Shown: positions 1 through 64,000 of the stretch, one piece after another
How positions within the stretch are numbered: the first letter of the stretch is position 1
How the letters are laid out: each line of letters begins with the position of its first letter
NCBI RefSeq assembly: GCF_025263565.1
Contig: NZ_CP079865.1
Span: forward strand, 3,596,001-3,660,000
DNA: 64,000 nt
Origin: Mycobacterium sp. SMC-8
GTDB taxonomy: Bacteria; Actinomycetota; Actinomycetes; Mycobacteriales; Mycobacteriaceae
Direction: 5' to 3'
The notes under the pieces: generated by a model
Databases searched by the model: none
The model's input: the letters and a program-made list of their open reading frames with translations, nothing else
What the model was told of the DNA's origin: nothing
Translations under genes and position numbers: made by a program

Positions 1-912
1 GCCGCCCAGCGCGAACATCCTGTCGGCGCGGCGCGGCTGAGCGCATTCTCGGTGCTGCTGGAGATGCTGACCAAGCCGGCGCTGAAGTCCGCCTCGGAGC
101 AGGAGCGGCGGCGCGCGGTCGACGAGAACGGCATCATGGGTGCGCTGAACTGGGGTGACCTGTTCTTCGACATCGAGGCCAACCAGATGGCCGCCCGGCT
201 GTACGGGCAGGCCGTGGCCCGCATCGTCACCGACCCCGACACCGCCAGGGCGCTGACACCGAGCCACCCGTTCGCGTGCAAACGGCCGATCATCGACCAG
301 GGCTACTACGAGACCTTCAACCGCGACAATGTCACGCTGGTGGACCTGCGCGACGATCCCATCGTGTCGGTGCGTTGCGCCGGGCTGGAGACCGAACGCG
401 GCCTGCACGAACTCGACGTGCTGATCTATGCGACGGGATTCGACGCGATGACCGGCGCGCTGAGCCGGATCGACGTGCGCGGCCGTGCCGGGGCGTCGCT
501 GGGGCGATTCTGGGCCGAGGAGGGGCCGTTGAGCTACCTCGGTCTCGCGGTCGCCGGCTTCCCGAACCTGTTCACCATCCAGGGGCCCGGAAGTCCCTCC
601 GCGGCATCGAATTTCGTCGCACCGTTGGAGCAGAACGTGGAATGGATCGGAGCCTGCCTGACCTATCTGCGCGGACATGGCTACCACACCATCGAGGCGC
701 TGCCCGAAGCCCAGCAGCAGTGGATCGACGATGCCACCGCACTGGTGGCGCCCACGGTGCTCGTACACCCGTCGTGCAACTCGTGGTACAACGGCGGCAA
801 CGTGCCCGGCAAGAAGCGCATGTACATGGGCTACACCGCGGGCATCCCGGAGTACCGTCGCCGCTGCGACGAGGTCGCGCAGGCGGGTTACCGCGGATTC
901 AAACTCGCGTGA
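1..912 (+). CDS. Baeyer-Villiger (flavin-containing) monooxygenase, 3' part
   Basis: The reading frame is open from the first base, so the start and the N-terminal FAD-binding part lie outside the window; a GTG at 52 is only an internal codon. The visible part has the YATGFD motif (FATGF-like, about codons 143-148) and the C-terminal GGNVPGKKRMYMGY-type ending typical of cyclohexanone/phenylacetone-type monooxygenases. Such enzymes use FAD, NADPH and O2 to insert oxygen next to a ketone. It is followed, convergently, by a TetR gene and begins a run of degradative-type genes. The substrate cannot be deduced. Confidence 0.85.
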   Translation, partial: AAQREHPVGAARLSAFSVLLEMLTKPALKSASEQERRRAVDENGIMGALNWGDLFFDIEANQMAARLYGQAVARIVTDPDTARALTPSHPFACKRPIIDQGYYETFNRDNVTLVDLRDDPIVSVRCAGLETERGLHELDVLIYATGFDAMTGALSRIDVRGRAGASLGRFWAEEGPLSYLGLAVAGFPNLFTIQGPGSPSAASNFVAPLEQNVEWIGACLTYLRGHGYHTIEALPEAQQQWIDDATALVAPTVLVHPSCNSWYNGGNVPGKKRMYMGYTAGIPEYRRRCDEVAQAGYRGFKLA

Positions 913-920
913 TGCCCGCG

Positions 921-1535
921 CTACCCGGCGCCGTAGGTGCTGACCAGTCGCCCTCGTACGTAAGCCAGTTCCTCGGCGACGTCGTACGGATAGGCCTGCA
1001 TGATCCACTGATATGCGGTACCCAACACGGACGCGCCGAAATCGTTGACGGCTCTTGCGATATCGACGTCGGCCCGCACGGACCCGTCGGCGATCCCCTG
1101 ACGCAGACCGGCCTGGACGGTGTTGGCTGCACGTTCGAGCCACATGCGGATGTACGGATGCGCCTGTGAGCTGGTCTTGGCGGCTTCGAAGGTCAGCACG
1201 AAGACTGCTCGGCACAGGTCCGGGTCCTCGGCGTGCAACAGCGCGATCCGGTCGACATGCGCCAGCGCCTGGGTCAGCCCGTCGGAACCGGGATCCGGCG
1301 CTGGGCTCAACTTCTTCTCGTACTCGGTGGCGAATAGGGTTTCCAGCAGCGCGTCCTTGCTGCCGTAGCGGGCGTGCACCATCGCCCTGCTATAGCCGGC
1401 GCGTAGCCCGATCTCCGCAGCTGTCGTTGCTTCCCAACCCTTTTCGCCGATCAATGCCACGGAGGCCTGTAGGAGTCTGCGAGCCGAGAGCTCAAGGCGC
1501 TGAGGTTGGGTCAACCCTGCGGCGGGAGAAGGCAC
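921..1535 (-). CDS. TetR/AcrR family transcriptional regulator
   Basis: 204 aa with a GTG start. The N-terminal helix-turn-helix (about residues 18-65) contains the TetR signature around GYSRAMVHARYGSKDALL, and the rest is a helical ligand-binding domain. It is transcribed away from the kinase-like gene at 1603, with 67 bp between the starts; an inverted ACGCCG/CGGCGT pair in that gap could be an operator. It probably regulates the neighbouring degradative genes, but the ligand is unknown. Confidence 0.85.
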   Translation of the reverse strand: MPSPAAGLTQPQRLELSARRLLQASVALIGEKGWEATTAAEIGLRAGYSRAMVHARYGSKDALLETLFATEYEKKLSPAPDPGSDGLTQALAHVDRIALLHAEDPDLCRAVFVLTFEAAKTSSQAHPYIRMWLERAANTVQAGLRQGIADGSVRADVDIARAVNDFGASVLGTAYQWIMQAYPYDVAEELAYVRGRLVSTYGAG

Positions 1536-1602
1536 CCTTGCATGTTAAACGCCGGACCCCTAACTTAGTTGCGCGGCGTCAAATAAGTGTGGGAGGTCAA
1601 CG

Positions 1603-2706
1603 GTGACTTCGAGTGGCATGACCGACGCGCGGGAGACGGCGGCGGTGCCCCGCTCCATCGCCGAGATCACGCCACGGTGGCTGACCGAGGCGTTGCGTAC
1701 CGATGCCGGACTGTCGGGTGCGAGCACGGTGACCGATGTCCGTGCCGAACGGATCGCCGAGGACTCGGGGTTCTCGTCTCTGCTCTACCGTCTGTACCTC
1801 ACCGGCACCGGGGAGGTGCCCGCCAGCCTGATCGCCAAACTGCCCGCGGAGTCCGAGGCGCGTGGTGCGATGGAACTTCTCGACGGTTACCGGCGCGAAC
1901 TCAGGTTCTACCGCGACGTGGCCGGGCGCGCCCCGATGGACACGCCGCGGGTCTACACCGCCCGGATTGCCCAGGATTCCGTCGATTTCGTGCTGCTGCT
2001 CGAAGATCTGCGGGACTGGGACAATGCCGACCATCTGGCGGGGCTGTCGGTCGACCGTGCGCGGTTGGCGGTCGCGACTCTGGCGGCGCTGCACGCGTGG
2101 TCAGCGGATCCGGTGAATGTCGGCGTCCTGCAGGACTTTCCGAGTCTGTCGACGCCGGTCGTCCGTGACCTGCTGGTGCCGGCGTTCGCGCCGGGATGGC
2201 AGGTATACCGCGACAAGTCCGGCGCCGCCGTGCCCCGCCGGGTGGCGCGCTTCGCCGACCGGTTCGCCGAGTCGGCCCCGCAGGCGCTGTCGGCGCTGAC
2301 CGAGCACTCGATGCTGCTGCACGGCGACATCCGCGCCGACAACATGTTCTTCGACGGTGACCGTCTGAAGATCGTCGACTTCCAGTTCGCGTCGGTGGGC
2401 TGCGGCGCCGCGGACATCGGCTACCTGGTCAGTCAGGGTCTGCCGGTCGCGGCGCGCCGGGGACACGACGAGTCGCTGGTGCGGGAGTATCTCGGGGTGC
2501 TGCGGGACCGGGGCCTCACGTCCTACGGCTTCGACGACGCCTGGCGGCACTATCGATTCGCGGTGGCCTATGTGATGGTGCTCCCGGTCATCACCCTGAT
2601 CGGCTGGGACACCCTGCCGGAGCGCTCCCGGGCACTGTGTCTGGAGCTGACTGCCCGCGCCGTCGCCGCGGTCGACGACATCGATGCCGTGGAGGTGTTC
2701 GCATGA
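1603..2706 (+). CDS. Phosphotransferase (APH / ecdysteroid-kinase-like) family protein
   Basis: 367 aa. The kinase-like fold is shown by the Brenner motif HGDIRADN (about residue 240) followed by IVDFQFA (about residue 258), the catalytic and metal-binding motifs of aminoglycoside-phosphotransferase-like enzymes. A GGGAGG lies just upstream of the GTG at 1603; an in-frame ATG at 1618 is an alternative start. Its stop overlaps the start of the next gene (ATGA), so the two are translationally coupled. In mycobacterial degradative clusters such proteins probably phosphorylate small alcohols or acids rather than give drug resistance; the substrate is unknown. Confidence 0.8.
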   Translation: MTSSGMTDARETAAVPRSIAEITPRWLTEALRTDAGLSGASTVTDVRAERIAEDSGFSSLLYRLYLTGTGEVPASLIAKLPAESEARGAMELLDGYRRELRFYRDVAGRAPMDTPRVYTARIAQDSVDFVLLLEDLRDWDNADHLAGLSVDRARLAVATLAALHAWSADPVNVGVLQDFPSLSTPVVRDLLVPAFAPGWQVYRDKSGAAVPRRVARFADRFAESAPQALSALTEHSMLLHGDIRADNMFFDGDRLKIVDFQFASVGCGAADIGYLVSQGLPVAARRGHDESLVREYLGVLRDRGLTSYGFDDAWRHYRFAVAYVMVLPVITLIGWDTLPERSRALCLELTARAVAAVDDIDAVEVFA

Positions 2707-3077
2707 CGCGGTCGGCGCGTGACGTGGTCGAGCAGTGCAACTTCGTGGTCTGGAATCACCGCGACCTCGCGCTCGCCGAGGAGTTGATGGGCGACACGGT
2801 GGTCCGGCACGATGTCGGCGAGTCGACGACTCTGACCCACGAGCAGGCGGTGGCCCGCATCGTCGATCACTGGGATATGTTCGAGACCATCCGTTTCGAC
2901 CTGAACCTGGTGGTCGCCGGCGACGACGGCGAACATGTGGCGATCGTGTACCAGTCACCGATGACGCTCAAGGACGGCACCGAATACACGATCAGCAGTA
3001 TGGAGATCTTCCGCGTCGTCGAGGGCAGGATCACCGAGGTCTGGAATTGCGGTTACAAGCAAGGAGTTTGGGCATGA
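2703..3077 (+). CDS. NTF2-like / SnoaL-like small domain protein
   Basis: 124 aa. The ATG at 2703 overlaps the previous stop as ATGA, which decides the start; a longer in-frame version from 2637 begins inside the kinase gene and is unlikely. The sequence shows the cone-shaped NTF2-like pattern: an N-terminal helix with NFVVWNHRDLALAEELM, a central HEQAVARIVDHW helix and strands ending in IFRVVEGRITEVWNC. Members are isomerases, hydratases or ligand binders; which applies here is not clear. It belongs to an operon with the flanking genes at 1603 and 3109. Confidence 0.7.
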   Translation: MTRSARDVVEQCNFVVWNHRDLALAEELMGDTVVRHDVGESTTLTHEQAVARIVDHWDMFETIRFDLNLVVAGDDGEHVAIVYQSPMTLKDGTEYTISSMEIFRVVEGRITEVWNCGYKQGVWA

Positions 3078-3108
3078 CGTCGAAGCCTGGGAGCGGAGCG
3101 ACATCGCA

Positions 3109-4185
3109 ATGAGACAGTCGGAGGCAAGCAGCGACGCGCCGTCGGGAAACGACACTGTATCGGAGGAGCTCGGTTTCTACCTGCTGGCCGGAGCCGGCGG
3201 CGAGGGCCCCGCCACGCTGATGGACGAGGCCCGTCGCGGTGAGGAGCTGGGCTTCGGAACGGGATTCATTTCCGAGCGCTGGAACGTCAAAGAAGCCTCG
3301 TCATTGACCGGCGCGGCGCTGGCCGTCACCAGCCGCATGCAGATCGCCACCGCGGCCACCAACCACAACACGCGCCACCCGCTGATCACCGGTTCGTGGG
3401 CCACCACCATGCACCGGCTCTCCGGCGGGCGGTTCACCCTCGGCATCGGCCGCGGTATCGGCGCGATCTACAACGCTTTCGGGATACCGACGGTGACCAC
3501 CGCGCAGATGGAGGACTTCGCGCAGGTGATGCGCAAGCTCTGGCGCGGCGAGCTGATCTTCAACCACGACGGGCCGCTCGGCAAATACCCGGTGCTGTTC
3601 CTGGATCCGGACTTCCGCGAGGACATCCGGCTGGCCATCGTCGCGTTCGGCCCGCAGACACTGGAGCTGGGCGGCCGCGAGTTCGACGACGTCATCCTGC
3701 ATACCTACTTCACCCCGGAGACGCTGCAGCGCGCGGTCAAGACGGTCAAGGACGCCGCCGAACGGGCCGGCCGTGACCCGGCGTCGGTGCGGGTGTGGTC
3801 GTGCTTCGCGACGGTCGGGGATCACCTGCCCGAGGAACTGCGGTTGAAGAAAACCGTGGCCCGGCTGGCCACCTACCTGCAGGGGTACGGCGACCTGCTG
3901 GTCAACACCAACGGCTGGGATCCGGCTGTGCTGCAACGGTTCCGCGACGACAAGGTGGTGCAGTCCTTCGGGGGCGGCATCGACCACAAGGCCACCGCCG
4001 AGCAGATCGAGCACATCGCCACGCTGATCCCCGACGAGTGGCTGGAGCCCGCGGCCACCGGCTCGCCGCAGCAGTGCGCGGCCCGGGTCCGCAAGGAATT
4101 CGACTACGGCGCCGACGCGGTGATCATGCACGGTGCCACGCCCGACGAACTCGAGCCGGTGATCGCCGCCTACCGGAGCTCGTGA
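3109..4185 (+). CDS. LLM class F420-dependent oxidoreductase (TIGR03857-like)
   Basis: 358 aa luciferase-like TIM-barrel protein. It shows GFGTGFISERWN near the N-terminus, RFTLGIGRGIG at about residue 105 and the closing GADAVIMHG segment, as expected of F420-dependent flavin/deazaflavin oxidoreductases. I recall this type as the MSMEG_2249 family. It follows the NTF2-like gene by 31 bp in the same direction and is probably cotranscribed with it. It should transfer hydride between F420H2 and an unknown substrate in the cytosol. Confidence 0.85.
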   Translation: MRQSEASSDAPSGNDTVSEELGFYLLAGAGGEGPATLMDEARRGEELGFGTGFISERWNVKEASSLTGAALAVTSRMQIATAATNHNTRHPLITGSWATTMHRLSGGRFTLGIGRGIGAIYNAFGIPTVTTAQMEDFAQVMRKLWRGELIFNHDGPLGKYPVLFLDPDFREDIRLAIVAFGPQTLELGGREFDDVILHTYFTPETLQRAVKTVKDAAERAGRDPASVRVWSCFATVGDHLPEELRLKKTVARLATYLQGYGDLLVNTNGWDPAVLQRFRDDKVVQSFGGGIDHKATAEQIEHIATLIPDEWLEPAATGSPQQCAARVRKEFDYGADAVIMHGATPDELEPVIAAYRSS

Positions 4186-4240
4186 GGTCGGGGTGTCCGT
4201 CCTGCCTCAGTGCTGATGAACACGCCGACATCCCTGGCGG

Positions 4241-5737
4241 CTAGGGGGTGATCGCCGTGCGGGTCACCGGTTGCGCCGCGAGCTGCCGGCTGTAGAGCCC
4301 ACGCTCGAGCGCGTCGAGCAGCACGTCGCGCGTCTCCTCGGGATGGATCAGGTCGTCGAAGCCGAGGTGCCCCGCCGACCGGAACGACGCGTCCACCTCG
4401 GCCTGGCGCAGTTTGGCCTCGATGTCCTCGGTGGCGTGCGACGCCCGGCTCAGGGCCGCTGCGCTCATCGCGCCCATCGTCGCGCCCGGGTACGCGAACG
4501 TCGCACTCTGATTGTCGAAGCCCAGCAGCGACATCACCATCGACCCGAAGCCGTACGCCTTCCGCAGAGTCACATGCAGTTTCAGCGTCGTCGCGGCCGT
4601 CTGCGCGGCGAACATGCGGGCCCCGCTGCGCAGCACCCCGGTCTTCTCCGACCGGCTGCCGGGCAGCATCCCCGGGTTGTCGGCCAGGAACACGATCGGT
4701 AGATGAAACGCGTCGGCGACCATGATGAAGTGCGCGGCCTTGTCGGCGGCGTCGGCGTCGATCGAGCCGGCCAGCACCTTGGGCTGGTTGGCCACCACCG
4801 CCACCGGGTGGCCCCCGAGGTGGGCCAGCGCGGTGATCATCGCCGGCCCGAACTTCGGCTGCACCTCGAACCAGGCGGTGTCGTCGAATACGACGTCGAG
4901 CACCGCGCGCATGTCGTACACCTGGCGGTTGCCACGCGGCACGATCTCCAGCAGCTCCGGGGTGGCCCGGCGGGCGGTCGACTCGCTCGCCGGCCGCGGC
5001 GCCGGATACGACCACGCACTCGACGGGAAGTAGGACAGATAGCGCCGGATGTCGTCGAGCACCGCGGCATCGTCCTGGCCGAGGTTGTGGATCACCCCGC
5101 TGGCCAGCGCCACCGACGGGCCGCCCAGGTCCTCCTTCGAGATCTCCTCGCCGGTGGACTCTTTCACCACCGGCGGGCCCGCGGTGAAGATCGCGCCCTG
5201 GTTGGTCATGATCGTCCAGTCGCACACCGGCGCGACCAGCGCGCCGTGCCCGGCCGACGGTCCGAACAGCCCGCTGACCGTCGGCACCCTGCCAGAGCAC
5301 TGTGCCTGTGCCAGCAGGTCGGTGGGCGTGCGCCCGTAATGCTCGCCGCTGGGCCGGAACCCTGCGCCCTCCAGCAGCATCACCATCGGAACGCGATCTC
5401 GCAGCGCCAGTTCGGCCAGACGGTACCGCTTCGCGTTGCCGCCGGGTCCGATGCTGCCGGCCAACGTGGTGAAGTCCTCCGCACCGACCAGCACCGGTCT
5501 GCCGTCGATCAGACCGGAGCCGGTGACGATGCCGTCGGCGGCGATGTCACCGCCGACCAGGGTGCCGAACTCGCGGAAGGAGCCCTTGTCCAGCAGATGG
5601 TCGAGGCGCCCGCGCGCGTCGAGCTTGCCCTTGCCGTGGTGCCTGGCGAGGCGCTCGTCGCCGCCCATGGCCCTGGACACCTCACGCCGGCGCGTGAGCT
5701 CGTCGAGGGTGTCCTTCCAATCCTCGGCACTGGCCAT
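4241..5737 (-). CDS. Acyl-CoA carboxylase, carboxyltransferase (beta) subunit
   Basis: 498 aa from the ATG at 5737, which lies 7 nt after a clear AGGAG; ATG 5743 and GTG 5764 are longer in-frame alternatives with worse spacing. Both crotonase-fold halves of a biotin-dependent carboxyltransferase are visible: the N-terminal half with MVMLLEGAGFRPSGEHYG and GLFGPSAGHGAL, and the C-terminal half with FLADNPGMLPGSRSEKTGVLR and the AYGFGSMVM and FAYPGATMGAM oxyanion regions. It would carboxylate an acyl-CoA together with a biotinylated alpha subunit, which is not encoded nearby. It is divergent from the LLM gene at 5816. Confidence 0.88.
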   Translation of the reverse strand: MASAEDWKDTLDELTRRREVSRAMGGDERLARHHGKGKLDARGRLDHLLDKGSFREFGTLVGGDIAADGIVTGSGLIDGRPVLVGAEDFTTLAGSIGPGGNAKRYRLAELALRDRVPMVMLLEGAGFRPSGEHYGRTPTDLLAQAQCSGRVPTVSGLFGPSAGHGALVAPVCDWTIMTNQGAIFTAGPPVVKESTGEEISKEDLGGPSVALASGVIHNLGQDDAAVLDDIRRYLSYFPSSAWSYPAPRPASESTARRATPELLEIVPRGNRQVYDMRAVLDVVFDDTAWFEVQPKFGPAMITALAHLGGHPVAVVANQPKVLAGSIDADAADKAAHFIMVADAFHLPIVFLADNPGMLPGSRSEKTGVLRSGARMFAAQTAATTLKLHVTLRKAYGFGSMVMSLLGFDNQSATFAYPGATMGAMSAAALSRASHATEDIEAKLRQAEVDASFRSAGHLGFDDLIHPEETRDVLLDALERGLYSRQLAAQPVTRTAITP

Positions 5738-5786
5738 GCGCATACTCCTGTCCTCGGCCGGCACGCGACTTCCGGCGTTGACCTTA

Positions 5787-5814
5787 CTGAATTGCTTACT
5801 GTAGCTTCATTCAG
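5787..5814. promoter_or_regulatory. Candidate operator between carboxylase and LLM genes
   Basis: Perfect inverted repeat CTGAAT / ATTCAG with a 16-bp spacer, placed between the divergent starts at 5737 and 5816. CTTACTG is also repeated inside and just before it. It may be a regulator-binding site; no regulator gene is directly attached. Confidence 0.35.
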
Positions 5815-5815
5815 C

Positions 5816-6847
5816 ATGGGTGCTGGAGGCGGCCTGAAGGTGGACGCTGCCGTCGTCAGTCAACTGTCCCAGGTTCCCGCCGCGGCGAGAACGCTGGAAC
5901 GGCGGGGCTACGACGGTTGCTGGACGGCCGAGATCAATCATGATCCGTTCCTGCCGCTGACGTTGGCCGCCGAACACACGCACAGCATCGAGCTGGGCAC
6001 CAGCATCGCGGTGGCGTTCGCGCGCAACCCCATGACGGTGGCCCAGATCGGTTGGGATCTGCAGGACTACTCGCAGGGGCGGTTCATCCTCGGCCTGGGG
6101 TCGCAGATCAAGCCGCACATCGAGAAGCGGTTCAGCATGCCGTGGAGCAGGCCCGTCGCGCGGATGCAGGAGTTCGTGCTCGCCCTGCGCGCGATCTGGG
6201 CGTGCTGGCGTGATGGCTCCCGGCTGGCCTTCGACGGCGAGTTCTACACCCATAAGTTGATGACGCCGATGTTCGTCCCGCCCGGCCAGCCGCACGGCGA
6301 TCCGTTGGTCTTCGTCGCCGCCGTGGGAGACCGGATGACCGAGATGTGCGGCGAGGTCGCCGACGGTCTACTCGCGCACGCGTTCTCGACGCAGCGCTAC
6401 CTCCGGGAGGTCACGGTCCCGACGTTGACGCGGGGGATCGAACGGGCCGGCCGTAAGCGCGCGGACATCGAGGTGGCCAGCCCGTTGTTCGTCGTCACCG
6501 GCCACGACGAACAGCAGCTGGCCACGGCCGCGGTGGCGACCCGCAAGCAGATCGCGTTCTACGCCTCCACGCCGGCCTACCGAAACGTGTTGGAGCTGCA
6601 CGGCTGGGGCGATCTGCAGACCGAGATGCACCGGCTCTCGCGGCTGGGTGACTGGGACACGATGGGGTCGCTCGTCGACGACGCCATCCTCGAAGAATTC
6701 GCCGTCGTCGCGTTGGTCGATGACGTGGTGGACAAGATCCGGGCACGGTGCGACGGCCTGATCGACCGTGTGCTGGTGGGCTTTCCGCCGTCCATCGACG
6801 AGGCGACGGTGGTCGACCTGGTCACCGATTTGCGCGCCTGCGAATGA
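5816..6847 (+). CDS. LLM class F420-dependent oxidoreductase (TIGR03617-like)
   Basis: About 343 aa from ATG 5816. The frame stays open upstream to 4703, but that stretch is antisense to the carboxylase gene and is not coding. A GGAGG at 5825 could instead serve the GTG at 5840, giving the VDAAVVSQ start usual in this family. Motifs include GYDGCWTAEINHDPFLPL, RFILGLGSQIKPHIEKRFSM and FVAAVGDRMTEMCGEVADG. I recall this as the MSMEG_2256 family. It is followed at 14 bp by a P450 gene on the same strand, suggesting joint action on one substrate. Confidence 0.85.
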   Translation: MGAGGGLKVDAAVVSQLSQVPAAARTLERRGYDGCWTAEINHDPFLPLTLAAEHTHSIELGTSIAVAFARNPMTVAQIGWDLQDYSQGRFILGLGSQIKPHIEKRFSMPWSRPVARMQEFVLALRAIWACWRDGSRLAFDGEFYTHKLMTPMFVPPGQPHGDPLVFVAAVGDRMTEMCGEVADGLLAHAFSTQRYLREVTVPTLTRGIERAGRKRADIEVASPLFVVTGHDEQQLATAAVATRKQIAFYASTPAYRNVLELHGWGDLQTEMHRLSRLGDWDTMGSLVDDAILEEFAVVALVDDVVDKIRARCDGLIDRVLVGFPPSIDEATVVDLVTDLRACE

Positions 6848-6860
6848 TGAAGGAGATGTG

Positions 6861-8099
6861 ATGAGCGTTCGTATCGCCGACGAGGCGGCCAAGGTGTTCG
6901 CCGATCCCAGCGCCTACGCCGACGAAGCGCGGTTGCACGCGGCGATGACCCGCCTGCGCGCCAGCGCGCCGGTGTCGTGGGTCGAGGTAGCCGGCTACAA
7001 CCCGTTTTGGGCCATCACCAAGCACGCCGACATCATGGCCATCGAGCGCGACAACATCGTCTTCACGAACTCGCCCCGGCCCGTGCTGACGACCGCCGAA
7101 GGCGACGCCCAGCACGCATCCATGGGCATCAGCACCCTGATTCATCTCGACGATCCGCAGCATCGCAAGGTCAGGGCGATCGGCGCGGACTGGTTCCGGC
7201 CGAAAGCCATGCGCGCGCTGAAGGTTCGCGTGGACGAGCTGGCGAGGACCTTCGTCGACCAGATGTACGAGCGCGGCGGCGAATGCGATTTCGTGCAGGA
7301 GGTCGCGGTGAACTTCCCGCTGTATGTGATCATGTCCCTGCTGGGCATCCCGGAGTCGGATTTCGGCCGGATGCTGACCTACACGCAGGAACTGTTCGGC
7401 AACGACGACGCCGAACTTCAGCGTGGGGCCTCGATGGAGGAACGCGGGCTGGCGCTGTTCGACATGTTCAACTATTTCAACGAGATCACCGCGGCGCGTC
7501 GGGCTCACCCCACCGAGGATCTGGCCTCGGCGATCGCCAACGCCCGTATCGACGGTGAACCGCTGTCCGACATCGACACGGTCTCCTACTACCTGATCGT
7601 CGCCACCGCCGGCCACGACACCACCAGCGCCACGATCTCGGGCGGGTTGCAGGCGCTGATCGAGAACCCCGATCAGTTGCGGCGGCTGCAGCAGAACCCC
7701 GACCTGATGCCGCTGGCGACCGAAGAGATGATCCGGTGGGTGACCCCGGTCAAGGAATTCATGCGGACCGCCCAGCGGGATGCCGAGGTCCGCGGCGTGA
7801 AAATCGCGGCGGGGGAGTCGGTTCTGCTGTCATACCCGTCCGGGAACCGGGACGAGGATGTGTTGGCCGATCCGTTCACCTTCGACGTCGGCCGTGACCC
7901 CAACAAGCATGTCGCGTTCGGCTACGGCGTGCACTTCTGCCTGGGTGCCGCGCTGGCCCGCATGGAGATCAACAGCTTCTTCACCGAGCTGCTGCCGCGG
8001 CTGAAGTCGGTCGAGCTGGCCGGCAAGCCCGAGCACATCGCGACGATCTTCGTCGGAGGGCTCAAGCACCTGCCGATCCGGTACTCGCTGACGCGCTGA
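6861..8099 (+). CDS. Cytochrome P450
   Basis: 412 aa from ATG 6861, preceded by AAGGAG at the right distance; the frame opens earlier, inside the previous gene. The I-helix shows AGHDTTSA, the K-helix EEMIR (ExxR), and the haem loop FGYGVHFCLG places the axial cysteine near residue 360. It is a soluble bacterial monooxygenase that needs ferredoxin and reductase partners, which are not seen here. It ends 12 bp before a 63-bp inverted repeat. Confidence 0.92.
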   Translation: MSVRIADEAAKVFADPSAYADEARLHAAMTRLRASAPVSWVEVAGYNPFWAITKHADIMAIERDNIVFTNSPRPVLTTAEGDAQHASMGISTLIHLDDPQHRKVRAIGADWFRPKAMRALKVRVDELARTFVDQMYERGGECDFVQEVAVNFPLYVIMSLLGIPESDFGRMLTYTQELFGNDDAELQRGASMEERGLALFDMFNYFNEITAARRAHPTEDLASAIANARIDGEPLSDIDTVSYYLIVATAGHDTTSATISGGLQALIENPDQLRRLQQNPDLMPLATEEMIRWVTPVKEFMRTAQRDAEVRGVKIAAGESVLLSYPSGNRDEDVLADPFTFDVGRDPNKHVAFGYGVHFCLGAALARMEINSFFTELLPRLKSVELAGKPEHIATIFVGGLKHLPIRYSLTR

Positions 8100-8111
8100 T
8101 GTTCAACGACC

Positions 8112-8174
8112 CGCCGAAATCGCATTCCACGCGGCTATCGCGCGACTTTTCGCGCATGGAATGCGATTTCGGCG
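8112..8174. repeat. 63-bp inverted repeat, copy 1
   Basis: Perfect 18-bp arms CGCCGAAATCGCATTCCA and its complement enclose a 27-nt GC-rich middle. It lies between the convergent P450 and amidohydrolase genes. Four more copies of exactly the same length occur at 13705, 20484, 50279 and 57345. It can form a strong hairpin, so it could act as a bidirectional terminator or be a REP-like mobile repeat. Confidence 0.85.
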
Positions 8175-8178
8175 AAAG

Positions 8179-9486
8179 CTAGTCGCTGCCGGAATTCCCC
8201 CGGGCGGCTGCCCTGAGGGCATCGAAATGCCCTGCGCCGCCGCCTCGTTCACCCTCCTTATGGTGGGATAGGGCTTGGATGGAGACGTCGTGTCCTTCGG
8301 CGGCTTTGCGTAGGGCTCCGACGGTGGCCTGGTCTTTGGGGATGTGGCTGAACGCGTCCCAGTGATACCAGCGCATCGCGTTCTGGTAGGTCATCTTGTC
8401 GACCTCGTCGTCGGGCACGTTGTTGGCCTTGAGGACCTCGTCGAGCTGCTCGGGCGCGCCGGGCCACATCGAATCACTGTGCGGGTAGTCGGCCTCCCAG
8501 CAGATGTTGTCCACCCCGATCTGATGCCGGGTGGTGACACCGACGGGATCGGCGATGAAGCAGGTCAGGAAATGCTCGCGGAACACCTCGCTGGGCAGCT
8601 TGCCCTTGAAGTCCTGCCCGGTCCAGGTCGAATGCATCTCATAGGTCCGGTCCACCCGCTCCAGGAAATACGGGATCCACCCCGTCCCACCCTCGGACAA
8701 CGCGATCTTCAGATCCGGATACTCCTTGATCGGCCGCGACCACAGCAGATCCGCCGCGGCTTGGACGATGTTCATCGGCTGCAACGTGATCATCACGTCC
8801 ATCGGCGCATCCGGGGCGGTGATCGCCAACCGCCCCGAGGACCCGATATGCACATTGAGCACCGTGTCGGTATCGACCAACGCATCCCACATCGGCTTCC
8901 AATGCTCGAAATCATGGAAACTCGGATAGCCCATCGCCGCCGGATTCTCGGTGAACGTCAACGAATGCACCCCACGGGCGGCATTGCGGCGGATCTCAGC
9001 CGCACAGGCCTGCGGATCCCAGATCACCGGCAACGTCATCGGAATGAACCGCGCCGGATAGGCCCCGCACCATTCCTCGACATGCCAATCGTTGTAGGCC
9101 TGCACCAACGCCAGACTGAACTCCGCATCCTCGGTGGCGAACAACCGGCCCGCGAACCCCGGAAACGACGGAAAACACATCGACCCCAAAATCCCGCCGG
9201 CGTTCATGTCCTTGACCCGCTCATCAACCTGCCAACACCCGGGCCTGATCTCATCGAGCCCCTGCGGCTCCAGGCCGTACTCCTCTTTCGGCCGGCCCGC
9301 CACCGCATTGAGCGCCACGTTCGGGATCACCACATCCCGGAACTGCCAGGTATCACTGCCATCCGGGTTGTGCACCAACCGCGGCGCCTCATCCAAATAC
9401 CTGCGCGGCAGATGATTCTTGAACATGTCCGGCGGCTCGACGATGTGATCATCCACGCTGATCAAAATCATGTCGTCTTTGTTCAT
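8179..9486 (-). CDS. Amidohydrolase 2 family metal-dependent hydrolase
   Basis: 435 aa with an ATG start. The N-terminal ISVDDHIVEPPDMF carries the HxxExP-like metal-ligand region of the amidohydrolase-2 (ACMSD-like) TIM barrel; further motifs are LNVHIGSSG, ALSEGGTGWIPYFLERVDR and CWEADYPHSDSMWPG. Such enzymes hydrolyse or decarboxylate ring-cleavage products. The gene converges on the P450 gene, with a 63-bp inverted repeat in the gap. The reaction is not known; its place beside oxygenases suggests a degradation pathway. Confidence 0.85.
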   Translation of the reverse strand: MNKDDMILISVDDHIVEPPDMFKNHLPRRYLDEAPRLVHNPDGSDTWQFRDVVIPNVALNAVAGRPKEEYGLEPQGLDEIRPGCWQVDERVKDMNAGGILGSMCFPSFPGFAGRLFATEDAEFSLALVQAYNDWHVEEWCGAYPARFIPMTLPVIWDPQACAAEIRRNAARGVHSLTFTENPAAMGYPSFHDFEHWKPMWDALVDTDTVLNVHIGSSGRLAITAPDAPMDVMITLQPMNIVQAAADLLWSRPIKEYPDLKIALSEGGTGWIPYFLERVDRTYEMHSTWTGQDFKGKLPSEVFREHFLTCFIADPVGVTTRHQIGVDNICWEADYPHSDSMWPGAPEQLDEVLKANNVPDDEVDKMTYQNAMRWYHWDAFSHIPKDQATVGALRKAAEGHDVSIQALSHHKEGERGGGAGHFDALRAAARGNSGSD

Positions 9487-9541
9487 CGTCGTGCCCGATC
9501 TGTGTGCGCTTACCGTATGGCCGACAGTTTAGCGTGGCGGG

Positions 9542-9745
9542 TCAACAGCAGCGAGCACCCGGGTCGGCGTCGGCGGCTGCGTGACGGCGCCGCCAGTACT
9601 CGCGTTCGGACAGCGGGGGCTCACCCGTGTGTCTGCGCGCGTGGTGATCCAGATAGCGCTGATAGTGGTTGTCGCCCATCAGGGTTTGGCAGTACCAGCC
9701 GATGCGGCCGACGGCTTGGCGTGCGGCCGCGGTAACGCGTCCCAT
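9542..9745 (-). CDS. YbdD/YjiX family protein
   Basis: 67 aa. The sequence RIGWYCQTLMGDNHYQRYLDHH followed by PLSEREYWRRRH matches the small YbdD/YjiX (DUF466) family, which nearly always sits directly after cstA-type peptide/pyruvate transporters. Its start overlaps the 3' end of the cstA gene by 67 nt in another frame, with AAGGAGG inside cstA as ribosome site, so translation is probably coupled. It is thought to assist the transporter; the mechanism is unknown. Confidence 0.85.
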   Translation of the reverse strand: MGRVTAAARQAVGRIGWYCQTLMGDNHYQRYLDHHARRHTGEPPLSEREYWRRRHAAADADPGARCC

Positions 9746-11982
9746 TGCTTCTGCACCTCCTTCTCCGCCGAGGTCATGACCATGCCCGAAGGGGCGAACA
9801 TGCGGGAAGGTAGCGGAGCGTCTTCACTGGTCGGCCCGCCGTGGCCGCGAATCGCTCTCAGCGCCACGATCAGTCCGGCGACGAACACGATCAGCACCAG
9901 TACGGCGAAGACGATCGACAGCGTGCCCTGGATGAACGTGTTGCGGATGACGGCGTCGAGCTGGCCGGCGTCCTTGGCGGCGCCGAAGCTGGTGGCCCCG
10001 CCGTCCCGCGCGTTGCGGTACTGGAAGTGCTGGGTCCAGTATCCGACCTTCGGGTCGCCGGAGAAGATCTTCTGCCACGACGCCGTCATCGTGACCACGA
10101 GGTCCCACAGCAACGGGATCCCCGGTATCCACGCCCATTTCAGCAGTCCGCGTTTGATCACCACGACGGTCACGACCGTCAACGCGATGGCCGCCAGCAG
10201 CTGGTTGGCGATGCCGAACAGCGGGAACAGCGTGTTGATGCCGCCCAGCGGGTCGGTGACCCCCATCAGCAGGATGCTGCCCCATGCGGCGACGACGATG
10301 ATGCTGCAGATCCACGCGCCGACCCGCCAGCTGGGATTGCGCAGCTTCTTGAGCGGGCCGCCGAGGTTGCCCAGTCCGTCGGACAGCATGAACCTGGCCA
10401 CGCGGGTGCCGGCGTCGACGGTGGTGAGGATGAACAGCGCCTCGAACATGATCGCGAAGTGGTACCAGAACGCCTTGAGGCTCGCGCCGCCGAACACCTG
10501 GTGCAACACCTCCGACATGCCGAACGCCAGGGTCGGGGCACCGCCGGTGCGCGACACGATGGACTCCTCGCCGACACTTCTGGCGGCGTCGCTGATCTCC
10601 TGCCCGGTGATCGGCGGCCCGGACAGCCCCAGCCCGTTGACGTAGTCGGCGGCGCTCTGGGCGGTGGCGCCCGTCGCGGCCGACGGCGCGTTCATCGCGA
10701 AATACAGGTGCTGGTTGAGGATCGCGGCGGTGATCAGCGCCATGATCGCCACGAACGACTCGGTGAGCATGCCGCCGTAGCCGATGAGCCGCATCTGGCT
10801 CTCCTTCTCCAGCAGCTTGGGCGTGGTGCCGGAGGAGATCAGCGCGTGGAAACCCGACAAGGCACCGCAAGCGATCGTGATGAACAGGAACGGGAACAGC
10901 GAACCGGCGAACACCGGGCCGGTTCCGCTGGTGGCGAACTGGGAGATCGCCGGCGCCTCCATCACCGGACGCGCCAGCAGAATGCCGACCGCCAGCAGCG
11001 CGATGGTGCCGACCTTCATGAACGTCGAGAGATAGTCGCGGGGCGCCAGCAGGAACCACACCGGCAGCACCGAGGCGGCCAGGCCGTAAATGATGATGCA
11101 CCAGGACAGCGCCACCTTCGACAGCGTGAACCACTCGGCGCCCCAGCTCGTTTCGGCGACCCAACCGCCGGCGACCACCGCCAGCAGCAGCAACGCCACT
11201 CCGATCAGTGAGACCTCGGAGACCCGGCCCGGACGCAGGAACCTCAGATAGAGCCCCATGAAGATCGCGATGGGGATCGTCATCGCGATCGAGAAGACAC
11301 CCCAGGGGCTTTCAGCCAGCGCGCCGACCACCACCAACGCCAGCACCGCGAGCAGGATGACCATGATGACCAGCACACCCACGATCGCGGCGGCGCCGCC
11401 GACGACCCCGAGCTCGTCGCGCGCCATCTGCCCCAGCGACCGTCCGCGCCGCCGCACCGAGATCGACATCACCAGGTAGTCCTGCACGCCGCCGGCGACG
11501 ACCGCGCCGATGATGATCCAGATCGCGCCCGGCAGATAACCCATCTGGGTGGCCAGCACCGGTCCCACCAGCGGACCCGCCCCGGCGATCGCGGCGAAGT
11601 GGTGACCGTACAGCACCCGCCGGTCGGTCGGCATGTAGTCGGTGCCGTTCTCGAAAACCTCTGCGGGCGTGGCGTTGTCGTCGCGCGGTTGGACGATCTT
11701 CATCTCGATCAGCCGGGCGTAGAACCGGAAACCGATCACATAGGTGCAGATCGCGGCGATGACGAACCAGACCGCGTTGACTGTCTCGCCGCGGAAGAAC
11801 GCGATGATCGCCCAGGCGGTGGCGCCGAGAAGCGCGACGACGGTGAAGATGATCTTGTGTTTGACGGTGATCGGCGACCTGTCGACGATCGCCACCGGTG
11901 GCAGGTCCTCGTCGGTGCGGATGTAGGTGATCTCCCCATCGGTCTCTTCGATGCGGTCCGATGCGGCGGTGGGTGTGGCCAC
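9679..11982 (-). CDS. cstA: Carbon starvation protein CstA-like transporter
   Basis: 767 aa from the GTG at 11982, which has GGGAG 5 nt upstream and gives the ATPTAASDRIEE start that fits the mycobacterial homologue; the frame also opens at 12069. About 16-18 hydrophobic segments follow a cytosolic N-terminal tail, with the CstA signatures NGTDYMPTDRRVLYGHHFAAIAGAGPL (around residue 90) and GALSGFHALISSGTTPKLL. CstA proteins take up pyruvate or peptides during carbon starvation. It is paired with ybdD downstream and lies downstream of ligB on the same strand. Confidence 0.92.
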   Translation of the reverse strand: MATPTAASDRIEETDGEITYIRTDEDLPPVAIVDRSPITVKHKIIFTVVALLGATAWAIIAFFRGETVNAVWFVIAAICTYVIGFRFYARLIEMKIVQPRDDNATPAEVFENGTDYMPTDRRVLYGHHFAAIAGAGPLVGPVLATQMGYLPGAIWIIIGAVVAGGVQDYLVMSISVRRRGRSLGQMARDELGVVGGAAAIVGVLVIMVILLAVLALVVVGALAESPWGVFSIAMTIPIAIFMGLYLRFLRPGRVSEVSLIGVALLLLAVVAGGWVAETSWGAEWFTLSKVALSWCIIIYGLAASVLPVWFLLAPRDYLSTFMKVGTIALLAVGILLARPVMEAPAISQFATSGTGPVFAGSLFPFLFITIACGALSGFHALISSGTTPKLLEKESQMRLIGYGGMLTESFVAIMALITAAILNQHLYFAMNAPSAATGATAQSAADYVNGLGLSGPPITGQEISDAARSVGEESIVSRTGGAPTLAFGMSEVLHQVFGGASLKAFWYHFAIMFEALFILTTVDAGTRVARFMLSDGLGNLGGPLKKLRNPSWRVGAWICSIIVVAAWGSILLMGVTDPLGGINTLFPLFGIANQLLAAIALTVVTVVVIKRGLLKWAWIPGIPLLWDLVVTMTASWQKIFSGDPKVGYWTQHFQYRNARDGGATSFGAAKDAGQLDAVIRNTFIQGTLSIVFAVLVLIVFVAGLIVALRAIRGHGGPTSEDAPLPSRMFAPSGMVMTSAEKEVQKQWDALPRPHAKPSAASAGTAKP

Positions 11983-12095
11983 GGTGTCTCCCGGTCTCTC
12001 CGTCGGCTCGACTGTGTTTCTGCCCTGGATCCATGCCTTGTCTCGATACTGGCACCGGACGGAGCGCACGTGTGCGGAAACCTCCTATTGCGATG

Positions 12096-13685
12096 TCAGC
12101 TTCCGCGTTCGTAGAACGCGCGCACCGTGTCGATGGTGTCAGCCTCCTCGGCGGTCTTGTCATCGCGGTAGCGCAACACCCGCGCGAAGCGCAGCGCCAT
12201 CCCACCGGGGTAGCGCGAGGAGGTCTGGATTCCGTCGAACGCGATCTCGACGACCTGCTCGGGCCGGACCTTGACGACATGGCCGTCTGATGTCGCGGCC
12301 GGGGCCGCTCCTCGGTCTGATGTCGCGGCCGGGGCCGCTCCGGCGGCCAGCGCCAGGAATCTCTCCGTCTGCCACGCCAGCATCTCGTCAGTCATGCCCT
12401 TGAACGTCTTTCCCAGCATCACGAAGCCGCCGGTGGCCGGGTCCCGGGCGCCGAGATGGATGTTCGACAGCTTGCCGGTGCGCCGTCCCGATCCCCACTC
12501 CACGGCCAACACCACGAGGTCGAGGGTGTGGACGGGCTTGACCTTGAGCCAACCCGCGCCGCGGCGGCCGGCTTCGTACGGGGCTGTCGGCGATTTCGCC
12601 ATCACGCCTTCATGGCCCGCTGCCAGCGTCGCGTCGAGAAAGGCCTGGGCGGCCGCCGGGTCCGAGGTCAGCAACCGGTCGACGCGCTGCTCCTGGGGCA
12701 CCGTCGCGTCGAGTCGGGCGATGCGCGCTTCGGCGGGCAGATCGAGTAGGTCGAGGCCGTCGGCGTGCAGGAGGTCGAAGAAGAACACCGACAGTCTCTG
12801 GGCCGCCGCGCTCGCCGCGCCGCCGCGGCGCCCGAAGCGCGCGGCGGTGATCTGGAACCGGTGCGGGCGGCCGTCGGCCCGCAGCGCGATCGCCTCGGCG
12901 TCGGCGATCAGATCGGTGACCGGCAGCGCCAGCGTCGCGTCGACGATCTCGGGCAGCCGGGCTGTGACATCGTCGAGGCTGCGGGTGAAGATCGACACTG
13001 CGTCGCCGCGGCGGTGGATCTGCACCCGTGCCCCGTCGAGCTTGGTTTCGAACAGGGTAGGTCCTCCGAAGCGTTCGAGCGCGTCGGCGACGCCGGTGGC
13101 CGTCTGGGCCAGCATCGGCCCCACCGGCCGGCCGACCTGCAGGGTGAACCGGGCGAGCGCGGACTCGCCCTCGGTGATGGCCGCGGCGGCCACCGCGGGA
13201 AGGTCGCCGCCAAGCATCGCGGCGCGACGCACCGCGGCGGCCGGAATCCCGGCGGCTTTGCCGACCGCGTCGGTCATCACCCCGACCAGGGCGCCCTGTC
13301 GTAGCTCGCCGGTGAGCAGGCGGCGCAGGAAAGTCTGCTCGACGGCGGTGGCGGCGGCGAAGAGTCCGGCCAGGAGTTCGGCGCGGCGGGCCTGGGAACC
13401 CTTGCCGGACGTGGCTCCGATCTCGCCGAGGAGCGCGTCCACCTGGTGGACCGTCAGGGTGGGCACGTCGGCCGGGGCGGGCACCGACCGCACGGACGCC
13501 CATCCCACTCCGATCTGGCGTTGCGTCAACTCGCCGGACAGCCAGGACACGACGACGTCGACCTGCCGGGCATCGCCGCCCGCGCCGGCCGCCCCCAGCA
13601 GCTCGGAGATCCGGGCGATCTTGGCCAGCCGCGCCGTGGAAGCCGCGACGTCCGCAGAAGCGGTGGCGACGTCTACCAACAGCAC
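12096..13685 (-). CDS. ligB: ATP-dependent DNA ligase (LigB type)
   Basis: 529 aa with a GTG start. The order of domains is an N-terminal DNA-binding helical domain (about 1-200), the nucleotidyltransferase core with catalytic lysine in [13 protein letters not shown] (about residue 217), motif [15 protein letters not shown] and [25 protein letters not shown] (motifs IV-V), then an OB fold. It seals nicks with ATP and is accessory to the NAD-dependent LigA. A 30-bp tandem duplication adds a second GAAPAATSD unit near residues 450-470. The order ligB-cstA is conserved in mycobacteria. Confidence 0.93.
12285..12344. repeat. In-frame 30-bp tandem duplication inside ligB
   Basis: Two copies of a 27-nt identical segment begin at 12285 and 12315, period 30 bp, so ten residues (GAAPAATSD plus one) are repeated without breaking the frame. 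The position is a loop within the OB-fold part of the ligase. Confidence 0.85.
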
Positions 13686-13704
13686 GCCATGATCCTCTCA
13701 AGCT

Positions 13705-13767
13705 CGCCGAAATCGCATTCCACGCGGCCAGAACCGTGAAAGGACCGCGTGGAATGCGAGTTCGGCG
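13705..13767. repeat. 63-bp inverted repeat, copy 2
   Basis: Same 63-bp element as at 8112. Here the arms extend outward to 13701-13771 (27 bp each with one mismatch). It lies 3' of the molybdopterin oxidoreductase gene and upstream of the ligB start, so it could end transcription of the first and separate it from ligB. Confidence 0.85.
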
Positions 13768-13770
13768 AGC

Positions 13771-15288
13771 TCACCTCACGACGAAGGTGATCGAGTGCCA
13801 GCCTGTCGCCCCATCGGGGACCGGGTCGGCACGCTCGGAGGTCTGCGTGTAACCGGCGTTGTCGGTGGCACGGACCGTGATGCGGTGAAAGCCCGGCTCA
13901 CGCGCGTCCCACGGGAAACTCCACAACCGCCAGGTGTCCCCGGAATAGGCCTCGCCGAGGGTGGCCGGTTGCCACTGGCCGTCATCGATCTGGACTTCGA
14001 CGGCGCGCACCCCGCGGTTCTGGGCCCACGCGACGCCGCCGAACGTGACCGGACCGACGGGGACGTCCTGGCCGGCGCGGGGCACGTCGATCCGCGACGC
14101 GGTCTTGATGGGGCCGCGGGCCGACCATCCCAGCCGCGTCCAGTACGCCTGCGCGCGGTCGAATCGCGTCACCTCCAGATCGGTCACCCACTTGGTGGCC
14201 GAAACGTAGCCGTACAGCCCCGGCACCACCAGGCGCGCGGGGTAGCCGTGCTCGGTGGGCAACGGTTCACCGTTCATGCCGATGGCCAGCAGCGCATCGG
14301 CGCCGGTGAGCGCCTCGACAGGCGTGCCCGCCGTCCAGCCGTCCACCGACATCGACAGCACCATGTCGGCATCGGGCTGCACACCGGCCTCGGCGAGCAG
14401 GTCCCGGACGCGGTACCCCGTCCACACTGCATTCGAAATCAGATCGCCCCCAACAGGATTGGACACGCACGTCAACGTGACGACCTTCTCGACAACCTCG
14501 AAGCGCTCCAGATCGGGGAAGCGGAGCTCGATCTCGCGGTCCACCATGCCGTGAATCCGTAACCGCCAGTCCTGTCGGCTGAGCTGCGGGACGGTCAGCG
14601 CGGTGTCGATGCGGTAGAAGTCGGCGTTACGCGTGACGAACGACGGAAGCTCAACGCCCTTGGGCTGCACAGTGTCTGGGATGGGCGGCGCCGCCCTGCC
14701 GGGCTTCGGCAGCGTGAACGCCTCGCGGTCGCCGGACACCGACGACGTCCAGCGGCCGACGACCGCGCCGACGACACCGCTCGCCACCCCGGCACCCAGC
14801 AGGCCGAGGGTGACCAACGACAGCCGCCGGCCCTCGTCGGTGCCGGGCCCGTCCGCCGCGTCGCCGAACCGGCCCGACACCAGCAGCCGCAGCGCCGCGA
14901 CACCGCATGCCGTGCCCACCAGGGTGGGCGCCACGTCGACCACCGTCGCGCCGGCGCGGGACAGCACCGCCGCGCAGCCGACCACGCCGGCCAGTACGAT
15001 CACCGCGCTGCCCCACGGACGGCGCCTGGATTCGAGGACGCCCGCGACGGCGGCGAGTGCCGCGATCACGACGAGCACCATTACCGTCAGAGCCAGCTTG
15101 TCGGCGGTGCCGAAGGTGCTGATCGCCCAGTCCTTCACCGGTCCGGGGGTCCGATCGATCACCGCTGAACCGACGGCGGTGCGCACGTCGGACTGCGGCC
15201 CGAACGCGGCGGCCAGAAGTTGCGCGACCCCGACGCTGACCGCGGCGGCCGCGATGCCGGCCATGGCTCTGGCGCCGCGTGTGCTCAT
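13771..15288 (-). CDS. Membrane-anchored molybdopterin-dependent (sulfite oxidase-like) oxidoreductase
   Basis: 505 aa. The first ~190 residues hold four or five transmembrane segments; a sulfite-oxidase-like molybdopterin domain follows (about 215-400), with the likely molybdenum-ligand cysteine in VTLTCVSNPVGG and the HGYPARLVVPGLYGY and SATKWVTDLEV motifs. The C-terminus is a Mo-co dimerisation Ig-like domain. No haem domain is present. It is probably an extracytoplasmic reductase or oxidase anchored in the membrane; the substrate is not known. Confidence 0.88.
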   Translation of the reverse strand: MSTRGARAMAGIAAAAVSVGVAQLLAAAFGPQSDVRTAVGSAVIDRTPGPVKDWAISTFGTADKLALTVMVLVVIAALAAVAGVLESRRRPWGSAVIVLAGVVGCAAVLSRAGATVVDVAPTLVGTACGVAALRLLVSGRFGDAADGPGTDEGRRLSLVTLGLLGAGVASGVVGAVVGRWTSSVSGDREAFTLPKPGRAAPPIPDTVQPKGVELPSFVTRNADFYRIDTALTVPQLSRQDWRLRIHGMVDREIELRFPDLERFEVVEKVVTLTCVSNPVGGDLISNAVWTGYRVRDLLAEAGVQPDADMVLSMSVDGWTAGTPVEALTGADALLAIGMNGEPLPTEHGYPARLVVPGLYGYVSATKWVTDLEVTRFDRAQAYWTRLGWSARGPIKTASRIDVPRAGQDVPVGPVTFGGVAWAQNRGVRAVEVQIDDGQWQPATLGEAYSGDTWRLWSFPWDAREPGFHRITVRATDNAGYTQTSERADPVPDGATGWHSITFVVR

Positions 15289-15403
15289 GCTGCCAAATTA
15301 CCGTCGCGCAGAACCCGAGAGTCTTACCGAAGCATGTCATCCGCTAGGTTGCAGATGGGCTTTACAAATCGTCCACATTCTGCAAAGTCGGGAAAGGGAA
15401 CAG

Positions 15404-16171
15404 ATGGAGATCGAGGGCAAGAAGGCCGTCGTTGTCGGCGGCGCGTCGGGCTTCGGACGGGCCACCGCGGAAGCACTGGCCAAGCGCGGGGCGAGCGTGG
15501 CGGTGCTGGATCGTCCGCAGTCCAAGGGCAAGGAGGTGGCCGACCAGATCGGTGGCACCTTCCACGAGGTCGACATCACCGACTTCGAGGGCACCGAGTC
15601 CGTGCTCAGCCAGGCCGTCGAAGCCCTCGGCGGCCTGCACATCGCGGTCACCACCGCCGGCGGCGGCATCGCCGAGCGCACCCTGAAGAAGGACGGCCCG
15701 CACAGCCTGGAGTCGTTCCGCAAGAGCATCGACCTGAACCTGATCGGCACCTTCAACATCAGCCGGCTCGCCGCGTGGCAGATGTCGAAGAACGACCCGG
15801 TCGACGACGAGGCCGAAGAGCGGGGCGTCATCATCAACACCGCCTCGATCGCGGCCTTCGAGGGCCAGATCGGCCAGGTCGCCTACACCGCCTCCAAGGC
15901 CGCGATCGCCGGTATGTGCCTGACTATGGCGCGGGATCTCGGCAGCCTGGGTATCCGCGCGCTTGCGATCGCGCCGAGCCTGTTCGCCACCGGGCTCACC
16001 GAGGGCATCCCCGACGAGTACGTCAGCATGCTGACCAAGGACGCGGCGTTCCCGAAGCGCCTCGGCAAGCCCGAGGAGTACGCCAGGCTCGCCGTCGCGA
16101 TCGTCGAGAACCCGATGCTGAACGGCCAGTGCCTGCGCCTGGACGCCGGCCAGCGCTTCGCCCCCAAGTAG
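15404..16171 (+). CDS. SDR family oxidoreductase (3-hydroxyacyl-CoA dehydrogenase-like)
   Basis: 255 aa from ATG 15404 after GGGAAAGGGAA; the longer frame from 14633 runs antisense through the previous gene and is discarded. Motifs are GGASGFGRAT for NAD(P) binding (about residues 11-20), NTASIAAFEGQIGQ with the catalytic serine and YTASKAA with tyrosine and lysine. The overall look is that of type II 3-hydroxyacyl-CoA / 17-beta-HSD10-like dehydrogenases. It lies 63 bp before the ThDP enzyme gene, same strand. Confidence 0.88.
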   Translation: MEIEGKKAVVVGGASGFGRATAEALAKRGASVAVLDRPQSKGKEVADQIGGTFHEVDITDFEGTESVLSQAVEALGGLHIAVTTAGGGIAERTLKKDGPHSLESFRKSIDLNLIGTFNISRLAAWQMSKNDPVDDEAEERGVIINTASIAAFEGQIGQVAYTASKAAIAGMCLTMARDLGSLGIRALAIAPSLFATGLTEGIPDEYVSMLTKDAAFPKRLGKPEEYARLAVAIVENPMLNGQCLRLDAGQRFAPK

Positions 16172-16234
16172 CAGAGGCGAATCGGGCGCGCATTGGCACT
16201 CGATGTCGCGTAGCGTGCCCGATTCAGCGCTACG

Positions 16235-17980
16235 GTGGGTGGGGTGGCGACTGTTGCCGAGCACGTCATCGCGACCCTTCACACCAGCGGTGTCCGGCGG
16301 GTCTACGGACTTCCCGGGGACAGCCTCAACGGCTTCACCGACGCGCTGCGCCGTTCCGGTCAGATCAGCTGGGAACATGTGCGCCACGAGGAGACGGCCG
16401 CGTTCGCCGCGGCAGCCGACGCGGCCCTGACCGGACAGCTCGCGGTCTGCGCCGGCAGCTGCGGCCCCGGCAACCTGCACCTGATCAACGGACTGTTCGA
16501 CGCCCAGCGGAGCCGGGTGCCGGTGCTGGCGATCGCCGCCCACATCCCGCGCGCCGAGATCGGCTCGGAGTACTTCCAGGAAACCCACCCGCAGGAACTG
16601 TTCCGCGAGTGCAGTGTCTACCGGGAACTGGTCAGCACCGCCGAGATGCTGCCGCGCATCCTGCACATGGCCATGCGGGCCGCGGTCGAGGATCGCGGTG
16701 TCGCGGTGGTCGTGATCCCCGGCGAGATCTTCCTGCAAAAGGCCGAGCCCACAGCCTGGCAGACGCGGCCGGTCGTCGCCGCCAGGTCGGTGGTGCGCCC
16801 CGACGACGCCGGCCTGCGCGAGGCGGCGGCCATGCTCAACGCCGCGCAGGCGGTGACGATCCTCGGCGGTGCAGGCGTGGAGGGAGCGCACGACGAACTC
16901 GTCCGGCTCGCCGCGACGTTGCACGCCCCGGTGGTGCATGCGTTGCGCGGCAAGGACTTCATCGAATACGACAATCCGTACGACGTCGGGATGACCGGGC
17001 TGCTGGGCTTCGCGTCCGGCTATAAGGCGATCAAGGAAGCCGACCTGCTGCTGATGCTGGGCACCGACTTTCCCTATCAGCAGTTCTATCCCGACCGCGC
17101 GAAGGTCATCCAGGTCGACATCCGTGGTCGGCATCTCGGCCGGCGCACCCCGATCGACCTGGGGCTGGTCGGCTCCGTCGGCGACACCCTGGCCGCATTG
17201 CAGCCGCTGCTGCACCAGAAGGCGGACCGCACCCACCTGGACCGCTCGCGCAGGCACTACCGCAAAACCCGCAAGACCCTCGACGAGCTCGCCGTCAATG
17301 ACCGCAACCGCACTCCGATCAGGCCGGAATATGTTGCGGGGCTGGTCAATAGGATGGCCGACGGCGACGCGGTTTTCACCGCCGACGTGGGGTCGCCGGT
17401 GGTGTGGGCGGCGCGTTACCTGACGATGAACGGCCGGCGCAGGCTCATCGGGTCGTTCAATCACGGCACGATGGCCAACGCGCTGCCGCATGCGATCGGG
17501 GCGCAAACCGCGTTCCCGCAACGCCAGGTGGTGGCGCTGGCCGGAGACGGCGGATTGACGATGTTGTTCGGCGAGCTGATCACGTTGATCCAGAACCGGT
17601 TACCGGTCAAGGTCGTCGTGTTCAACAACTCGTCGCTGAACTTCGTCGAACTGGAGATGAAGGCGGCCGGCATCGTCAACTTCGGCACCGACCTGACCAA
17701 CCCGGATTTCGCCGCCGTGGCACAGGCGATGGGCGTCTTCGGCCGGCGTGTCGAGCGCCCGGATCAACTCGAGCCGGCATTGGCGGACGCGTTCGCCGCC
17801 GGCGGTCCTGCCGTCGTCGACGTCATCACGGCGCGGCAGGAATTGTCGATCCCGCCTGCCATCACCGCCGAACAGGCCAAGGGGTTCTCCCTGTACGCGA
17901 TCAGAACGATCCTCGCCGGCCGTGCCGACGAACTGCTCGACCTCGTCTCCACCAACGTGGCGCGGCGCATTCTGGACTGA
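16235..17980 (+). CDS. ThDP-dependent pyruvate oxidase / dehydrogenase (PoxB-like)
   Basis: 581 aa from GTG 16235; GTG 16244 gives the common MATVAEH start and is equally possible. Three domains are seen: PYR with GLPGDSLNGF and HEETAAFAAAADA (catalytic Glu), the central FAD/nucleotide domain, and the PP domain with GDGGLTMLFGELITLIQNRLPVKVVVFNN, the GDG-(N)25-NN ThDP motif. PoxB decarboxylates pyruvate to acetate and passes electrons to quinone; acetolactate-synthase-like activity is less likely. Its neighbours do not fix the role. Confidence 0.85.
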   Translation: MGGVATVAEHVIATLHTSGVRRVYGLPGDSLNGFTDALRRSGQISWEHVRHEETAAFAAAADAALTGQLAVCAGSCGPGNLHLINGLFDAQRSRVPVLAIAAHIPRAEIGSEYFQETHPQELFRECSVYRELVSTAEMLPRILHMAMRAAVEDRGVAVVVIPGEIFLQKAEPTAWQTRPVVAARSVVRPDDAGLREAAAMLNAAQAVTILGGAGVEGAHDELVRLAATLHAPVVHALRGKDFIEYDNPYDVGMTGLLGFASGYKAIKEADLLLMLGTDFPYQQFYPDRAKVIQVDIRGRHLGRRTPIDLGLVGSVGDTLAALQPLLHQKADRTHLDRSRRHYRKTRKTLDELAVNDRNRTPIRPEYVAGLVNRMADGDAVFTADVGSPVVWAARYLTMNGRRRLIGSFNHGTMANALPHAIGAQTAFPQRQVVALAGDGGLTMLFGELITLIQNRLPVKVVVFNNSSLNFVELEMKAAGIVNFGTDLTNPDFAAVAQAMGVFGRRVERPDQLEPALADAFAAGGPAVVDVITARQELSIPPAITAEQAKGFSLYAIRTILAGRADELLDLVSTNVARRILD

Positions 17981-18010
17981 TCTGCGCGGGTGCCCTGAGA
18001 CGATGGCGGC

Positions 18011-19063
18011 ATGCCAGTCGACGTGACGCTGACCGAGACAGAACAGGATGCGCTGCGGAAGTGGGTGCGGGGGAGCGGGATCGGGTCGACGCTCACCGAT
18101 GTCACCCCGTTGACCGGTGGGTCGCAGAACATCGTGGTACGGCTGCGGGTGGACGGGCGGCCGATGGTGTTGCGCCGGCCGCCGCAGCACCCGAGACCCA
18201 CCAGCGACAACACCATGCGCCGCGAGATCGCCGTGCTGCAGACCCTGAAAGGCACCGCGGTGCCGCATCCGGAACTGATCGCCGGGTGTGAGGACCTCGA
18301 CGTGCTCGGGGTGGTGTTCTACCTGATGGAGGCGATCGACGGGTTCAATCCGGGCACCGAGGCCGATGAGGCCTACGTGCGCGACGCCGGCATGCGGCAC
18401 CGCGTGGGGCTGTCATTTGCGGCGAGTCTGGCCGAATTGGGCAAGGTGGCGTGGGAGGGCAGCCCGTTGGCAGAGCTCAAACGACCGGGATCCTTTCTCG
18501 CGCGCCAAGTTCCGCAGTTCATGCGGCTGCTGGAGAGCTACCGGCACGACCGCTACTCGCCCGAGTCGTTCCCGTCGGTGCACACGCTGGCCGACTGGCT
18601 GGAGACCTGCCGCCCCGAGGATGCGGCGCCGGGGATCATGCACGGTGACTGCCATCTGAACAATGTGCTGCTGCGTCGGGACGTCCCCGAACTCGCGGCG
18701 TTCATCGACTGGGAGATGTGCACCGTGGGTGACCCGTTGCTCGATCTCGGGTGGATGCTCGTCTGCTGGCCGGACGGGCCGAATCCGATCGACGCCGGTT
18801 CCGCCCTCGCCGCCCTCGGGGGTCTGGCCACGCGGCCAGAACTCGTCGAGGCGTATCTGGACGCGGGCGGGCGCCGCCCGGAACGCCTGGACTGGTATGT
18901 CGCGATGGCGTGCTTCAAGCTCGCGATCGTCATCGAGGGTACGTGGTCGCGCTATCTGGCCGGCCAGGCCAGCGCGGAGGCCGGGGAGCGGTTGCACGCC
19001 TCGGCGGAAAACCTGATCGCGCTCGGAACGTGGGTGTCCAAGGGCGACAACCCATTCGTGTGA
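18011..19063 (+). CDS. ACAD10-type phosphotransferase (APH) family protein
   Basis: 350 aa. It has the N-terminal lobe LTGGSQNIVVRL, the catalytic HGDCHLNNVLL (about residue 214) and the following IDWEMCTVGDPLLDLGWML metal-binding motif. This form is the kinase domain found fused to acyl-CoA dehydrogenases in ACAD10/11, which phosphorylates 4-hydroxyacyl-CoAs. It follows the PoxB-like gene by 30 bp and may be cotranscribed. Its stop directly abuts that of the convergent TauE gene. Confidence 0.82.
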   Translation: MPVDVTLTETEQDALRKWVRGSGIGSTLTDVTPLTGGSQNIVVRLRVDGRPMVLRRPPQHPRPTSDNTMRREIAVLQTLKGTAVPHPELIAGCEDLDVLGVVFYLMEAIDGFNPGTEADEAYVRDAGMRHRVGLSFAASLAELGKVAWEGSPLAELKRPGSFLARQVPQFMRLLESYRHDRYSPESFPSVHTLADWLETCRPEDAAPGIMHGDCHLNNVLLRRDVPELAAFIDWEMCTVGDPLLDLGWMLVCWPDGPNPIDAGSALAALGGLATRPELVEAYLDAGGRRPERLDWYVAMACFKLAIVIEGTWSRYLAGQASAEAGERLHASAENLIALGTWVSKGDNPFV

Positions 19064-19834
19064 TCAGCGGTAGGCGTCCACCCCGAGCTTGACCGCGAGG
19101 GTGACACCGGCCAGTCCGATCGCGATACGGAGAGGTTTGTCCGGGCTGTGCCGCACCACCACCGGGCCGAGCCTGGAGCCGAGCAGGCACCCGGCTCCCA
19201 GCACGAGCGCCGCGACCCACTGCACGGGCGCCACCGCTGCGAAGATCAGCGCGGCGACGCCGTTGGCCAGACCCAGGACGACGTTCTTGCCCGCGTTGGC
19301 ATGCGCCAGTGTCTCGCCGCCGAGGCGCAGGAACAGTGCGAGCAGCAGCACCCCTGCCGCGGCGCCGAAGTAGCCGCCGTAGATGCAGATCGCGAACACC
19401 GCGACACCCTGCAGGGCGAGTGTGAGGGTACGGCGACGCCGCGACGCGCCCGGGCTGTCCCGGCTCGGCCGCACCGGGAGCAGGATCGCCAGGGACGCGA
19501 ACCCGAGCAGCATCGGCACGATCTTCTCGAAACCCTCCGCCGGCGTCGACAACAGCAGGACCGCACCGGCGGCGCCACCGACCGCGGCGAACGGCAGCAC
19601 CCGCTTCAACATCGCACCCTGTCCGGCCAACTCGGGCCGCGATCCCAGAATCGACCCGATGCCGTTGAAGACCAGCGCGACGGTGTTGGTGACATTGGCC
19701 GTCACCGGGGGCAGCCCCACCACCAGCAGAGCCGGATAGGTCGCCACGGACGCCAATCCGGCGATGCTGCCGGTCAATCCACCGGCGATTCCGGCCGCGA
19801 ACAGCAGCACCGCTTGCGACCAGGACACCGGCAC
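19064..19834 (-). CDS. Sulfite exporter TauE/SafE family membrane protein
   Basis: 256 aa with about eight hydrophobic segments and the repeated AAGIAGGLTGSIAGLAS and YGGYFGAAAGVLLLALFL motifs of the TauE/SafE (DUF81) family. Members export sulfite, sulfoacetate or related organic anions. It is convergent with the kinase gene and its start faces the promoter of the LeuA-domain gene. The exported compound cannot be inferred. Confidence 0.85.
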   Translation of the reverse strand: MPVSWSQAVLLFAAGIAGGLTGSIAGLASVATYPALLVVGLPPVTANVTNTVALVFNGIGSILGSRPELAGQGAMLKRVLPFAAVGGAAGAVLLLSTPAEGFEKIVPMLLGFASLAILLPVRPSRDSPGASRRRRTLTLALQGVAVFAICIYGGYFGAAAGVLLLALFLRLGGETLAHANAGKNVVLGLANGVAALIFAAVAPVQWVAALVLGAGCLLGSRLGPVVVRHSPDKPLRIAIGLAGVTLAVKLGVDAYR

Positions 19835-19844
19835 ATTGTGCCGG

Positions 19845-19874
19845 TTGCACCTCGCGATCGCGGAGGTCTAGCAT
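19845..19874 (+). promoter_or_regulatory. Sigma-A-like promoter of the LeuA-domain gene
   Basis: TTGCAC (19845-19850), an 18-bp spacer and TAGCAT (19869-19874) form a good mycobacterial housekeeping promoter. Transcription would start near 19881, giving an untranslated leader of about 115 nt before ATG 19998. Confidence 0.6.
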
Positions 19875-19879
19875 CGCTG

Positions 19880-19997
19880 ACGTGCCGAGGCGACTCGTAG
19901 TAGGAACCCGCAGCGGGGTCTGATCCTGACCGACCCCCCGCTGTGGGTCGTCGCTACTTCTGTCGGTCGCTTCCTCTCGGATCGAAAAGGCCGGCAC
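19880..19997 (+). ncRNA. Candidate LEU-element leader RNA
   Basis: The leader contains CAGCGGGG (from about 19911) pairing with CCCCGCTG (about 19936-19943), and outer GCGAC/GTCGC stretches that can pair around it. Conserved pseudoknotted LEU elements are known upstream of actinobacterial leuA genes; the placement before a LeuA regulatory-domain gene and the AGTAGGAACCCGCAGCGGGG core fit that. This is a resemblance judged by eye, not a covariance-model hit. Confidence 0.5.
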
Positions 19998-20483
19998 ATG
20001 AACTCCCCGATCTCCACGTCAGATGGTGCACCGATGACCTTCGCCGCCGTCATCGACGGCCGCCTGCCGAGCGCGCTGCGCGAGCCGGCTGCGACCAAGT
20101 CGTTCGACGAGTTCTTCCACGAGTACGCGCCGGCGTCCGGCCCGGTGCGGCTGGGGCAGTGGTGCTGCGTCGACGGTGAGCGGCGGCTGGGGCCGCAGGT
20201 GCGCCACTACCAGGCGACGCTGGCGCTGGGAGACCGCATCGGCACCTCCCGTGCGGCGGCGTGCGGTCCGGTCGCCGCGCTGACCGCGATGCTCTATGAG
20301 CACGGCGTTGCCGTCGAGATGACGGCCTTTCACCAGTTGCGTGCCGGTGAGCACACCGCGACGTTCATCCAGGGCAGCGACGGCGAGAGCTCGCAGTGGG
20401 CGATGGGGTGGTCCGACGATCCGACCGAGTCGGCGTTGCGCGCGGTCGTCGCGTGCGCCAACCGGCTGATGGTCGCCAGTTAG
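19998..20483 (+). CDS. Free-standing LeuA allosteric (dimerisation) domain protein
   Basis: 161 aa. It resembles only the C-terminal regulatory domain of 2-isopropylmalate synthase: the linker FDEFFHEYAP (like FAEEYLAP in LeuA), a beta-strand block with YQATLALGDRIGTSRAAACGPVAALTAMLYEHGVAVEM, and the closing TESALRAVVACANRLM. The catalytic TIM barrel is absent. It may bind leucine or hetero-assemble with LeuA. It is preceded by its own promoter and a possible LEU leader, and its stop codon is followed immediately by a 63-bp inverted repeat. Confidence 0.75.
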   Translation: MNSPISTSDGAPMTFAAVIDGRLPSALREPAATKSFDEFFHEYAPASGPVRLGQWCCVDGERRLGPQVRHYQATLALGDRIGTSRAAACGPVAALTAMLYEHGVAVEMTAFHQLRAGEHTATFIQGSDGESSQWAMGWSDDPTESALRAVVACANRLMVAS

Positions 20484-20546
20484 CGCCGAAATTGCATTCC
20501 AGCAGCCGAAGGTCGAGTGACGAGCTGCTGGAATGCAATGTCGGCG
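20484..20546. repeat. 63-bp inverted repeat, copy 3
   Basis: It starts at the base right after the stop codon of the LeuA-domain gene and ends 10 bp before the CYP136 stop. The 22-bp arms (CGCCGAAATTGCATTCCAGCAG-like) differ at one position. Convergent genes on both sides make a terminator role plausible. Confidence 0.85.
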
Positions 20547-20555
20547 GAAGGCAAA

Positions 20556-22037
20556 TCAGTGCAGTGGGCGCAGCACGATCGGCATACCGTCCAACGGGAC
20601 CGGCATGCCGCCGTAGTCGTAGCGCGGCTGGTATCCGGGGCGCGGCAGCTCGAGCCGGTAGTTCTGCAGCAGGCGGTGCATGACCGTCTTGATCTCCAGC
20701 TGACCGAACACCATGCCGATGCACTTGTGGGCGCCGCCGCCGAACGGGGCGAACGCGTACCGGTGCCTCTTGTGCTCGTTGCGCGGTTCGGCGAACCGTT
20801 CCGGGTCGAACTTGTCGGGATCGGTCCACAGCTCGGGCAGCCGGTGGTTGATCGACGGCCACGTCACCACGTTGGTGCCGGCCGGGATGTAGTAGCCCAG
20901 CAGGTCGGTGTCGCGGACAGCCTGGCGGAAGTTGAACGGCAGCGGCGTCATCATCCGCAGCGACTCGTTGATCACCAGGTCGTAGGTCTCGAGCTTCTCC
21001 AACGCCTCGATGTCCAGCGGGCCGTTGCCGATGCGCGCGGACTCCTCGCGCAACCGGTCCTGCCACTGCGGATTGGCGGCCAGGTGGTAGGCCATCGTGG
21101 TCATCGTCGAGGTCGACGTGTCGTGCGCAGCCATCATCAGGAAGATCATGTGGCTGACGATCTGGTCGTCGGTGAAGCTCTGACCGTCCTCGTCGGCGGA
21201 GTGGCACAGCACGCTCAACATGTCGGTGCTCTCCGAGCGCCGCTTCTCGTCGATCCGGCTGGAGAAGTAGTCCTCCAGCGTCTTGCGCGCCTTGATGCCC
21301 CGCCACCAGGTCAGCGGCGGCACCGGCTTGCGCACGATCGCGTTGCCGGCGCGCGTAGTCGTGGTGAACGCCTGGTTCACGGTCGTGACCAGGGCGCGGT
21401 CCGTGCCCGCCGGCACACCCATGAACACCTCGGAGGCGATGTCGAGGGTGAGTTCCTTGATCGCGGGATGGAACAGGAACCGCGGATCATTGGCGACCCA
21501 GTCGTTGGCCAGCACCGCCGAGGCCACCGAATCGATGTGCGAGACGTAGCCGGTCAGCCGGGTGCGGGTGAACGCCTCCTGCATGATTCGGCGGTGGAAC
21601 AGGTGCTCGTCGAAATCGAGCAGCATCAGCCCGCCCTCGAAGAACGGCCCGATGACCGGGTCCCAGGCGCGCTGGGAGAAATCCTTGTTGCGGTTGGTGA
21701 ACACCGCCTGGGTCGCGTCGGGGCCCAGCGCCATCACCGACGAGAGCGCGGGGGATTCGGCGAAGTACACCGGCCCGTGCTTGCGGTAGATCTCCAGGAT
21801 GAAGTCGGGGCCACCCCGGAAGATCTCGATCATGTGCCCGATGATGGGCAGCCCGGCGTCGCCGCGGATCGGTTTCAACTCGCTGCCGGCCGGTGGCTCG
21901 GCGAGCACGAACTGGTCCCACTGCTTGTCTTTGAGGCGCTTCTCCACCGCGCCCATTCCCGGAATGGTGACCGGCGTCGGCTTGAGCCGCCGTTTGGCCT
22001 GGTCGAGCAGATAATCTGTGGTCGAGACTGTCGGCAC
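20556..22037 (-). CDS. cyp136: Cytochrome P450, CYP136 type
   Basis: 493 aa from the GTG at 22037, chosen because AGGAG lies 7 nt before it; a GTG at 22076 gives 13 more residues. Motifs are AAHDTSTSTMTTMAYHL (I-helix), ESLRMMTPLPF (ExxR) and FAPFGGGAHKCIGMVFGQLE (haem cysteine). It aligns well with what I recall of M. tuberculosis CYP136 (Rv3059), including LLDQAKRR, LKPIRGDAGLPIIGHMIE and GPFFEGGLMLLDFDEHLFHRRIMQEAF. The natural substrate is unknown. It is divergent from a TetR gene, as in M. tuberculosis. Confidence 0.9.
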   Translation of the reverse strand: MPTVSTTDYLLDQAKRRLKPTPVTIPGMGAVEKRLKDKQWDQFVLAEPPAGSELKPIRGDAGLPIIGHMIEIFRGGPDFILEIYRKHGPVYFAESPALSSVMALGPDATQAVFTNRNKDFSQRAWDPVIGPFFEGGLMLLDFDEHLFHRRIMQEAFTRTRLTGYVSHIDSVASAVLANDWVANDPRFLFHPAIKELTLDIASEVFMGVPAGTDRALVTTVNQAFTTTTRAGNAIVRKPVPPLTWWRGIKARKTLEDYFSSRIDEKRRSESTDMLSVLCHSADEDGQSFTDDQIVSHMIFLMMAAHDTSTSTMTTMAYHLAANPQWQDRLREESARIGNGPLDIEALEKLETYDLVINESLRMMTPLPFNFRQAVRDTDLLGYYIPAGTNVVTWPSINHRLPELWTDPDKFDPERFAEPRNEHKRHRYAFAPFGGGAHKCIGMVFGQLEIKTVMHRLLQNYRLELPRPGYQPRYDYGGMPVPLDGMPIVLRPLH

Positions 22038-22101
22038 TTGAACGCTCCTGGAGTCGAAGGCTGTGGTCGATGTCACTTTGGCCGCTATCCTGGTCGAGAC
22101 T

Positions 22102-22117
22102 CTTGACGGCTGTCAAG
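22102..22117. promoter_or_regulatory. Palindromic TetR operator candidate
   Basis: CTTGACGGCTGTCAAG is a perfect 6-bp inverted repeat with a 4-bp centre, midway between the divergent CYP136 and TetR starts. This is the usual place and size for a TetR-family operator controlling both genes. Confidence 0.6.
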
Positions 22118-22146
22118 TTTCTTAGGTTTGTGTCGGAGGTGTGGTG

Positions 22147-22800
22147 ATGCCAAGGTTTACAGGCATGACGGCCGATCCCACTGCCACCGACCTTCGCCGG
22201 AGTAGAGGTGACCGTCAGCGGGACGCCATCGTGACCGCCGTTCGCGAACTGCTGCAGGAAGGCTCCTTCGCCGATCTCTCGGTGAGCACCATCAGCGAGC
22301 GGGCGGGGGTGGCCCGGTCCGGCTTCTACTTCTACTTCGACTCGAAGTACGCGGTGCTCGCGGTGATCGTGGCCGAGGCGATGGCCGAGCTGGATCAGCT
22401 GACCCACGACTTCGCACCCCGCGAGCTCACCGAGTCGCCGTCGGAGTTCGCCCGGCGCATGGTTGGCTACGCCGCCACGGTGTACTCCAGAAACGACCCG
22501 ATCATGGGCGCGTGCAACCTGGCCCGCAACACCGACGCCCAGATCCGCGAGATCATGGACGACTTCCAGGACTCGGTGGTGGACAAGATCGTCGGACTGG
22601 TCGAACACGACTCCGGCGCGCGCCCGATCTCCGATGACCTGCCGGCGCTGGTGCGCACCCTGATCGCGGTGACGGCGATGACGCTGTCCCACGACAGCGC
22701 GTTCATCGGCCGGGGCGAGGATCCCGCCCGCGCGGTCGACATCGTGGAACGGATGTGGTTGACCGGCCTGTGGGGCGGCGACAGGCTCACCGCGGACTAG
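22147..22800 (+). CDS. TetR/AcrR regulator, divergent from CYP136
   Basis: 217 aa from ATG 22147 (GGAGG 7 nt upstream; GTGs at 22141 and 22144 are too close). The HTH is around TISERAGVARSGFYFYFDSKYAVL. The orthologue position corresponds to Rv3058c. Its TAG stop is formed by the TA target duplication plus the first G of an IS5-like element; without the insertion the stop would be TAA at the same codon, so the protein is unchanged. Confidence 0.88.
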   Translation: MPRFTGMTADPTATDLRRSRGDRQRDAIVTAVRELLQEGSFADLSVSTISERAGVARSGFYFYFDSKYAVLAVIVAEAMAELDQLTHDFAPRELTESPSEFARRMVGYAATVYSRNDPIMGACNLARNTDAQIREIMDDFQDSVVDKIVGLVEHDSGARPISDDLPALVRTLIAVTAMTLSHDSAFIGRGEDPARAVDIVERMWLTGLWGGDRLTAD

Positions 22801-22846
22801 GGCGTGTCTGCTTAATGTGAACGATGTTGTGCCTGATGCTGTTTAA

Positions 22847-23248
22847 GTGTTACGGACTGATGTGATTTCTGATGACTTGTGGTCGGTGATTGAGCCGGTA
22901 CTGCCTTCGGGTCGACGGCGCGGGCGGCCGTGGAACGATCATCGGGTGACGCTGGAAGGAATTATCTGGCGTTACCGGACTGGATCTCCGTGGCGCGATC
23001 TGCCCGCGCAGTTCGGCGCCTGGCAGTCGGTGGCTGAACGTCACCTGCGGTGGTCCACCGACGGCACCTACGCGCAGATCTTCGCAGCGATCTCCCGTGA
23101 CATCGATGTCGATGACGCTGACGCTGAGCTAGTCGAACTGCTGCTGGCGGTGGATTCGACCAGCGTGCGTGTACATCAGCATGCCGCTGGTGCCCGCCCT
23201 GGTCGCCACACAGGGGGATCTGTCGAATTACAACAAACACCCCGATGA
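22847..23248 (+). CDS. IS5-family transposase, OrfA frame
   Basis: 133 aa from GTG 22847. It carries the IS427-type N-terminal region WSVIEPVLPSGRRRGRPW, IIWRYRTGSPWRDLPAQFGAWQS and the first catalytic Asp in LLAVDSTSVRVHQHA. The frame ends soon after a G-run at about 23213; continuation is in the overlapping frame, as in IS5 members that make the full transposase by frameshifting. The element is interrupted, so it is not expected to be active. Confidence 0.8.
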   Translation: MLRTDVISDDLWSVIEPVLPSGRRRGRPWNDHRVTLEGIIWRYRTGSPWRDLPAQFGAWQSVAERHLRWSTDGTYAQIFAAISRDIDVDDADAELVELLLAVDSTSVRVHQHAAGARPGRHTGGSVELQQTPR

Positions 23249-23433
23249 GCCCGATGACCATGCCATCGGCCGTTCACGCGGCGGGCTGACAACGAAGATC
23301 CACGCGCTGGCCGATCAACGCTGCAGCGCGGTCACCATGGCACTGTCGCCGGGGCAAGCCGGCGACAACCCGATGCTGTGGCCACTGCTGACTGCCCATC
23401 AGGGCCCAAAGTTTCGGCTACTCGCCGATAAGG
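23169..23433 (+). pseudogene. IS5-family transposase OrfB, 5' part
   Basis: The frame reads SNYNKHPDEPDDHAIGRSRGGLTTKIHALAD and FRLLADK, the middle of the DDE domain, and is cut at 23433 by the ISL3-bounded insertion. It runs on for nine foreign residues to a stop at 23465. The 3' part lies at 28679-28965. Confidence 0.85.
23426..23433. repeat. Target duplication CGATAAGG, left
   Basis: The same 8 bp recur at 28671-28678. They flank the whole ISL3-bounded segment, showing that it entered the IS5 element as one unit; 8 bp is the duplication size of ISL3 elements. Confidence 0.9.
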
Positions 23434-24047
23434 GGCTCTCCGCATTTGAGCGGGGCGTGTGCTGATTTCATGCTGCTGGTCTCTGCCCTCGGGTGAGGGC
23501 GATGTGGACCATGATGCGCCTTCGGTAGTTGTCCATGTTGGTGAAGCCGCATCCGACACGCTTGGTTTGCTTGATGATCCGGTTGAAGCCCTCGGTGCGG
23601 GCGTTGGTCACGTCCTCGGTGAGCGCGACGAGCACCGCTGGCCACCAGGTGTCGATCGTGGTCGCCAGGCGGCTGGTTTCCTCCATGTCGGCGCGGGCGG
23701 CGGCGTCGTAGAAGTCGTACAGCCTGCGCCGGATCTGGTGCGGCTGGTGTTCGGCCAGCAGCAGGCGCAGGCGTTCCTTGACGGCATGCGCGGCGGCGAT
23801 CTCGTTGGTCGGATCCTCGGCGGCGAGGGCGGCGTTGAACCGGGCCTTTTGCTTCACGGTGAGGTGCTCGTAGCCGATGAGCAGCAGTTGCCGGCTGGCC
23901 CAGACTTTGTCGGTGGCGGTGCCGCGGCGGCCGTGCAGTTGCCGGGTGATCCGTTGACGGACCTGGGTGACCATGAGGTTGGCGAGGGCGACGAGATGCC
24001 ACTTGTCGACTGCGATCCGCGCGTCCGGCAGGGCGGTGCGGATCCCG
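23434..24047 (-). mobile_element. ISL3-family element, truncated copy 1
   Basis: It starts with the terminal repeat GGCTCTCCGCATTTGAGCGG, which matches, inverted and with few differences, the end at 28670. Only the part coding for the C-terminal half of the transposase remains; at 24047 the match to copy 2 stops abruptly. The shared stretch reads identically in both copies, so the duplication is recent. Confidence 0.88.
23468..24047 (-). pseudogene. ISL3 transposase, C-terminal fragment
   Basis: From GIRTALPDARIAVDKWHLVALAN to the native end ALTRGQRPAA this equals the C-terminal half of the transposase at 27249-28571. The N-terminal half, with the zinc finger and the first catalytic Asp, is missing. 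A 218-aa open frame extends upstream to 24124 with unrelated residues. Confidence 0.85.
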
Positions 24048-24222
24048 GATCGACAGGTACAACAGTCGCCCGCCCGCACACCCGCCTCGGCAACGCCCCA
24101 CCCGCCGAGTACGAGGCAGCGCACTGCGCTGAGCCCACCAAGTCATCGCGACCGGCAATGACACCTGCATAGACGTGGCATCAACGCGTAGATGTTTCAG
24201 TTTCTTCTGTGCTGGGGCTGTG
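24048..24222. other. Passenger DNA beside the truncated ISL3
   Basis: 175 bp between the broken ISL3 end and the membrane-protein gene. I see no gene, repeat or terminator that can be supported. Confidence 0.5.
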
Positions 24223-25314
24223 TCAGGTGCTGGACCGGGTGTAGGCAGCGGCGCGCACCACATCGTCGTCCTCCAGTCCAGCTCCTAGTGCTCCGCCCAC
24301 GGTGGCCAGGCTGGCGGTGAGCCAGCTGATCTTCGCGTAGTCCAAAGCGTTCACTGGGTGACCGGCGACACCGGCCAGTACCTGCTCGTCGATGAGCAGC
24401 AGCGCGCCGACCCAGGACAGGATGAATAAGCCGAGGTAGAACACCACAACCCCGATGGCCACGGTCGCGGTGGTGGCCAAATTGAACAGGATCACCTGCT
24501 CACGTTGGGCTCGCCGCCGTGGGCGCTCCCACAAGTCGGCTCCCAGGATCAGGGTGGCACTCACCGCCCCGATCGCCATCACCGCCAGCAGGACCAGGCG
24601 CACCGGCCAGTAGGCCATGGCCAGTACCCATAGGTCCGAGGCCACCAATGTCAGCATGCCGGTGGCCGCTGCCACGACCATCGCCCGGGAGAGCCGGGCC
24701 ACGAAGGCCCAAGGCTGGTTGGCGCGGATCATGCCCAGCAGCAACCGCACGTTGCCGCTCAGCACTCGGGCCGTGAACTGCACGACGTTGTCGTCCGGGC
24801 GTTCGTCGAGATCGGTGGACAGCTGGTGGGCTCTTCGAGCAAGATCCCGCTGGGCGTTGAGGTCTTCGGCGTCGTAGCCCAGGAGCTGCCCGACCACGTG
24901 CACGGTGGTCTCTTGCACCTTCTGCCGCACGTGCACGGCTCCCAGGGTTGGGACGGAGACCAGTCCTACCCCGTGCACGGGGCTGAGCTGGGTGAGCACC
25001 GGACGTCGGCCGGTCTTCAGGGGGATATCGGTGAGCACCACGGCCAAATCCCAGTTCTCCTCCAGCACGCGGTTTCGGGCCGCCTCCAGCAGGTCCAAGG
25101 TCTCGGTGGGTGGATCGACCAGCCGGTCTTCGGCCATCTTCAGTTGCCAGCGCACTCCCGGATACCGCTGCACCAAAATCTTGCGCACCGAGGTGGTGAC
25201 CTCGGGGCCGAGCATCGCACTCAGGGATGGTGAGACCACCAGGCCGATGAGCAGCTCGGCATCGGAAAGGGGTTCGGCAGGATCGGGGGTGGATCGGCAA
25301 CGCTCAGCAGTCAT
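24223..25314 (-). CDS. Unknown membrane protein carried between two ISL3 copies
   Basis: 363 aa from ATG 25314; the frame stays open to 25713 but that extension has no recognisable features. The first ~190 residues are soluble (DAELLIGLVVSPSLSAML, AVVLTDIPLKTGRRPVL, LSPVHGVGLVSVPTLGAVHV). Then come about four to five transmembrane segments: AMVVAAATGMLTLVASDLWV, LVLLAVMAIGAVSATLILGA, a long ILFNLATTATVAIGVVVFYL block, and WLTASLATVGGALGAGL. I do not recognise the family. It is the only clear gene of the ISL3-bounded unit, so it is likely cargo from another replicon. Confidence 0.7.
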   Translation of the reverse strand: MTAERCRSTPDPAEPLSDAELLIGLVVSPSLSAMLGPEVTTSVRKILVQRYPGVRWQLKMAEDRLVDPPTETLDLLEAARNRVLEENWDLAVVLTDIPLKTGRRPVLTQLSPVHGVGLVSVPTLGAVHVRQKVQETTVHVVGQLLGYDAEDLNAQRDLARRAHQLSTDLDERPDDNVVQFTARVLSGNVRLLLGMIRANQPWAFVARLSRAMVVAAATGMLTLVASDLWVLAMAYWPVRLVLLAVMAIGAVSATLILGADLWERPRRRAQREQVILFNLATTATVAIGVVVFYLGLFILSWVGALLLIDEQVLAGVAGHPVNALDYAKISWLTASLATVGGALGAGLEDDDVVRAAAYTRSST

Positions 25315-25812
25315 CGCTCCATGGTGAGGCAACCACGGGCCGGATTGCCACTGGCTCGATGGAGCCCCCAAGGTTTCGTGCAGCACCGCGGGCCGGATTC
25401 GGTGGTCGCCTCGATCCCGGAGAGAGCGGTGCTGCTCACTGCGAAATCCTCTCCCCGCCGACGCCGCCAGCGCGAAGACATCACAGCCAGCGGGCCCGGG
25501 ACCTGCCGGTGTCGAGGACGGCTTCTCGATGATGCTGCAGTGACGGATCGGTTGAAGTGCTTCGGCGGTGTGGGAGCAGTGATCAGCGTGGGGCCGGTCG
25601 ATTCCGTTCGGACAGGTGATGCATCGACTGCCCAGCGGCAGGTGCGGTACTGATGCGGGGGTACCCGGTGCAGGGGTGTCAAGGCCCAGCTCCGAAGACG
25701 GCAAGCCGGGCACGTGAAAGGCGAATTATGGCCCGCCGCAACCCGAGCGGGAAGGCATGTGTGGCACGAGGCGCGCCGAAGACGGGCCGGGCGTTTACTG
25801 CAGAGATAAAGG
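25315..25812. other. Passenger DNA without a recognised gene
   Basis: About 500 bp upstream of the membrane-protein gene. Short open frames exist on both strands (for example 25321-25653 plus) but none has recognisable sequence or a good ribosome site. The promoter of the membrane-protein gene should lie here. Confidence 0.4.
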
Positions 25813-25861
25813 GGCTCTCCGCATTTGAGCGGGGCGTGTGCTGATTTCATGCTGCTGGTCT

Positions 25862-27288
25862 GGTTGCGTCCAGCAGAGTGGTGTACGAGTCGGACCTGAT
25901 CAGCGGTACCGGCGTGTCGTAGCCGACTGATTGAGGGTCATCGCGTGATTCTTCGAGAGACCGTCCAAAGTCACTCGAGCAAAGGAATCGACGCGATGAC
26001 CGCTGCCCACAATATCGACCTGCCTGCGGTGCTGGCTGAACGACTCACCACCGCCCATCCCGACGTGTTGCGCGAGCTGCTGGCCACGTTTATCCACACC
26101 CTGATGGGTGCTGAGGCCGACGCCCTGTGCGGCGCCGGCTACGGCGAGCGCAGCACCGAGCGGACCAATTCCCGCAACGGCTATCGGCACCGCCAGTTCG
26201 ACACCCGCGCGGGAACATTGAATCTCGCAATCCCGAAGCTGCGGCAGGGCTCGTACTTCCCGGACTGGCTGCTGGAACGCCGCAAACGCGCGGAGCGGGC
26301 TCTGACGACGGTGGTCGCGACCTGCTACCTGCTCGGGGTTTCGACGCGGCGGATGGACAAGCTCGTCGAAACTCTCGGCATCACGTCGTTGTCGAAGTCG
26401 CAGGTGTCGGTGATGGCCAAGGAACTCGACGTCGCCGTGGAGGCGTTTCGCACCCGCCCGCTGGATGCCGGGCCGTACACGTTCGTGGCCGCCGACGCCT
26501 TGGTCCTCAAGGTCCGCGAGCAGGGCCGGGTGGTCAACGTGCACGCGCTGATCGCGGTCGGGGTCAACAAGGAGGGCTACCGCGAGATCCTCGGTATCGA
26601 CGTCACGACCGCCGAGGACGGGGCCGGCTGGTTGACGTTCTGGCGGTCGCTGACCGCCCGCGGACTGTCTGGGGTCAAACTGGTTACCAGTGACGCCCAC
26701 GCCGGCCTGGTGGCCGCGATCGGCGCCACCCTGCCCGGCGCGACGTGGCAGCGCTGCAGAACGCACTACACGACCAACCTGATGGCCATCACCCCGAAAG
26801 CGTCGTGGCCGTGGGTGCGCACGCTGCTGCACTCGGTGTTCGATCAACCTGATGCTGAATCCGTTGCTGCACAATATGACCGGATCATCGACGCGCTCGC
26901 CGACAAACTGCCCAAGGTCGCTGATCACTTGGAGGCAGCCCGGCCAGACCTACTCGCGTTCACCGCGTTCCCCAAGCAGATCTGGCGCCAGATCTGGTCC
27001 AACAACCCGCAGGAACGGCTCAACAAAGAGATCCGCCGGCGCACCGACGTCGTGGGTATCTTCCCCGACCGCGACGCCCTGATCCGCCTCGTCGGCGCCG
27101 TCCTGGCCGAACAACACGACGAATGGGCCGAATCCCGGCGCTACCTCGGACTCGACGTCCTGAGCAAATCACGCACCGTCAACGACACCCCGACCGAACA
27201 GGAGGCCACCCCCGCGGCACTGACCACCTGAACCATCACCTCGAAGAATCACACGACGACGTCGTACACCACGTCCCTGGACTTGACC
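25862..27288 (+). mobile_element. IS1081-like (IS256 family) insertion sequence, copy 1
   Basis: 1427 bp. The ends begin GGTTGCGTCCAG (left) and, inverted, GGTCAAGTCCAG (right), both followed by a shared GTGGTGTACGA. It is flanked by the 8-bp duplication GCTGGTCT (25854-25861 and 27289-27296). The target is the last codons of the ISL3 transposase. The transposase is intact, so this copy may be active. Confidence 0.93.
25996..27231 (+). CDS. IS256-family (IS1081-like) transposase
   Basis: 411 aa from ATG 25996 with AAAGGAA upstream; the frame opens at GTG 25945. Typical features are GYGERSTERTNSRNGYRHR, IPKLRQGSYFPDWLLERRKRAERAL, the DDE residues in FVAADALVLKV, LVTSDAHAGLVAAI and the glutamate region of IWSNNPQERLNKEIRRRTDVVGIFP. 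It is about the length of the IS1081 transposase (415 aa) and very similar to what I recall of it. A second, disrupted copy is at 51557-56139. Confidence 0.93.
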   Translation: MTAAHNIDLPAVLAERLTTAHPDVLRELLATFIHTLMGAEADALCGAGYGERSTERTNSRNGYRHRQFDTRAGTLNLAIPKLRQGSYFPDWLLERRKRAERALTTVVATCYLLGVSTRRMDKLVETLGITSLSKSQVSVMAKELDVAVEAFRTRPLDAGPYTFVAADALVLKVREQGRVVNVHALIAVGVNKEGYREILGIDVTTAEDGAGWLTFWRSLTARGLSGVKLVTSDAHAGLVAAIGATLPGATWQRCRTHYTTNLMAITPKASWPWVRTLLHSVFDQPDAESVAAQYDRIIDALADKLPKVADHLEAARPDLLAFTAFPKQIWRQIWSNNPQERLNKEIRRRTDVVGIFPDRDALIRLVGAVLAEQHDEWAESRRYLGLDVLSKSRTVNDTPTEQEATPAALTT

Positions 27289-28571
27289 GCTGGTCTCTGC
27301 CCTCGGGTGAGGGCGATGTGGACCATGATGCGCCTTCGGTAGTTGTCCATGTTGGTGAAGCCGCATCCGACACGCTTGGTTTGCTTGATGATCCGGTTGA
27401 AGCCCTCGGTGCGGGCGTTGGTCACGTCCTCGGTGAGCGCGACGAGCACCGCTGGCCACCAGGTGTCGATCGTGGTCGCCAGGCGGCTGGTTTCCTCCAT
27501 GTCGGCGCGGGCGGCGGCGTCGTAGAAGTCGTACAGCCTGCGCCGGATCTGGTGCGGCTGGTGTTCGGCCAGCAGCAGGCGCAGGCGTTCCTTGACGGCA
27601 TGCGCGGCGGCGATCTCGTTGGTCGGATCCTCGGCGGCGAGGGCGGCGTTGAACCGGGCCTTTTGCTTCACGGTGAGGTGCTCGTAGCCGATGAGCAGCA
27701 GTTGCCGGCTGGCCCAGACTTTGTCGGTGGCGGTGCCGCGGCGGCCGTGCAGTTGCCGGGTGATCCGTTGACGGACCTGGGTGACCATGAGGTTGGCGAG
27801 GGCGACGAGATGCCACTTGTCGACTGCGATCCGCGCGTCCGGCAGGGCGGTGCGGATCCCGCCCGCGTACGGCGCGGACTGGTCGATCACGACCAGGTCG
27901 ATGCCGGCCCGGAACGCGGGTGTCTGCAGCGCGAGCCAGTCGATCACGCACGCCCCGGAGCGTCCCGGGGTCAGCCCGAGAAGGTGCCCGGGCAGGGTGG
28001 GGTCGGCGTTGACGAACGAGGTCATCCACGGGTTCGACCGTGTCCAGCCGGCCTCTTCGAGCACCCAGCGCACCGACCGGGCGCGGGTCTCGTCGATGCC
28101 GAGCACGCGGGTGGGTTCCGGCTCGGGCAGCCACTGGTTGGCCAGTGCGATGAGCGCCCGGTGCGCGGTCGACCACGCCACCTGGTACTCGCTAGCGACC
28201 TCGCTGACGGCGCGGTTGCCCGACGCGATCGCCGAACCGATCTTCTCTCGTAGCCGGGTCGTGAGCCGCGACCGTGCCGGCACAGCGCGGGACTGCTGCG
28301 TGAATGTCGCTGTCCCACAGGCCGGTTCGCGGCACACCAAGCGCCGTTTGAGCCACCACAGATCGGTTCTTTGGCCGGAGGCAGGCAAGTCCTTGACTCG
28401 AACCAGTGGCCGCTCCTTGATCCTTGAGGTGAGCACCCCGCACTCGGGGCAGGCGCCCTCCGGGTCGATGACCTCGATGACGACACGCACCGTGTCGGCA
28501 TCGATTCGTTCGAGCTGCAGGACGGTGAACTCGTCCTCCAGCCCGAGCAGCACTGACGTACCCTCGTTCAT
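27249..28571 (-). CDS. ISL3-family transposase with altered C-terminus
   Basis: 440 aa. N-terminal zinc-finger-like CPECGV and CREPACGT pairs, a helix-turn-helix around AVSEVASEYQVAWSTAHRAL, then the DDE domain with VLGIDETRARS, LVVIDQSAPYAGGIRTALPDARIAVDKWHL and EGFNRIIKQTKRVGCGF. The native end ...RGQRPAA (seen in copy 1) is replaced by RGQRPAVKSRDVVYDVVV because the frame runs into the inserted IS256 end. All catalytic parts remain, so activity is possible. Confidence 0.9.
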   Translation of the reverse strand: MNEGTSVLLGLEDEFTVLQLERIDADTVRVVIEVIDPEGACPECGVLTSRIKERPLVRVKDLPASGQRTDLWWLKRRLVCREPACGTATFTQQSRAVPARSRLTTRLREKIGSAIASGNRAVSEVASEYQVAWSTAHRALIALANQWLPEPEPTRVLGIDETRARSVRWVLEEAGWTRSNPWMTSFVNADPTLPGHLLGLTPGRSGACVIDWLALQTPAFRAGIDLVVIDQSAPYAGGIRTALPDARIAVDKWHLVALANLMVTQVRQRITRQLHGRRGTATDKVWASRQLLLIGYEHLTVKQKARFNAALAAEDPTNEIAAAHAVKERLRLLLAEHQPHQIRRRLYDFYDAAARADMEETSRLATTIDTWWPAVLVALTEDVTNARTEGFNRIIKQTKRVGCGFTNMDNYRRRIMVHIALTRGQRPAVKSRDVVYDVVV

Positions 28572-28670
28572 GCTCGTGGCCTCGCTGTTGTCGCGTTGTG
28601 AGAGACCAACAGCATGTCGGGGCCACGAGCCCCATCAACTACCGGGCACCCCGCTCAAGCGCGAAGAGCC

Positions 28671-28678
28671 CGATAAGG
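28671..28678. repeat. Target duplication CGATAAGG, right
   Basis: Partner of 23426-23433. It separates the ISL3 right end from the remainder of the IS5 transposase gene. Confidence 0.9.
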
Positions 28679-28965
28679 CGTACTCCCATGACTCGACCCG
28701 AGCCCGACTGCGCCAGCTCAAAATCGCCCACACCATTCCCGAGCGCAGCGACCAGATCGCCCGCCGAAAGAGCCGGGGAAGCAAAGGCGGACGGCCACCG
28801 GCGTTCTCCGGGCGAATCTATAAGCACCGCAACACCGTCGAGCGATCCTTCAACCGCTTCAAGCACTGGCGAGGTATCGCCACCCGATACGACAAATACG
28901 CGCTGAGCTACCTCGGGGGCGTCACCCTAGCTGCGATCATCATCTATCACCGCGTCCGCAATTAA
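28679..28965 (+). pseudogene. IS5-family transposase OrfB, 3' part
   Basis: Reads AYSHDSTRARLRQLKIAHTIPE, then RNTVERSFNRFKHWRGIATRYDK with the final catalytic glutamate region, ending IIYHRVRN. It continues exactly in frame from 23433 once the insertion and one target copy are removed. Confidence 0.88.
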
Positions 28966-29025
28966 CAGACACTACCTAACCCCGCCGCGGCGGTCGGCGA
29001 CGCTTCCGCCGTAGTGTCGTTCCCC

Positions 29026-29898
29026 ATGGCCAAGGGGAACAGAATCGACGGGTTCGCCGGCAAGCGGTGTCTGATCACCGGCGCCGCCAGCGGGATCGGG
29101 CGTGCGACCGCACTCAGGCTGGCTGCCCACGGCGCTGAGCTGTTCCTGACCGACCGGGACGCCGACAAGCTGGAGCTGACCGTCGCCGACGCCCGCGCGC
29201 TGGGGGGTGTCGTCTCGGCGCACCGCGCCTTGGACATCTCCGACCACGACGCGGTGGCGGCCTTCGGCGCCGACGTCCACGCCGCGCATCCGGCGATGGA
29301 CGTCGTCATGAACATCGCCGGGATCTCGGCCTGGGGCACCGTGGACAAGCTGACCCATCGCGACTGGAAGTCGATGGTGGACGTCAACCTCATGGGTCCG
29401 ATACATGTCATCGAGACCTTCGTGCCCCCGATGGTCCAGGCCCGCCGCGGCGGCCACCTGGTCAACGTGTCCTCGGCCGCCGGCATCGTGGCGCTGCCCT
29501 GGCATGCGGCATATAGCGCGAGCAAGTACGGGCTGCGGGGCTTGTCCGAGGTGTTGCGATTCGACCTCGCGCGGCACCGCATCGGGGTGTCGGTGGTGGT
29601 GCCGGGCGCGGTGCGGACCCCACTGGTGGATAGCGTGCACATCGCCGGCGTCGACCGCGACGACCCCAACGTCCAGAAGTGGACCGGTCGTTTCTCGGGG
29701 CACGCCGTGTCGCCGGAGGCGGCCGCGGAGACGATCCTCGACGGTGTGCTCAAGAACCGCTATCTGGTGTACACGTCCAACGACATCCGGGCGCTGTACC
29801 TGTTCAAGCGGACGATGTGGTGGCCCTACAGTCTCGCCATGAAGCAGGTGAACATCCTGTTCAGCCGGGCGCTGCGGCCGAAGGTCAAGCGCGGCTGA
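29026..29898 (+). CDS. SDR family NAD(P)-dependent oxidoreductase (Rv3057c-like)
   Basis: 290 aa from ATG 29026 (MAKGN...); GTG 29014 is a four-residue-longer option. It shows the nucleotide-binding TGAASGIGRA (about residues 16-25), NIAGISAWG, catalytic NVSSAAG and YSASKYGLRGLSE, and a hydrophobic, basic C-terminal tail with FKRTMWWPYSLAMKQVNILF that may touch the membrane. In M. tuberculosis the homologue sits next to the CYP136-linked TetR; here the IS nest has pushed them about 6.2 kb apart. Confidence 0.88.
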   Translation: MAKGNRIDGFAGKRCLITGAASGIGRATALRLAAHGAELFLTDRDADKLELTVADARALGGVVSAHRALDISDHDAVAAFGADVHAAHPAMDVVMNIAGISAWGTVDKLTHRDWKSMVDVNLMGPIHVIETFVPPMVQARRGGHLVNVSSAAGIVALPWHAAYSASKYGLRGLSEVLRFDLARHRIGVSVVVPGAVRTPLVDSVHIAGVDRDDPNVQKWTGRFSGHAVSPEAAAETILDGVLKNRYLVYTSNDIRALYLFKRTMWWPYSLAMKQVNILFSRALRPKVKRG

Positions 29899-29902
29899 CC
29901 TT

Positions 29903-31069
29903 TCAGCGGGTGCCCCATGCCCACGGTGGGGTGGTGAGCAGGCCCTGCTCGGCGACCTTGGTCTCGCCCCAGTCCTTGTAGAGCTCGATCTCCCAGGCGT
30001 CACCGTCCGATCCGATCGGCTCGGCGCCCAGGTGGTTGCGCAGCGCCGCGGAGTGCGTCACCACGATGACCTGCGTGCGCTCCGCAGCGGCCGCGATGAG
30101 ATCGGCCAGCGGGCGCACCAGGTCGGGATGCAGTGAGGTCTCCGGCTCGTTGAGGACCATCAACGACGGCGGGTTGGGGCTGAGCAGTGCCGCCGCCCAC
30201 AGCAGGAATCGCAGTGTGCCGTCGGAGATCTCGGCGCTGCGCAGTGGGCGCAGCATACCGCGCTGATGCAGGTTCAGGTCGAAGAGACCGTCGGTGACCG
30301 CGACCGACACCGTCGCGCCGTCGAACGCCTCGGCGACCGCGCGCGCGAGATCATCTGTGCCCGTCTCAAGGATCGTCTGGACCGCCGCGGCCAGGTCGGC
30401 GCCGTCGTCGGCGAGCACCGGCGTCCGGGTTCCCACCTGGGGCCGGCGCGCGGGAGCGCCACTGTCGGCGCGGAAGCCGTCGTAGAACCGCCAGTCCCGC
30501 AACCGTTCCCGGACACCCACCAACTCGGGCACCGCAGCGGCCCAATCGGCCAGCACGCTCCGATGAGCAGGAAGGTTGCGGGTGAGCGCGTCGAAACCCC
30601 GGCCGCTCTCGGCGGCCACCTCGACCAGACCACGCACGCGGCGCACCAGGGTGGCGGCCGGGCGGGCCACCGGTCCGGCGAACACCAACTCCCGCTTGAC
30701 CTCCGGATCCCGGGTGAACGCCGTCCCGCCTGCCTGCGGCAGGCCCAGGTCGATCAGGTATCCGAAATCGTCTGATGCGTAACCCATCTCGATGGACACC
30801 GAGCGGGTGCGCGGGCCGCCCTGCGCGGTGCCGGTGCGCCGCGCGCCGCCCAGATGTTCCGGGCCCGCCCACATCGCCGATTCCACCCCGCCCTCGCGGG
30901 CGAACGACGCGATCACCTCGCCGCGGCCGCAGTCGGCGAGCAGATGCAGCGCGCGATACAACGACGACTTTCCGGTGCCGTTGGCGCCGGTGATGACGGT
31001 CAGCCGGCGCAGCGGCAGCACGAGTTCGCGCAGCGAGCGGTATCCGCGGATCGCGACAGTCCCGAGCAT
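29903..31069 (-). CDS. AAA family ATPase (RecF/SMC-like)
   Basis: 388 aa. Walker A GANGTGKSS at residues 28-36, a long variable middle, then a signature-like region SDGTLRFLLWAAALLSPNPPSLMVLNEPETSLHPDL with Walker B, and the switch VIVVTHSAALRNHL. No TOPRIM domain is attached, so it is not a complete OLD nuclease. These AAA_21-type ATPases are linked to DNA repair or defence; a role is not assignable. It is convergent with the SDR gene, 4 bp apart. Confidence 0.82.
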   Translation of the reverse strand: MLGTVAIRGYRSLRELVLPLRRLTVITGANGTGKSSLYRALHLLADCGRGEVIASFAREGGVESAMWAGPEHLGGARRTGTAQGGPRTRSVSIEMGYASDDFGYLIDLGLPQAGGTAFTRDPEVKRELVFAGPVARPAATLVRRVRGLVEVAAESGRGFDALTRNLPAHRSVLADWAAAVPELVGVRERLRDWRFYDGFRADSGAPARRPQVGTRTPVLADDGADLAAAVQTILETGTDDLARAVAEAFDGATVSVAVTDGLFDLNLHQRGMLRPLRSAEISDGTLRFLLWAAALLSPNPPSLMVLNEPETSLHPDLVRPLADLIAAAAERTQVIVVTHSAALRNHLGAEPIGSDGDAWEIELYKDWGETKVAEQGLLTTPPWAWGTR

Positions 31070-31105
31070 GCGTCCGAGCGTATTGCTACCGGCCGACGAG
31101 CCGAT

Positions 31106-31822
31106 TCAGTCCGGGGGGATACCGAAGATCCGGGCGCGGATCATCACGACGAAATCCTCCAGCACTTGCAGGTGGCCCGACGTCCACCGGCGGGGATGAA
31201 GGTCCCACGCGCTCAACGTGCCGATCGTGTGGCCGTGGGCATCGGTCAACGGGAAACCCGCGTAGGCGACCACCAAGCCCTCACGCACCGCGTTGTGGTC
31301 GCTCAGGAGCGGTTCCTGCCGCGCGTCCTCCACGACGAGCGGTCTGCCGGAGATGACGATCTCGCGGCCCAGCGAGCCTTCCACGGATCCTTTCCGGGTG
31401 ACCGCCAGGTCGCCGGTGAGGCCGATCGCGCTGCACATGTACTGGGTGTCCCGATCGACCAGGGTCACTGCGGCGCACGGCACCGCCAACGCCGCGACCA
31501 CCATCTCGACCACCCGGTCCAGGCTCCGCGCGCGTTCGGCGTTCAGCATCCCGGTCTCATAGAGCGCATCCAGCCGTTCCGGGTCGGACATCACCGACCC
31601 GGCGGCCGCGTCGTCGATCCGATCAGGGGGCTGCAGACCGGACTCGCGGATGCGGATGAGCAGTTCGTGCAGGCCCTGGTCGCCGCGCCTGGCCCGTTCG
31701 ACGGCCATCCGGGCGGCGACCGCCCGGCTGACGAACACGCCGACGCTCTCGCCGGCCTCGGTCGCCTCCCGGGAGAGTGCGTCGCTCATCCACTCGTCGA
31801 ACCCCGGCACCGTGAACTGCAT
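31106..31822 (-). CDS. GAF domain-containing protein
   Basis: 238 aa from ATG 31822; GTG 31831 adds three residues. The N-terminal third resembles a ribbon-helix-helix-like or antitoxin-type helical stretch (SDALSREATEAGESVGVFVSRAVAARM). The rest, from about residue 90, is a GAF domain with LDRVVEMVVAALAVPCAAVTLVDRDTQYMCSAIG and RPLVVEDARQEPLLSDHNAV. It is probably a small sensor of a ligand or redox state, with no output domain beyond the N-terminus. Confidence 0.75.
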   Translation of the reverse strand: MQFTVPGFDEWMSDALSREATEAGESVGVFVSRAVAARMAVERARRGDQGLHELLIRIRESGLQPPDRIDDAAAGSVMSDPERLDALYETGMLNAERARSLDRVVEMVVAALAVPCAAVTLVDRDTQYMCSAIGLTGDLAVTRKGSVEGSLGREIVISGRPLVVEDARQEPLLSDHNAVREGLVVAYAGFPLTDAHGHTIGTLSAWDLHPRRWTSGHLQVLEDFVVMIRARIFGIPPD

Positions 31823-31850
31823 GGGCGCCACCGTATCGCGGGGGCGGAGT

Positions 31851-32915
31851 TCACTTCCCCGAATCGGGCATGACCAGCTCCAGGCGCACGCCGAGCAGCC
31901 GCACCGGACGGTCGAGATCGAACTGCTCGAGGAGCTCGAGCGCGGTGGCTACCACGGGATCACGGTCGGTGGTCGGCGCGGCGAGCTTGCGGATCTTGGT
32001 GCGGGTGTAGAAGGTGCTGGTGCGCACGGTGACCGCCACGCGGGTGACGATGCGCTGCTGCTCGACGACCTCGGCCAGCGTGCGCTGCGCCAGATCCACG
32101 ACGGCCGCGGCCATCTCGTCGCGCTCGGCGATGTCACGCGCAAAGGTGACGATGTGACTGCGCGAGCGCGGCACCCACGGTTCGGCGCTGACGGTGGAGT
32201 CACCGCCGCCCTTGGCCAGCAGCAGGATCCACAGACCGGTCGTAGGACCGAACGTGGCGGTGAGCTCCGCCGGGTCGGTGCGCGCCAGCTCAGCCACCGT
32301 CGAGATATCCATAGCCGCAAGCTTTCTCGCGGTCTTGGGGCCTACCCCCCACAGCGCGTCGACCGGACGGTCACCCATGGTGAGCATCCAGTTGTCGTCG
32401 GTGAGGGCGTGCACACCCGCGGGCTTACCGAAACCGGTGGCCACCTTGGCGCGCTGCTTGTTGTCGCTGATGCCCACCGAGCACGACAAGCCCGTCTCGG
32501 TCGAGATCACCCGCTGGATCCGGTGGGCCAGGGCGACGGGGTCGTCCACCTGCGCTCCGAGGTAGGCCTCGTCCCAGCCCCACACCTCCACGGGGTGGCC
32601 GAGGTCGCGCAGCAGGTTCATCACTTGTTCGGAGGCCGCGTTGTAGGCGTCCGGGTCGGAGGGCAGGAACGTGGCGTCGGGACACCGGCGGGCCGCGGAG
32701 CGCAACGGCATCCCGGCGTGCACACCGAATTCGCGCGCTTCATAGGACGCGCAGGTGACCACTTTGCGCGGTTCGGTGGGGTCGCCGCTGCCGCCGACGA
32801 TCACCGGCAGCCCGACGAGCTCGGGATGTCGGCGCAGCTCGACTGAGGCGAGGAACTGGTCGAGGTCGACGTGCAGGATCCACTGCCTGCCGGCGGTGGT
32901 CCCGGATGCGGTCAC
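31851..32915 (-). CDS. dinB: DNA polymerase IV (Y-family)
   Basis: 354 aa from GTG 32915, whose GTGA overlaps the TGA of the upstream TetR gene; the longer frame to 32948 is unlikely. Y-family motifs are HVDLDQFLASVELRRHPEL, VVTCASYEAREFGV, the catalytic WGWDEAYLG (the usual S-x-DE is WDE here, as in mycobacterial DinP), SVGISDNKQRAKVATGFGKPAG, then the little-finger domain with FYTRTKIRKL. No beta-clamp motif is obvious at the C-terminus. It copies damaged DNA. It corresponds to Rv3056. Confidence 0.9.
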   Translation of the reverse strand: MTASGTTAGRQWILHVDLDQFLASVELRRHPELVGLPVIVGGSGDPTEPRKVVTCASYEAREFGVHAGMPLRSAARRCPDATFLPSDPDAYNAASEQVMNLLRDLGHPVEVWGWDEAYLGAQVDDPVALAHRIQRVISTETGLSCSVGISDNKQRAKVATGFGKPAGVHALTDDNWMLTMGDRPVDALWGVGPKTARKLAAMDISTVAELARTDPAELTATFGPTTGLWILLLAKGGGDSTVSAEPWVPRSRSHIVTFARDIAERDEMAAAVVDLAQRTLAEVVEQQRIVTRVAVTVRTSTFYTRTKIRKLAAPTTDRDPVVATALELLEQFDLDRPVRLLGVRLELVMPDSGK

Positions 32916-33529
32916 GAGCCGCAGAGTTTGCGCGCCACGGTCTCCCACGCATCCCCGAGTTCGTCGAGGGTGCGGTGCCGGTCGTGGATCTGGTGGTGCA
33001 CGTAGTCGGCGTCGAGCAGTGCCAGCAGTGCGCTGGCCTGGGCGTCGAGGTCGCCTGTGGTTCCGGCGGATTCGAGAAGATGGCGGATATGGCTGTGGTG
33101 CAGCGTCATCGGCGCGTTGAACCGCATCTGAGGATCGCGGCTGACGTCGGCGAGCAGCGCGTGGTGGGCGTCGACGAATTTGAGGCGCTCCCTGCCGTAG
33201 GCCGTCAGGCGCTGCAGCGGGGGAGCCTGCGGTCCCAGCGGGGGCGGGCCGAACAGGAAGGCCTCCTGCTGGGCCTTCTCCGCTTCGTCGAGCAGGACGA
33301 TCATCAGTCCCGCGCGGCTGCCGAACCGGCGGAAAAGGGTGCCTTTGCCCACTCCGGCGGCCGCGGCGATGTCGTCGGTGGTGACAGCCTCGGCGCCGTG
33401 TTCGTCGACCAGCCGACGCGCCGCGTCGATGAGCAGCGCCCGGTTGCGCGCCGCATCGCCTCGTTCGGACAGTCCCGGCCGGCTCACCGGCAGCGCCGGT
33501 GCGCCATTACGGTTCTCCGCCACGCTCAC
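32912..33529 (-). CDS. TetR/AcrR family regulator upstream of dinB
   Basis: 205 aa, ATG start. The HTH is TTDDIAAAAGVGKGTLFRRFGSRAGLM. The gene is translationally coupled to dinB (4-nt overlap) and divergent from the FMN reductase gene, so it probably controls both its operon and the reductase. It corresponds in position to Rv3055. Confidence 0.88.
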   Translation of the reverse strand: MSVAENRNGAPALPVSRPGLSERGDAARNRALLIDAARRLVDEHGAEAVTTDDIAAAAGVGKGTLFRRFGSRAGLMIVLLDEAEKAQQEAFLFGPPPLGPQAPPLQRLTAYGRERLKFVDAHHALLADVSRDPQMRFNAPMTLHHSHIRHLLESAGTTGDLDAQASALLALLDADYVHHQIHDRHRTLDELGDAWETVARKLCGS

Positions 33530-33556
33530 CTCGCAACTTTAACTCAGCCGGAATAG

Positions 33557-33575
33557 AACGGACTGTGGTCCGGTT
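33557..33575. promoter_or_regulatory. Candidate operator in the TetR / FMN reductase gap
   Basis: GGACTGTGGTCC is an inverted GGAC/GTCC pair inside a larger imperfect dyad (AACGGAC / GTCCGGTT) between the divergent starts at 33529 and 33616. Confidence 0.35.
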
Positions 33576-33615
33576 GGTTGGTGCAAGGATCGAACAGACC
33601 AAGGAGAGGGCCGCG

Positions 33616-34167
33616 ATGACCGAGGGCGCGAACAACACCGTACTGGTTCTGGTGGGCAGCTTGCGGGCTGCATCGGTGAACCGGCAACTGGCCGAACTGG
33701 CTGTGGAGAGCGCTCCCGACGGTGTGATGCTGGAATGGTTCGACCGACTCGGCGACCTGCCGTTCTACAACGAGGACATCGACAACGACGAGGTGGCCGA
33801 ACCGGTGGCCGCTCTGCGCGCCGCCGCCGCCCGGGCCGATGCCGCGCTCGTGATCACCCCCGAATACAACGGCAGCATTCCGGGCGTGTTGAAGAACGCG
33901 ATCGACTGGCTGTCACGCCCTTATGGCAACGGCGCGCTCAACGGCAAGCCGCTGGCGGTCGTCGGTGCGGCACTGGGGCAGTACGGCGGGGTGTGGGCGC
34001 ACGACGAGACCAGGAAGTCGTTCGGCATCGCAGGCCCGCGCGTGGTCGAGGATCTCGACCTGTCGATCCCCACCAAGACGCTCGACGGCAAGCACCCGCG
34101 GGAGAACGCGGAGGTGGCGGGCCGCCTGCGCGACATCGTGGGCAAGCTGGTCGCCGAGATCGCCTGA
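33616..34167 (+). CDS. NADPH-dependent FMN reductase family protein
   Basis: 183 aa from ATG 33616 with AAGGAG upstream; the frame extends to 33499 through the intergenic region. The flavodoxin-like fold is shown by VLVGSLRAASVNRQLAELA (phosphate loop) and VITPEYNGSIPGVLKNAIDWLSRPYG. It supplies reduced flavin or reduces quinones or other acceptors. It corresponds to Rv3054c. Confidence 0.88.
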   Translation: MTEGANNTVLVLVGSLRAASVNRQLAELAVESAPDGVMLEWFDRLGDLPFYNEDIDNDEVAEPVAALRAAAARADAALVITPEYNGSIPGVLKNAIDWLSRPYGNGALNGKPLAVVGAALGQYGGVWAHDETRKSFGIAGPRVVEDLDLSIPTKTLDGKHPRENAEVAGRLRDIVGKLVAEIA

Positions 34168-34241
34168 ACGGGTCGCGGGTCTCGCGTCGCGCGGTCCCGC
34201 AGGGCTGCCTTCCGTACCAGCTCACTAGGAACGCCTGCCGT

Positions 34242-35753
34242 TCAAGCGGCTCCCTTGTCTGACGAACCGGGTCGACTCGTCGGCGGCGTGGTGTCACCGC
34301 TGCCGTCTGGCGCCCCTCTTTCCGCGCAGTCGCTCGATGTTCTCAAGCCGGGATCGGCAGCGTGCGATGACGTGGCTGACGACGGGGTATCGAACGTGAA
34401 GGATGTCGGTATCCGTTTCAACTTGCTTGTGAATGCCTCCCGTAACGCCGATTCAGCGGTCAGATCTGGGGTCTCGTCAGCGGCGGCGTCGTCAGTGGTG
34501 CCGCCAGCGGTGACGTGGTCAATGGCATTGGCGTCGGGTAAGGGCGCGTCAGTCGCCGACAGGAGTTCGTCCGTCGCGGTGACTTCTTGAGTCTCGATGG
34601 ACCCGTCGTCCAATCCGACAGTTGCTACCAGCGGCGTCTCCGACGGTTGTCCGTCTGACGAATTCCGCCCTTCCTGGACAGCGACTGTCGTTGCATCGCT
34701 CTGGGTCGGGTTCACGCTTCGGGAGGTGTTTGTGGCAACCGTGGACATGTGCTCGCCGCGCGAGTGCGCTGATGCCGCCACGGCGGGGTCGGAGACGGCA
34801 TGCGGCGCGTCGCCGGTGTGCGCCGCTTCGGTCTCGGCTGCGTTGATGTTCACATCGTCACGGTCTGTCGAGGTGGCCGGCGCGGACGTCTTCACCACCG
34901 GCGGCAGGCCCAGGAGGGCCGCCGCATTGTTGATGCCCTCTCCTACCGCGTTGACGAGGTCGACGATGAGCTTGACCGGGTCGAACTTCGGGATCAACCG
35001 CGCCGGGGTGGGGTCCCAGGGCGGGATGGTGCGGTCATAGCCGAGTTCGACAAGCACCCGGAAGAACGGCTCCACCACATCGATCAGTGGCTCTGGCACA
35101 CCCAGCGTGCGCAGCGGACCGAACAGCGGCAGATCCGGATTCTCGAAGACGTAGTAGCTGGTGTCGCCGTGTGTGCCTCGGAAGGCAGGAGACTTCGTCG
35201 GCTCCTGGGCGGGCAGGCTGACGTCGAAGATGTGTGTGTGCACGTAGAGGACGCCCAGAATGGCATTCAGGTCGGCGAGCAGATTGAGGGGATACAACGG
35301 GAAATCGGTGAATCCGTCGTACTGCCGGGCGATCTCGATCGTGTCGAACGGGGTGTCGGTTGCGGCGGGGCCGTTGAGGAGAAGATCCAGGACCGGAATG
35401 TAGAGGCCGGGAAAGCGGGAGGCCAAGCCGCCGTTGGGCAGATTGGGGTCACCGCTGAGCACGAAGTCGATGTCGGGGATGTGGTCTTCGGTCCCGCCCG
35501 GATACTGTTCGGCCAGCCTGCGCTTCACTACGTTCGCGACCCCGGCGCCCTGCGAGACGCCGTAGACGACCCGGTGGTCGTTGTCGTTGGCCGCGATCGC
35601 CGCCTCCAGGCTGTCCGCACCTTTCTGCAGTGATTGATTGGCGGTCAGGTCGAAGAGTCCGGACAGTTTCCACCACGGTTCGTCCGGCCACGCCGGCCCA
35701 CCGGGGCCGAACAGTCGCTCGTCACCCAGCGCGAGTCCGATGAGACGCATGAG
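34242..35753 (-). pseudogene. PE-PPE domain protein, C-terminal part (split by IS110)
   Basis: The open frame (502 aa from an apparent ATG at 35750) lacks its N-terminus. It holds most of the PE-PPE alpha/beta-hydrolase domain with the nucleophile elbow YGVSQGAGVA and VLSGDPNLPNGGLASRFPG, then a long Thr/Ala/Asp-rich low-complexity tail (about residues 290-502). The apparent start is created at the IS110 junction. Joined to 37267-37606 the gene would code for 615 aa in frame. Family members act on mycolic or trehalose esters in the envelope. Confidence 0.85.
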
Positions 35754-35763
35754 TTGCCCTGTG

Positions 35764-37008
35764 TCAAGCCGCCCTGGGTTGATCCTGGTTGATCAGCTTT
35801 TGGAGGGCCCTGTGTTGGGTGGGATCGTAGGCGACTTCGTCGTGCCAGCAGTGCCAGAGGATGTAGAGCCAGGCGCGGGCGAGGATGCGCACGGCGTGGG
35901 GGTGGTCGTGTCCGCGGGCTCGGGCGCGGTTGTAGAGATCGGCAGCCCAGGGGTTGGCTCGACGACTGTCACCGGCGAAATCGCATACGGCGTCGCGGAG
36001 TTGTTTGTCTGCAGCCCAGCGGAATCCGACGTGTTTGACTTTCCCGGACTGGCGGGTGGAGGGGGCGACTCCGGCCAGGCACGCCAGCGATTCGGGGGTG
36101 GGGAACCGTGCGCGGCAGTCGCCCATTTCGGCGAGCAGTCGGGCGGCACGGAAGGTGCCCGAGCGGGGCAGGCTGGTGAAGATATGAGCATCGGCGTGAG
36201 CGTCGAGTTGCTCGGCGATGCTCTGGTCGAGGGTTTTGATCTGGGCGCTCACAGTGCTCAACACCTCGACGAAGGTCGCGGTGATGGTGGCACCGTCGAT
36301 ACCGGTGGCGCCGCGAGGCGCGGCGGTGAGTCGTCGGTGCAGTTCACTGGCGTGGGTGCGGCCGCTGTAGCCAACGCTGGCCAGCCAGTTGGCCATCCGG
36401 GTGACCGAGAGCCAGTCGGCGCGGTCCTGGCAGTCAAAGCGGGCCAAAAAGGCCAGGCTGATCGGCGAGTCGATATCGGCGAACAGCCCGATCGCGCCGG
36501 GAAAGACGATCATCAGATGAGCCCGCAGCTGGTTGGCGATCGCCACGCGGTGAGCGACCAGATTTTTGCGGGCTCGACAGGTCTGACGCAGGGCGACGGT
36601 GGCCGGGCTGTCGGGCTGCAGGGGCCGCAGCCGGGTCCGGTCGGTGCGCAAGGTGTCGGCCAGGACGAACGCGTCGAAGCGGTCGTCTTTGTTGCCGGCC
36701 GATCCGTAGCGCCCGCGCAGGTTCTTCACCTGGTTGGGACTGATCACCACGACGGTGATCCCGGCCTCGAGCAGGGCATCTACAACCGGACCGTCGGGGC
36801 GTTCGATGGCGACTTCTCCGACACCGACGCGCTGCAGTGTGGTGAGCAGATCACGCAGCCCAACGGCGTGGTGACCGATCGTTTTGCGGGTGATCTCGCG
36901 GCCTTTGGCATCGACGATCGAGACCGCGTGATCATCGCGGGCCCAGTCGATTCCACAGGTGAGCCCATTGGTGGGTTCCGTTGGCAGGGTATTTCGGGCA
37001 GACTTCAT
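35764..37008 (-). CDS. IS110-family recombinase/transposase
   Basis: 414 aa. The N-terminal DEDD (RuvC-like) domain starts GIDWARDDHAVSIVDAKG, continues with VAIERPDGPVVDALLEAG and NKDDRFDAFVLADTL. The C-terminal transposase_20 domain has the LPRSGTFRAARLLAEMGD helix-hairpin-helix and SLACLAGVAPSTRQSGKVKHVGFR with the catalytic serine. GAGGAGG precedes the ATG. It acts with a bridge RNA in characterised members. Confidence 0.92.
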   Translation of the reverse strand: MKSARNTLPTEPTNGLTCGIDWARDDHAVSIVDAKGREITRKTIGHHAVGLRDLLTTLQRVGVGEVAIERPDGPVVDALLEAGITVVVISPNQVKNLRGRYGSAGNKDDRFDAFVLADTLRTDRTRLRPLQPDSPATVALRQTCRARKNLVAHRVAIANQLRAHLMIVFPGAIGLFADIDSPISLAFLARFDCQDRADWLSVTRMANWLASVGYSGRTHASELHRRLTAAPRGATGIDGATITATFVEVLSTVSAQIKTLDQSIAEQLDAHADAHIFTSLPRSGTFRAARLLAEMGDCRARFPTPESLACLAGVAPSTRQSGKVKHVGFRWAADKQLRDAVCDFAGDSRRANPWAADLYNRARARGHDHPHAVRILARAWLYILWHCWHDEVAYDPTQHRALQKLINQDQPRAA

Positions 37009-37266
37009 GACAGCCTCCTCGCTGCTAAGCCCAGTGGGGAGGCACCCTTATGTGCAGGTTCCGGGGCACGACTGCCGGTTCGCTCACTGAGCGGCGCTCG
37101 GTGGCGCATAGCCCTGTCGACGGTCAACGCGCCCCGGGTAACCACTGGCCTCCGCAGAACTCATGCTGGACATCGAATGTGTCGAGCGAGCAGGGCGATA
37201 GATCAGCGGCACCTCGGGTGCATCGGCAATCCATCCAAGATCACCGACACAAGGATGGTGCACCAG
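37009..37266 (-). ncRNA. Candidate bridge (guide) RNA of the IS110 element
   Basis: The element's only sizeable non-coding stretch is upstream of the transposase, where IS110-group elements encode the bridge RNA. On the transcribed strand it contains GCATGAG (37166-37160), complementary to CTCATGC of the reconstructed target, and CCAGTG (37148-37143), complementary to CACTGG at the element's own left end. These are short matches found by eye and could be chance. Several stem-loops seem possible. Confidence 0.5.
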
Positions 37267-37606
37267 TGAGCCCGGTGATGGGCCAGAACTCTTCGGGCGT
37301 GGTCACCTTGACGTAGTCGATGTCGCCCGGATGGGTCGGGGCGATGTACTGGTCCTTGACGATGTCGACGACGGTGTCGTCCGGCGTGGGGCAGGTGGTG
37401 CCACACATGATCAGCGCGGTGGTGTCGGCGGACATGTCGACGGCGGGTGGGCTTGTCAACGGCGGCCCCAGCGGGGCTGTGGCCACCACCAGCATCGCGC
37501 TTGCGATGGTCGCCATCCTTCGTGCGAAGGAGCTGAGGCGACGACGCTGTCGTTGCCGGGCGGACACCGATGACCGAACCGGACATAGGTGCGTTTTGAT
37601 TGTCAT
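37267..37606 (-). pseudogene. PE-PPE domain protein, N-terminal part (split by IS110)
   Basis: From ATG 37606: an Arg-rich start, a hydrophobic signal-like segment (MATIASAMLVVATAPLGPP) with probable export, then the beginning of the PE-PPE domain, TTALIMCGTTCPTPDDTVVDIVKDQYIAPTHPGD, up to EEFWPITGL. It is interrupted at the IS110 junction and continues in frame at 35749. Confidence 0.85.
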
Positions 37607-37712
37607 TTCCGCCCCGGCTCAGCTCAGGGCACGACCTCGACACCGGGTCGTACCGACACATACAAGATCGTCGCCTGCGGCGGAGCAGAACCCCTCAGTA
37701 GTCAGGTACCTA

Positions 37713-37750
37713 TAACTGTCGGATCCGCAGGTAACTGTCGGATCCGCAGG
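37713..37750. repeat. Perfect 19-bp tandem repeat
   Basis: TAACTGTCGGATCCGCAGG occurs twice without a gap, about 107 bp upstream of the PE-PPE start. It could be an operator pair or a simple duplication. Confidence 0.85.
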
Positions 37751-37966
37751 CTCGAAGGTGGCTGGGGTACGCCCGCCCGGGCGCCGCGCGATCGTGTCCC
37801 GCCCGGGGATCGGGTGGTGCCGAGCGGGTGCACGAACACGCGCACGGTGGCGCGCTGTCTGACATGCGTTTCTCGATGTTTGCTGGCAGCGTGTGGCCGT
37901 CTTGGCACTGGCGCAGGGATGTCGGTGGGTGCTGATAGATAGGTGTGTCATGGCATCCTTTGCGCC

Positions 37967-37999
37967 GCGACACGCCGGTGTGACATGCGACACGCCGGT
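37967..37999. repeat. Two 13-bp direct repeats upstream of nrdHIE
   Basis: GCGACACGCCGGT at 37967-37979 and 37987-37999, two helical turns apart (20 bp). This spacing suits a regulator bound on one face of the DNA. Confidence 0.7.
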
Positions 38000-38047
38000 C
38001 CGTGCGCCTCCGAAGTGCTTACGACCTGGGAATTTCAGAAATGTCAT

Positions 38048-38095
38048 TCAGAACATCTTGTATCCCTTCTGAATGTCGGCCACTAGGTGTAGTGT
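38048..38095 (+). promoter_or_regulatory. Paired NrdR-like boxes before nrdHIE
   Basis: TCAGAACATCTTGTAT (38048-38063, weak) and CCACTAGGTGTAGTGT (38080-38095, good dyad) are 32 bp apart, three helical turns, the arrangement of NrdR sites. The same pair with the same spacing precedes nrdF at 59040-59087. NrdR, encoded elsewhere, would repress both when dATP is high. Confidence 0.65.
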
Positions 38096-38296
38096 TTCGA
38101 ACACCGACGGACCCCCAAGATGTGGGGTCGGCCGGAGCCAGAAGTGCCGGCGCCGTCGGGTCCCCGATACACCAGCACTCGGCCCGGACGGCCTGGAATT
38201 TTAGGCGCCGTCGGACCGCTGATAACAGCGAGAAGCACCACCGAAGCAGTTGCCAGCCCGTTTTGCCCCACCTTGGCGTTAGGAGCCGTACCGCAG

Positions 38297-38551
38297 ATGA
38301 CTCAGCCAGCACCCGTCACCGTGTACACCAAGCCGGCCTGCGTGCAGTGCAACGCCACCTACAAGGCCCTGGACAAGGCGGGCATCGCCTACGACGTCGT
38401 CGACATCAGCCTGGACAACGAGGCCCGCGACTACGTGATGGCCCTGGGCTACCTGCAGGCACCGGTTGTGGTCGCGGGCAACGACCACTGGTCGGGCTTC
38501 CGTCCCGACCGGATCAAGGCGCTGGCAGGCGCCGTCAGCGCAACGGCATGA
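38297..38551 (+). CDS. nrdH: Glutaredoxin-like protein NrdH
   Basis: 84 aa from ATG 38297 with AGGAG upstream; the frame extends to 38120 through the regulatory gap. It has the redox motif CVQC (residues 14-17) after VTVYTKPA and the NrdH ending WSGFRPDRIKAL. It supplies electrons to the class Ib ribonucleotide reductase, being reduced by thioredoxin reductase. First gene of the nrdHIE operon. Confidence 0.95.
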   Translation: MTQPAPVTVYTKPACVQCNATYKALDKAGIAYDVVDISLDNEARDYVMALGYLQAPVVVAGNDHWSGFRPDRIKALAGAVSATA

Positions 38552-38628
38552 CGGGGGTGGCCACCGGCCACCACTGAGCAGTACGCGGGTAATCGGGATC
38601 GGACAGACCGGAAGCGGAGGGGGCCAGC

Positions 38629-39099
38629 ATGAGCAATCTCGTCTACTTCTCCAGCGTCTCGGAGAACACGCACCGCTTCGTTCAGAAGCTGGAGATTCCG
38701 GCCACCCGGATTCCGATCCACGGGCGCATCGAGGACCCCGAGGTCGTCCGAGAGCCCTACGTGCTGGTGCTGCCCACCTACGGTGGCGGGCACGCCATTG
38801 GTCCCGATCCCGATCGCGGGGGCTACGTGCCCAAGCAGGTGATCGCCTTCCTCAACAACGAACACAACCGGTCGTTGATCCGCGGCGTCATCGCCGCGGG
38901 CAACACCAACTTCGGCGCCGAATTCGGATACGCGGGGGTTGTCGTCTCCCGTAAGTGTGGCGTCCCTTTCCTGTACCGATTCGAACTCATGGGAACCACG
39001 GACGACGTGTTCGCCGTCCGTGCGGGCCTGAGTGATTTTTGGGCCGACGCCCGGAAGGACCAGACGTGTCACCAACCGTCACAGCTGCAGAACCTGTAA
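38629..39099 (+). CDS. nrdI: Flavodoxin-like NrdI
   Basis: 156 aa. It starts [18 protein letters not shown] with the FMN phosphate loop and contains LVLPTYGGG and [15 protein letters not shown]. NrdI is the flavoprotein that oxidises the di-manganese centre of NrdF to make the tyrosyl radical. Its 3' end overlaps the start of nrdE by 34 nt. Confidence 0.95.
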
Positions 39100-41234
39100 C
39101 CACCGGCGCGCACGCGCTTCCGGGGGAGACGGATTACCACGCGCTCAACGCGATGCTGAATCTCTACGACGCCGACGGCAAGATTCAGTTCGACAAGGAC
39201 GTGCAGGCGGCGCGCGAGTATTTCTTGCAGCACGTCAACCAGAACACGGTGTTCTTCCACAGTCAGGATGAGAAGCTCGACTACCTGATCGAGAAGGAGT
39301 ACTACGAGCGCGAGGTGCTCGACCAGTACTCGCGCAACTTCGTCAAGGAATTGCTGGATCGCGCGTACGCCAAGAAGTTCCGGTTCCCGACGTTCGTCGG
39401 CGCGTTCAAGTACTACACGTCCTACACGCTCAAGACCTTCGACGGGAAGCGCTACCTGGAGCGCTTCGAGGACCGCGTGGTGATGGTGGCGCTGACCCTG
39501 GCCGCCGGCGACACCACGCTGGCCGAGAAGCTCGTCGACGAGATCATCGACGGCAGGTTCCAGCCGGCCACCCCGACATTCCTGAACTCGGGCAAGAAGC
39601 AGCGCGGCGAGCCGGTGAGCTGCTTCCTGCTGCGCATCGAGGACAACATGGAGTCGATCGGCCGCTCGATCAACTCGGCGCTGCAGCTGTCCAAGCGCGG
39701 TGGCGGAGTCGCGTTGCTGCTGACCAACATTCGCGAGCACGGCGCGCCGATCAAGAACATCGAGAACCAGAGCTCCGGCGTCATCCCGATCATGAAGCTG
39801 CTGGAGGACTCGTTCTCCTACGCCAACCAGCTCGGTGCCCGCCAGGGTGCCGGCGCGGTGTACCTGCATGCCCACCATCCCGACATCTACCGCTTCCTGG
39901 ACACCAAGCGGGAGAACGCGGATGAGAAGATCCGGATCAAGACGCTGAGCCTGGGCGTGGTGATTCCCGACATCACCTTCGAGCTGGCCAAGAAGAACGA
40001 GGACATGTATCTGTTCTCGCCGTACGACGTCGAGCGGGTCTACGGCGTTCCGTTCGCCGACATCTCGGTCACCGAGAAGTATTACGAGATGGTCGACGAC
40101 GCGCGGATCCGCAAGACCAAGATCAAGGCGCGCGAGTTCTTCCAGACCCTGGCCGAGCTGCAGTTCGAGTCGGGCTACCCGTACATCATGTTCGAGGACA
40201 CGGTGAACCGGGCCAATCCCATCGCGGGCAAGATCACCCATTCGAACCTGTGCTCGGAGATCCTGCAGGTCTCGACGCCGTCGGAGTTCAACGACGACCT
40301 GTCCTACAAGAAGGTCGGCAAGGACATCTCCTGCAACCTCGGGTCGCTGAACATCGCCAAGGCGATGGACTCACCGGACTTCGCGCAGACCATCGAGGTC
40401 GCGATCCGGGCGCTGACCGCGGTGAGCGACCAAACCAGCATCACGTCGGTGCCCTCGATCGAGCAGGGCAACAATGACTCTCACGCGATCGGGCTGGGGC
40501 AGATGAACCTGCACGGCTATCTGGCGCGCGAGCGGATCTTCTACGGCTCCGACGAGGGCGTGGACTTCACCAACATCTACTTCTACACGGTGCTCTACCA
40601 CGCGCTGCGCGCGTCGAATCGCATTGCGATCGAGCGGGGTACGGCGTTCAAGGGCTTCGAGAAATCCAAGTACGCGTCGGGGGAGTTCTTCGACAAGTAC
40701 ACCGATCACGTGTGGGAGCCCAAGACCGACAAGGTGCGTCAACTTTTCGCCGATGCCGGCATCCGCATCCCCGATCAGCAGGACTGGACGCGGCTCAAGG
40801 AGTCCGTACAGCAGCACGGCATCTACAACCAGAACCTGCAGGCCGTCCCCCCGACGGGCTCGATCTCCTACATCAACCATTCGACGAGCTCGATCCACCC
40901 GATCGCCAGCAAGGTCGAGATCCGCAAGGAAGGCAAGATCGGGCGGGTCTATTACCCGGCGCCCTACATGACCAACGACAACCTGGAGTACTACCAGGAC
41001 GCGTACGAGATCGGCTACGAGAAGGTCATCGACACCTACGCCGCAGCCACCCAGCACGTCGACCAGGGATTGAGCCTGACGCTGTTCTTCAAGGACACCG
41101 CCACCACCCGCGACGTGAACAAGGCGCAGATCTACGCGTGGCGCAAGGGCATCAAGACGCTGTACTACATCCGGCTGCGCCAGATGGCCCTCGAAGGCAC
41201 CGAGGTCGAGGGTTGCGTCAGCTGCATGCTGTAG
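39066..41234 (+). CDS. nrdE: Class Ib ribonucleotide reductase, alpha subunit
   Basis: 722 aa from GTG 39066 with AAGGAC upstream. It shows [17 protein letters not shown] (active-site cysteine), [21 protein letters not shown], the NLCSEI and [17 protein letters not shown] motifs and the C-terminal redox pair GCVSCML. The short N-terminus lacks an ATP cone, as in class Ib. It reduces ribonucleoside diphosphates together with NrdF. Confidence 0.96.
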
Positions 41235-41272
41235 GGCGATACGACTGAGACAAGTATTGGTGAAGGATGATC

Positions 41273-41662
41273 ATGAGTGATCAAGGTGACAGTCCGCTGT
41301 TTATACTCGGCGTACCTGAACTGCGAAAGCGGCTCAAGCTGGCCGGCTTTCGCGGAAGCGTGCGGGCCCTGAGCGCCGTAGATGGGTTGCCTAACGCAGA
41401 AGCACTATGTGCGTACATTCGGTGTTCGAGAAGTGACGTCCACGAGGTATTCATCAACACGCGGGCGCTTTGCAGCCACCACCACCTAACTGTCGACGTA
41501 TTGGACCTTGTAAATGCTTACAGAACCGGCAATCTCGATCGTGGATGGAATCGCTTGCCTAACGGCGACGCCTCGACAGGGGTCCTGACACGTGAAGCCG
41601 CGGCTGAGGCAGGTATTTCTGCAGATGACTGTGCGCCGAACCCATATCGAAGCGCGGGCTAG
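41273..41662 (+). CDS. Hypothetical protein downstream of nrdE
   Basis: 129 aa from ATG 41273 (GAAGGA 5 nt upstream); ATG 41267 is two codons longer. The sequence (FILGVPELRKRLKLAGFRGS, AEALCAYIRCSRSDVHEVFINTRALC) matches no family I know. Its base composition is visibly less GC-rich than its neighbours, a sign of transfer. It has the same direction as nrdE but nothing ties it to nucleotide metabolism. Confidence 0.5.
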   Translation: MSDQGDSPLFILGVPELRKRLKLAGFRGSVRALSAVDGLPNAEALCAYIRCSRSDVHEVFINTRALCSHHHLTVDVLDLVNAYRTGNLDRGWNRLPNGDASTGVLTREAAAEAGISADDCAPNPYRSAG

Positions 41663-41878
41663 CGCCGCGCTCGATAACGCTGAGTTCGTCTGTGGAACCA
41701 CGTACGTTGGGGCGGCAAATTGGCTGGCTACGCATATGCCGCAGGAAGCGTCAACATGTGATGACTGACAAACTTTGACTGCTGGCGTGAACGTAGCTTG
41801 ATGGTTCAGCCTGTACTTGTCCATCCCTAGCCGCTCTGACAGCGTCTCGGATGGGTTTGTGAGCCAAAAGGCTCCTTG

Positions 41879-42043
41879 GTGTCGACCACGGCCGAAGTTG
41901 TCCTGATCATCGTGCTGGTATTCGGGATCGTGCTGGTGATTTTCGCGGCGATCTATGCCTGGAAGAAGTGGGTGAACGGCACTTGGTTCGAGCAGCGCAT
42001 TGACCGGTTTTTTGATCGGCTCAACGATCTGTTCGGCCTTTAA
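41879..42043 (+). CDS. Small single-span membrane protein
   Basis: 54 aa from GTG 41879 to TAA 42043, with AAAAGG upstream. After STTAE comes one long hydrophobic segment (VVLIIVLVFGIVLVIFAAIY), then WKKWVNGTW and a charged amphipathic tail ending DRLNDLFGL. This reads like a genuine small membrane protein of unknown role. The 216 bp before it (41663-41878) show nothing recognisable. Confidence 0.5.
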   Translation: MSTTAEVVLIIVLVFGIVLVIFAAIYAWKKWVNGTWFEQRIDRFFDRLNDLFGL

Positions 42044-42125
42044 GCAAGGCGCCAGCGCCTGACTGTGGGCCTTAGATACGCGATCTGGTGATCATGCGCG
42101 CATAAGGCCCAAAGTCGGCGGCGGC

Positions 42126-42506
42126 TCAGCTGTCGCGTTCCGCTCGTAGAGACTTGAGGCGACGTTGCTCGCGGAGCACCGCCTGGTAGCTCTCGCGTTC
42201 GGCCGTCAGCCATTCGGGCTTCTCTTCGAGCAGGGCGTTGATCTGCTCGGTGGTGAGCGCACCGTCGACGTCGTTGCGGGCCAACGCCGCGATCGAGACG
42301 CCGAGCTTGGCAGCGACGAGGTTCTTCGGGTGCGGCCCGTTCTTGCGCAGATCGGTCAGCCACTGCGGCGGGTCGTCCTGCAGCGCGGCCAGCTCGGCGC
42401 GGGTGATCGGATTCTGCTGGAAGTCCTCGGGCGTCGCGGGCAGGTAGACGTCCAGCTTCTTCGCCGCGGTCGCGGGCTTCATGGACTGCGCGTTCGGCCT
42501 GCTCAT
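42126..42506 (-). CDS. DUF5997 family protein
   Basis: 126 aa. A compact helical protein with KPATAAKKLDVYLPATPEDFQQNPITRAEL and PPQWLTDLRKNGPHPKNLVAAKLGVSIAALARNDVDGALTTEQI, which I recognise as the actinobacterial DUF5997 family. It stands divergently, 41 bp from the LysR-effector-domain gene, a frequent pairing. It may carry the DNA-binding or partner function for that protein. Confidence 0.75.
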   Translation of the reverse strand: MSRPNAQSMKPATAAKKLDVYLPATPEDFQQNPITRAELAALQDDPPQWLTDLRKNGPHPKNLVAAKLGVSIAALARNDVDGALTTEQINALLEEKPEWLTAERESYQAVLREQRRLKSLRAERDS

Positions 42507-42547
42507 GGCTAGAGCTTAACGACGACACCCGCCGGTAGCCTGATGCG

Positions 42548-43252
42548 GTGACCCGGCCCTCGCTGACCCTCGGATACGTCCCGGGTGCGACGCCGGGAAA
42601 ATGGGCGCGAACCTGGACGGACCGCCACCCGGAGGTGCCGCTGCACCTGCGCAGTGTCACCGCCGCCGACGCCGTCGCCGCGGTCCGAGACGGCAGCGTC
42701 GACGTCGCGGTGCTGCGATTGCCCGCCGACCTTTCGGGTCTCGCCGTCATCCCGCTGTACGAAGAGACGACGGTCGTGGTGGTGCCGGTCGAGCACGTGC
42801 TGACCGCGGCCAACGAGGTCGACCCGGGTGAGTTGCTCGACGAAGCCATCCTGACTCCGCTGGACACCGTCGTGGACTGGCCGCACGCGCCCGGTGACCC
42901 CGTCGAGCATCGGCCCAAAACCACCGAAGCGGCAACGGAACTCGTCGCAGCTGGGCTCGGGGTGCTCCTCCTGCCTCAGTCGCTGGCCCGGCTGCATCAC
43001 CGCAAGGACCTCACGTATCGACCCGTGGTCGGCGCTCCGACCTGCTCGGTGGCGCTCGCCTTCCCCGAGGGACCACAGTCGGAAATCCTCGAGGAGTTCA
43101 TCGGGATCGTGCGCGGTCGCAAACCCGGCTCGTCCCGCGGGCAGGCCGCACCGGAGCGCAAGCGGACGGCGCGGGAGAAGACGCTGGCCAAACAGGCAGC
43201 CCGCGCCGCCGCGGGGAAAGTCACGCGCAAGCCCGGGCGCGGCCGTCGCTGA
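42548..43252 (+). CDS. LysR-type effector-binding domain protein without HTH
   Basis: 234 aa. It begins directly at the ligand-binding domain (LTLGYVPGATPGKWARTWTDRHPEVPL), with VRDGSVDVAVLRLP and ELVAAGLGVLLLPQSLARL, and ends in a Lys/Arg-rich tail (KRTAREKTLAKQAARAAAGKVTRKPGRGRR). There is no N-terminal winged helix and no start upstream that could encode one, since the DUF5997 gene diverges there. The basic tail could contact nucleic acid. Role unknown. Confidence 0.8.
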   Translation: MTRPSLTLGYVPGATPGKWARTWTDRHPEVPLHLRSVTAADAVAAVRDGSVDVAVLRLPADLSGLAVIPLYEETTVVVVPVEHVLTAANEVDPGELLDEAILTPLDTVVDWPHAPGDPVEHRPKTTEAATELVAAGLGVLLLPQSLARLHHRKDLTYRPVVGAPTCSVALAFPEGPQSEILEEFIGIVRGRKPGSSRGQAAPERKRTAREKTLAKQAARAAAGKVTRKPGRGRR

Positions 43253-43261
43253 CCCATGGTC

Positions 43262-43301
43262 CAAGGTAAGGCTTGCCTCTATCGGCGTGTGCTCCTACAT
43301 T
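43262..43301 (+). promoter_or_regulatory. Promoter with IdeR-like iron box
   Basis: CAAGGTAAGGCTTGCCTCT (43262-43280) matches 13 of 19 positions of the IdeR/DtxR consensus. It overlaps the -35 element of a promoter TTGCCT (43273) - 17 bp - TACATT (43296). Binding of iron-loaded IdeR there would repress the MTB12-like/ABC operon. Confidence 0.5.
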
Positions 43302-43304
43302 AAG

Positions 43305-43318
43305 CGGAAAGTTTTCCG
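43305..43318. promoter_or_regulatory. Palindrome near the transcription start of the MTB12-like gene
   Basis: CGGAAAGTTTTCCG has perfect 6-bp arms and a 2-bp centre. It sits just after the -10 element, where a repressor, perhaps the SufR-like protein encoded at 46120, could act. Confidence 0.4.
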
Positions 43319-43336
43319 GTTAATTAGGGGTGAGAC

Positions 43337-43837
43337 ATGGCCCGACGGCTACGCGCGACCCAGGCGGCGGTGACGGCCTCGGTCGCCATGGCGTTGGCGA
43401 CGGTCACAGCGCCCGCTGCGACTGCCGATCCCGCGGTTCACGCCGACCCGATGGCAGCAGATGACTTCGCGATCATCTCCGAGGTGCCCTCGCTGGCAGA
43501 ACTCGACGCACAGATTCGTCTCCTGGTCGCCTCGCCCGCCCCGGATGACGTCAAGGCCGCGCAACTGGAGGGCGGTTCGCGCGCCGTCGTGGTGCCGAAG
43601 ATGATCTACCGCGTCGGCTTCTTTCGGCCGCCCAGAGGGTCGAGCATGGTCACCGGCCCCGAGACCCACGAGCCGGACAGGCACACCGCGGTGATCAACG
43701 CGAGTCGGCAGGGTGCGCCGACCGTGCAGGTCGTCGCCGAATGGCGGCGTATCGACGGCCGGTGGAAGCTGGCGAGCAAATCACTGTGCAACGGCATCAA
43801 GACGATCGGCCTGCCGGTCCCGTGCAACTTCGAATGA
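43337..43837 (+). CDS. Secreted MTB12-like (low-molecular-weight antigen) protein
   Basis: 166 aa. Signal peptide: RRLR, a hydrophobic core AAVTASVAMALATVTAPAA and a likely cut after ATA. The mature part resembles the MTB12/CFP-2 fold in layout: VPSLAELDAQIRLLVASPAPDDVKAAQLEGG, a middle beta region, and a WRRIDGRWKLASKSLCNGI ending like the GWMLSRAS end of MTB12. The match is by eye. Its stop overlaps the start of the ABC ATPase (ATGA), so it heads that operon. Confidence 0.65.
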   Translation: MARRLRATQAAVTASVAMALATVTAPAATADPAVHADPMAADDFAIISEVPSLAELDAQIRLLVASPAPDDVKAAQLEGGSRAVVVPKMIYRVGFFRPPRGSSMVTGPETHEPDRHTAVINASRQGAPTVQVVAEWRRIDGRWKLASKSLCNGIKTIGLPVPCNFE

Positions 43838-44535
43838 TCGAAACATCGTTTCTCGCCAAGAGTTTCGGCTCCACACTGGTGCTCGACGGCGTCTCCGTCG
43901 AGCTTCCGGCAGGTACGGTGACGGCACTGCTGGGCCTCAATGGAGCAGGCAAGACCACGCTTCTGCGGCTGATCGCGGGACTGGATCGCCCGGACCGCGG
44001 CACCGTCACGGTGAACGGTCGCCCGCCCAACGGGGACCCCGATCAGGTCGGTGTTCACCTCGGCCCCGGCGCGCTCGATCCGCGCCAGACGGTCGTGCGG
44101 CACCTCAGGTGGCTGGCTGCGCTCGCCGGTGCTGCGGCGGACAGGGTCACCGACGTTCTGGAGGAAACCGGGCTTTATACGCAGCGCCGGGAGCGGATCG
44201 GCGCGCTGTCGCTGGGCGCCAGGCAGCGGCTGTCCATCGCGGGCGCGCTGTTGTGCCGGCCACGGGCGTTGCTGTTCGACGAACCGCTCAACGGCCTCGA
44301 CGTCCCCGGGATCGTCTGGTTCCGTGGGCTTCTCCGACGACTCTCCGACGACGGGTGTGCGGTGGTCGTAGCGACGCATCTGCTCGCCGAAGTCGTGCTG
44401 TCCGCCGATCACGTGCTGCTGCTCGACAGCGGCCGTCCGCGAGTACACGGTGCCCTCGATGACGTCATACCCACCGGCTACGAACCGCGCGATTGGTTGG
44501 AATCGGCACTGCTCGATGCGGCGATGTACGCATGA
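43834..44535 (+). CDS. ABC transporter ATP-binding protein
   Basis: 233 aa from ATG 43834, which overlaps the previous stop. Walker A GLNGAGKTT (about residues 36-44), signature ALSLGARQRLSIAGALL (degenerate LSGGQ: LSLGA), Walker B RALLFDEPLNGLD and the H-loop VVVATH. It pairs with the permease that follows. The direction of transport is probably export, as in other single ATPase plus single permease systems. Confidence 0.9.
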   Translation: MIETSFLAKSFGSTLVLDGVSVELPAGTVTALLGLNGAGKTTLLRLIAGLDRPDRGTVTVNGRPPNGDPDQVGVHLGPGALDPRQTVVRHLRWLAALAGAAADRVTDVLEETGLYTQRRERIGALSLGARQRLSIAGALLCRPRALLFDEPLNGLDVPGIVWFRGLLRRLSDDGCAVVVATHLLAEVVLSADHVLLLDSGRPRVHGALDDVIPTGYEPRDWLESALLDAAMYA

Positions 44536-45314
44536 GCGTGGCACCAGTGGTGCGCGGTGCGCGCGCCGAGATGGTCCGGACGGGCGGCCGGAGTCGGCTG
44601 TGGACGGTCCTGATCCCTGCCGCGGTGGTGCTGCCGGCGGTGATCACGTTCGCGATCGCGATCGCCGCCGAGACCTTCGCGCGCATACCGGGGCAGATCT
44701 CGGTCCTGCAGGTGCCGACCTCCAACGCGGCCTATTGGGTGATCACCGTCACCACCGCGGTGGTGGCAGTGGCCGCCTCCGACGGGCAGGCCTGCGAGAG
44801 TCGTTACCACACTGGGGAATACGTTCGCCTGGCGGCTCACCGCCAGTGGCCGGTACTGGCAGGCCGGTGGTGGTTCTACGGCACGCTCGGCGCTGCGGCC
44901 GCCGCCCTCACGCTTCTCGCGGTGCTCCTGTTACTGCCGGTGGCCTCGCCGCACGTCTACGGATCGGTGTCGGCGACCGATCCGGTGGCACAGCGGCTGC
45001 TGTGGACCGTGCCGCTGCTGAGTTTCTTCGCCGCCGGCGCCGGTATCGGCGTCGGCGCGCTGACCCGGTCGCCGCTCGGCTCCGCGGCGGTGATCCTGTT
45101 GTGGGTGTACGCGGTTGAATCCGCCGCGGGATATCTCCCCAGTGGCGCGTTCCTGCAGCGGTTCATGCCGGTTCTCAACGGCGTCTACGCCACCGGCCAG
45201 GACGCGGTGCTCATTCCTCCGTGGAGCCAGAACGCCGCTCTGCTCTACGTGTGTTCACTGTCCACGGCGATCTTCCTGGTCGCCGCTGTCGAAAGGACTG
45301 TCCGCCATGGCTGA
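44532..45314 (+). CDS. ABC transporter permease
   Basis: 260 aa from ATG 44532 (ATGA overlap with the ATPase). Six hydrophobic segments are visible, among them LWTVLIPAAVVLPAVITFAI, GTLGAAAAALTLLAVLLLLP and LLSFFAAGAGIGVGALTRS. It is the ABC-2-like membrane partner of the ATPase. The substrate is unknown; the possible iron box suggests a link to metal or redox stress. Confidence 0.8.
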   Translation: MSVAPVVRGARAEMVRTGGRSRLWTVLIPAAVVLPAVITFAIAIAAETFARIPGQISVLQVPTSNAAYWVITVTTAVVAVAASDGQACESRYHTGEYVRLAAHRQWPVLAGRWWFYGTLGAAAAALTLLAVLLLLPVASPHVYGSVSATDPVAQRLLWTVPLLSFFAAGAGIGVGALTRSPLGSAAVILLWVYAVESAAGYLPSGAFLQRFMPVLNGVYATGQDAVLIPPWSQNAALLYVCSLSTAIFLVAAVERTVRHG

Positions 45315-46107
45315 TTCACCTCTCCCGCTCGCCGAGCGGGGTGACGCCGACCTTCCCGGCCACTGGCTGCTGGCCCGACTGGGCAAGAGAGTGTTGCGCC
45401 CGGGCGGGCTGGAGCTGACGACGCGTCTGCTTTCGGCCGCGCGTATCGAGGGCGCAGACGTCGTCGAGCTCGGGCCTGGACTCGGCCGCACGGCGACCGA
45501 CATCGTCGCCCGGAAACCGCACTCCTACGTCGGCGTCGACGACACCGCCGCGGCGACCGAACAGGTGCGCTCCATCGTCGCCCCGGTCGGTGGCACGGTG
45601 GTCGTCGCCGACGCGGTGTCGACCGGGTTGCCCAAGGCCAGCGCTGACGTGGTGGTCGGCGAGGCCATGCTCACCATGCAGGGCGACAAGGCGAAGCGTG
45701 CCATCATCGGCGAAGCGTTCCGTGTGCTGCGGCCGGGCGGCCGTTACGCGATCCACGAGTTGGGGCTGACCCCCGACGGCCTGTCCCAGGACATCAAGGA
45801 CGACATCCGCCGCGACATGTCGCGGGCCATCAAGGTCAATGCCCGCCCGCTGACCACTGCCGAGTGGACCACGTTGCTCACCGACGCGGGCTTCGAGATC
45901 TCGCGCGTCGACCACGCGCCGATGGCGCTGCTCAACCCGGCACGCGTGCTCGCCGACGAAGGACCCCTCGGTGCGCTGCGCATCGTGGGCAACTTGATCC
46001 GGCGTCCTGCGGCACGTCGGAGGGTCATCGGCATGCGCAAGACCTTCCAGCGGTACCGGCACTCGCTGACCGCCGTTGCGGTCGTCGGCGTCGTACCTGG
46101 GCAATGA
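45307..46107 (+). CDS. SAM-dependent class I methyltransferase
   Basis: 266 aa from ATG 45307, overlapping the permease end by 8 nt; the longer frame from 45115 is antisense to nothing useful and lies within the permease. SAM motif I is VVELGPGLGRT, motif II YVGVDD, with GEAMLTMQGDKAKRAIIGEAFRVLRPGGRYAIHELG typical of UbiE/Coq5-like enzymes. It belongs to the same operon; its substrate may be a lipid, quinone or siderophore-like molecule. Confidence 0.85.
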   Translation: MADSPLPLAERGDADLPGHWLLARLGKRVLRPGGLELTTRLLSAARIEGADVVELGPGLGRTATDIVARKPHSYVGVDDTAAATEQVRSIVAPVGGTVVVADAVSTGLPKASADVVVGEAMLTMQGDKAKRAIIGEAFRVLRPGGRYAIHELGLTPDGLSQDIKDDIRRDMSRAIKVNARPLTTAEWTTLLTDAGFEISRVDHAPMALLNPARVLADEGPLGALRIVGNLIRRPAARRRVIGMRKTFQRYRHSLTAVAVVGVVPGQ

Positions 46108-46119
46108 CACACTTGACTC

Positions 46120-46818
46120 ATGGCAGTGGTGAGCAGCGCCGCCGGCGAGACGCGGGACCGCGCAGCGGGCCGCCAGCGCCACAGGGTGCTGGGTCTGTTA
46201 CGGGAAGCCGACGGTCCGGTCGATGCCCAGGGTGTCGCCGATCTGCTGCAGATCCACATCACCACAGCGCGGTTCCACCTGTCGACACTGGAAGCCCAGG
46301 GGTTCGTGCGGCGCGCGGGCAGTCGCAAATCGGGAGCCGGGCGGCCCAAGCTGACCTACGAGCCGGCGCCACGACTCGACTACGCCGACATCGTGTCGCT
46401 GTTCGCGACGCATCTCGGTGGCACCGCCGAGGAGCGGGAAACGCGAGCACGCCGCATCGGGGCAGACCTGGCGCACCGCGTGCGGCTGGCCAGGGCCCGC
46501 GACGAGACCTCGGTCGGAGACCTCGTCGTGGCGACGCTGACCGAGTTGGGTTTCCAGGTGCGTTCGGTGATGTCGTCCTTCGGTGAGGTGACGGTGCAAC
46601 TGTGCACCTGCCCCCTCGCTGAGGTCGCCAAGACCGCACCCGAGGTGGTTCGCGGTATCCAGCAGGGATTGATCCAAGAGGTGATCGACCTCAACGCCGA
46701 CGCGGTCGGCGGCCGCTACGGTGTGGCGGTGACACCGGATCCCCATGGGGGTTCGTGCGAAGTCGGATTGGTGCTCCGCCCTACACGTGTGGTGGCGGAC
46801 GACAGTGAAGGAGTGTGA
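46120..46818 (+). CDS. SufR-like helix-turn-helix regulator with conserved cysteines
   Basis: 232 aa. N-terminal winged helix (RHRVLGLLREADGPVDAQGVADLLQIHITTARFHLSTLEAQGFVRR), a wing region GSRKSGAGRPKLTYEP, then an effector domain with VQLCTCPLAEVAKTAPEVV and a further cysteine in GGSCEVGLVL. Cysteines at such positions hold an iron-sulfur cluster in SufR. It lies 12 bp after the methyltransferase and 3 bp before a cupin gene. It is probably a redox- or iron-sensing repressor of this operon. Confidence 0.75.
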   Translation: MAVVSSAAGETRDRAAGRQRHRVLGLLREADGPVDAQGVADLLQIHITTARFHLSTLEAQGFVRRAGSRKSGAGRPKLTYEPAPRLDYADIVSLFATHLGGTAEERETRARRIGADLAHRVRLARARDETSVGDLVVATLTELGFQVRSVMSSFGEVTVQLCTCPLAEVAKTAPEVVRGIQQGLIQEVIDLNADAVGGRYGVAVTPDPHGGSCEVGLVLRPTRVVADDSEGV

Positions 46819-46821
46819 GTC

Positions 46822-47154
46822 ATGGACGTGGTGTCCCTGAAAGAGACCGCAGCCGAACAGCTCGAGGCTGCTCGCAATGCGCGCGCGGGCCGGGCCGCGC
46901 ACACCGTGTACGGCGGGCACGAACACAAGTTGCGCCAGACCGCGATCGCGCTGCTGGCCGATCAGCGCCTCGACGATCACGAAAGCCCGGGTGAGGCAAC
47001 ACTTCTGGTGCTACACGGCCGGGTTCGCCTCAATACGTCGAGCGCATCGGCCGAACTCGGCGAGGGTGAGTACCTGATCATCCCCTCGGAACGGCACAAC
47101 CTTGCCGCGCTGGAGGATTCCGTGATCCTCCTGACCGTCGTCACCGGGATCTGA
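46822..47154 (+). CDS. Cupin-domain protein
   Basis: 110 aa. A single cupin barrel: LADQRLDDHESPGEATLLVLHGRVRL and GEYLIIPSERHNLAALEDSVILLTV, with the usual metal-binding His/Glu positions only partly kept. It is transcribed with the upstream regulator. It may bind a metal or a small ligand. Confidence 0.78.
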   Translation: MDVVSLKETAAEQLEAARNARAGRAAHTVYGGHEHKLRQTAIALLADQRLDDHESPGEATLLVLHGRVRLNTSSASAELGEGEYLIIPSERHNLAALEDSVILLTVVTGI

Positions 47155-47157
47155 CCC

Positions 47158-47574
47158 TCAGATCGACAAGGTGCCGTCGTCGTTGATGGTCCACTCCGGG
47201 TTCAGTGCGACCTCCCAGACGTGGCCGTCCGGATCGGCGAAGTAACCCGAGTAACCGCCCCAGAACACCCGTTCGGCGGCCTTGAGGATTGTCGCCCCCG
47301 CGGCGTGCGCCTGGGCGAGCACCGCGTCGACATCGGCTTCGGTGCGCTGATTGATCGCGATGGTGATACCGCTGAACCGGCCGTCGACAGGATGGTGCGC
47401 ATCCGCGGCGAGGTCGGCCCGTCCGAACAACGCGAACGCGAGGCCGGGCAGCTGATAGAACACGACGCCGTCCGGAGCGGCCTTCGGCACCCAGCCCAGA
47501 CCCTGTTCGTAGAACCGACGCGCACGGACGAGGTCGTCGACGCCGAGGGTGATCAGGCTGATGCGTTGCTCCAT
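47158..47574 (-). CDS. VOC family (glyoxalase / bleomycin-resistance) protein
   Basis: 138 aa. Two beta-alpha-beta-beta-beta modules: ISLITLGVDDLVRARRFYEQGLGW at the N-terminus and WGGYSGYFADPDGHVWEVALNP at the C-terminus, the latter holding a metal-ligand glutamate. It converges with the cupin gene, 3 bp between stops. Substrate unknown. Confidence 0.85.
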   Translation of the reverse strand: MEQRISLITLGVDDLVRARRFYEQGLGWVPKAAPDGVVFYQLPGLAFALFGRADLAADAHHPVDGRFSGITIAINQRTEADVDAVLAQAHAAGATILKAAERVFWGGYSGYFADPDGHVWEVALNPEWTINDDGTLSI

Positions 47575-47608
47575 GAACGCACGGTAGCCCGCGGCGGCGA
47601 CATCTCAC

Positions 47609-48172
47609 TCAGCCCAACAGCGTCGACCAGAACTCGACGGTCACTGCTGCCTGCCTCGCGTCCGGCTCGACCGTCCCGAACTCGGCGGAGACGTAGTCGG
47701 CAAGGTTCGCGCCGCGGATGACGACATCGGTGCGCACCACCGACAGCACCGGATGCCCGGACAATCCATGGCCGGCCGGCAGGTAGTGGTGAGAACAGAT
47801 CGGCACCAGCATCGGCGCACGCTCCAGGTGGTAGCGCGCGGTGCGCAGCGCGTGCTTCGTCTGCGCCGGCCGCCGACCCCAGCCGTCATACCAGAACCGA
47901 TCCCACTCGACGGCGAACAGCACGCCCACGATGGGCAGTTGCAGCCGTCTGGTCAGACTTCTGCGGCCTTCGGCGCGCCAGTTCGGCCACGACCCGCCCG
48001 TGGGCAGTCCTGCCGCCAGGAACGCGCGGTGATCGTCGGCGAACTCGACACCCACCTCGTGCTCGACACGGTCCAATTCGTCGTCGGACATGCCACGCTC
48101 GATCGTCACGGTGCCTGCTGCGTCGAGGCGCCGAGCAGCCTCGGCTCCGAGGGTCACCGCGGCTTCGTACAC
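47609..48172 (-). CDS. SMI1/KNR4-like (SUKH) family protein
   Basis: 187 aa from GTG 48172; the frame reaches 48244, but there it overlaps the upstream reductase gene. The pattern MSDDELDRVEHEVGVEFADDHRAFLAAGLPTGGSWPNWR is that of SMI1/KNR4-type proteins, which are often immunity or housekeeping binding proteins. No toxin gene is adjacent. It is 13 bp after the reductase and probably cotranscribed with it. Confidence 0.6.
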   Translation of the reverse strand: MYEAAVTLGAEAARRLDAAGTVTIERGMSDDELDRVEHEVGVEFADDHRAFLAAGLPTGGSWPNWRAEGRRSLTRRLQLPIVGVLFAVEWDRFWYDGWGRRPAQTKHALRTARYHLERAPMLVPICSHHYLPAGHGLSGHPVLSVVRTDVVIRGANLADYVSAEFGTVEPDARQAAVTVEFWSTLLG

Positions 48173-48185
48173 AGGACGTGCCGAT

Positions 48186-49367
48186 TCAGAAGCTGTGCTG
48201 CGGACCCTGGGCCTTCTTGTACAGCGCCTTGAGCATTCGGTCACGGAACGCCGCGTTGTCGATGAGCTTCACGCCGGCGTTGGCCAGCTTGGGCTGTCCG
48301 ATCAACTTGTGCATGTAGCGGCCGCGCCGATACTCCCTGCCCCACGCAGCCTCCATGCGCTGCGCGTAGTTGGTGAAGTCGTCGGGACCGCCGTTGGTCA
48401 GCGCCGCCACCGCGCATTCGCCTGCGGCCAAACCGGATTCGAGCGCCTTGGAGATGCCCGCGCCGGAGGCCGGCTTGCCCGCCCCCAACGAGTCACCGGT
48501 GAACAGCACGCCGGGACGCCACGGCGGCCACGCGGTGAAGCCCATCGGCAACCGCCACGCGCGCACGCTTTTGTTCTTCTTGAGCTCCTCGATCGGCGGC
48601 AGATCCCACTCGCGCGGCAGCGTGCGCAGGAAGTCGCCGAGGAACTGCGTGGCATTGATCGACTGCCAGTTCTTGTAGCTGTTGACGTAGCCCAGCCCGA
48701 TGTTGAAGAGTCCATTGCCCATCGGGAACACCCAGCCGTATCCGGGCAACTGGTCGCCCTGGAACATCAGCTTCAGGTAGATGTCCAGCGAATCGGAGTC
48801 CGGGCGGTTGGCCGGCATCTCTGAGCGGATCGCGATCGCGGAGTAGCCGTTGTACTCGGAGTCGATCTTCAACGCCCGCTTGATGGGGGAGTAGGCGCCG
48901 TCGGCGGCGATCACCGCGTCGCCGTACACCTTCTCGCCGCTCTTGAGCACCACACCGATCACCCGTCCGGTGGCGTCGAACTCCGGCCCGGCGACCTCGG
49001 CGCCCTGCCGGATCTCGGCCCCGGCCGACTCCGCGTGCTTGAGCAGCACGGTGTCGAGGTGTTCCCGGCTCACGGTGTGACCGTGGTCGGGCATGCCGGG
49101 ACGTTTGGGGAACGACAGCTCCCAGCGGCTCGGGCTGAACACCGTGACCCGGTTCACCCGGTGATAGGTGGCGACCTCGTCGGCCAGGCCCATCTTCTGC
49201 AGGTAGCTGACCGCACGGGCGGTCAGACCGTCACCGCAGGGCTTGGAGCGGGGAAACTGTGCCTTGTCCAGTACCACTACCTTGGCACCGGTCTGCGCTG
49301 CCTGCCACGCGGCGGCTGACCCGGAGGGTCCTCCACCTGCGATGACCACGTCGTATCGCTGCGTCAT
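48186..49367 (-). CDS. Geranylgeranyl reductase family FAD-dependent oxidoreductase
   Basis: 393 aa from ATG 49367; the frame extends to 49460. FAD motif VVIAGGGPSGSAAAWQAA (residues ~5-22), the CGDG signature FPRSKPCGDGLTARAVSYL, VIAADGAYSPIKRAL and VLFTGDSLGAGKPASGAGISKALESG. This family reduces isoprenoid double bonds, for example in menaquinone (MenJ), or chains of lipids. Which isoprenoid is used cannot be seen. Confidence 0.88.
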   Translation of the reverse strand: MTQRYDVVIAGGGPSGSAAAWQAAQTGAKVVVLDKAQFPRSKPCGDGLTARAVSYLQKMGLADEVATYHRVNRVTVFSPSRWELSFPKRPGMPDHGHTVSREHLDTVLLKHAESAGAEIRQGAEVAGPEFDATGRVIGVVLKSGEKVYGDAVIAADGAYSPIKRALKIDSEYNGYSAIAIRSEMPANRPDSDSLDIYLKLMFQGDQLPGYGWVFPMGNGLFNIGLGYVNSYKNWQSINATQFLGDFLRTLPREWDLPPIEELKKNKSVRAWRLPMGFTAWPPWRPGVLFTGDSLGAGKPASGAGISKALESGLAAGECAVAALTNGGPDDFTNYAQRMEAAWGREYRRGRYMHKLIGQPKLANAGVKLIDNAAFRDRMLKALYKKAQGPQHSF

Positions 49368-49518
49368 GAATCTCTCTCGTCGAGCGGCTGTCGCTGGAGA
49401 TAGTACCCAAACTCCCTGTATGTGCGCGGCGGGCGAATTCGCCTGGCCACACCGGGTCATGACGGTGAGCCGAGTGTGACGTCACGCGGTCTTAGCAGGT
49501 CAGCAACGCTGGGGCGGG

Positions 49519-49524
49519 TACAGT
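49519..49524 (+). promoter_or_regulatory. -10 element for a leaderless TetR transcript
   Basis: TACAGT ends 6 bp before the GTG at 49531, the distance at which transcription begins at the start codon itself, which is common in mycobacteria. Confidence 0.5.
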
Positions 49525-49530
49525 GATCGC

Positions 49531-50271
49531 GTGCGACGAGGGTCGAGGACGCGTTCCTCCGAAGAGCCGGGTGCCAAGGTGGACGCCCGCAGCGAACGCT
49601 GGCGTGAGCACCGCAAGAAGGTGCGTTCGGAGATCGTCGACGCCGCGTTCCGGGCCATCGACCGGCTGGGACCCGAGGTCTCGCTGCGCGAGATCGCCGA
49701 AGAGGCCGGCACCGCCAAACCCAAGATCTACCGCCACTTCACCGACAAGTCCGACCTGTTCCAGGCGATCGGTCAGCGCATGCGGGACATGCTGTGGGCG
49801 GCGATCTTCCCGTCGATCAACCTCTCCACCGATGCCGCGCGCACCGTGGTGTACCGGGCCATCGAGCAATACGTCCGACTGGTCGACGAGCACCCCAACG
49901 TCATCCGTTTCCTGATGCAGGGCCGCTTCGCCGAGCAGAGCGAGTCGGCGATGCGCGCACTCAACGAGGGCCGCGACATCACATTGGCGATGGCCGACAT
50001 GTTCAACAACGAGCTCAGCGACATGGAGCTCGACTACGCGGCCTTCGAACTCGCCGGGTTCGCGACCTTCGGGGCGGCGGCTTCGGCCACCGACTGGTGG
50101 TTGGGCCCCGAGCGCGACAGTCCGCGGCGGCTGCCGTCGGAGAAGTTCGTCGACTACCTGACCACCATCATGGTCGGCTCCATCAACGGCACCTGCGAGG
50201 TGCTGGGCATCAAGATCGACCCTGACGTGCCGCTGCACGAGGGCGTCAAACGCCGCGAAGAGGTCGCCTGA
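49531..50271 (+). CDS. TetR/AcrR family regulator (Rv3050c-like)
   Basis: 246 aa from GTG 49531, supported by the leaderless promoter. The HTH is SLREIAEEAGTAKPKIYRHFTDKSDLFQAI; the ligand domain has FLMQGRFAEQSESAMRAL. In M. tuberculosis the homologue lies beside the Baeyer-Villiger monooxygenase and nrdF genes; here that neighbour is 7 kb away because of insertions. Confidence 0.87.
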   Translation: MRRGSRTRSSEEPGAKVDARSERWREHRKKVRSEIVDAAFRAIDRLGPEVSLREIAEEAGTAKPKIYRHFTDKSDLFQAIGQRMRDMLWAAIFPSINLSTDAARTVVYRAIEQYVRLVDEHPNVIRFLMQGRFAEQSESAMRALNEGRDITLAMADMFNNELSDMELDYAAFELAGFATFGAAASATDWWLGPERDSPRRLPSEKFVDYLTTIMVGSINGTCEVLGIKIDPDVPLHEGVKRREEVA

Positions 50272-50278
50272 CCCTCTT

Positions 50279-50341
50279 CGCCGAGATCGCGTTCCACGTG
50301 CACTTTTCGCGCGAACCGCCGCGCGGAATGCAGTTTCGGCG
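50279..50341. repeat. 63-bp inverted repeat, copy 4 (most diverged)
   Basis: It begins 7 bp after the TetR stop. Outer arms CGCCGAGATCGCGTTCC and GGAATGCAGTTTCGGCG pair with a few mismatches, but the length is again exactly 63 bp. Confidence 0.75.
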
Positions 50342-50404
50342 GGTCCGGAAATTGAGGCAGATGCCTCATGTGGCGCGACGGGCGCGCGCCGACGATCTAC
50401 AGGC

Positions 50405-51151
50405 ATGAACACCTACCTCACCCCCCGGGCCGCCGCCGCGGCCGTTACCGCACATCCCGTCCTTCCCGCCGGAGACGACGAACGCTTCGTCGGGTTCGGC
50501 ATCATGGGGCTGCCCTTCTCGAACGGCCACTACCTGGCGTTGCGACAGTTCCCCGCAACGACTTTCGCACCCGCCTACGTCTCCGTCTGGCACCGAGACC
50601 CGGCATGCACGTGGACCTTCTACGCCACCACACCCGGCCAGCAGAGTTGCGCGCGGTACTTCAGCTCGGCAACCCCCAACGATCCCGTGCAGTGCGACAT
50701 CGGCCTGACCTGGGAGTCGCCGTGGTCGGTGCGCATCGAGATCCCCGGACTGCTCCGATGGACGGTCGAGATGCGCAACACCTGGGCCACCCGGCTGATG
50801 ACGTCCATCGGCGGGCGGCTGCCGGAGTCGGCGTGGACCAATCCGTCGACGCTGTCGCTGATCAGCCGGATCGCCGGCCCCACCCTCGGGGTGGGCGACA
50901 TCCGGCTCACCGGCACCGCCGCCAACGGCCAGCGCTACATGGTCGCCCCGAGAACGGTGTGGGCTGTCAGCGCGTCTGAGGCGATGCTGCGCGGTCAGGA
51001 CCTCGGTCCGATCGGCCCGTTGTTGCGCCAGGCCCGGCTCGGGGACTTCCGGCTTCCGCAGCGCGGCATCGGCGTGATCGGGTCCGGCCACTTCGAGAAC
51101 TTCGACGCCGATCGGCATCGGGCCGCCGAGCGCACCGTGGCGTTCGGCTGA
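50405..51151 (+). CDS. Hypothetical protein (conserved-looking)
   Basis: 248 aa. It has no signal peptide or membrane span. Tryptophan- and aromatic-rich strands (SVWHRDPACTWTFYATTPGQQSCARYF, LTWESPWSVRIEIPGLLRWTVEM) suggest a beta-sheet, ligand-binding fold. Codon use matches its neighbours. I do not recognise the family. It lies 11 bp before the split HD/LuxR gene and may be in one operon with it. Confidence 0.7.
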   Translation: MNTYLTPRAAAAAVTAHPVLPAGDDERFVGFGIMGLPFSNGHYLALRQFPATTFAPAYVSVWHRDPACTWTFYATTPGQQSCARYFSSATPNDPVQCDIGLTWESPWSVRIEIPGLLRWTVEMRNTWATRLMTSIGGRLPESAWTNPSTLSLISRIAGPTLGVGDIRLTGTAANGQRYMVAPRTVWAVSASEAMLRGQDLGPIGPLLRQARLGDFRLPQRGIGVIGSGHFENFDADRHRAAERTVAFG

Positions 51152-51162
51152 CCAGTGCGAGC

Positions 51163-51556
51163 GTGAACAGGCAGAATCAGCGGATGGCGCCGCCGGCCGA
51201 GCATCCGGCCCGATCGCCCAGCAGAGCCGAACTGCTGGCGGCGCTGTCCATTGCCATCGACCTCGGGCTCGGGCAGCCGGCCGAGCACATGCTGCGGTCG
51301 GCGGTCATCGCCACCCGGATCGCCGACCGGCTGGGATTGGACCGCGCCGAGCGCGACTGCTGCTACTACATCGCGTTGCTCATGTGGATCGGATGTCACG
51401 CCGATTCGCACGAGTACGCACGCTGGTTCGGTGACGACATCGCCGTGCGGCATGACTCCTACCTCGTCGACTGGTCGGGTCTGCCGTACCTGCGGTTCCT
51501 ACTCGCCAACACCGGCCGGGGACAGCCGCTGCTGCACCGATTGAGCGTCATGGCAA
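51163..51556 (+). pseudogene. HD-GYP/LuxR regulator, 5' part (split by IS256)
   Basis: It starts at GTG 51163 and reads AELLAALSIAIDLGLGQPAEHMLRSAVIATRIADRLGL, then the HD-type region CCYYIALLMWIGCHADSHEYARWFGDD, ending LSVMA at the insertion. The open frame then runs 17 residues into the insertion sequence. Joining to 56148 (after one target copy) restores a 528-aa frame. Confidence 0.88.
51549..51556. repeat. Target duplication CATGGCAA, left
   Basis: Matches 56140-56147 exactly; 8 bp is normal for IS256-family insertions. Confidence 0.92.
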
Positions 51557-51613
51557 GGTCAAGTCCATGGGCGTGGTGTACGACGCTGTCGTGTGATTCT
51601 TCGAGTTAATGGT

Positions 51614-51829
51614 TCAGGCGGTCAGTGCCGCGGGGGTGGCCTCCTGTTCGGTCGGGGTGTCGTTGACGGCGCGTGATTTGCTGAGGACGTCGAGGCCGAG
51701 GTAGCGCCGGGATTCAGCCCATTCGTCGTGTTGTTCGGCCAGCACGGCGCCGACGAGGCGGATCAGGGCGTTGCGGTCGGGGAAGATGCCCACGACGTCG
51801 GTGCGGCGGCGGATCTCTTTGTTGAGCCG
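51614..51829 (-). pseudogene. IS256-family transposase, C-terminal fragment
   Basis: Reads RLNKEIRRRTDVVGIFPDRNALIRLVGAVLAEQ to AALTA and stops. It is separated from its N-terminal part (54986-56005) by the Tn554-like element, so this copy is inactive. Confidence 0.88.
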
Positions 51830-51932
51830 ATCGGTTAACCGGCCCTCCCACGACACGACTGTGGATGCGGCGTGAGGTTCGAGGCCGCGGGTCATGTGTG
51901 GCGCATGCTGGCGGGGCCGAGAGGGGTAGGCG

Positions 51933-52988
51933 ATGACTGTTCGGGTGCGCACCAGCAGTGACGGCTATGTGATCGATGGCCCGTGGGAGGGGTGCGCAGC
52001 GGCAAACGCATTCCTGGTGCATCTGGCCGGACGCGGGTTCAGTGCGGCGACGGTGCGGGCGTATGCGTTCGATGTGCTCAATCTGGCTCGGTTCCTGCTG
52101 GACCGTGATCTCGCGGTGGCGGCGGTGACGCCGGTGGAGGTGTTCGAGTGGATCGACTGGCAGGATGTGCGCCGTGACCACCGGCGCAGCCCGGCGAGAA
52201 GGAATGGCGGGAGCGCGGCGGCATCGACGGTCAACCGGCGGGTCTCGGCGGTGCGGGCGTTCTTCGAGTACCTGGTGATGACCGGGACGCGCTCCGAGAA
52301 CCCGGTGCCCTCACCGCGGCGCGGGCAGGGGCTGAGACCGGTGGCGCGGGGACTGCTCGGGCATCTGGGCCCGGGTCGGCCTCGGGCCGGAGGCCGGCTG
52401 GTGCGGCAACCGCGGTTACTGCCCGAGTCTCTCGATGCCAATGCAGTCGAGCGGTTCGTGGCGTCGTTGCGAACCCACCGGGATCGGGCGATGGTGTGGG
52501 CGATGCTCTTTGGGGGCCTGCGCAGCGCCGAGGTGCGGTCCTTGCGGTTGGCCGACATCGACTTCGGTCGACGGCGGGTGCGGGTGCTTGGTAAAGGCTC
52601 GAAGGAGCGGGTGGTACCGGTCGATGCAGCATTCTTCACCGAACTGTCGGCCTATCTGCGCCTCGAACGCCCACCAGGGTTGACGACCGAGGAGTGTTTC
52701 GTGGTGCTGCGCGGACCCTCCGCGGGGGCCCCGGTCACCGAGGCCGGACTGCGGTCACTGTTTCGGCGGCACCGAGACCTGTCTGGTGCGACGAGGGTAC
52801 GTCCACACCGGCTGCGCCATACCTACGGCACCGAACTCGCCTCTGCTGGAATCGATCTGATGGCGCTGCGGGAGTTGATGGGCCACGTGTCCCCGGAAAC
52901 CACCGCCGGATATGTGCACCTGTCGGTCGAGCAACTCGCCGCCGAATACGGTGCGGCTCGCGCCAGCCTTGCCGGGACACGACGATGA
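51933..52988 (+). CDS. Tyrosine recombinase, TnpA-like
   Basis: 351 aa. N-terminal SAM-like core-binding domain (about 30-115), then the catalytic domain with Arg in FGGLRSAEVRSLRL, HRLRHTYGTELAS and the tyrosine in GHVSPETTAGYVHLS. It overlaps the next recombinase gene by 4 nt (ATGA), so both are made together. Size is close to Tn554 TnpA (about 361 aa). Confidence 0.88.
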   Translation: MTVRVRTSSDGYVIDGPWEGCAAANAFLVHLAGRGFSAATVRAYAFDVLNLARFLLDRDLAVAAVTPVEVFEWIDWQDVRRDHRRSPARRNGGSAAASTVNRRVSAVRAFFEYLVMTGTRSENPVPSPRRGQGLRPVARGLLGHLGPGRPRAGGRLVRQPRLLPESLDANAVERFVASLRTHRDRAMVWAMLFGGLRSAEVRSLRLADIDFGRRRVRVLGKGSKERVVPVDAAFFTELSAYLRLERPPGLTTEECFVVLRGPSAGAPVTEAGLRSLFRRHRDLSGATRVRPHRLRHTYGTELASAGIDLMALRELMGHVSPETTAGYVHLSVEQLAAEYGAARASLAGTRR

Positions 52989-54940
52989 CCACCCAGACGC
53001 TCGCATCGATGGACCTGCTGGCTGACCCGGATGCGGTGCTGGACGACTATCTCGAACACGTTGCCAGCCTTGGTCTCAGTAGCAGGTCGGTGCGTGGCCG
53101 CACCCGCGGCGCGAGCACCTTCCTGACCGAGCACCCGGATCTGCGGGACTGGATGACCAGACCGGCGGTCGAGCGGTTGGCCGATCTGCGCAACAACGGG
53201 GCCTGGCCACTGCTGTGTCATGTCATTGGCCGGGGCGAGTTGCGCCTCGACCTCGAACTCGCGGCCGTCAAGAACCTCACTGGTCTGGGACGAGCCGTCG
53301 AGGACCGTGACCCGGGCGGATTCGCCGCCGTGCGCACCGCCGGGCTGGCCTTGGGCTGGACACCACAGTGGATCGAGACGGTCTTGGGTGAATGTCTGGC
53401 GGTGCTGCTCGCCTGGCACGGCGGACTCGTCGACGATGTCGACAACGGCACGGTCGACAAGTTCGACACCGCGCTGGCTGCCACACAATCGATTCCGGCA
53501 TCGTCGAGGCGCGCCTACCGCAACCGGATAGCCGGGTTGCGGCAGATGCTTTTTCAGGCTCGCATCGTCGATACACCACCACGGCGGCGGCGTTGGGCCC
53601 GCAGCTACGCCCAACGCTTCGCCGACGTGGCGATGACTGACCTGATCCGGGAGACGCTGCTGCGTTATGTCACCGTCCGGGCATCGGTGCTGCGTCCGAA
53701 ATCCGTCGAATCGTTGATCAACGATTTGCTGCCGTTCGCGGACTATCTCACCACCACTCATCCCGAGCTCACCTCGTTCGGGGATCTGGATCGCAGTCAC
53801 ATCGAGGGTTTCCTGGTCTGGAATCGCGCCCGCACCTGGCGTGGACAACGCGCCGCCGCCGGCGCCGGACGCACCATCTCCAAGGCCGTGATCCAATCGA
53901 CGGTACTGAGCGTGCGCAACCTACTCGACGACATCACCGAATGGGGCTGGGAGCAGGCACCGCCGCGTCGTCTGGTCTTCGCCGTCGATATCCCGAAACT
54001 CGATCAACCCCTGCCGCAGGCCCTACCACCTGATATCGACGCCGCGGTGATGAACGCGGTTGCCCAGCTGGAGGATACGTTCGCCCGCGTCGGGCTGACA
54101 GTGCTTCGCGGGGCAGGGCTGCGGATCGGGGAGCTGCTCGACCTCGAACTCGGCAGCGTCGTCGACTACGGACCCGCCGGCACCTGGTTGAAAGTTCCGT
54201 TGGGCAAGCTCGCCACCGAACGCATGGTTCCGCTCTCGGCCAACACCATTGCCGCATTGGACCAGTGGACCAGCAGACGTGGTGTTTGCCGCCCACTGCC
54301 GCATCCCCGTACCGGAGCGCCTACCGATTTCCTGTTCGTTGCGCACGGCCGCCGTCTCGGACAGACGCGGTTACGCAATGGCCTGCTCGCCGCCATCGAG
54401 TCCTGCGGGCTGCGCGGGACCGGCGGCGCACCGCTGGTGGTAACCCCGCATCAGCTACGCCACACATGGGCCACCGAGCTCGCGAACGCAGGCATGAGCC
54501 TGCAGGCCTTGATGGCACTGCTCGGACATGTCACCCCGCAGATGACTTTGCGTTACGCCACCTTGGCCTCACCGACGCTGCGCGATGCCTATGACCAGGC
54601 CATGGGAAAGATGCGACGACAGTTCACTCTCACTCCGGTCGGCAAACCCATCGTCCCCGATGCGGTCAGCTGGCTCGGTAGTGAGATGCTCAAAACACGT
54701 GTCGCCCACGGCTACTGCGCCCGCCACCACAGTGCCGGCGCCTGCCCCTATGCCAACATCTGCGAAACCTGCGACAACTTCGTCACCGGCCCCGAGTTCC
54801 GAGGCGCACTCGAAGCGCAACGCACCGACATCCAGACTCTCGAAGCAGATGCCCGCGCCCGTGGCTGGCTCGACGAAGCCGCCCGTCACCACCGTGTCGC
54901 CGAGGCGTTGACCGACCACCTGCACCGCCTCGACCGCTGA
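52985..54940 (+). CDS. Tyrosine recombinase, TnpB-like
   Basis: 651 aa from ATG 52985; the longer frame from 52694 lies inside the first recombinase. A long N-terminal extension precedes the catalytic domain with RGAGLRIGELLDLEL, HQLRHTWATELAN and GHVTPQMTLRYATL. The C-terminus has a probable zinc-binding module, CARHHSAGACPYANICETC. Length and layout match Tn554 TnpB (about 630 aa). Confidence 0.88.
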   Translation: MTTQTLASMDLLADPDAVLDDYLEHVASLGLSSRSVRGRTRGASTFLTEHPDLRDWMTRPAVERLADLRNNGAWPLLCHVIGRGELRLDLELAAVKNLTGLGRAVEDRDPGGFAAVRTAGLALGWTPQWIETVLGECLAVLLAWHGGLVDDVDNGTVDKFDTALAATQSIPASSRRAYRNRIAGLRQMLFQARIVDTPPRRRRWARSYAQRFADVAMTDLIRETLLRYVTVRASVLRPKSVESLINDLLPFADYLTTTHPELTSFGDLDRSHIEGFLVWNRARTWRGQRAAAGAGRTISKAVIQSTVLSVRNLLDDITEWGWEQAPPRRLVFAVDIPKLDQPLPQALPPDIDAAVMNAVAQLEDTFARVGLTVLRGAGLRIGELLDLELGSVVDYGPAGTWLKVPLGKLATERMVPLSANTIAALDQWTSRRGVCRPLPHPRTGAPTDFLFVAHGRRLGQTRLRNGLLAAIESCGLRGTGGAPLVVTPHQLRHTWATELANAGMSLQALMALLGHVTPQMTLRYATLASPTLRDAYDQAMGKMRRQFTLTPVGKPIVPDAVSWLGSEMLKTRVAHGYCARHHSAGACPYANICETCDNFVTGPEFRGALEAQRTDIQTLEADARARGWLDEAARHHRVAEALTDHLHRLDR

Positions 54941-54985
54941 CCAATCGACCACCGAGAGTTGATCCGACCCCGAGGGCCGGTTAAG

Positions 54986-56005
54986 TTCCTGGGGATTGTT
55001 GCTCCAGATCTGGCGCCAGATCTGCTTGGGGAACGCGGTGAACGCCAACAGGTCCGGTCGGGCCGCTTCGAGGTGATCGGCCACCTTGGGCAGCTTGTCG
55101 GCGAGCGCGTCGATGATCCGGTCGTATTGTGCAGCAACGGATTCCGCGTCGGGTTGGTCGAACACCGAATGCACTAGGGTGCGTACCCAGGGCCAGGACG
55201 CCTTCGGTGTGACGCTCATCAGATTCGTCGTGTAGTGCGTGCGGCAGCGCTGCCAGGCCGCACCGGGCAGAGTGGCTCCGATCGCGGCCACCAGCCCGGC
55301 GTGGGCGTCACTGGTAACCAGCTTCACCCCAGACAGCCCGCGGGCGGTCAGCGACCGCCAGAACGTCAGCCAGCCCGCGCCGTCCTCGGCGGTGGTGACG
55401 TCGATGCCGAGGATTTCACGGTAGCCCTCGGCGTTGACCCCGACGGCGATCAGGGCGTGCACGTTGACCACCCGGCCCTGCTCGCGGACCTTGAGGACCA
55501 AGGCGTCGGCGGCCACGAACGTGTACGGGCCGGCGTCCAGCGGGCGGGTGCGAAACGCCTCCACGGCGACGTCGAGTTCCTTGGCCATCACCGACACCTG
55601 CGACTTCGACAACGACGTGATGCCGAGAGTTTCGACGAGCTTGTCCATCCGCCGCGTCGAAACCCCGAGCAGGTAGCAGGTCGCGACCACCGTCGTCAGC
55701 GCCCGCTCGGCGCGTTTGCGGCGTTCCAGCAGCCAGTCCGGGAAGTACGAGCCCTGCCGCAGCTTCGGGATTGCGAGATTCAATGTTCCCGCGCGGGTGT
55801 CGAACTGGCGGTGCCGATAGCCGTTGCGGGAGTTGGTCCGCTCAGTGCTGCGCTCGCCGTAGCCGGCGCCGCACAGGGCGTCGGCCTCTGCACCCATCAG
55901 GGTGTGGATGAACGTGGCCAGCAGCTCACGCAGCACGTCAGGGTGCGCTGTGGTGAGTCGTTCGGCAAGCACCGCGGGCAGGTCGATATTGTGGGCAGTG
56001 GTCAT
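54986..56005 (-). pseudogene. IS256-family transposase, N-terminal fragment
   Basis: From ATG 56005 it equals the transposase at 25996 with few changes (for example NAEGYREILG instead of NKEGYREILG) up to IWSNNPQE, where the Tn554-like element begins. The open frame then runs on to 54569 with foreign residues. Confidence 0.88.
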
Positions 56006-56139
56006 CGCGTTGATTCCTTTGCTCGAGTGACTTTGACGGGTCTCTCGAAGAATCACGCGATGACCCTCAATCAGTCGGCTACGACACGCCGGTACCGCTG
56101 ATCAGGTCCGACTCGTACACCACTCTGCTGGACGCAACC

Positions 56140-56147
56140 CATGGCAA
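56140..56147. repeat. Target duplication CATGGCAA, right
   Basis: Partner of 51549-51556. Confidence 0.92.
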
Positions 56148-57340
56148 CGCTTTTCGCCGATGCGCGGGGCCAGATCTCGCAACTGATCCATTCCCACTGC
56201 TCGTCGGCGGGCATGCTGGCCGACCGGTTGGGCCTGAGCGCGGAGGTGCAGTCCGTGCTCGGCTACACCTTCGAGCGCTACGACGGCGGCGGACTTCCCG
56301 CCGGCGTCGGCGGGGACGGCATCCCGATGCCGATGCGGGTGGCACAGCTCGCCGACGTGGCGGAGGTGCACCATCGCACCTACGGCGTCGACGGAGCGGT
56401 CGCGATGGCCCGCAGCCGGCGCGGTGGTCAGTTCGATCCGCGCGTGGTCGACGCGTTCACCGCCGACGCCGGGCGTGTGCTGTCGCTTCCGGCCCCAGGG
56501 GAGGCCTGGACGGTCGCCTCGCGCGAAGCTCCCGACTACGGACAGCGGCTCGGCGCCGCGGAACTCGACTCCATGTTGGTGGCGCTCGGCGACTTCGTTG
56601 ACCTCAAATGCCCTTTCACACTTGGGCATTCGCGTGCGGTCGCCGCGCTCGCCGCCGATGCCGCGAGCCTGGCGGGTTTGGATTGCGACACCGTCACCGT
56701 CGTGCGCCGCGCCGGACACGTGCACGATCTGGGCCGCATCGGGGTGTCCAACCAGATCTGGTCGAAGCCGTCGTCGCTGACCGCCGGGGAGCTCGAGCGG
56801 GTGCGGCTGCACCCGTATCTGACCGTGCGCATCCTCAGCCAGGTCGACGGCCTCGGGGTGGTCGCGGCAGTGGCCGGCAATCACCACGAGTGCGTGGACG
56901 GTTCCGGGTATCCACGCGGGCAGCCCGCCGCGGCCCTGGGCCTGCCCGACCGGATTCTCGCCGCAGCCGTGGCCTACCGATCCGCGCTGGAGCCCCGCCC
57001 GTACCGCGAGCCGCTGCCCGGAGCGGGGGCGGCGGCCCGGTTGCGTGAGCGGGTGCGCGGAGGTCAGCTCGACGAGGCCGCCGTCGACGCGGTCCTCCAG
57101 GCCGGCGGCCACCGCAGCCGTCGCCCCAGCCCGCGTCCCTGCGGGCTCACCCCGCGCGAGATCGAGGTGCTGTGCCTGGTCGCCCGCGGCGCGTCGAACA
57201 AGGAGATCGCCGCGACGCTCGGGATCTCGGGAAAAACAGCACGCAACCACGTCGAGCGGATCTACACGAAGATCGGCGCAGGCAACCGCATCGGCGCCAG
57301 CATGTTCGCGCTCAAGCACGGCCTGGTCACTCCGGCCTGA
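56141..57340 (+). pseudogene. HD-GYP/LuxR regulator, 3' part
   Basis: An apparent 399-aa frame begins at the ATG inside the target duplication. It holds YDGGGLPAGVGGD, the HD-GYP-like GHSRAVAALAADAA, HVHDLGRIGV, NHHECVDGSGYPRG, and a C-terminal LuxR helix-turn-helix LTPREIEVLCLVARGASNKEIAATLGISGKTARNHVERIYTK. The intact protein would be a transcription factor with a phosphohydrolase-type sensor domain. This part might still be translated from the internal ATG. Confidence 0.85.
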
Positions 57341-57344
57341 TCAG

Positions 57345-57407
57345 CGCCGAAATTGCATTCCGCGCGCCGAAACCGCCCGAAAGCCCACGTGGAATGCGAT
57401 TTCGGCG
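57345..57407. repeat. 63-bp inverted repeat, copy 5
   Basis: It starts 4 bp after the stop of the HD-GYP/LuxR gene. Outer arms CGCCGAAATTGCATTCC and GGAATGCGATTTCGGCG pair with one mismatch; length exactly 63 bp. Confidence 0.85.
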
Positions 57408-57439
57408 GAATGTACTTAAACGGTACCGGCGTTCCCAGG

Positions 57440-57445
57440 TACAGT
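57440..57445 (+). promoter_or_regulatory. -10 element for a leaderless monooxygenase transcript
   Basis: TACAGT lies 7 bp before ATG 57453, so the mRNA probably starts at the initiation codon. GGTAC-containing repeats just upstream may bind the TetR at 49531. Confidence 0.5.
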
Positions 57446-57452
57446 CGGCGTC

Positions 57453-58964
57453 ATGACCGTGGCTGAACACGCTGACACGACCTCCACCGGACAGGTGCCG
57501 GTCCGCACCCGCGCCCTGATCATCGGCTCCGGCTTCTCCGGGCTCGGCATGGCGATCGAACTGCAGCAACGCGGCGTCGAGTTCCTCATCCTGGAGAAGG
57601 CCGACGAGATCGGCGGCACCTGGCGGGACAACACCTACCCCGGCTGCGCCTGCGACATCCCGTCGCACATGTACTCGTTCTCGTTCGAACCGAAGGCCGA
57701 CTGGACACACATGTGGTCGTTCCAGCCGGAGATCCAGGACTACCTACTCGGGGTCACCGCCAAGTACGGGCTGCGCCGCTACATCGAGTTCGGCGCGCAT
57801 GTCGACCGCGCGGTGTGGGACGACGACGAGATGCGTTGGCACGTCTACACCAAGGACGGCCGCGAGTTCGTCGCGCAGTTCCTGGTCTCCGGAGCGGGCG
57901 GGCTGCACATCCCGCTGATCCCGGAGTTCGACGGCTACGACGACTACCTGGCCGCCGGGCGGATCGCATTCCACTCCGCTCAGTGGGACCACGACGTCGA
58001 CATCACCGGCAAGAAGGTGGCGGTGATCGGCACCGGCGCCAGCGCCATCCAGATCGTGCCCGAGATCGTCAAGGACGTCGGTGAACTGCAGCTCTACCAG
58101 CGCACCCCGGCCTGGGTGATGCCCAGGCCGAACAACCCGATCCCGGAACGGTTGCAGCGTGTGTTCAGCAACGTGCCCGGTACCAGGGCCGCCATGCGCG
58201 CCGGCATCTACTGGCTGCACGAGGCGGTCGGATTCGCGATGACCAAGCAGCCCCGGTTGCTCAAGCTCGGGGAGATGGCCGGCAAGTGGAACATCCGCCG
58301 CTCGGTCAAGGACCGCGAACTCCGGCGCAAACTCACCCCGGACTACCGGGCGGGGTGCAAACGAATCCTCAACTCCGACACCTACTACCGCGGCATCGCC
58401 GACCCGAAGACCGAGGTGATCACCGACCGCATCGCCCGGTTCACCTCACGGGGCATCGTCACCGGCGACGGGGTCGAAAGGGAAGCCGACGTGGTGGTGT
58501 TCGCGACCGGCTTCCACGTCACCGACTCCTACACCTACGTCGACATCAAGGGCCCTGGCGGGGAGGATCTGGTCGACCGGTGGAACCGCGAGGGCATCGC
58601 CGCGCTGCGCGGCATCACCGTCGCCGACATGCCGAACCTGTTCTTTTTGCTCGGCCCCAACACCGCGCTGGGACACAACTCGGTGGTGTTCATGATCGAG
58701 TCGCAGATCCGCTATGCCGCCAAGGCGATCGCCGCGGTCGACAAGGCCGGCGCGCAGGCGCTGGCGCCCACGCGCGCGGCGCAGGACCGCTACAACGACG
58801 AGCTGCAGAACGAGCTCGCCGGCACGGTGTGGAGCACCGGTGGCTGCCGCAGCTGGTACCTCGACGAGCTCGGCGTCAATCGCACCCTCTGGAGCGGTAT
58901 GACCTGGCAGTACTGGCTGGCCACCCGCCGGTTCGACGCCTCGGAGTACGCGTTCTCCAGCTGA
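57453..58964 (+). CDS. Flavin-containing (Baeyer-Villiger) monooxygenase, Rv3049c-like
   Basis: 503 aa from ATG 57453. FAD motif IIGSGFSGLGMAIEL (about 26-40), the FxGxxxHxxxW-like fingerprint FHSAQWDHD, NADPH motif VIGTGASAIQIVPEI, FATGFHVTD, and RSWY near the end. It should oxidise ketones with NADPH and O2; some mycobacterial relatives activate thioamide drugs such as ethionamide. It lies upstream of nrdF as in M. tuberculosis. Confidence 0.9.
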   Translation: MTVAEHADTTSTGQVPVRTRALIIGSGFSGLGMAIELQQRGVEFLILEKADEIGGTWRDNTYPGCACDIPSHMYSFSFEPKADWTHMWSFQPEIQDYLLGVTAKYGLRRYIEFGAHVDRAVWDDDEMRWHVYTKDGREFVAQFLVSGAGGLHIPLIPEFDGYDDYLAAGRIAFHSAQWDHDVDITGKKVAVIGTGASAIQIVPEIVKDVGELQLYQRTPAWVMPRPNNPIPERLQRVFSNVPGTRAAMRAGIYWLHEAVGFAMTKQPRLLKLGEMAGKWNIRRSVKDRELRRKLTPDYRAGCKRILNSDTYYRGIADPKTEVITDRIARFTSRGIVTGDGVEREADVVVFATGFHVTDSYTYVDIKGPGGEDLVDRWNREGIAALRGITVADMPNLFFLLGPNTALGHNSVVFMIESQIRYAAKAIAAVDKAGAQALAPTRAAQDRYNDELQNELAGTVWSTGGCRSWYLDELGVNRTLWSGMTWQYWLATRRFDASEYAFSS

Positions 58965-58968
58965 CCGT

Positions 58969-59026
58969 TCGAGAGTGCGGTGAGATCGCGAAACGGCGCC
59001 GGCAGACGATCTGTGTGCACTCTCGA
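58969..59026. repeat. 58-bp inverted repeat after the monooxygenase gene
   Basis: Arms TCGAGAGTGC (58969-58978) and GCACTCTCGA (59017-59026) are perfect and start 5 bp after the stop codon. It is a different sequence from the 63-bp family but has the same position. Likely terminator or REP-like unit. Confidence 0.65.
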
Positions 59027-59039
59027 GGCGACACGCCAG

Positions 59040-59087
59040 ACACAACATCTCGTGTTGGCGCGCGACTCCCGATACCAGGGGTAGTGT
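59040..59087 (+). promoter_or_regulatory. Paired NrdR boxes before nrdF
   Basis: ACACAACATCTCGTGT (59040-59055) and ATACCAGGGGTAGTGT (59072-59087) follow the NrdR box pattern and are 32 bp apart centre to centre. They lie 60-107 bp before the start of nrdF. Core ACATCT and GTAGTGT are shared with the pair at 38048-38095. Confidence 0.75.
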
Positions 59088-59119
59088 CGATCCAGCCGGC
59101 CCGGATGGGTCTGGTGTGA

Positions 59120-60121
<1,002 letters not shown>

Positions 60122-60209
60122 AGGTCCAGCTCAAGACCATTTTGACACCGACCGAGGCTGCCTTGACCAGATCGGTGATGCCGAACCGCTCTTAGCTCCC
60201 GAGGCCTTC

Positions 60210-60231
60210 TGCCCACATTTTGCCCACATTT
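60210..60231. repeat. 11-bp tandem repeat by the integrase promoter (possible attachment arm sites)
   Basis: TGCCCACATTT occurs twice in direct succession just before the integrase promoter. Tandem arm-type sites next to int are usual in attachment regions. The core attachment site itself cannot be named, because the other end of the element is outside the window. Confidence 0.5.
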
Positions 60232-60234
60232 CTC

Positions 60235-60240
60235 TACGCT
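60235..60240 (+). promoter_or_regulatory. -10 element for a leaderless integrase transcript
   Basis: TACGCT ends 6 bp before GTG 60247. The 11-bp repeats occupy the -15 to -35 region, so integrase binding there could shut off its own promoter. Confidence 0.5.
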
Positions 60241-60246
60241 GTAGGC

Positions 60247-61350
60247 GTGGCAGTCGTGGCGGCATACGAAACAAAGCAGGGCAGGCGTTACCGGGTTCGA
60301 TACCGCACGCCGGACAACCGACAGACCGACAAGCGCGGGTTCAGGACTAAGCGCGAGGCCGAGCGGTTCGCCAACACTGTCGAGGTGGCCAAGATGCGTG
60401 GCGAGTACGTCAACCCCGCCGACGCCCGTCGGACGCTCGACGACCTCGGGCAGGCGTGGCTGGACCGCCAGAAGGGGCACCTGAAGCCGTCCGGGTACGC
60501 CGTCATGGAGACGACCTGGCGCGTGCGGGTGAAGCCGCGATGGGGACATGTCGCGCTGGGGGACATCAAAGCGAGCGCCGTCGGTCACTGGATCGCCGAG
60601 CTAGGTCAGAGCACCGAGGAGGCCACGGCGATCAAGCCTGCGACGATCAAGCGCGCCCACTATGTGCTGGCCCAGATCCTCGCCGACGCCGTGACCGACA
60701 ACCTGATCCCCAAGAATCCCGCCGCCGGTCTGGCGCTGCCCAAAGCGGCGCGCAAGAGGCCGGTGTACCTCGACCATCAACAGGTCGACTCTCTGGCCGA
60801 CAGTGCGGGGGAGAACGGTGCTCTTGTCCTCACGCTGGCTTACACGGGTCTTCGGTGGGGCGAGGCGATCGGTCTGCGGGTGGCAGACCTGGACCTGTTG
60901 CGCAAGCGTGCCCTGATCCACGAAAACGCCGTGCAGTCAGGTACCGACATCCACGTCGGGACCCCCAAGGCGCACAAGCAGCGAGTGGTGCCGCTACCTG
61001 AGTTCCTAGTTCCTCTGCTGGCGCGCCAGTGTGAGAACAAGGGTAGGGGAGATCTGTTGTTCGGCGGAGGCGCGCACCTGCGCCGACCACACCCCGTATC
61101 TGGTTGGTTCGCCAAGGCGGTCACAGCCTCTGGGGTGCCTCGGGTGACGCCGCACGACCTGCGCCACACCGCCGCCTCGCTGGCCATTAGTGCGGGGGCC
61201 AACGTCAAGGCCGTGCAGCGCATGCTTGGTCATGCCTCGGCGGCGATGACCCTGGACATCTACGCCGACCTGTTCGACGACGACTTGGAGGCGGTCGCCA
61301 CCGCTCTGGACAAGGCACGTACCGCCTCTCGGCAAGTGTCCGTTACCTAG
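60247..61350 (+). CDS. int: Site-specific tyrosine integrase
   Basis: 367 aa from GTG 60247; a TTG at 60220 is in frame but lies in the repeats. N-terminal arm-binding domain AYETKQGRRYRVRYRTPDNRQTDKRGFRTKREAERF, core-binding domain (about 70-170), catalytic Arg in YTGLRWGEAIGL, HDLRHTAASLAIS and Tyr in MLGHASAAMTLDIYADLF. It begins 125 bp after nrdF and marks the left end of an integrated element. Confidence 0.93.
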   Translation: MAVVAAYETKQGRRYRVRYRTPDNRQTDKRGFRTKREAERFANTVEVAKMRGEYVNPADARRTLDDLGQAWLDRQKGHLKPSGYAVMETTWRVRVKPRWGHVALGDIKASAVGHWIAELGQSTEEATAIKPATIKRAHYVLAQILADAVTDNLIPKNPAAGLALPKAARKRPVYLDHQQVDSLADSAGENGALVLTLAYTGLRWGEAIGLRVADLDLLRKRALIHENAVQSGTDIHVGTPKAHKQRVVPLPEFLVPLLARQCENKGRGDLLFGGGAHLRRPHPVSGWFAKAVTASGVPRVTPHDLRHTAASLAISAGANVKAVQRMLGHASAAMTLDIYADLFDDDLEAVATALDKARTASRQVSVT

Positions 61351-61410
61351 TTGTGACTATTGGCCGAGGATCTACGACCCTCAGCAAACGACGTGACCTG
61401 AGGGCTAGAT

Positions 61411-61458
61411 CCTTCTAGGTGGCTATAAGTTGGCCGGTCGCTACCTTCTAGGTGCTAT
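61411..61458. repeat. Two copies of CCTTCTAGGTG(G)CTAT
   Basis: Copies start at 61411 and 61444 (33 bp apart) in the gap between int and the excisionase-like gene. They may bind the excisionase-like protein or another regulator of the element. Confidence 0.6.
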
Positions 61459-61515
61459 GCGGGACAGGGCTTTTCGTGCTTTGGCGTGCCGCTTGGTGTC
61501 CGTACCGTTTTGGGC

Positions 61516-61773
61516 ATGTCGCAGCAATCACGGTGCCCTCAAGCGAAAACGGGGCAACTCAACGAGGACCGCCATGCACCGGAGCGTGCAGGTCTCGCCA
61601 AGGCCCGAGAGGTGGCCGAATACCTCAACACAACCCTCAACCAGCTATCGCGGCTGCGGTTCGAGGGTCACGGCCCGCGCTATGTGAAGCTGGGCCGCTC
61701 GGTCCGCTATCGGTGGGAGGACGTCTACGCCTGGGTGGACGAGAACGTCCAGTCCGTAGGGGGTGCCAAGTGA
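61516..61773 (+). CDS. Excisionase-like helix-turn-helix protein
   Basis: 85 aa from ATG 61516; a -10-like TACCGT at 61503 suggests a leaderless transcript. The core LAKAREVAEYLNTTLNQLSRLRFEGHGPRYVKLGRSVRYRWEDVYAWVDEN is a MerR/excisionase-type HTH with winged tail. It probably steers excision or represses the element. Its TGA overlaps the next ATG. Confidence 0.82.
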   Translation: MSQQSRCPQAKTGQLNEDRHAPERAGLAKAREVAEYLNTTLNQLSRLRFEGHGPRYVKLGRSVRYRWEDVYAWVDENVQSVGGAK

Positions 61774-61901
61774 TGGACACCGCACCCTGCCGCGAGCAGG
61801 CTGACCGCGACCGGCTTGCAGACCCCGATCTGCCCGACCTAGACGACCAGGCGGGCGCTGGGCCACACGCCCAGCACGTCGAGGAGCCGAGTCCCTCGTG
61901 A
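61773..61901 (+). CDS. Small acidic protein of the integrated element
   Basis: 42 aa from ATG 61773, overlapping the preceding stop by one base (TGATG). It is very acidic (DRDRLADPDLPDLDDQAGAG). No family is recognised. The coupling to its neighbours on both sides supports translation. Confidence 0.5.
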   Translation: MDTAPCREQADRDRLADPDLPDLDDQAGAGPHAQHVEEPSPS

Positions 61902-62044
61902 GTCCTTCACATGAAGAGAGCCGCCCCGGCAGCAATGCCACCAGGACGGCCCACAAGTCCAACGCCTCGGACTGCAACGAGATTACCCTGGTGGGGTATG
62001 CCGGTACACCTCATCGGGAGGTGACCGATGTCTGCCGCGCTTGA
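61898..62044 (+). CDS. Small protein overlapping the RepA-like gene
   Basis: 48 aa from GTG 61898, which overlaps the previous stop (GTGA); its own end overlaps the next start by 17 nt. It contains NEITLVGYAGTPHREV, faintly like the first strand of single-strand-binding proteins, but is far too short for that fold. It may be a leader or coupling peptide. Confidence 0.35.
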   Translation: MSPSHEESRPGSNATRTAHKSNASDCNEITLVGYAGTPHREVTDVCRA

Positions 62045-63383
62045 AACCAAGCTGCTGAGCCGCATGATGACCGGCCAGGGCATGGCCGAGGTGATCCAGG
62101 CCAAGCTGTCCCCGGAGGTGTTCGAGGACCCGCTCCACCGTGCTGCGTTCGAGCGACTGCTGGCCTACCAGCGTGAGCACGGGATGCAACCGACCATGGT
62201 CGTGCTGGCCGAGGAGTTCCCCTCGGTGCAGATCCCGCACCCGAACGGGGTGGAGGAGGCCGCTGGCTGGCTCGTGGAGGAACTCCAGCGCCGCTATGTC
62301 GTCAACGAGGGCCAGGAGCTATACCGGCGCACCGCTGTGATGCTGTACGACGACCCGGTGGGCACGCTGCGTCAGGTGGCCCAGGATGCCCGCGAGATCG
62401 TCGAGCGCGCCGGGACCAACTGCAAGCTCGACAACGAGTTCCTGACCACCGACCAGCTCGACGAGCTTGAGCCGCCGGAACCGCTGATCGCAGATGTGCT
62501 GTCCCGTCACACCTACGCGATCCTGCGAGGCCGTGATGCGTCCTTCAAGTCATTCGTGGCCCTGGACTGGGGGCTGTGCCTGGCCACCGGCGCGCCATGG
62601 CAGGGCAAGGCCGTGGAGCGGGTCAAGGTGCTCTACATCGCCGCTGAAGGTGCTCACGGCATCGCCCAGCGCGTGCGCGCCTGGGAAGCCGCTCACGACA
62701 TCAAGGTCGACCCCGACTGGTTCGTGGTGCGCCGGTCGGCGGTCAACGTGTTTCGCGCCCGCGACGACTACGCCCACCTGCTGGACCACATCGAGCGCGG
62801 CGGCTACGGGCTGGTCATCGTCGACACGCTGCGCAGGGTGTCCGGTGGTGCCAACGGCAACGACACCGACATGGGCGTGGTCGTTGACAACCTGGACCGA
62901 ATCAAGCGCGCAACCGCCAACGGCTCGGTGCTCGCGGTAGCTCACACCGACAAGGGCGACAACGACACCCGTGGGTTCTCCGGCATCGAGGACGACGCCG
63001 ACACCGTCTGGTCGGCCAAGCGCGAGGCCGACACCAACGAGGTGATCTTGCGGTGCGAGAAGTTCAAGGACGGACCCGACGGGCACCGGTTCGCCCTCGC
63101 CATGCGCAACGAGGCCGACTCGCTGGTCGTCGAAGGCCAGACCGCGAGCAGATCCCCGTTCGGCGATGAGACAGTCGCTGCACAGCGGCTGATGGCCACG
63201 ATGCGAGAGACGTTCTCCAACAACGTCAAGGGTGCATCGGTCCCTGATCTGATCGTGATGACCGGGTTGTCTCGCGCCACGGTCTACCGCTGGCGCACGA
63301 CCGAGATCCAACGGGGGCGCATCCGCGAGGACGCCAGAGGCAACCTGCACCTGGTCGCCCGCCAAGAGGCCATCGATGGGTAG
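62028..63383 (+). CDS. RepA-like AAA/RecA-fold ATPase with DnaB-type N-terminus
   Basis: 451 aa. N-terminal DnaB-like helical domain (LETKLLSRMMTGQGMAEVIQAKLSPEVFEDPLHRAAFERLLAYQ, about 5-100), then a RecA/RepA-type ATPase with an unusual phosphate loop LRGRDASFKSF, Walker B GYGLVIVDTLRR and the sensor VLAVAHTDKGDNDTRG. The C-terminus (about 395-450) is a winged helix, SVPDLIVMTGLSRATVYRW. Such proteins load or act as replicative helicases in plasmids and phage satellites. An iteron-like array follows directly. Confidence 0.8.
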   Translation: MSAALETKLLSRMMTGQGMAEVIQAKLSPEVFEDPLHRAAFERLLAYQREHGMQPTMVVLAEEFPSVQIPHPNGVEEAAGWLVEELQRRYVVNEGQELYRRTAVMLYDDPVGTLRQVAQDAREIVERAGTNCKLDNEFLTTDQLDELEPPEPLIADVLSRHTYAILRGRDASFKSFVALDWGLCLATGAPWQGKAVERVKVLYIAAEGAHGIAQRVRAWEAAHDIKVDPDWFVVRRSAVNVFRARDDYAHLLDHIERGGYGLVIVDTLRRVSGGANGNDTDMGVVVDNLDRIKRATANGSVLAVAHTDKGDNDTRGFSGIEDDADTVWSAKREADTNEVILRCEKFKDGPDGHRFALAMRNEADSLVVEGQTASRSPFGDETVAAQRLMATMRETFSNNVKGASVPDLIVMTGLSRATVYRWRTTEIQRGRIREDARGNLHLVARQEAIDG

Positions 63384-63725
63384 CCAGATGCTGTCTCATC
63401 GCCGTAAGACACCCGTGAGACTGTGCAGGTCAGAGCGTTGCACTCTCTCAACCTGTCTCAAGCCTCTGACCTGCGAAGTCTCATCGTCTCTTATTCCGGT
63501 GAGACAGGCAGTCCCAGGGCAGTCTCACGGGCTCTACGCCTCTGACCAGCGCAGTCTCAGCAGTCTCATCGCTGTCTCATCCTCAGTCTCACCGCTGTCT
63601 CACAGGCGAGCGTGTCTATGGAATAGACACGCAGCGAGCCGGAAGGGTTTGAGACGACTCTCCAAGATCTCCTGGGAGGCCAACGACCCCGGTCCCTGGC
63701 CTTCAACACCGAAGGGCACCCGAGC
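63384..63725. other. Iteron-like replication-origin candidate
   Basis: Non-coding stretch with nine GTCTCA (63393, 63455, 63478, 63522, 63554, 63563, 63574, 63586, 63597) and three TGAGAC (63416, 63500, 63650) in 263 bp; chance would give about 0.1. The last five direct copies are 9-12 bp apart, one per helical turn. A palindrome follows at 63611. Together with the RepA-like gene upstream this looks like an origin. Confidence 0.65.
63611..63631. repeat. Perfect palindrome within the origin candidate
   Basis: CGTGTCTAT and ATAGACACG, 9 bp each with a 3-bp centre. It is next to the phased GTCTCA cluster and is more AT-rich than its surroundings. Confidence 0.85.
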
Positions 63726-63869
63726 ATGACCACCTCCTGGCTGACCAACCTGACGCTGTTCGCCATGAGCTATGCCCTGGCCACCTCCTGGTACCACGCC
63801 ACTGCGATCTATACCGGAAAAGTTCTAGCCGCCAACATCTTTCGACCGAGAGGAACGCCCGCACCATGA
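63726..63869 (+). CDS. Small protein of the integrated element
   Basis: 47 aa from ATG 63726: TTSWLTNLTLFAMSYALAT, then SWYHATAIYTGKVLAANIF, hydrophobic enough for a membrane association, and a basic RPRGTPAP end. Its TGA overlaps the next ATG (ATGA), supporting translation. Function unknown. Confidence 0.5.
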   Translation: MTTSWLTNLTLFAMSYALATSWYHATAIYTGKVLAANIFRPRGTPAP

Positions 63870-64000
63870 CCGACGACCATGACGACGACCAGGAGGCCCG
63901 CGAGTACGCGAGGGCGCTGTTCGCCAACGTCGAGCCCCGACCACCTCGTGACGTCGTGCCCACCCCTGGGCTGACCCGTGTGGCCATGGAACGCCAGTCC
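63866..64000 (+). CDS. Hypothetical protein, 5' part, cut by the window end
   Basis: 45 codons are visible from ATG 63866, after a GAGAGGAA ribosome site at 63848. It starts with an acidic TDDHDDDQEAREYARALFANV stretch and continues VEPRPPRDVVPTPGLTRVAM. The style is that of short phage or plasmid proteins in mycobacteria. The rest lies outside. Confidence 0.55.
   Translation, partial: MTDDHDDDQEAREYARALFANVEPRPPRDVVPTPGLTRVAMERQS

Follow-up and report, generated by a model that had tools for sequence, protein, structure and literature searches.

Positions 63393–63655 very probably (a probability of about 0.83) act in cis as the replication origin of an integrated element, probably of satellite type, whose self-loading initiator-helicase would be the product of the gene at 62028–63383. 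The window analyzed here is a stretch of 64,000 nucleotides from Mycobacterium sp. SMC-8. The original prediction had placed an origin within the integrated element, and sequence comparison supports this proposal through the position of a repeat array, the recurrence of such arrays after homologous genes, their layout around a hairpin, and the agreement between repeat unit and predicted recognition helix.

Features of the integrated element in the window (positions are those of the window).
Feature	Position	Strand	Basis or detail
Tyrosine integrase	60220..61350	+	Pfam Phage_integrase 8e-24; PHROG integrase 4e-74
HTH_17/excisionase-like gene	61486..61773	+	Pfam HTH_17 2e-5 (below gathering cut-off); PHROG excisionase/regulator 3.5e-5
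RepA-like helicase-initiator (predicted), 451 aa	62028..63383	+	AAA_25 E 1e-32
Predicted recognition helix, codons 416–428, start R-A-T-V-Y-R, Ser415 before	63273..63311	+	AF2; covaries with repeat unit
Left iteron arm	63393..63602	+	11 of 12 GTCTCA/TGAGAC units (9 in + orientation)
Hairpin, perfect 10-bp arms, 3-nt spacer	63610..63632	.	core GTGTCTAT/ATAGACAC
Right iteron, single inverted unit (TGAGAC on + strand)	63650..63655	-	
Next element gene, 5' part up to window end	63866..64000	+	similarity to M. arenosum gene

The integrase gene, whose translation more likely begins with the GTG at 60247 than with the mechanical TTG at 60220, lies directly 3' of the host gene at 59147–60121, which we take to be that of the ribonucleotide reductase small subunit. 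Similarity to genomes of the genus (24 of 26 match) stops at the stop codon of this host gene or at most 12 bases beyond it. That point was considered as the left end of the element and was dropped, because the sequence after the host gene differs among six genomes anyway and the end of similarity thus does not fix the left end. The right end lies beyond the window, and no tRNA was found in the window. The gene beginning at 63866 is 43% identical over 42 aligned positions to L001:11986–12333, which occupies the same place in the element of Mycolicibacterium arenosum; the E value of 3e-6 refers to this one comparison alone, made with the first 45 residues available.

The 451-residue protein comprises a DnaB-N-like helical domain, a RecA/AAA_25 ATPase (residues 139–311), and a C-terminal winged helix. 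Its Pfam match to the DnaB N-terminal domain falls below the curated cut-off, as do weak C-terminal HTH matches at residues 401–429, and phage primases and helicases are among its matches in PHROG. In the AF2 model (mean pLDDT 71) the N-terminus is helical, the core is of RecA type with poorly predicted loops, and the C-terminus forms a winged helix whose recognition helix is predicted at pLDDT ∼80. The best Foldseek matches are DnaB helicases with an E value of 3e-8 but low TM-scores (about 0.25), and a search of solved structures by sequence returned nothing relevant. A mechanical ORF at 63376–63729, which runs across the array, has no family match in Pfam or PHROG and is not accepted as a gene.

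Twelve exact GTCTCA/TGAGAC hexamers lie within 263 bp, the first of them 9 bp past the stop codon of the AAA_25 gene, as had been claimed for an array directly following a DnaB/RepA-like ATPase. Nine copies are in GTCTCA orientation (63393, 63455, 63478, 63522, 63554, 63563, 63574, 63586, and 63597) and three are inverted (63416, 63500, and 63650). The last five direct copies follow one another at steps of 9, 11, 12, and 11 bp, in keeping with the phasing of about 11 bp reported for them at the outset. This density is far above Markov expectation: in 2000 first-order Markov sequences modelled on the region GTCTCA reaches at most 4 copies and any hexamer at most 9, and the second-densest hexamer per 263 bp anywhere in the window has 8 copies. 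Over the window as a whole GTCTCA is not enriched (25 observed vs 33.6 expected). The spacers between the twelve copies are diverged, and the GC content of 60-bp windows across 63380–63709 is 53–63%. The same array was also sought by its DNA in phage and plasmid records, with no match, and Rfam at gathering scores gave no match over 60000–64000.

A scan of genome contigs with the helicase gave three relatives, the closest being M. arenosum (L001) with 54% identity; the ATPases of the two are 70% identical. In further genome searches, whose sets overlap, matches turned up in 32 of 396 genomes at genus level, 25 of 397 at order level, 17 of 401 at family level (with a stricter E-value), and 15 of 394 at class level (with an alignment query). 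Within 300 bp past the stop codon of the homologous gene a hexamer cluster (Markov p ≤ 0.01) is present in 39 of 62 distinct loci, where fewer than one would be expected by chance, and a significant cluster is absent downstream in the other 23; upstream of the gene no cluster occurs in 56 regions. For this count L017, L041, and L053 were dropped for having too little sequence and duplicates were removed (L004 = L002, L008 = L001); nine of the 80 viral loci found were considered, namely L004, already found earlier, and eight new ones.

The unit of the array varies among loci and includes GTCTCA, TTCTCA, TGTCCACC, TCTCCACC, CTCGCCAC, TGTCCG, and GTCCCA. In several members of one clade (L014, L026, L028, L029, L031, L044) different units occur at similar spacing, ∼8, 17, 27, and 48 bp past the stop codon and mostly again from ∼75 bp. 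The original prediction had named absence of the array from close relatives as evidence against it. GTCTCA is indeed missing at the matching place in M. arenosum, but a different array, of TTCTCA and TTATCA, stands there; the counter-evidence named applies in the literal sense only.

The repeat unit tends to change together with the predicted recognition helix, more than with kinship of the ATPase. Across 30 loci (35 aligned rows less the duplicate L008, the weak arrays L046 and L050, and L063 and L152, which have another form of helix) the distance between units tracks the distance between helices after correction for the ATPase (partial Mantel r 0.34, p 0.0002); the relation of unit distance to ATPase distance, corrected for the helix, is weaker (r 0.19, p 0.01). 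Every one of the 11 loci that have four or more GTCTCA carries Arg or Lys as the second helix residue. Conversely, GTCTCA accompanies Arg or Lys at this position in 11 of 12 proteins (the exception, L047, has GTCCCA) and accompanies other residues in none of 18 (Fisher p 2e-7), a test that is not blind because the helix position was picked by eye once the units had been seen; adding the left-out Lys rows L046 and L050, which lack TGAGAC, makes the first fraction 11 of 14.

GTCTCA is scattered over the ATPase tree, with 9 changes against a mean of 9.2 for shuffled labels, and kinship therefore does not explain the unit. Branch support in this tree is modest; of four contrasts on well supported branches three agree, none disagrees, and one is uninformative. 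The ten other GTCTCA loci have ATPases only 36–44% identical to that of the window, and all have Arg or Lys. Between the window and M. arenosum the helix changes from SRATVYR to SQASIYR and the unit from GTCTCA to TTCTCA. The two differences are what general protein–DNA contacts would predict, with Arg reading G and Gln reading A. Among proteins P0002–P0013 the helix has Arg in P0007, P0008, and P0011, for which GTCTCA would be predicted, and Gln in the other nine, for which TTCTCA would be predicted.

The strict form of the rule, that Arg or Lys at helix position 2 means TGAGAC, describes 11 of 12 cases in the set from which it was formed and failed on later loci. The later set was taken from 18 of 80 viral loci, with L192 running off its end, and from 10 of 15 class-level loci, the remainder being already in earlier sets. 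Later loci with Arg or Lys have other units, TGGGAC in L263 and L265, TGGGAA in L262, and CGAGAC in L187, and the simple rule is therefore too strict; three of these four arrays keep the GAC end. L186 has Lys and no array, and L264, with Gln, has no significant array. The prediction for a His helix is borne out by L179 (His, TGGACA); L180 shares its C-terminus with L023 and is not independent. Post hoc, Arg or Lys followed by Ala or Ser goes with TGAGAC in 11 of 15 loci (exceptions L047, L262, L187, and L186, in the last two of which another residue replaces the final Arg), and Arg or Lys followed by Thr goes with TGGGA in four of four (L046, L050, L263, and L265), of which the arrays of L046 and L050 are weak, with 4 copies.

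Viral contigs were also drawn by DNA pattern alone, with 120 listed per unit out of at least that many; an earlier scan covered 80 of 120. Among the 120 contigs listed for GTCTCA, drawn by the presence of three GTCTCA, 37 contain a cluster of six or more units, and in 17 of them an ORF of 180 codons or longer stops just upstream of the cluster. The Arg helix is present in six of these 17 listed ORFs, in five by the pattern xR[AP]Tx[YH]R (L301, L312, L336, L364, and L390) and in L327 as judged by eye, and every one of the six belongs to AAA_25. L312 and L336, which share much of their C-terminus, had been missed by tblastn with family queries. Among the matches listed, the pattern occurs in 5 of 17 ORFs of the GTCTCA set and in 0 of 62 for three other units (p 3e-4), the pattern having been fixed after L301, L312, L336, and L364 had been viewed, so that L390 alone is new. 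A looser pattern adds L315 and L334 in the GTCTCA set and L445 and L498 in the TGTCCAC set (one with Lys), which are left uncounted. Among the 12 ORFs listed for TTCTCAC, the AAA_25 protein L735 has SQATLYR, with Gln as predicted, and L759, also AAA_25, has Asp instead. The predictions for TGTCCAC and GTCCCAC were not confirmed, the expected helix being found in none of the 13 and 37 ORFs, respectively, listed before such arrays; a single GTCCCAC protein was examined and proved to be a helicase of the VapE type. Of the 79 ORFs obtained by this route, 9 were scanned with Pfam.

Between the two arms of the array lies a hairpin, first described as a perfect palindrome with 9-bp arms and in fact one base pair longer in each arm. 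It reads GTGTCTAT-GGA-ATAGACAC, and its counterpart in M. arenosum is GGGTGTCTATAGAAGACACCC; it matches GTGTCTATAGAAGACAC at the same place there. In the predicted DNA fold of 63595–63657 the last direct GTCTCA forms base pairs with the inverted copy at 63650, with the hairpin enclosed between them; the stability of this fold corresponds to z −4.9, and none of 200 shuffles is as stable. Relatives often have a GC-rich hairpin between two groups of units, with a stem that varies and a tip of TTTA, TATA, or similar. By rule, a hairpin with a TTTA, TATA, TTAA, or TAAA tip is found downstream in 32 of 81 cases and upstream in 0 of 78, with 0.05 expected; the tip of the window's own hairpin fails the TTTA/TATA rule. 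In L301 and L364 a hairpin with a CTATAG tip was recognized by eye. The majority orientation of the units is opposite on the two sides of the hairpin in 25 of 27 scorable loci, among them the window, whose hairpin was entered by hand and has a single unit to its right. Orientation and hairpin are not fully independent, because some right-hand units overlap the hairpin stem.

The hairpin might alternatively be no more than the transcription terminator of repA, with the repeats alone forming the origin. It does lie close behind the gene and is GC-rich in most relatives, and actinobacterial terminators often lack a U-tract. We nevertheless consider this unlikely, at roughly one chance in four: the window stretch yielded no terminator-like site, the tip comes back on stems that differ from one another, and the position between opposed iteron arms is the rule among the scorable loci.

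Improbable, in our estimation, is a purely regulatory array, an operator or silencer through which the helicase or the excisionase-like HTH protein would control its own operon or downstream genes, with no origin present. Repeats bound by a self-encoded HTH protein could be regulatory, and some iteron initiators are autoregulatory. The clusters found, however, lie after the helicase gene and never upstream of it, no sigma-70-type promoter was found at 63300–63900 by a search that covers mycobacterial promoters poorly, and known origins resemble a hairpin flanked by opposed arms more closely than known operators do. Still less is to be said for a partition centromere (parS-like) or another segregation or packaging site. 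Mycobacteriophage parS sites are arrays of 8-bp direct repeats, and one such array is described as following repA directly in Miko and Rachaly (PMC7157519), but here the unit follows the recognition helix of the helicase itself, and none of the four ORFs scanned (Pfam, PHROG) matches ParA or ParB. That the repeats are decayed remnants or a functionless expansion is scarcely credible: the window contains only part of the element, which allows no judgement of its activity, but twelve exact copies stand in 263 bp among diverged spacers, and arrays recur with different units that agree with the helix.

The contexts of related genes bear on the kind of element. In the M. arenosum element an integrase gene is joined, in a span of about 6 kb, by those for a major head protein and a head-tail adaptor; the element is flanked by what are presumably riboflavin genes, named from their translations. 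Twelve further contexts were fetched and selected ORFs scanned in five of them: L277 and L284 each pair a tyrosine integrase with a major head protein, L274 has a head maturation protease, and L275 and L282 have a serine integrase and no head gene among the ORFs tested. The M. arenosum element, L277, and L284 thus combine an integrase with a major capsid protein in one region, and such capsid-bearing relatives are of the kind named candidate PICIs in Mycobacterium (PMC10654092). As described in that work, these candidates, which include phiRv1 and phiRv2, have an integrase and a major capsid protein, some with a helicase, and the M. arenosum element fits this definition. The terms iteron and RepA do not occur in its main text, and its section 9 describes no origin of candidate PICIs. 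The window's element has the integrase and cannot itself be placed as a candidate PICI because the window ends before any capsid gene; it probably belongs to the same capsid-bearing, satellite kind, with the capsid region, if any, outside the window. RepA-like genes also occur in the large phages Dove, Upyo, MakoManhole, and Quesadilla and in L182 and L183, with no array after the gene, and in EBPR siphovirus 5, where an array is present.

Under the origin interpretation, we infer that replication would follow excision, when the C-terminal winged helix would read each GTCTCA unit and Arg416, with which the recognition helix begins, would probably contact the G of GTCTCA. Several copies of the initiator would gather on the iteron arms at both sides of the hairpin, the duplex would open there, the RecA-type rings would load themselves, and a host or helper polymerase would then take over. 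The role of the hairpin is the least certain part of this scheme; it may serve in strand opening or extrusion, or as a priming site in the exposed strand. A broader proposal, to which we give slightly less than even odds, is that AAA_25 initiators from satellites and from phages, perhaps well outside Actinobacteria, have a single ancient design of origin in common, with opposed hexamer arms and a TTTA/TATA-tip hairpin, together with a winged-helix code in which Arg or Lys as residue 2 would specify G, and Gln would specify A or T, at the first base of the unit; a few substitutions could then shift specificity and yield many compatible replicon types. If the origin interpretation is right, origins of the mycobacterial satellite elements could be located from sequence alone and compatibility between elements could be predicted, and the natural series of helix–repeat pairs would make an initiator–origin code directly testable. 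The recurring tip would mark a precise place to seek strand opening or priming, and a DnaB/RepA-type helicase of this sort may need no separate loader.

Among known systems the closest in arrangement is the rep-ori module of SaPIs and Gram-negative PICIs, which, as is predicted for the element here, is described as a self-encoded initiator helicase with the origin directly 3' of its gene, and which when cloned drives plasmid replication (PMC6092414, PMC7581432). As described for these modules, two sets of short iterons surround a central region, iteron sequences are given separately for each element, and the C-terminal domain of SaPI Rep recognizes the origin, much as predicted here for the winged helix (PMC6092414, PMC7581432). 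The sequence of the window likewise has an initiator gene followed by a putative iteron origin, but not two iteron sets flanking an AT-rich region: the sets are opposed, the right one has one unit, and GC content is 53–63%; a hairpin, with a recurring tip in relatives, takes the place of the AT-rich region. The proteins also differ, SaPI Reps being described as related to DUF927 or D5/Primase_Cterm-type helicases (PMC7581432), whereas the protein here is of the DnaB/RepA type with AAA_25.

The RepA/RepB'/RepC system of RSF1010 is similar in its RepA helicase, its iterons, and its short hairpins, which serve for priming after unwinding, but reads its iterons through a separate RepC, whereas here the winged helix is fused to the helicase (PMC4234260). 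The four ORFs scanned include no separate RepC-like gene. A Prim-Pol domain (PF09250) occurs in some AAA_25 relatives, and the pRN1 primase also belongs to this Pfam family. ORF904 of pRN1 is comparable in its C-terminal winged helix and in an essential stem-loop 3' of the gene, and differs, in the account given, in that its helicase is of the SF3 type, its stem-loop measures 100 nt, and iterons are absent (PMC4234260). In the RepA/ori system of Vibrio PLEs the DNA-binding domain of the initiator and the origin covary and only cognate pairs function (PMC8263062, PMC7145576). That initiator is of the RepA_N type, with no helicase predicted there, and acts with three iterons of ∼30 bp and two replicon types in five PLEs; here, unlike in PLEs, there are many hexamer units, and their change may be traced to residues of one helix. 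An initiator-mimicking phage nuclease appears to drive the change of initiator and origin in PLEs (PMC8263062), and by analogy a similar conflict with phages could, as a conjecture, lie behind the diversity of units seen here. In the literature covered, mostly open access, no origin, hairpin, or helix–repeat agreement is described for mycobacterial satellite elements. An iteron-based rep-ori in a satellite is already known; what appears to be new is the combination of a DnaB/RepA-type helicase, a recurring hairpin tip, and a pattern of specificity at the level of the helix.

The tyrosine integrase gene, whose likelier start is the GTG at 60247, is immediately preceded by a tandem direct repeat comprising two copies of TGCCCACATTT (60210–60231), possibly representing integrase arm sites or part of an attachment site. 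Farther upstream, the region 51933–56056 is judged by eye to be another mobile remnant, separate from the helicase-bearing element.

Open reading frames of the putative second mobile remnant, all assigned by eye
Feature	Window position	Remark
Tyrosine-recombinase-like ORF	51933–52988	
Tyrosine-recombinase-like ORF	52694–54940	neighbour of the preceding ORF
IS256-type-transposase-like ORF	54569–56056	foreign C-terminus

In the RepA-like AAA_25 helicase (62028–63383) the P-loop, residues 168–175, reads GRDASFKS and lacks the customary glycine ahead of Lys-Ser; Gly168, Arg169, Asp170, Phe173, Lys174, and Ser175 are invariant in an alignment of 15 sequences including that of the window.

A second M. 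arenosum locus (L009) encodes a distant AAA-type relative of 640 aa, and its gene is followed by an array in which CGCGAA, the repeat unit, occurs 8 times within 300 bp. From sequence, it appears that two replicons of this type, each with its own unit, share one M. arenosum genome. The finding that three loci (L184, L185, and L186) display hairpins after the gene, with tips TTATAA or CTATAG recognized by eye, and have no detectable iteron cluster there suggests that the hairpin may be better conserved than the repeats. In relatives from the large mycobacteriophages L138 (Dove), L182, and L183 the predicted recognition helix is altered (TQTGLAK, TQSSLAR), and no significant array was found 3′ of the helicase-relative gene.

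Among the listed matches in 120 viral contigs drawn by the pattern GTCCCAC alone, 37 of 67 GTCCCA clusters lie shortly after the 3′ end of a long ORF; in L572, the sole one examined, this ORF encodes a VapE-type helicase with a Toprim domain. Judging by these sequences, arrays probably also stand behind a helicase family other than AAA_25.
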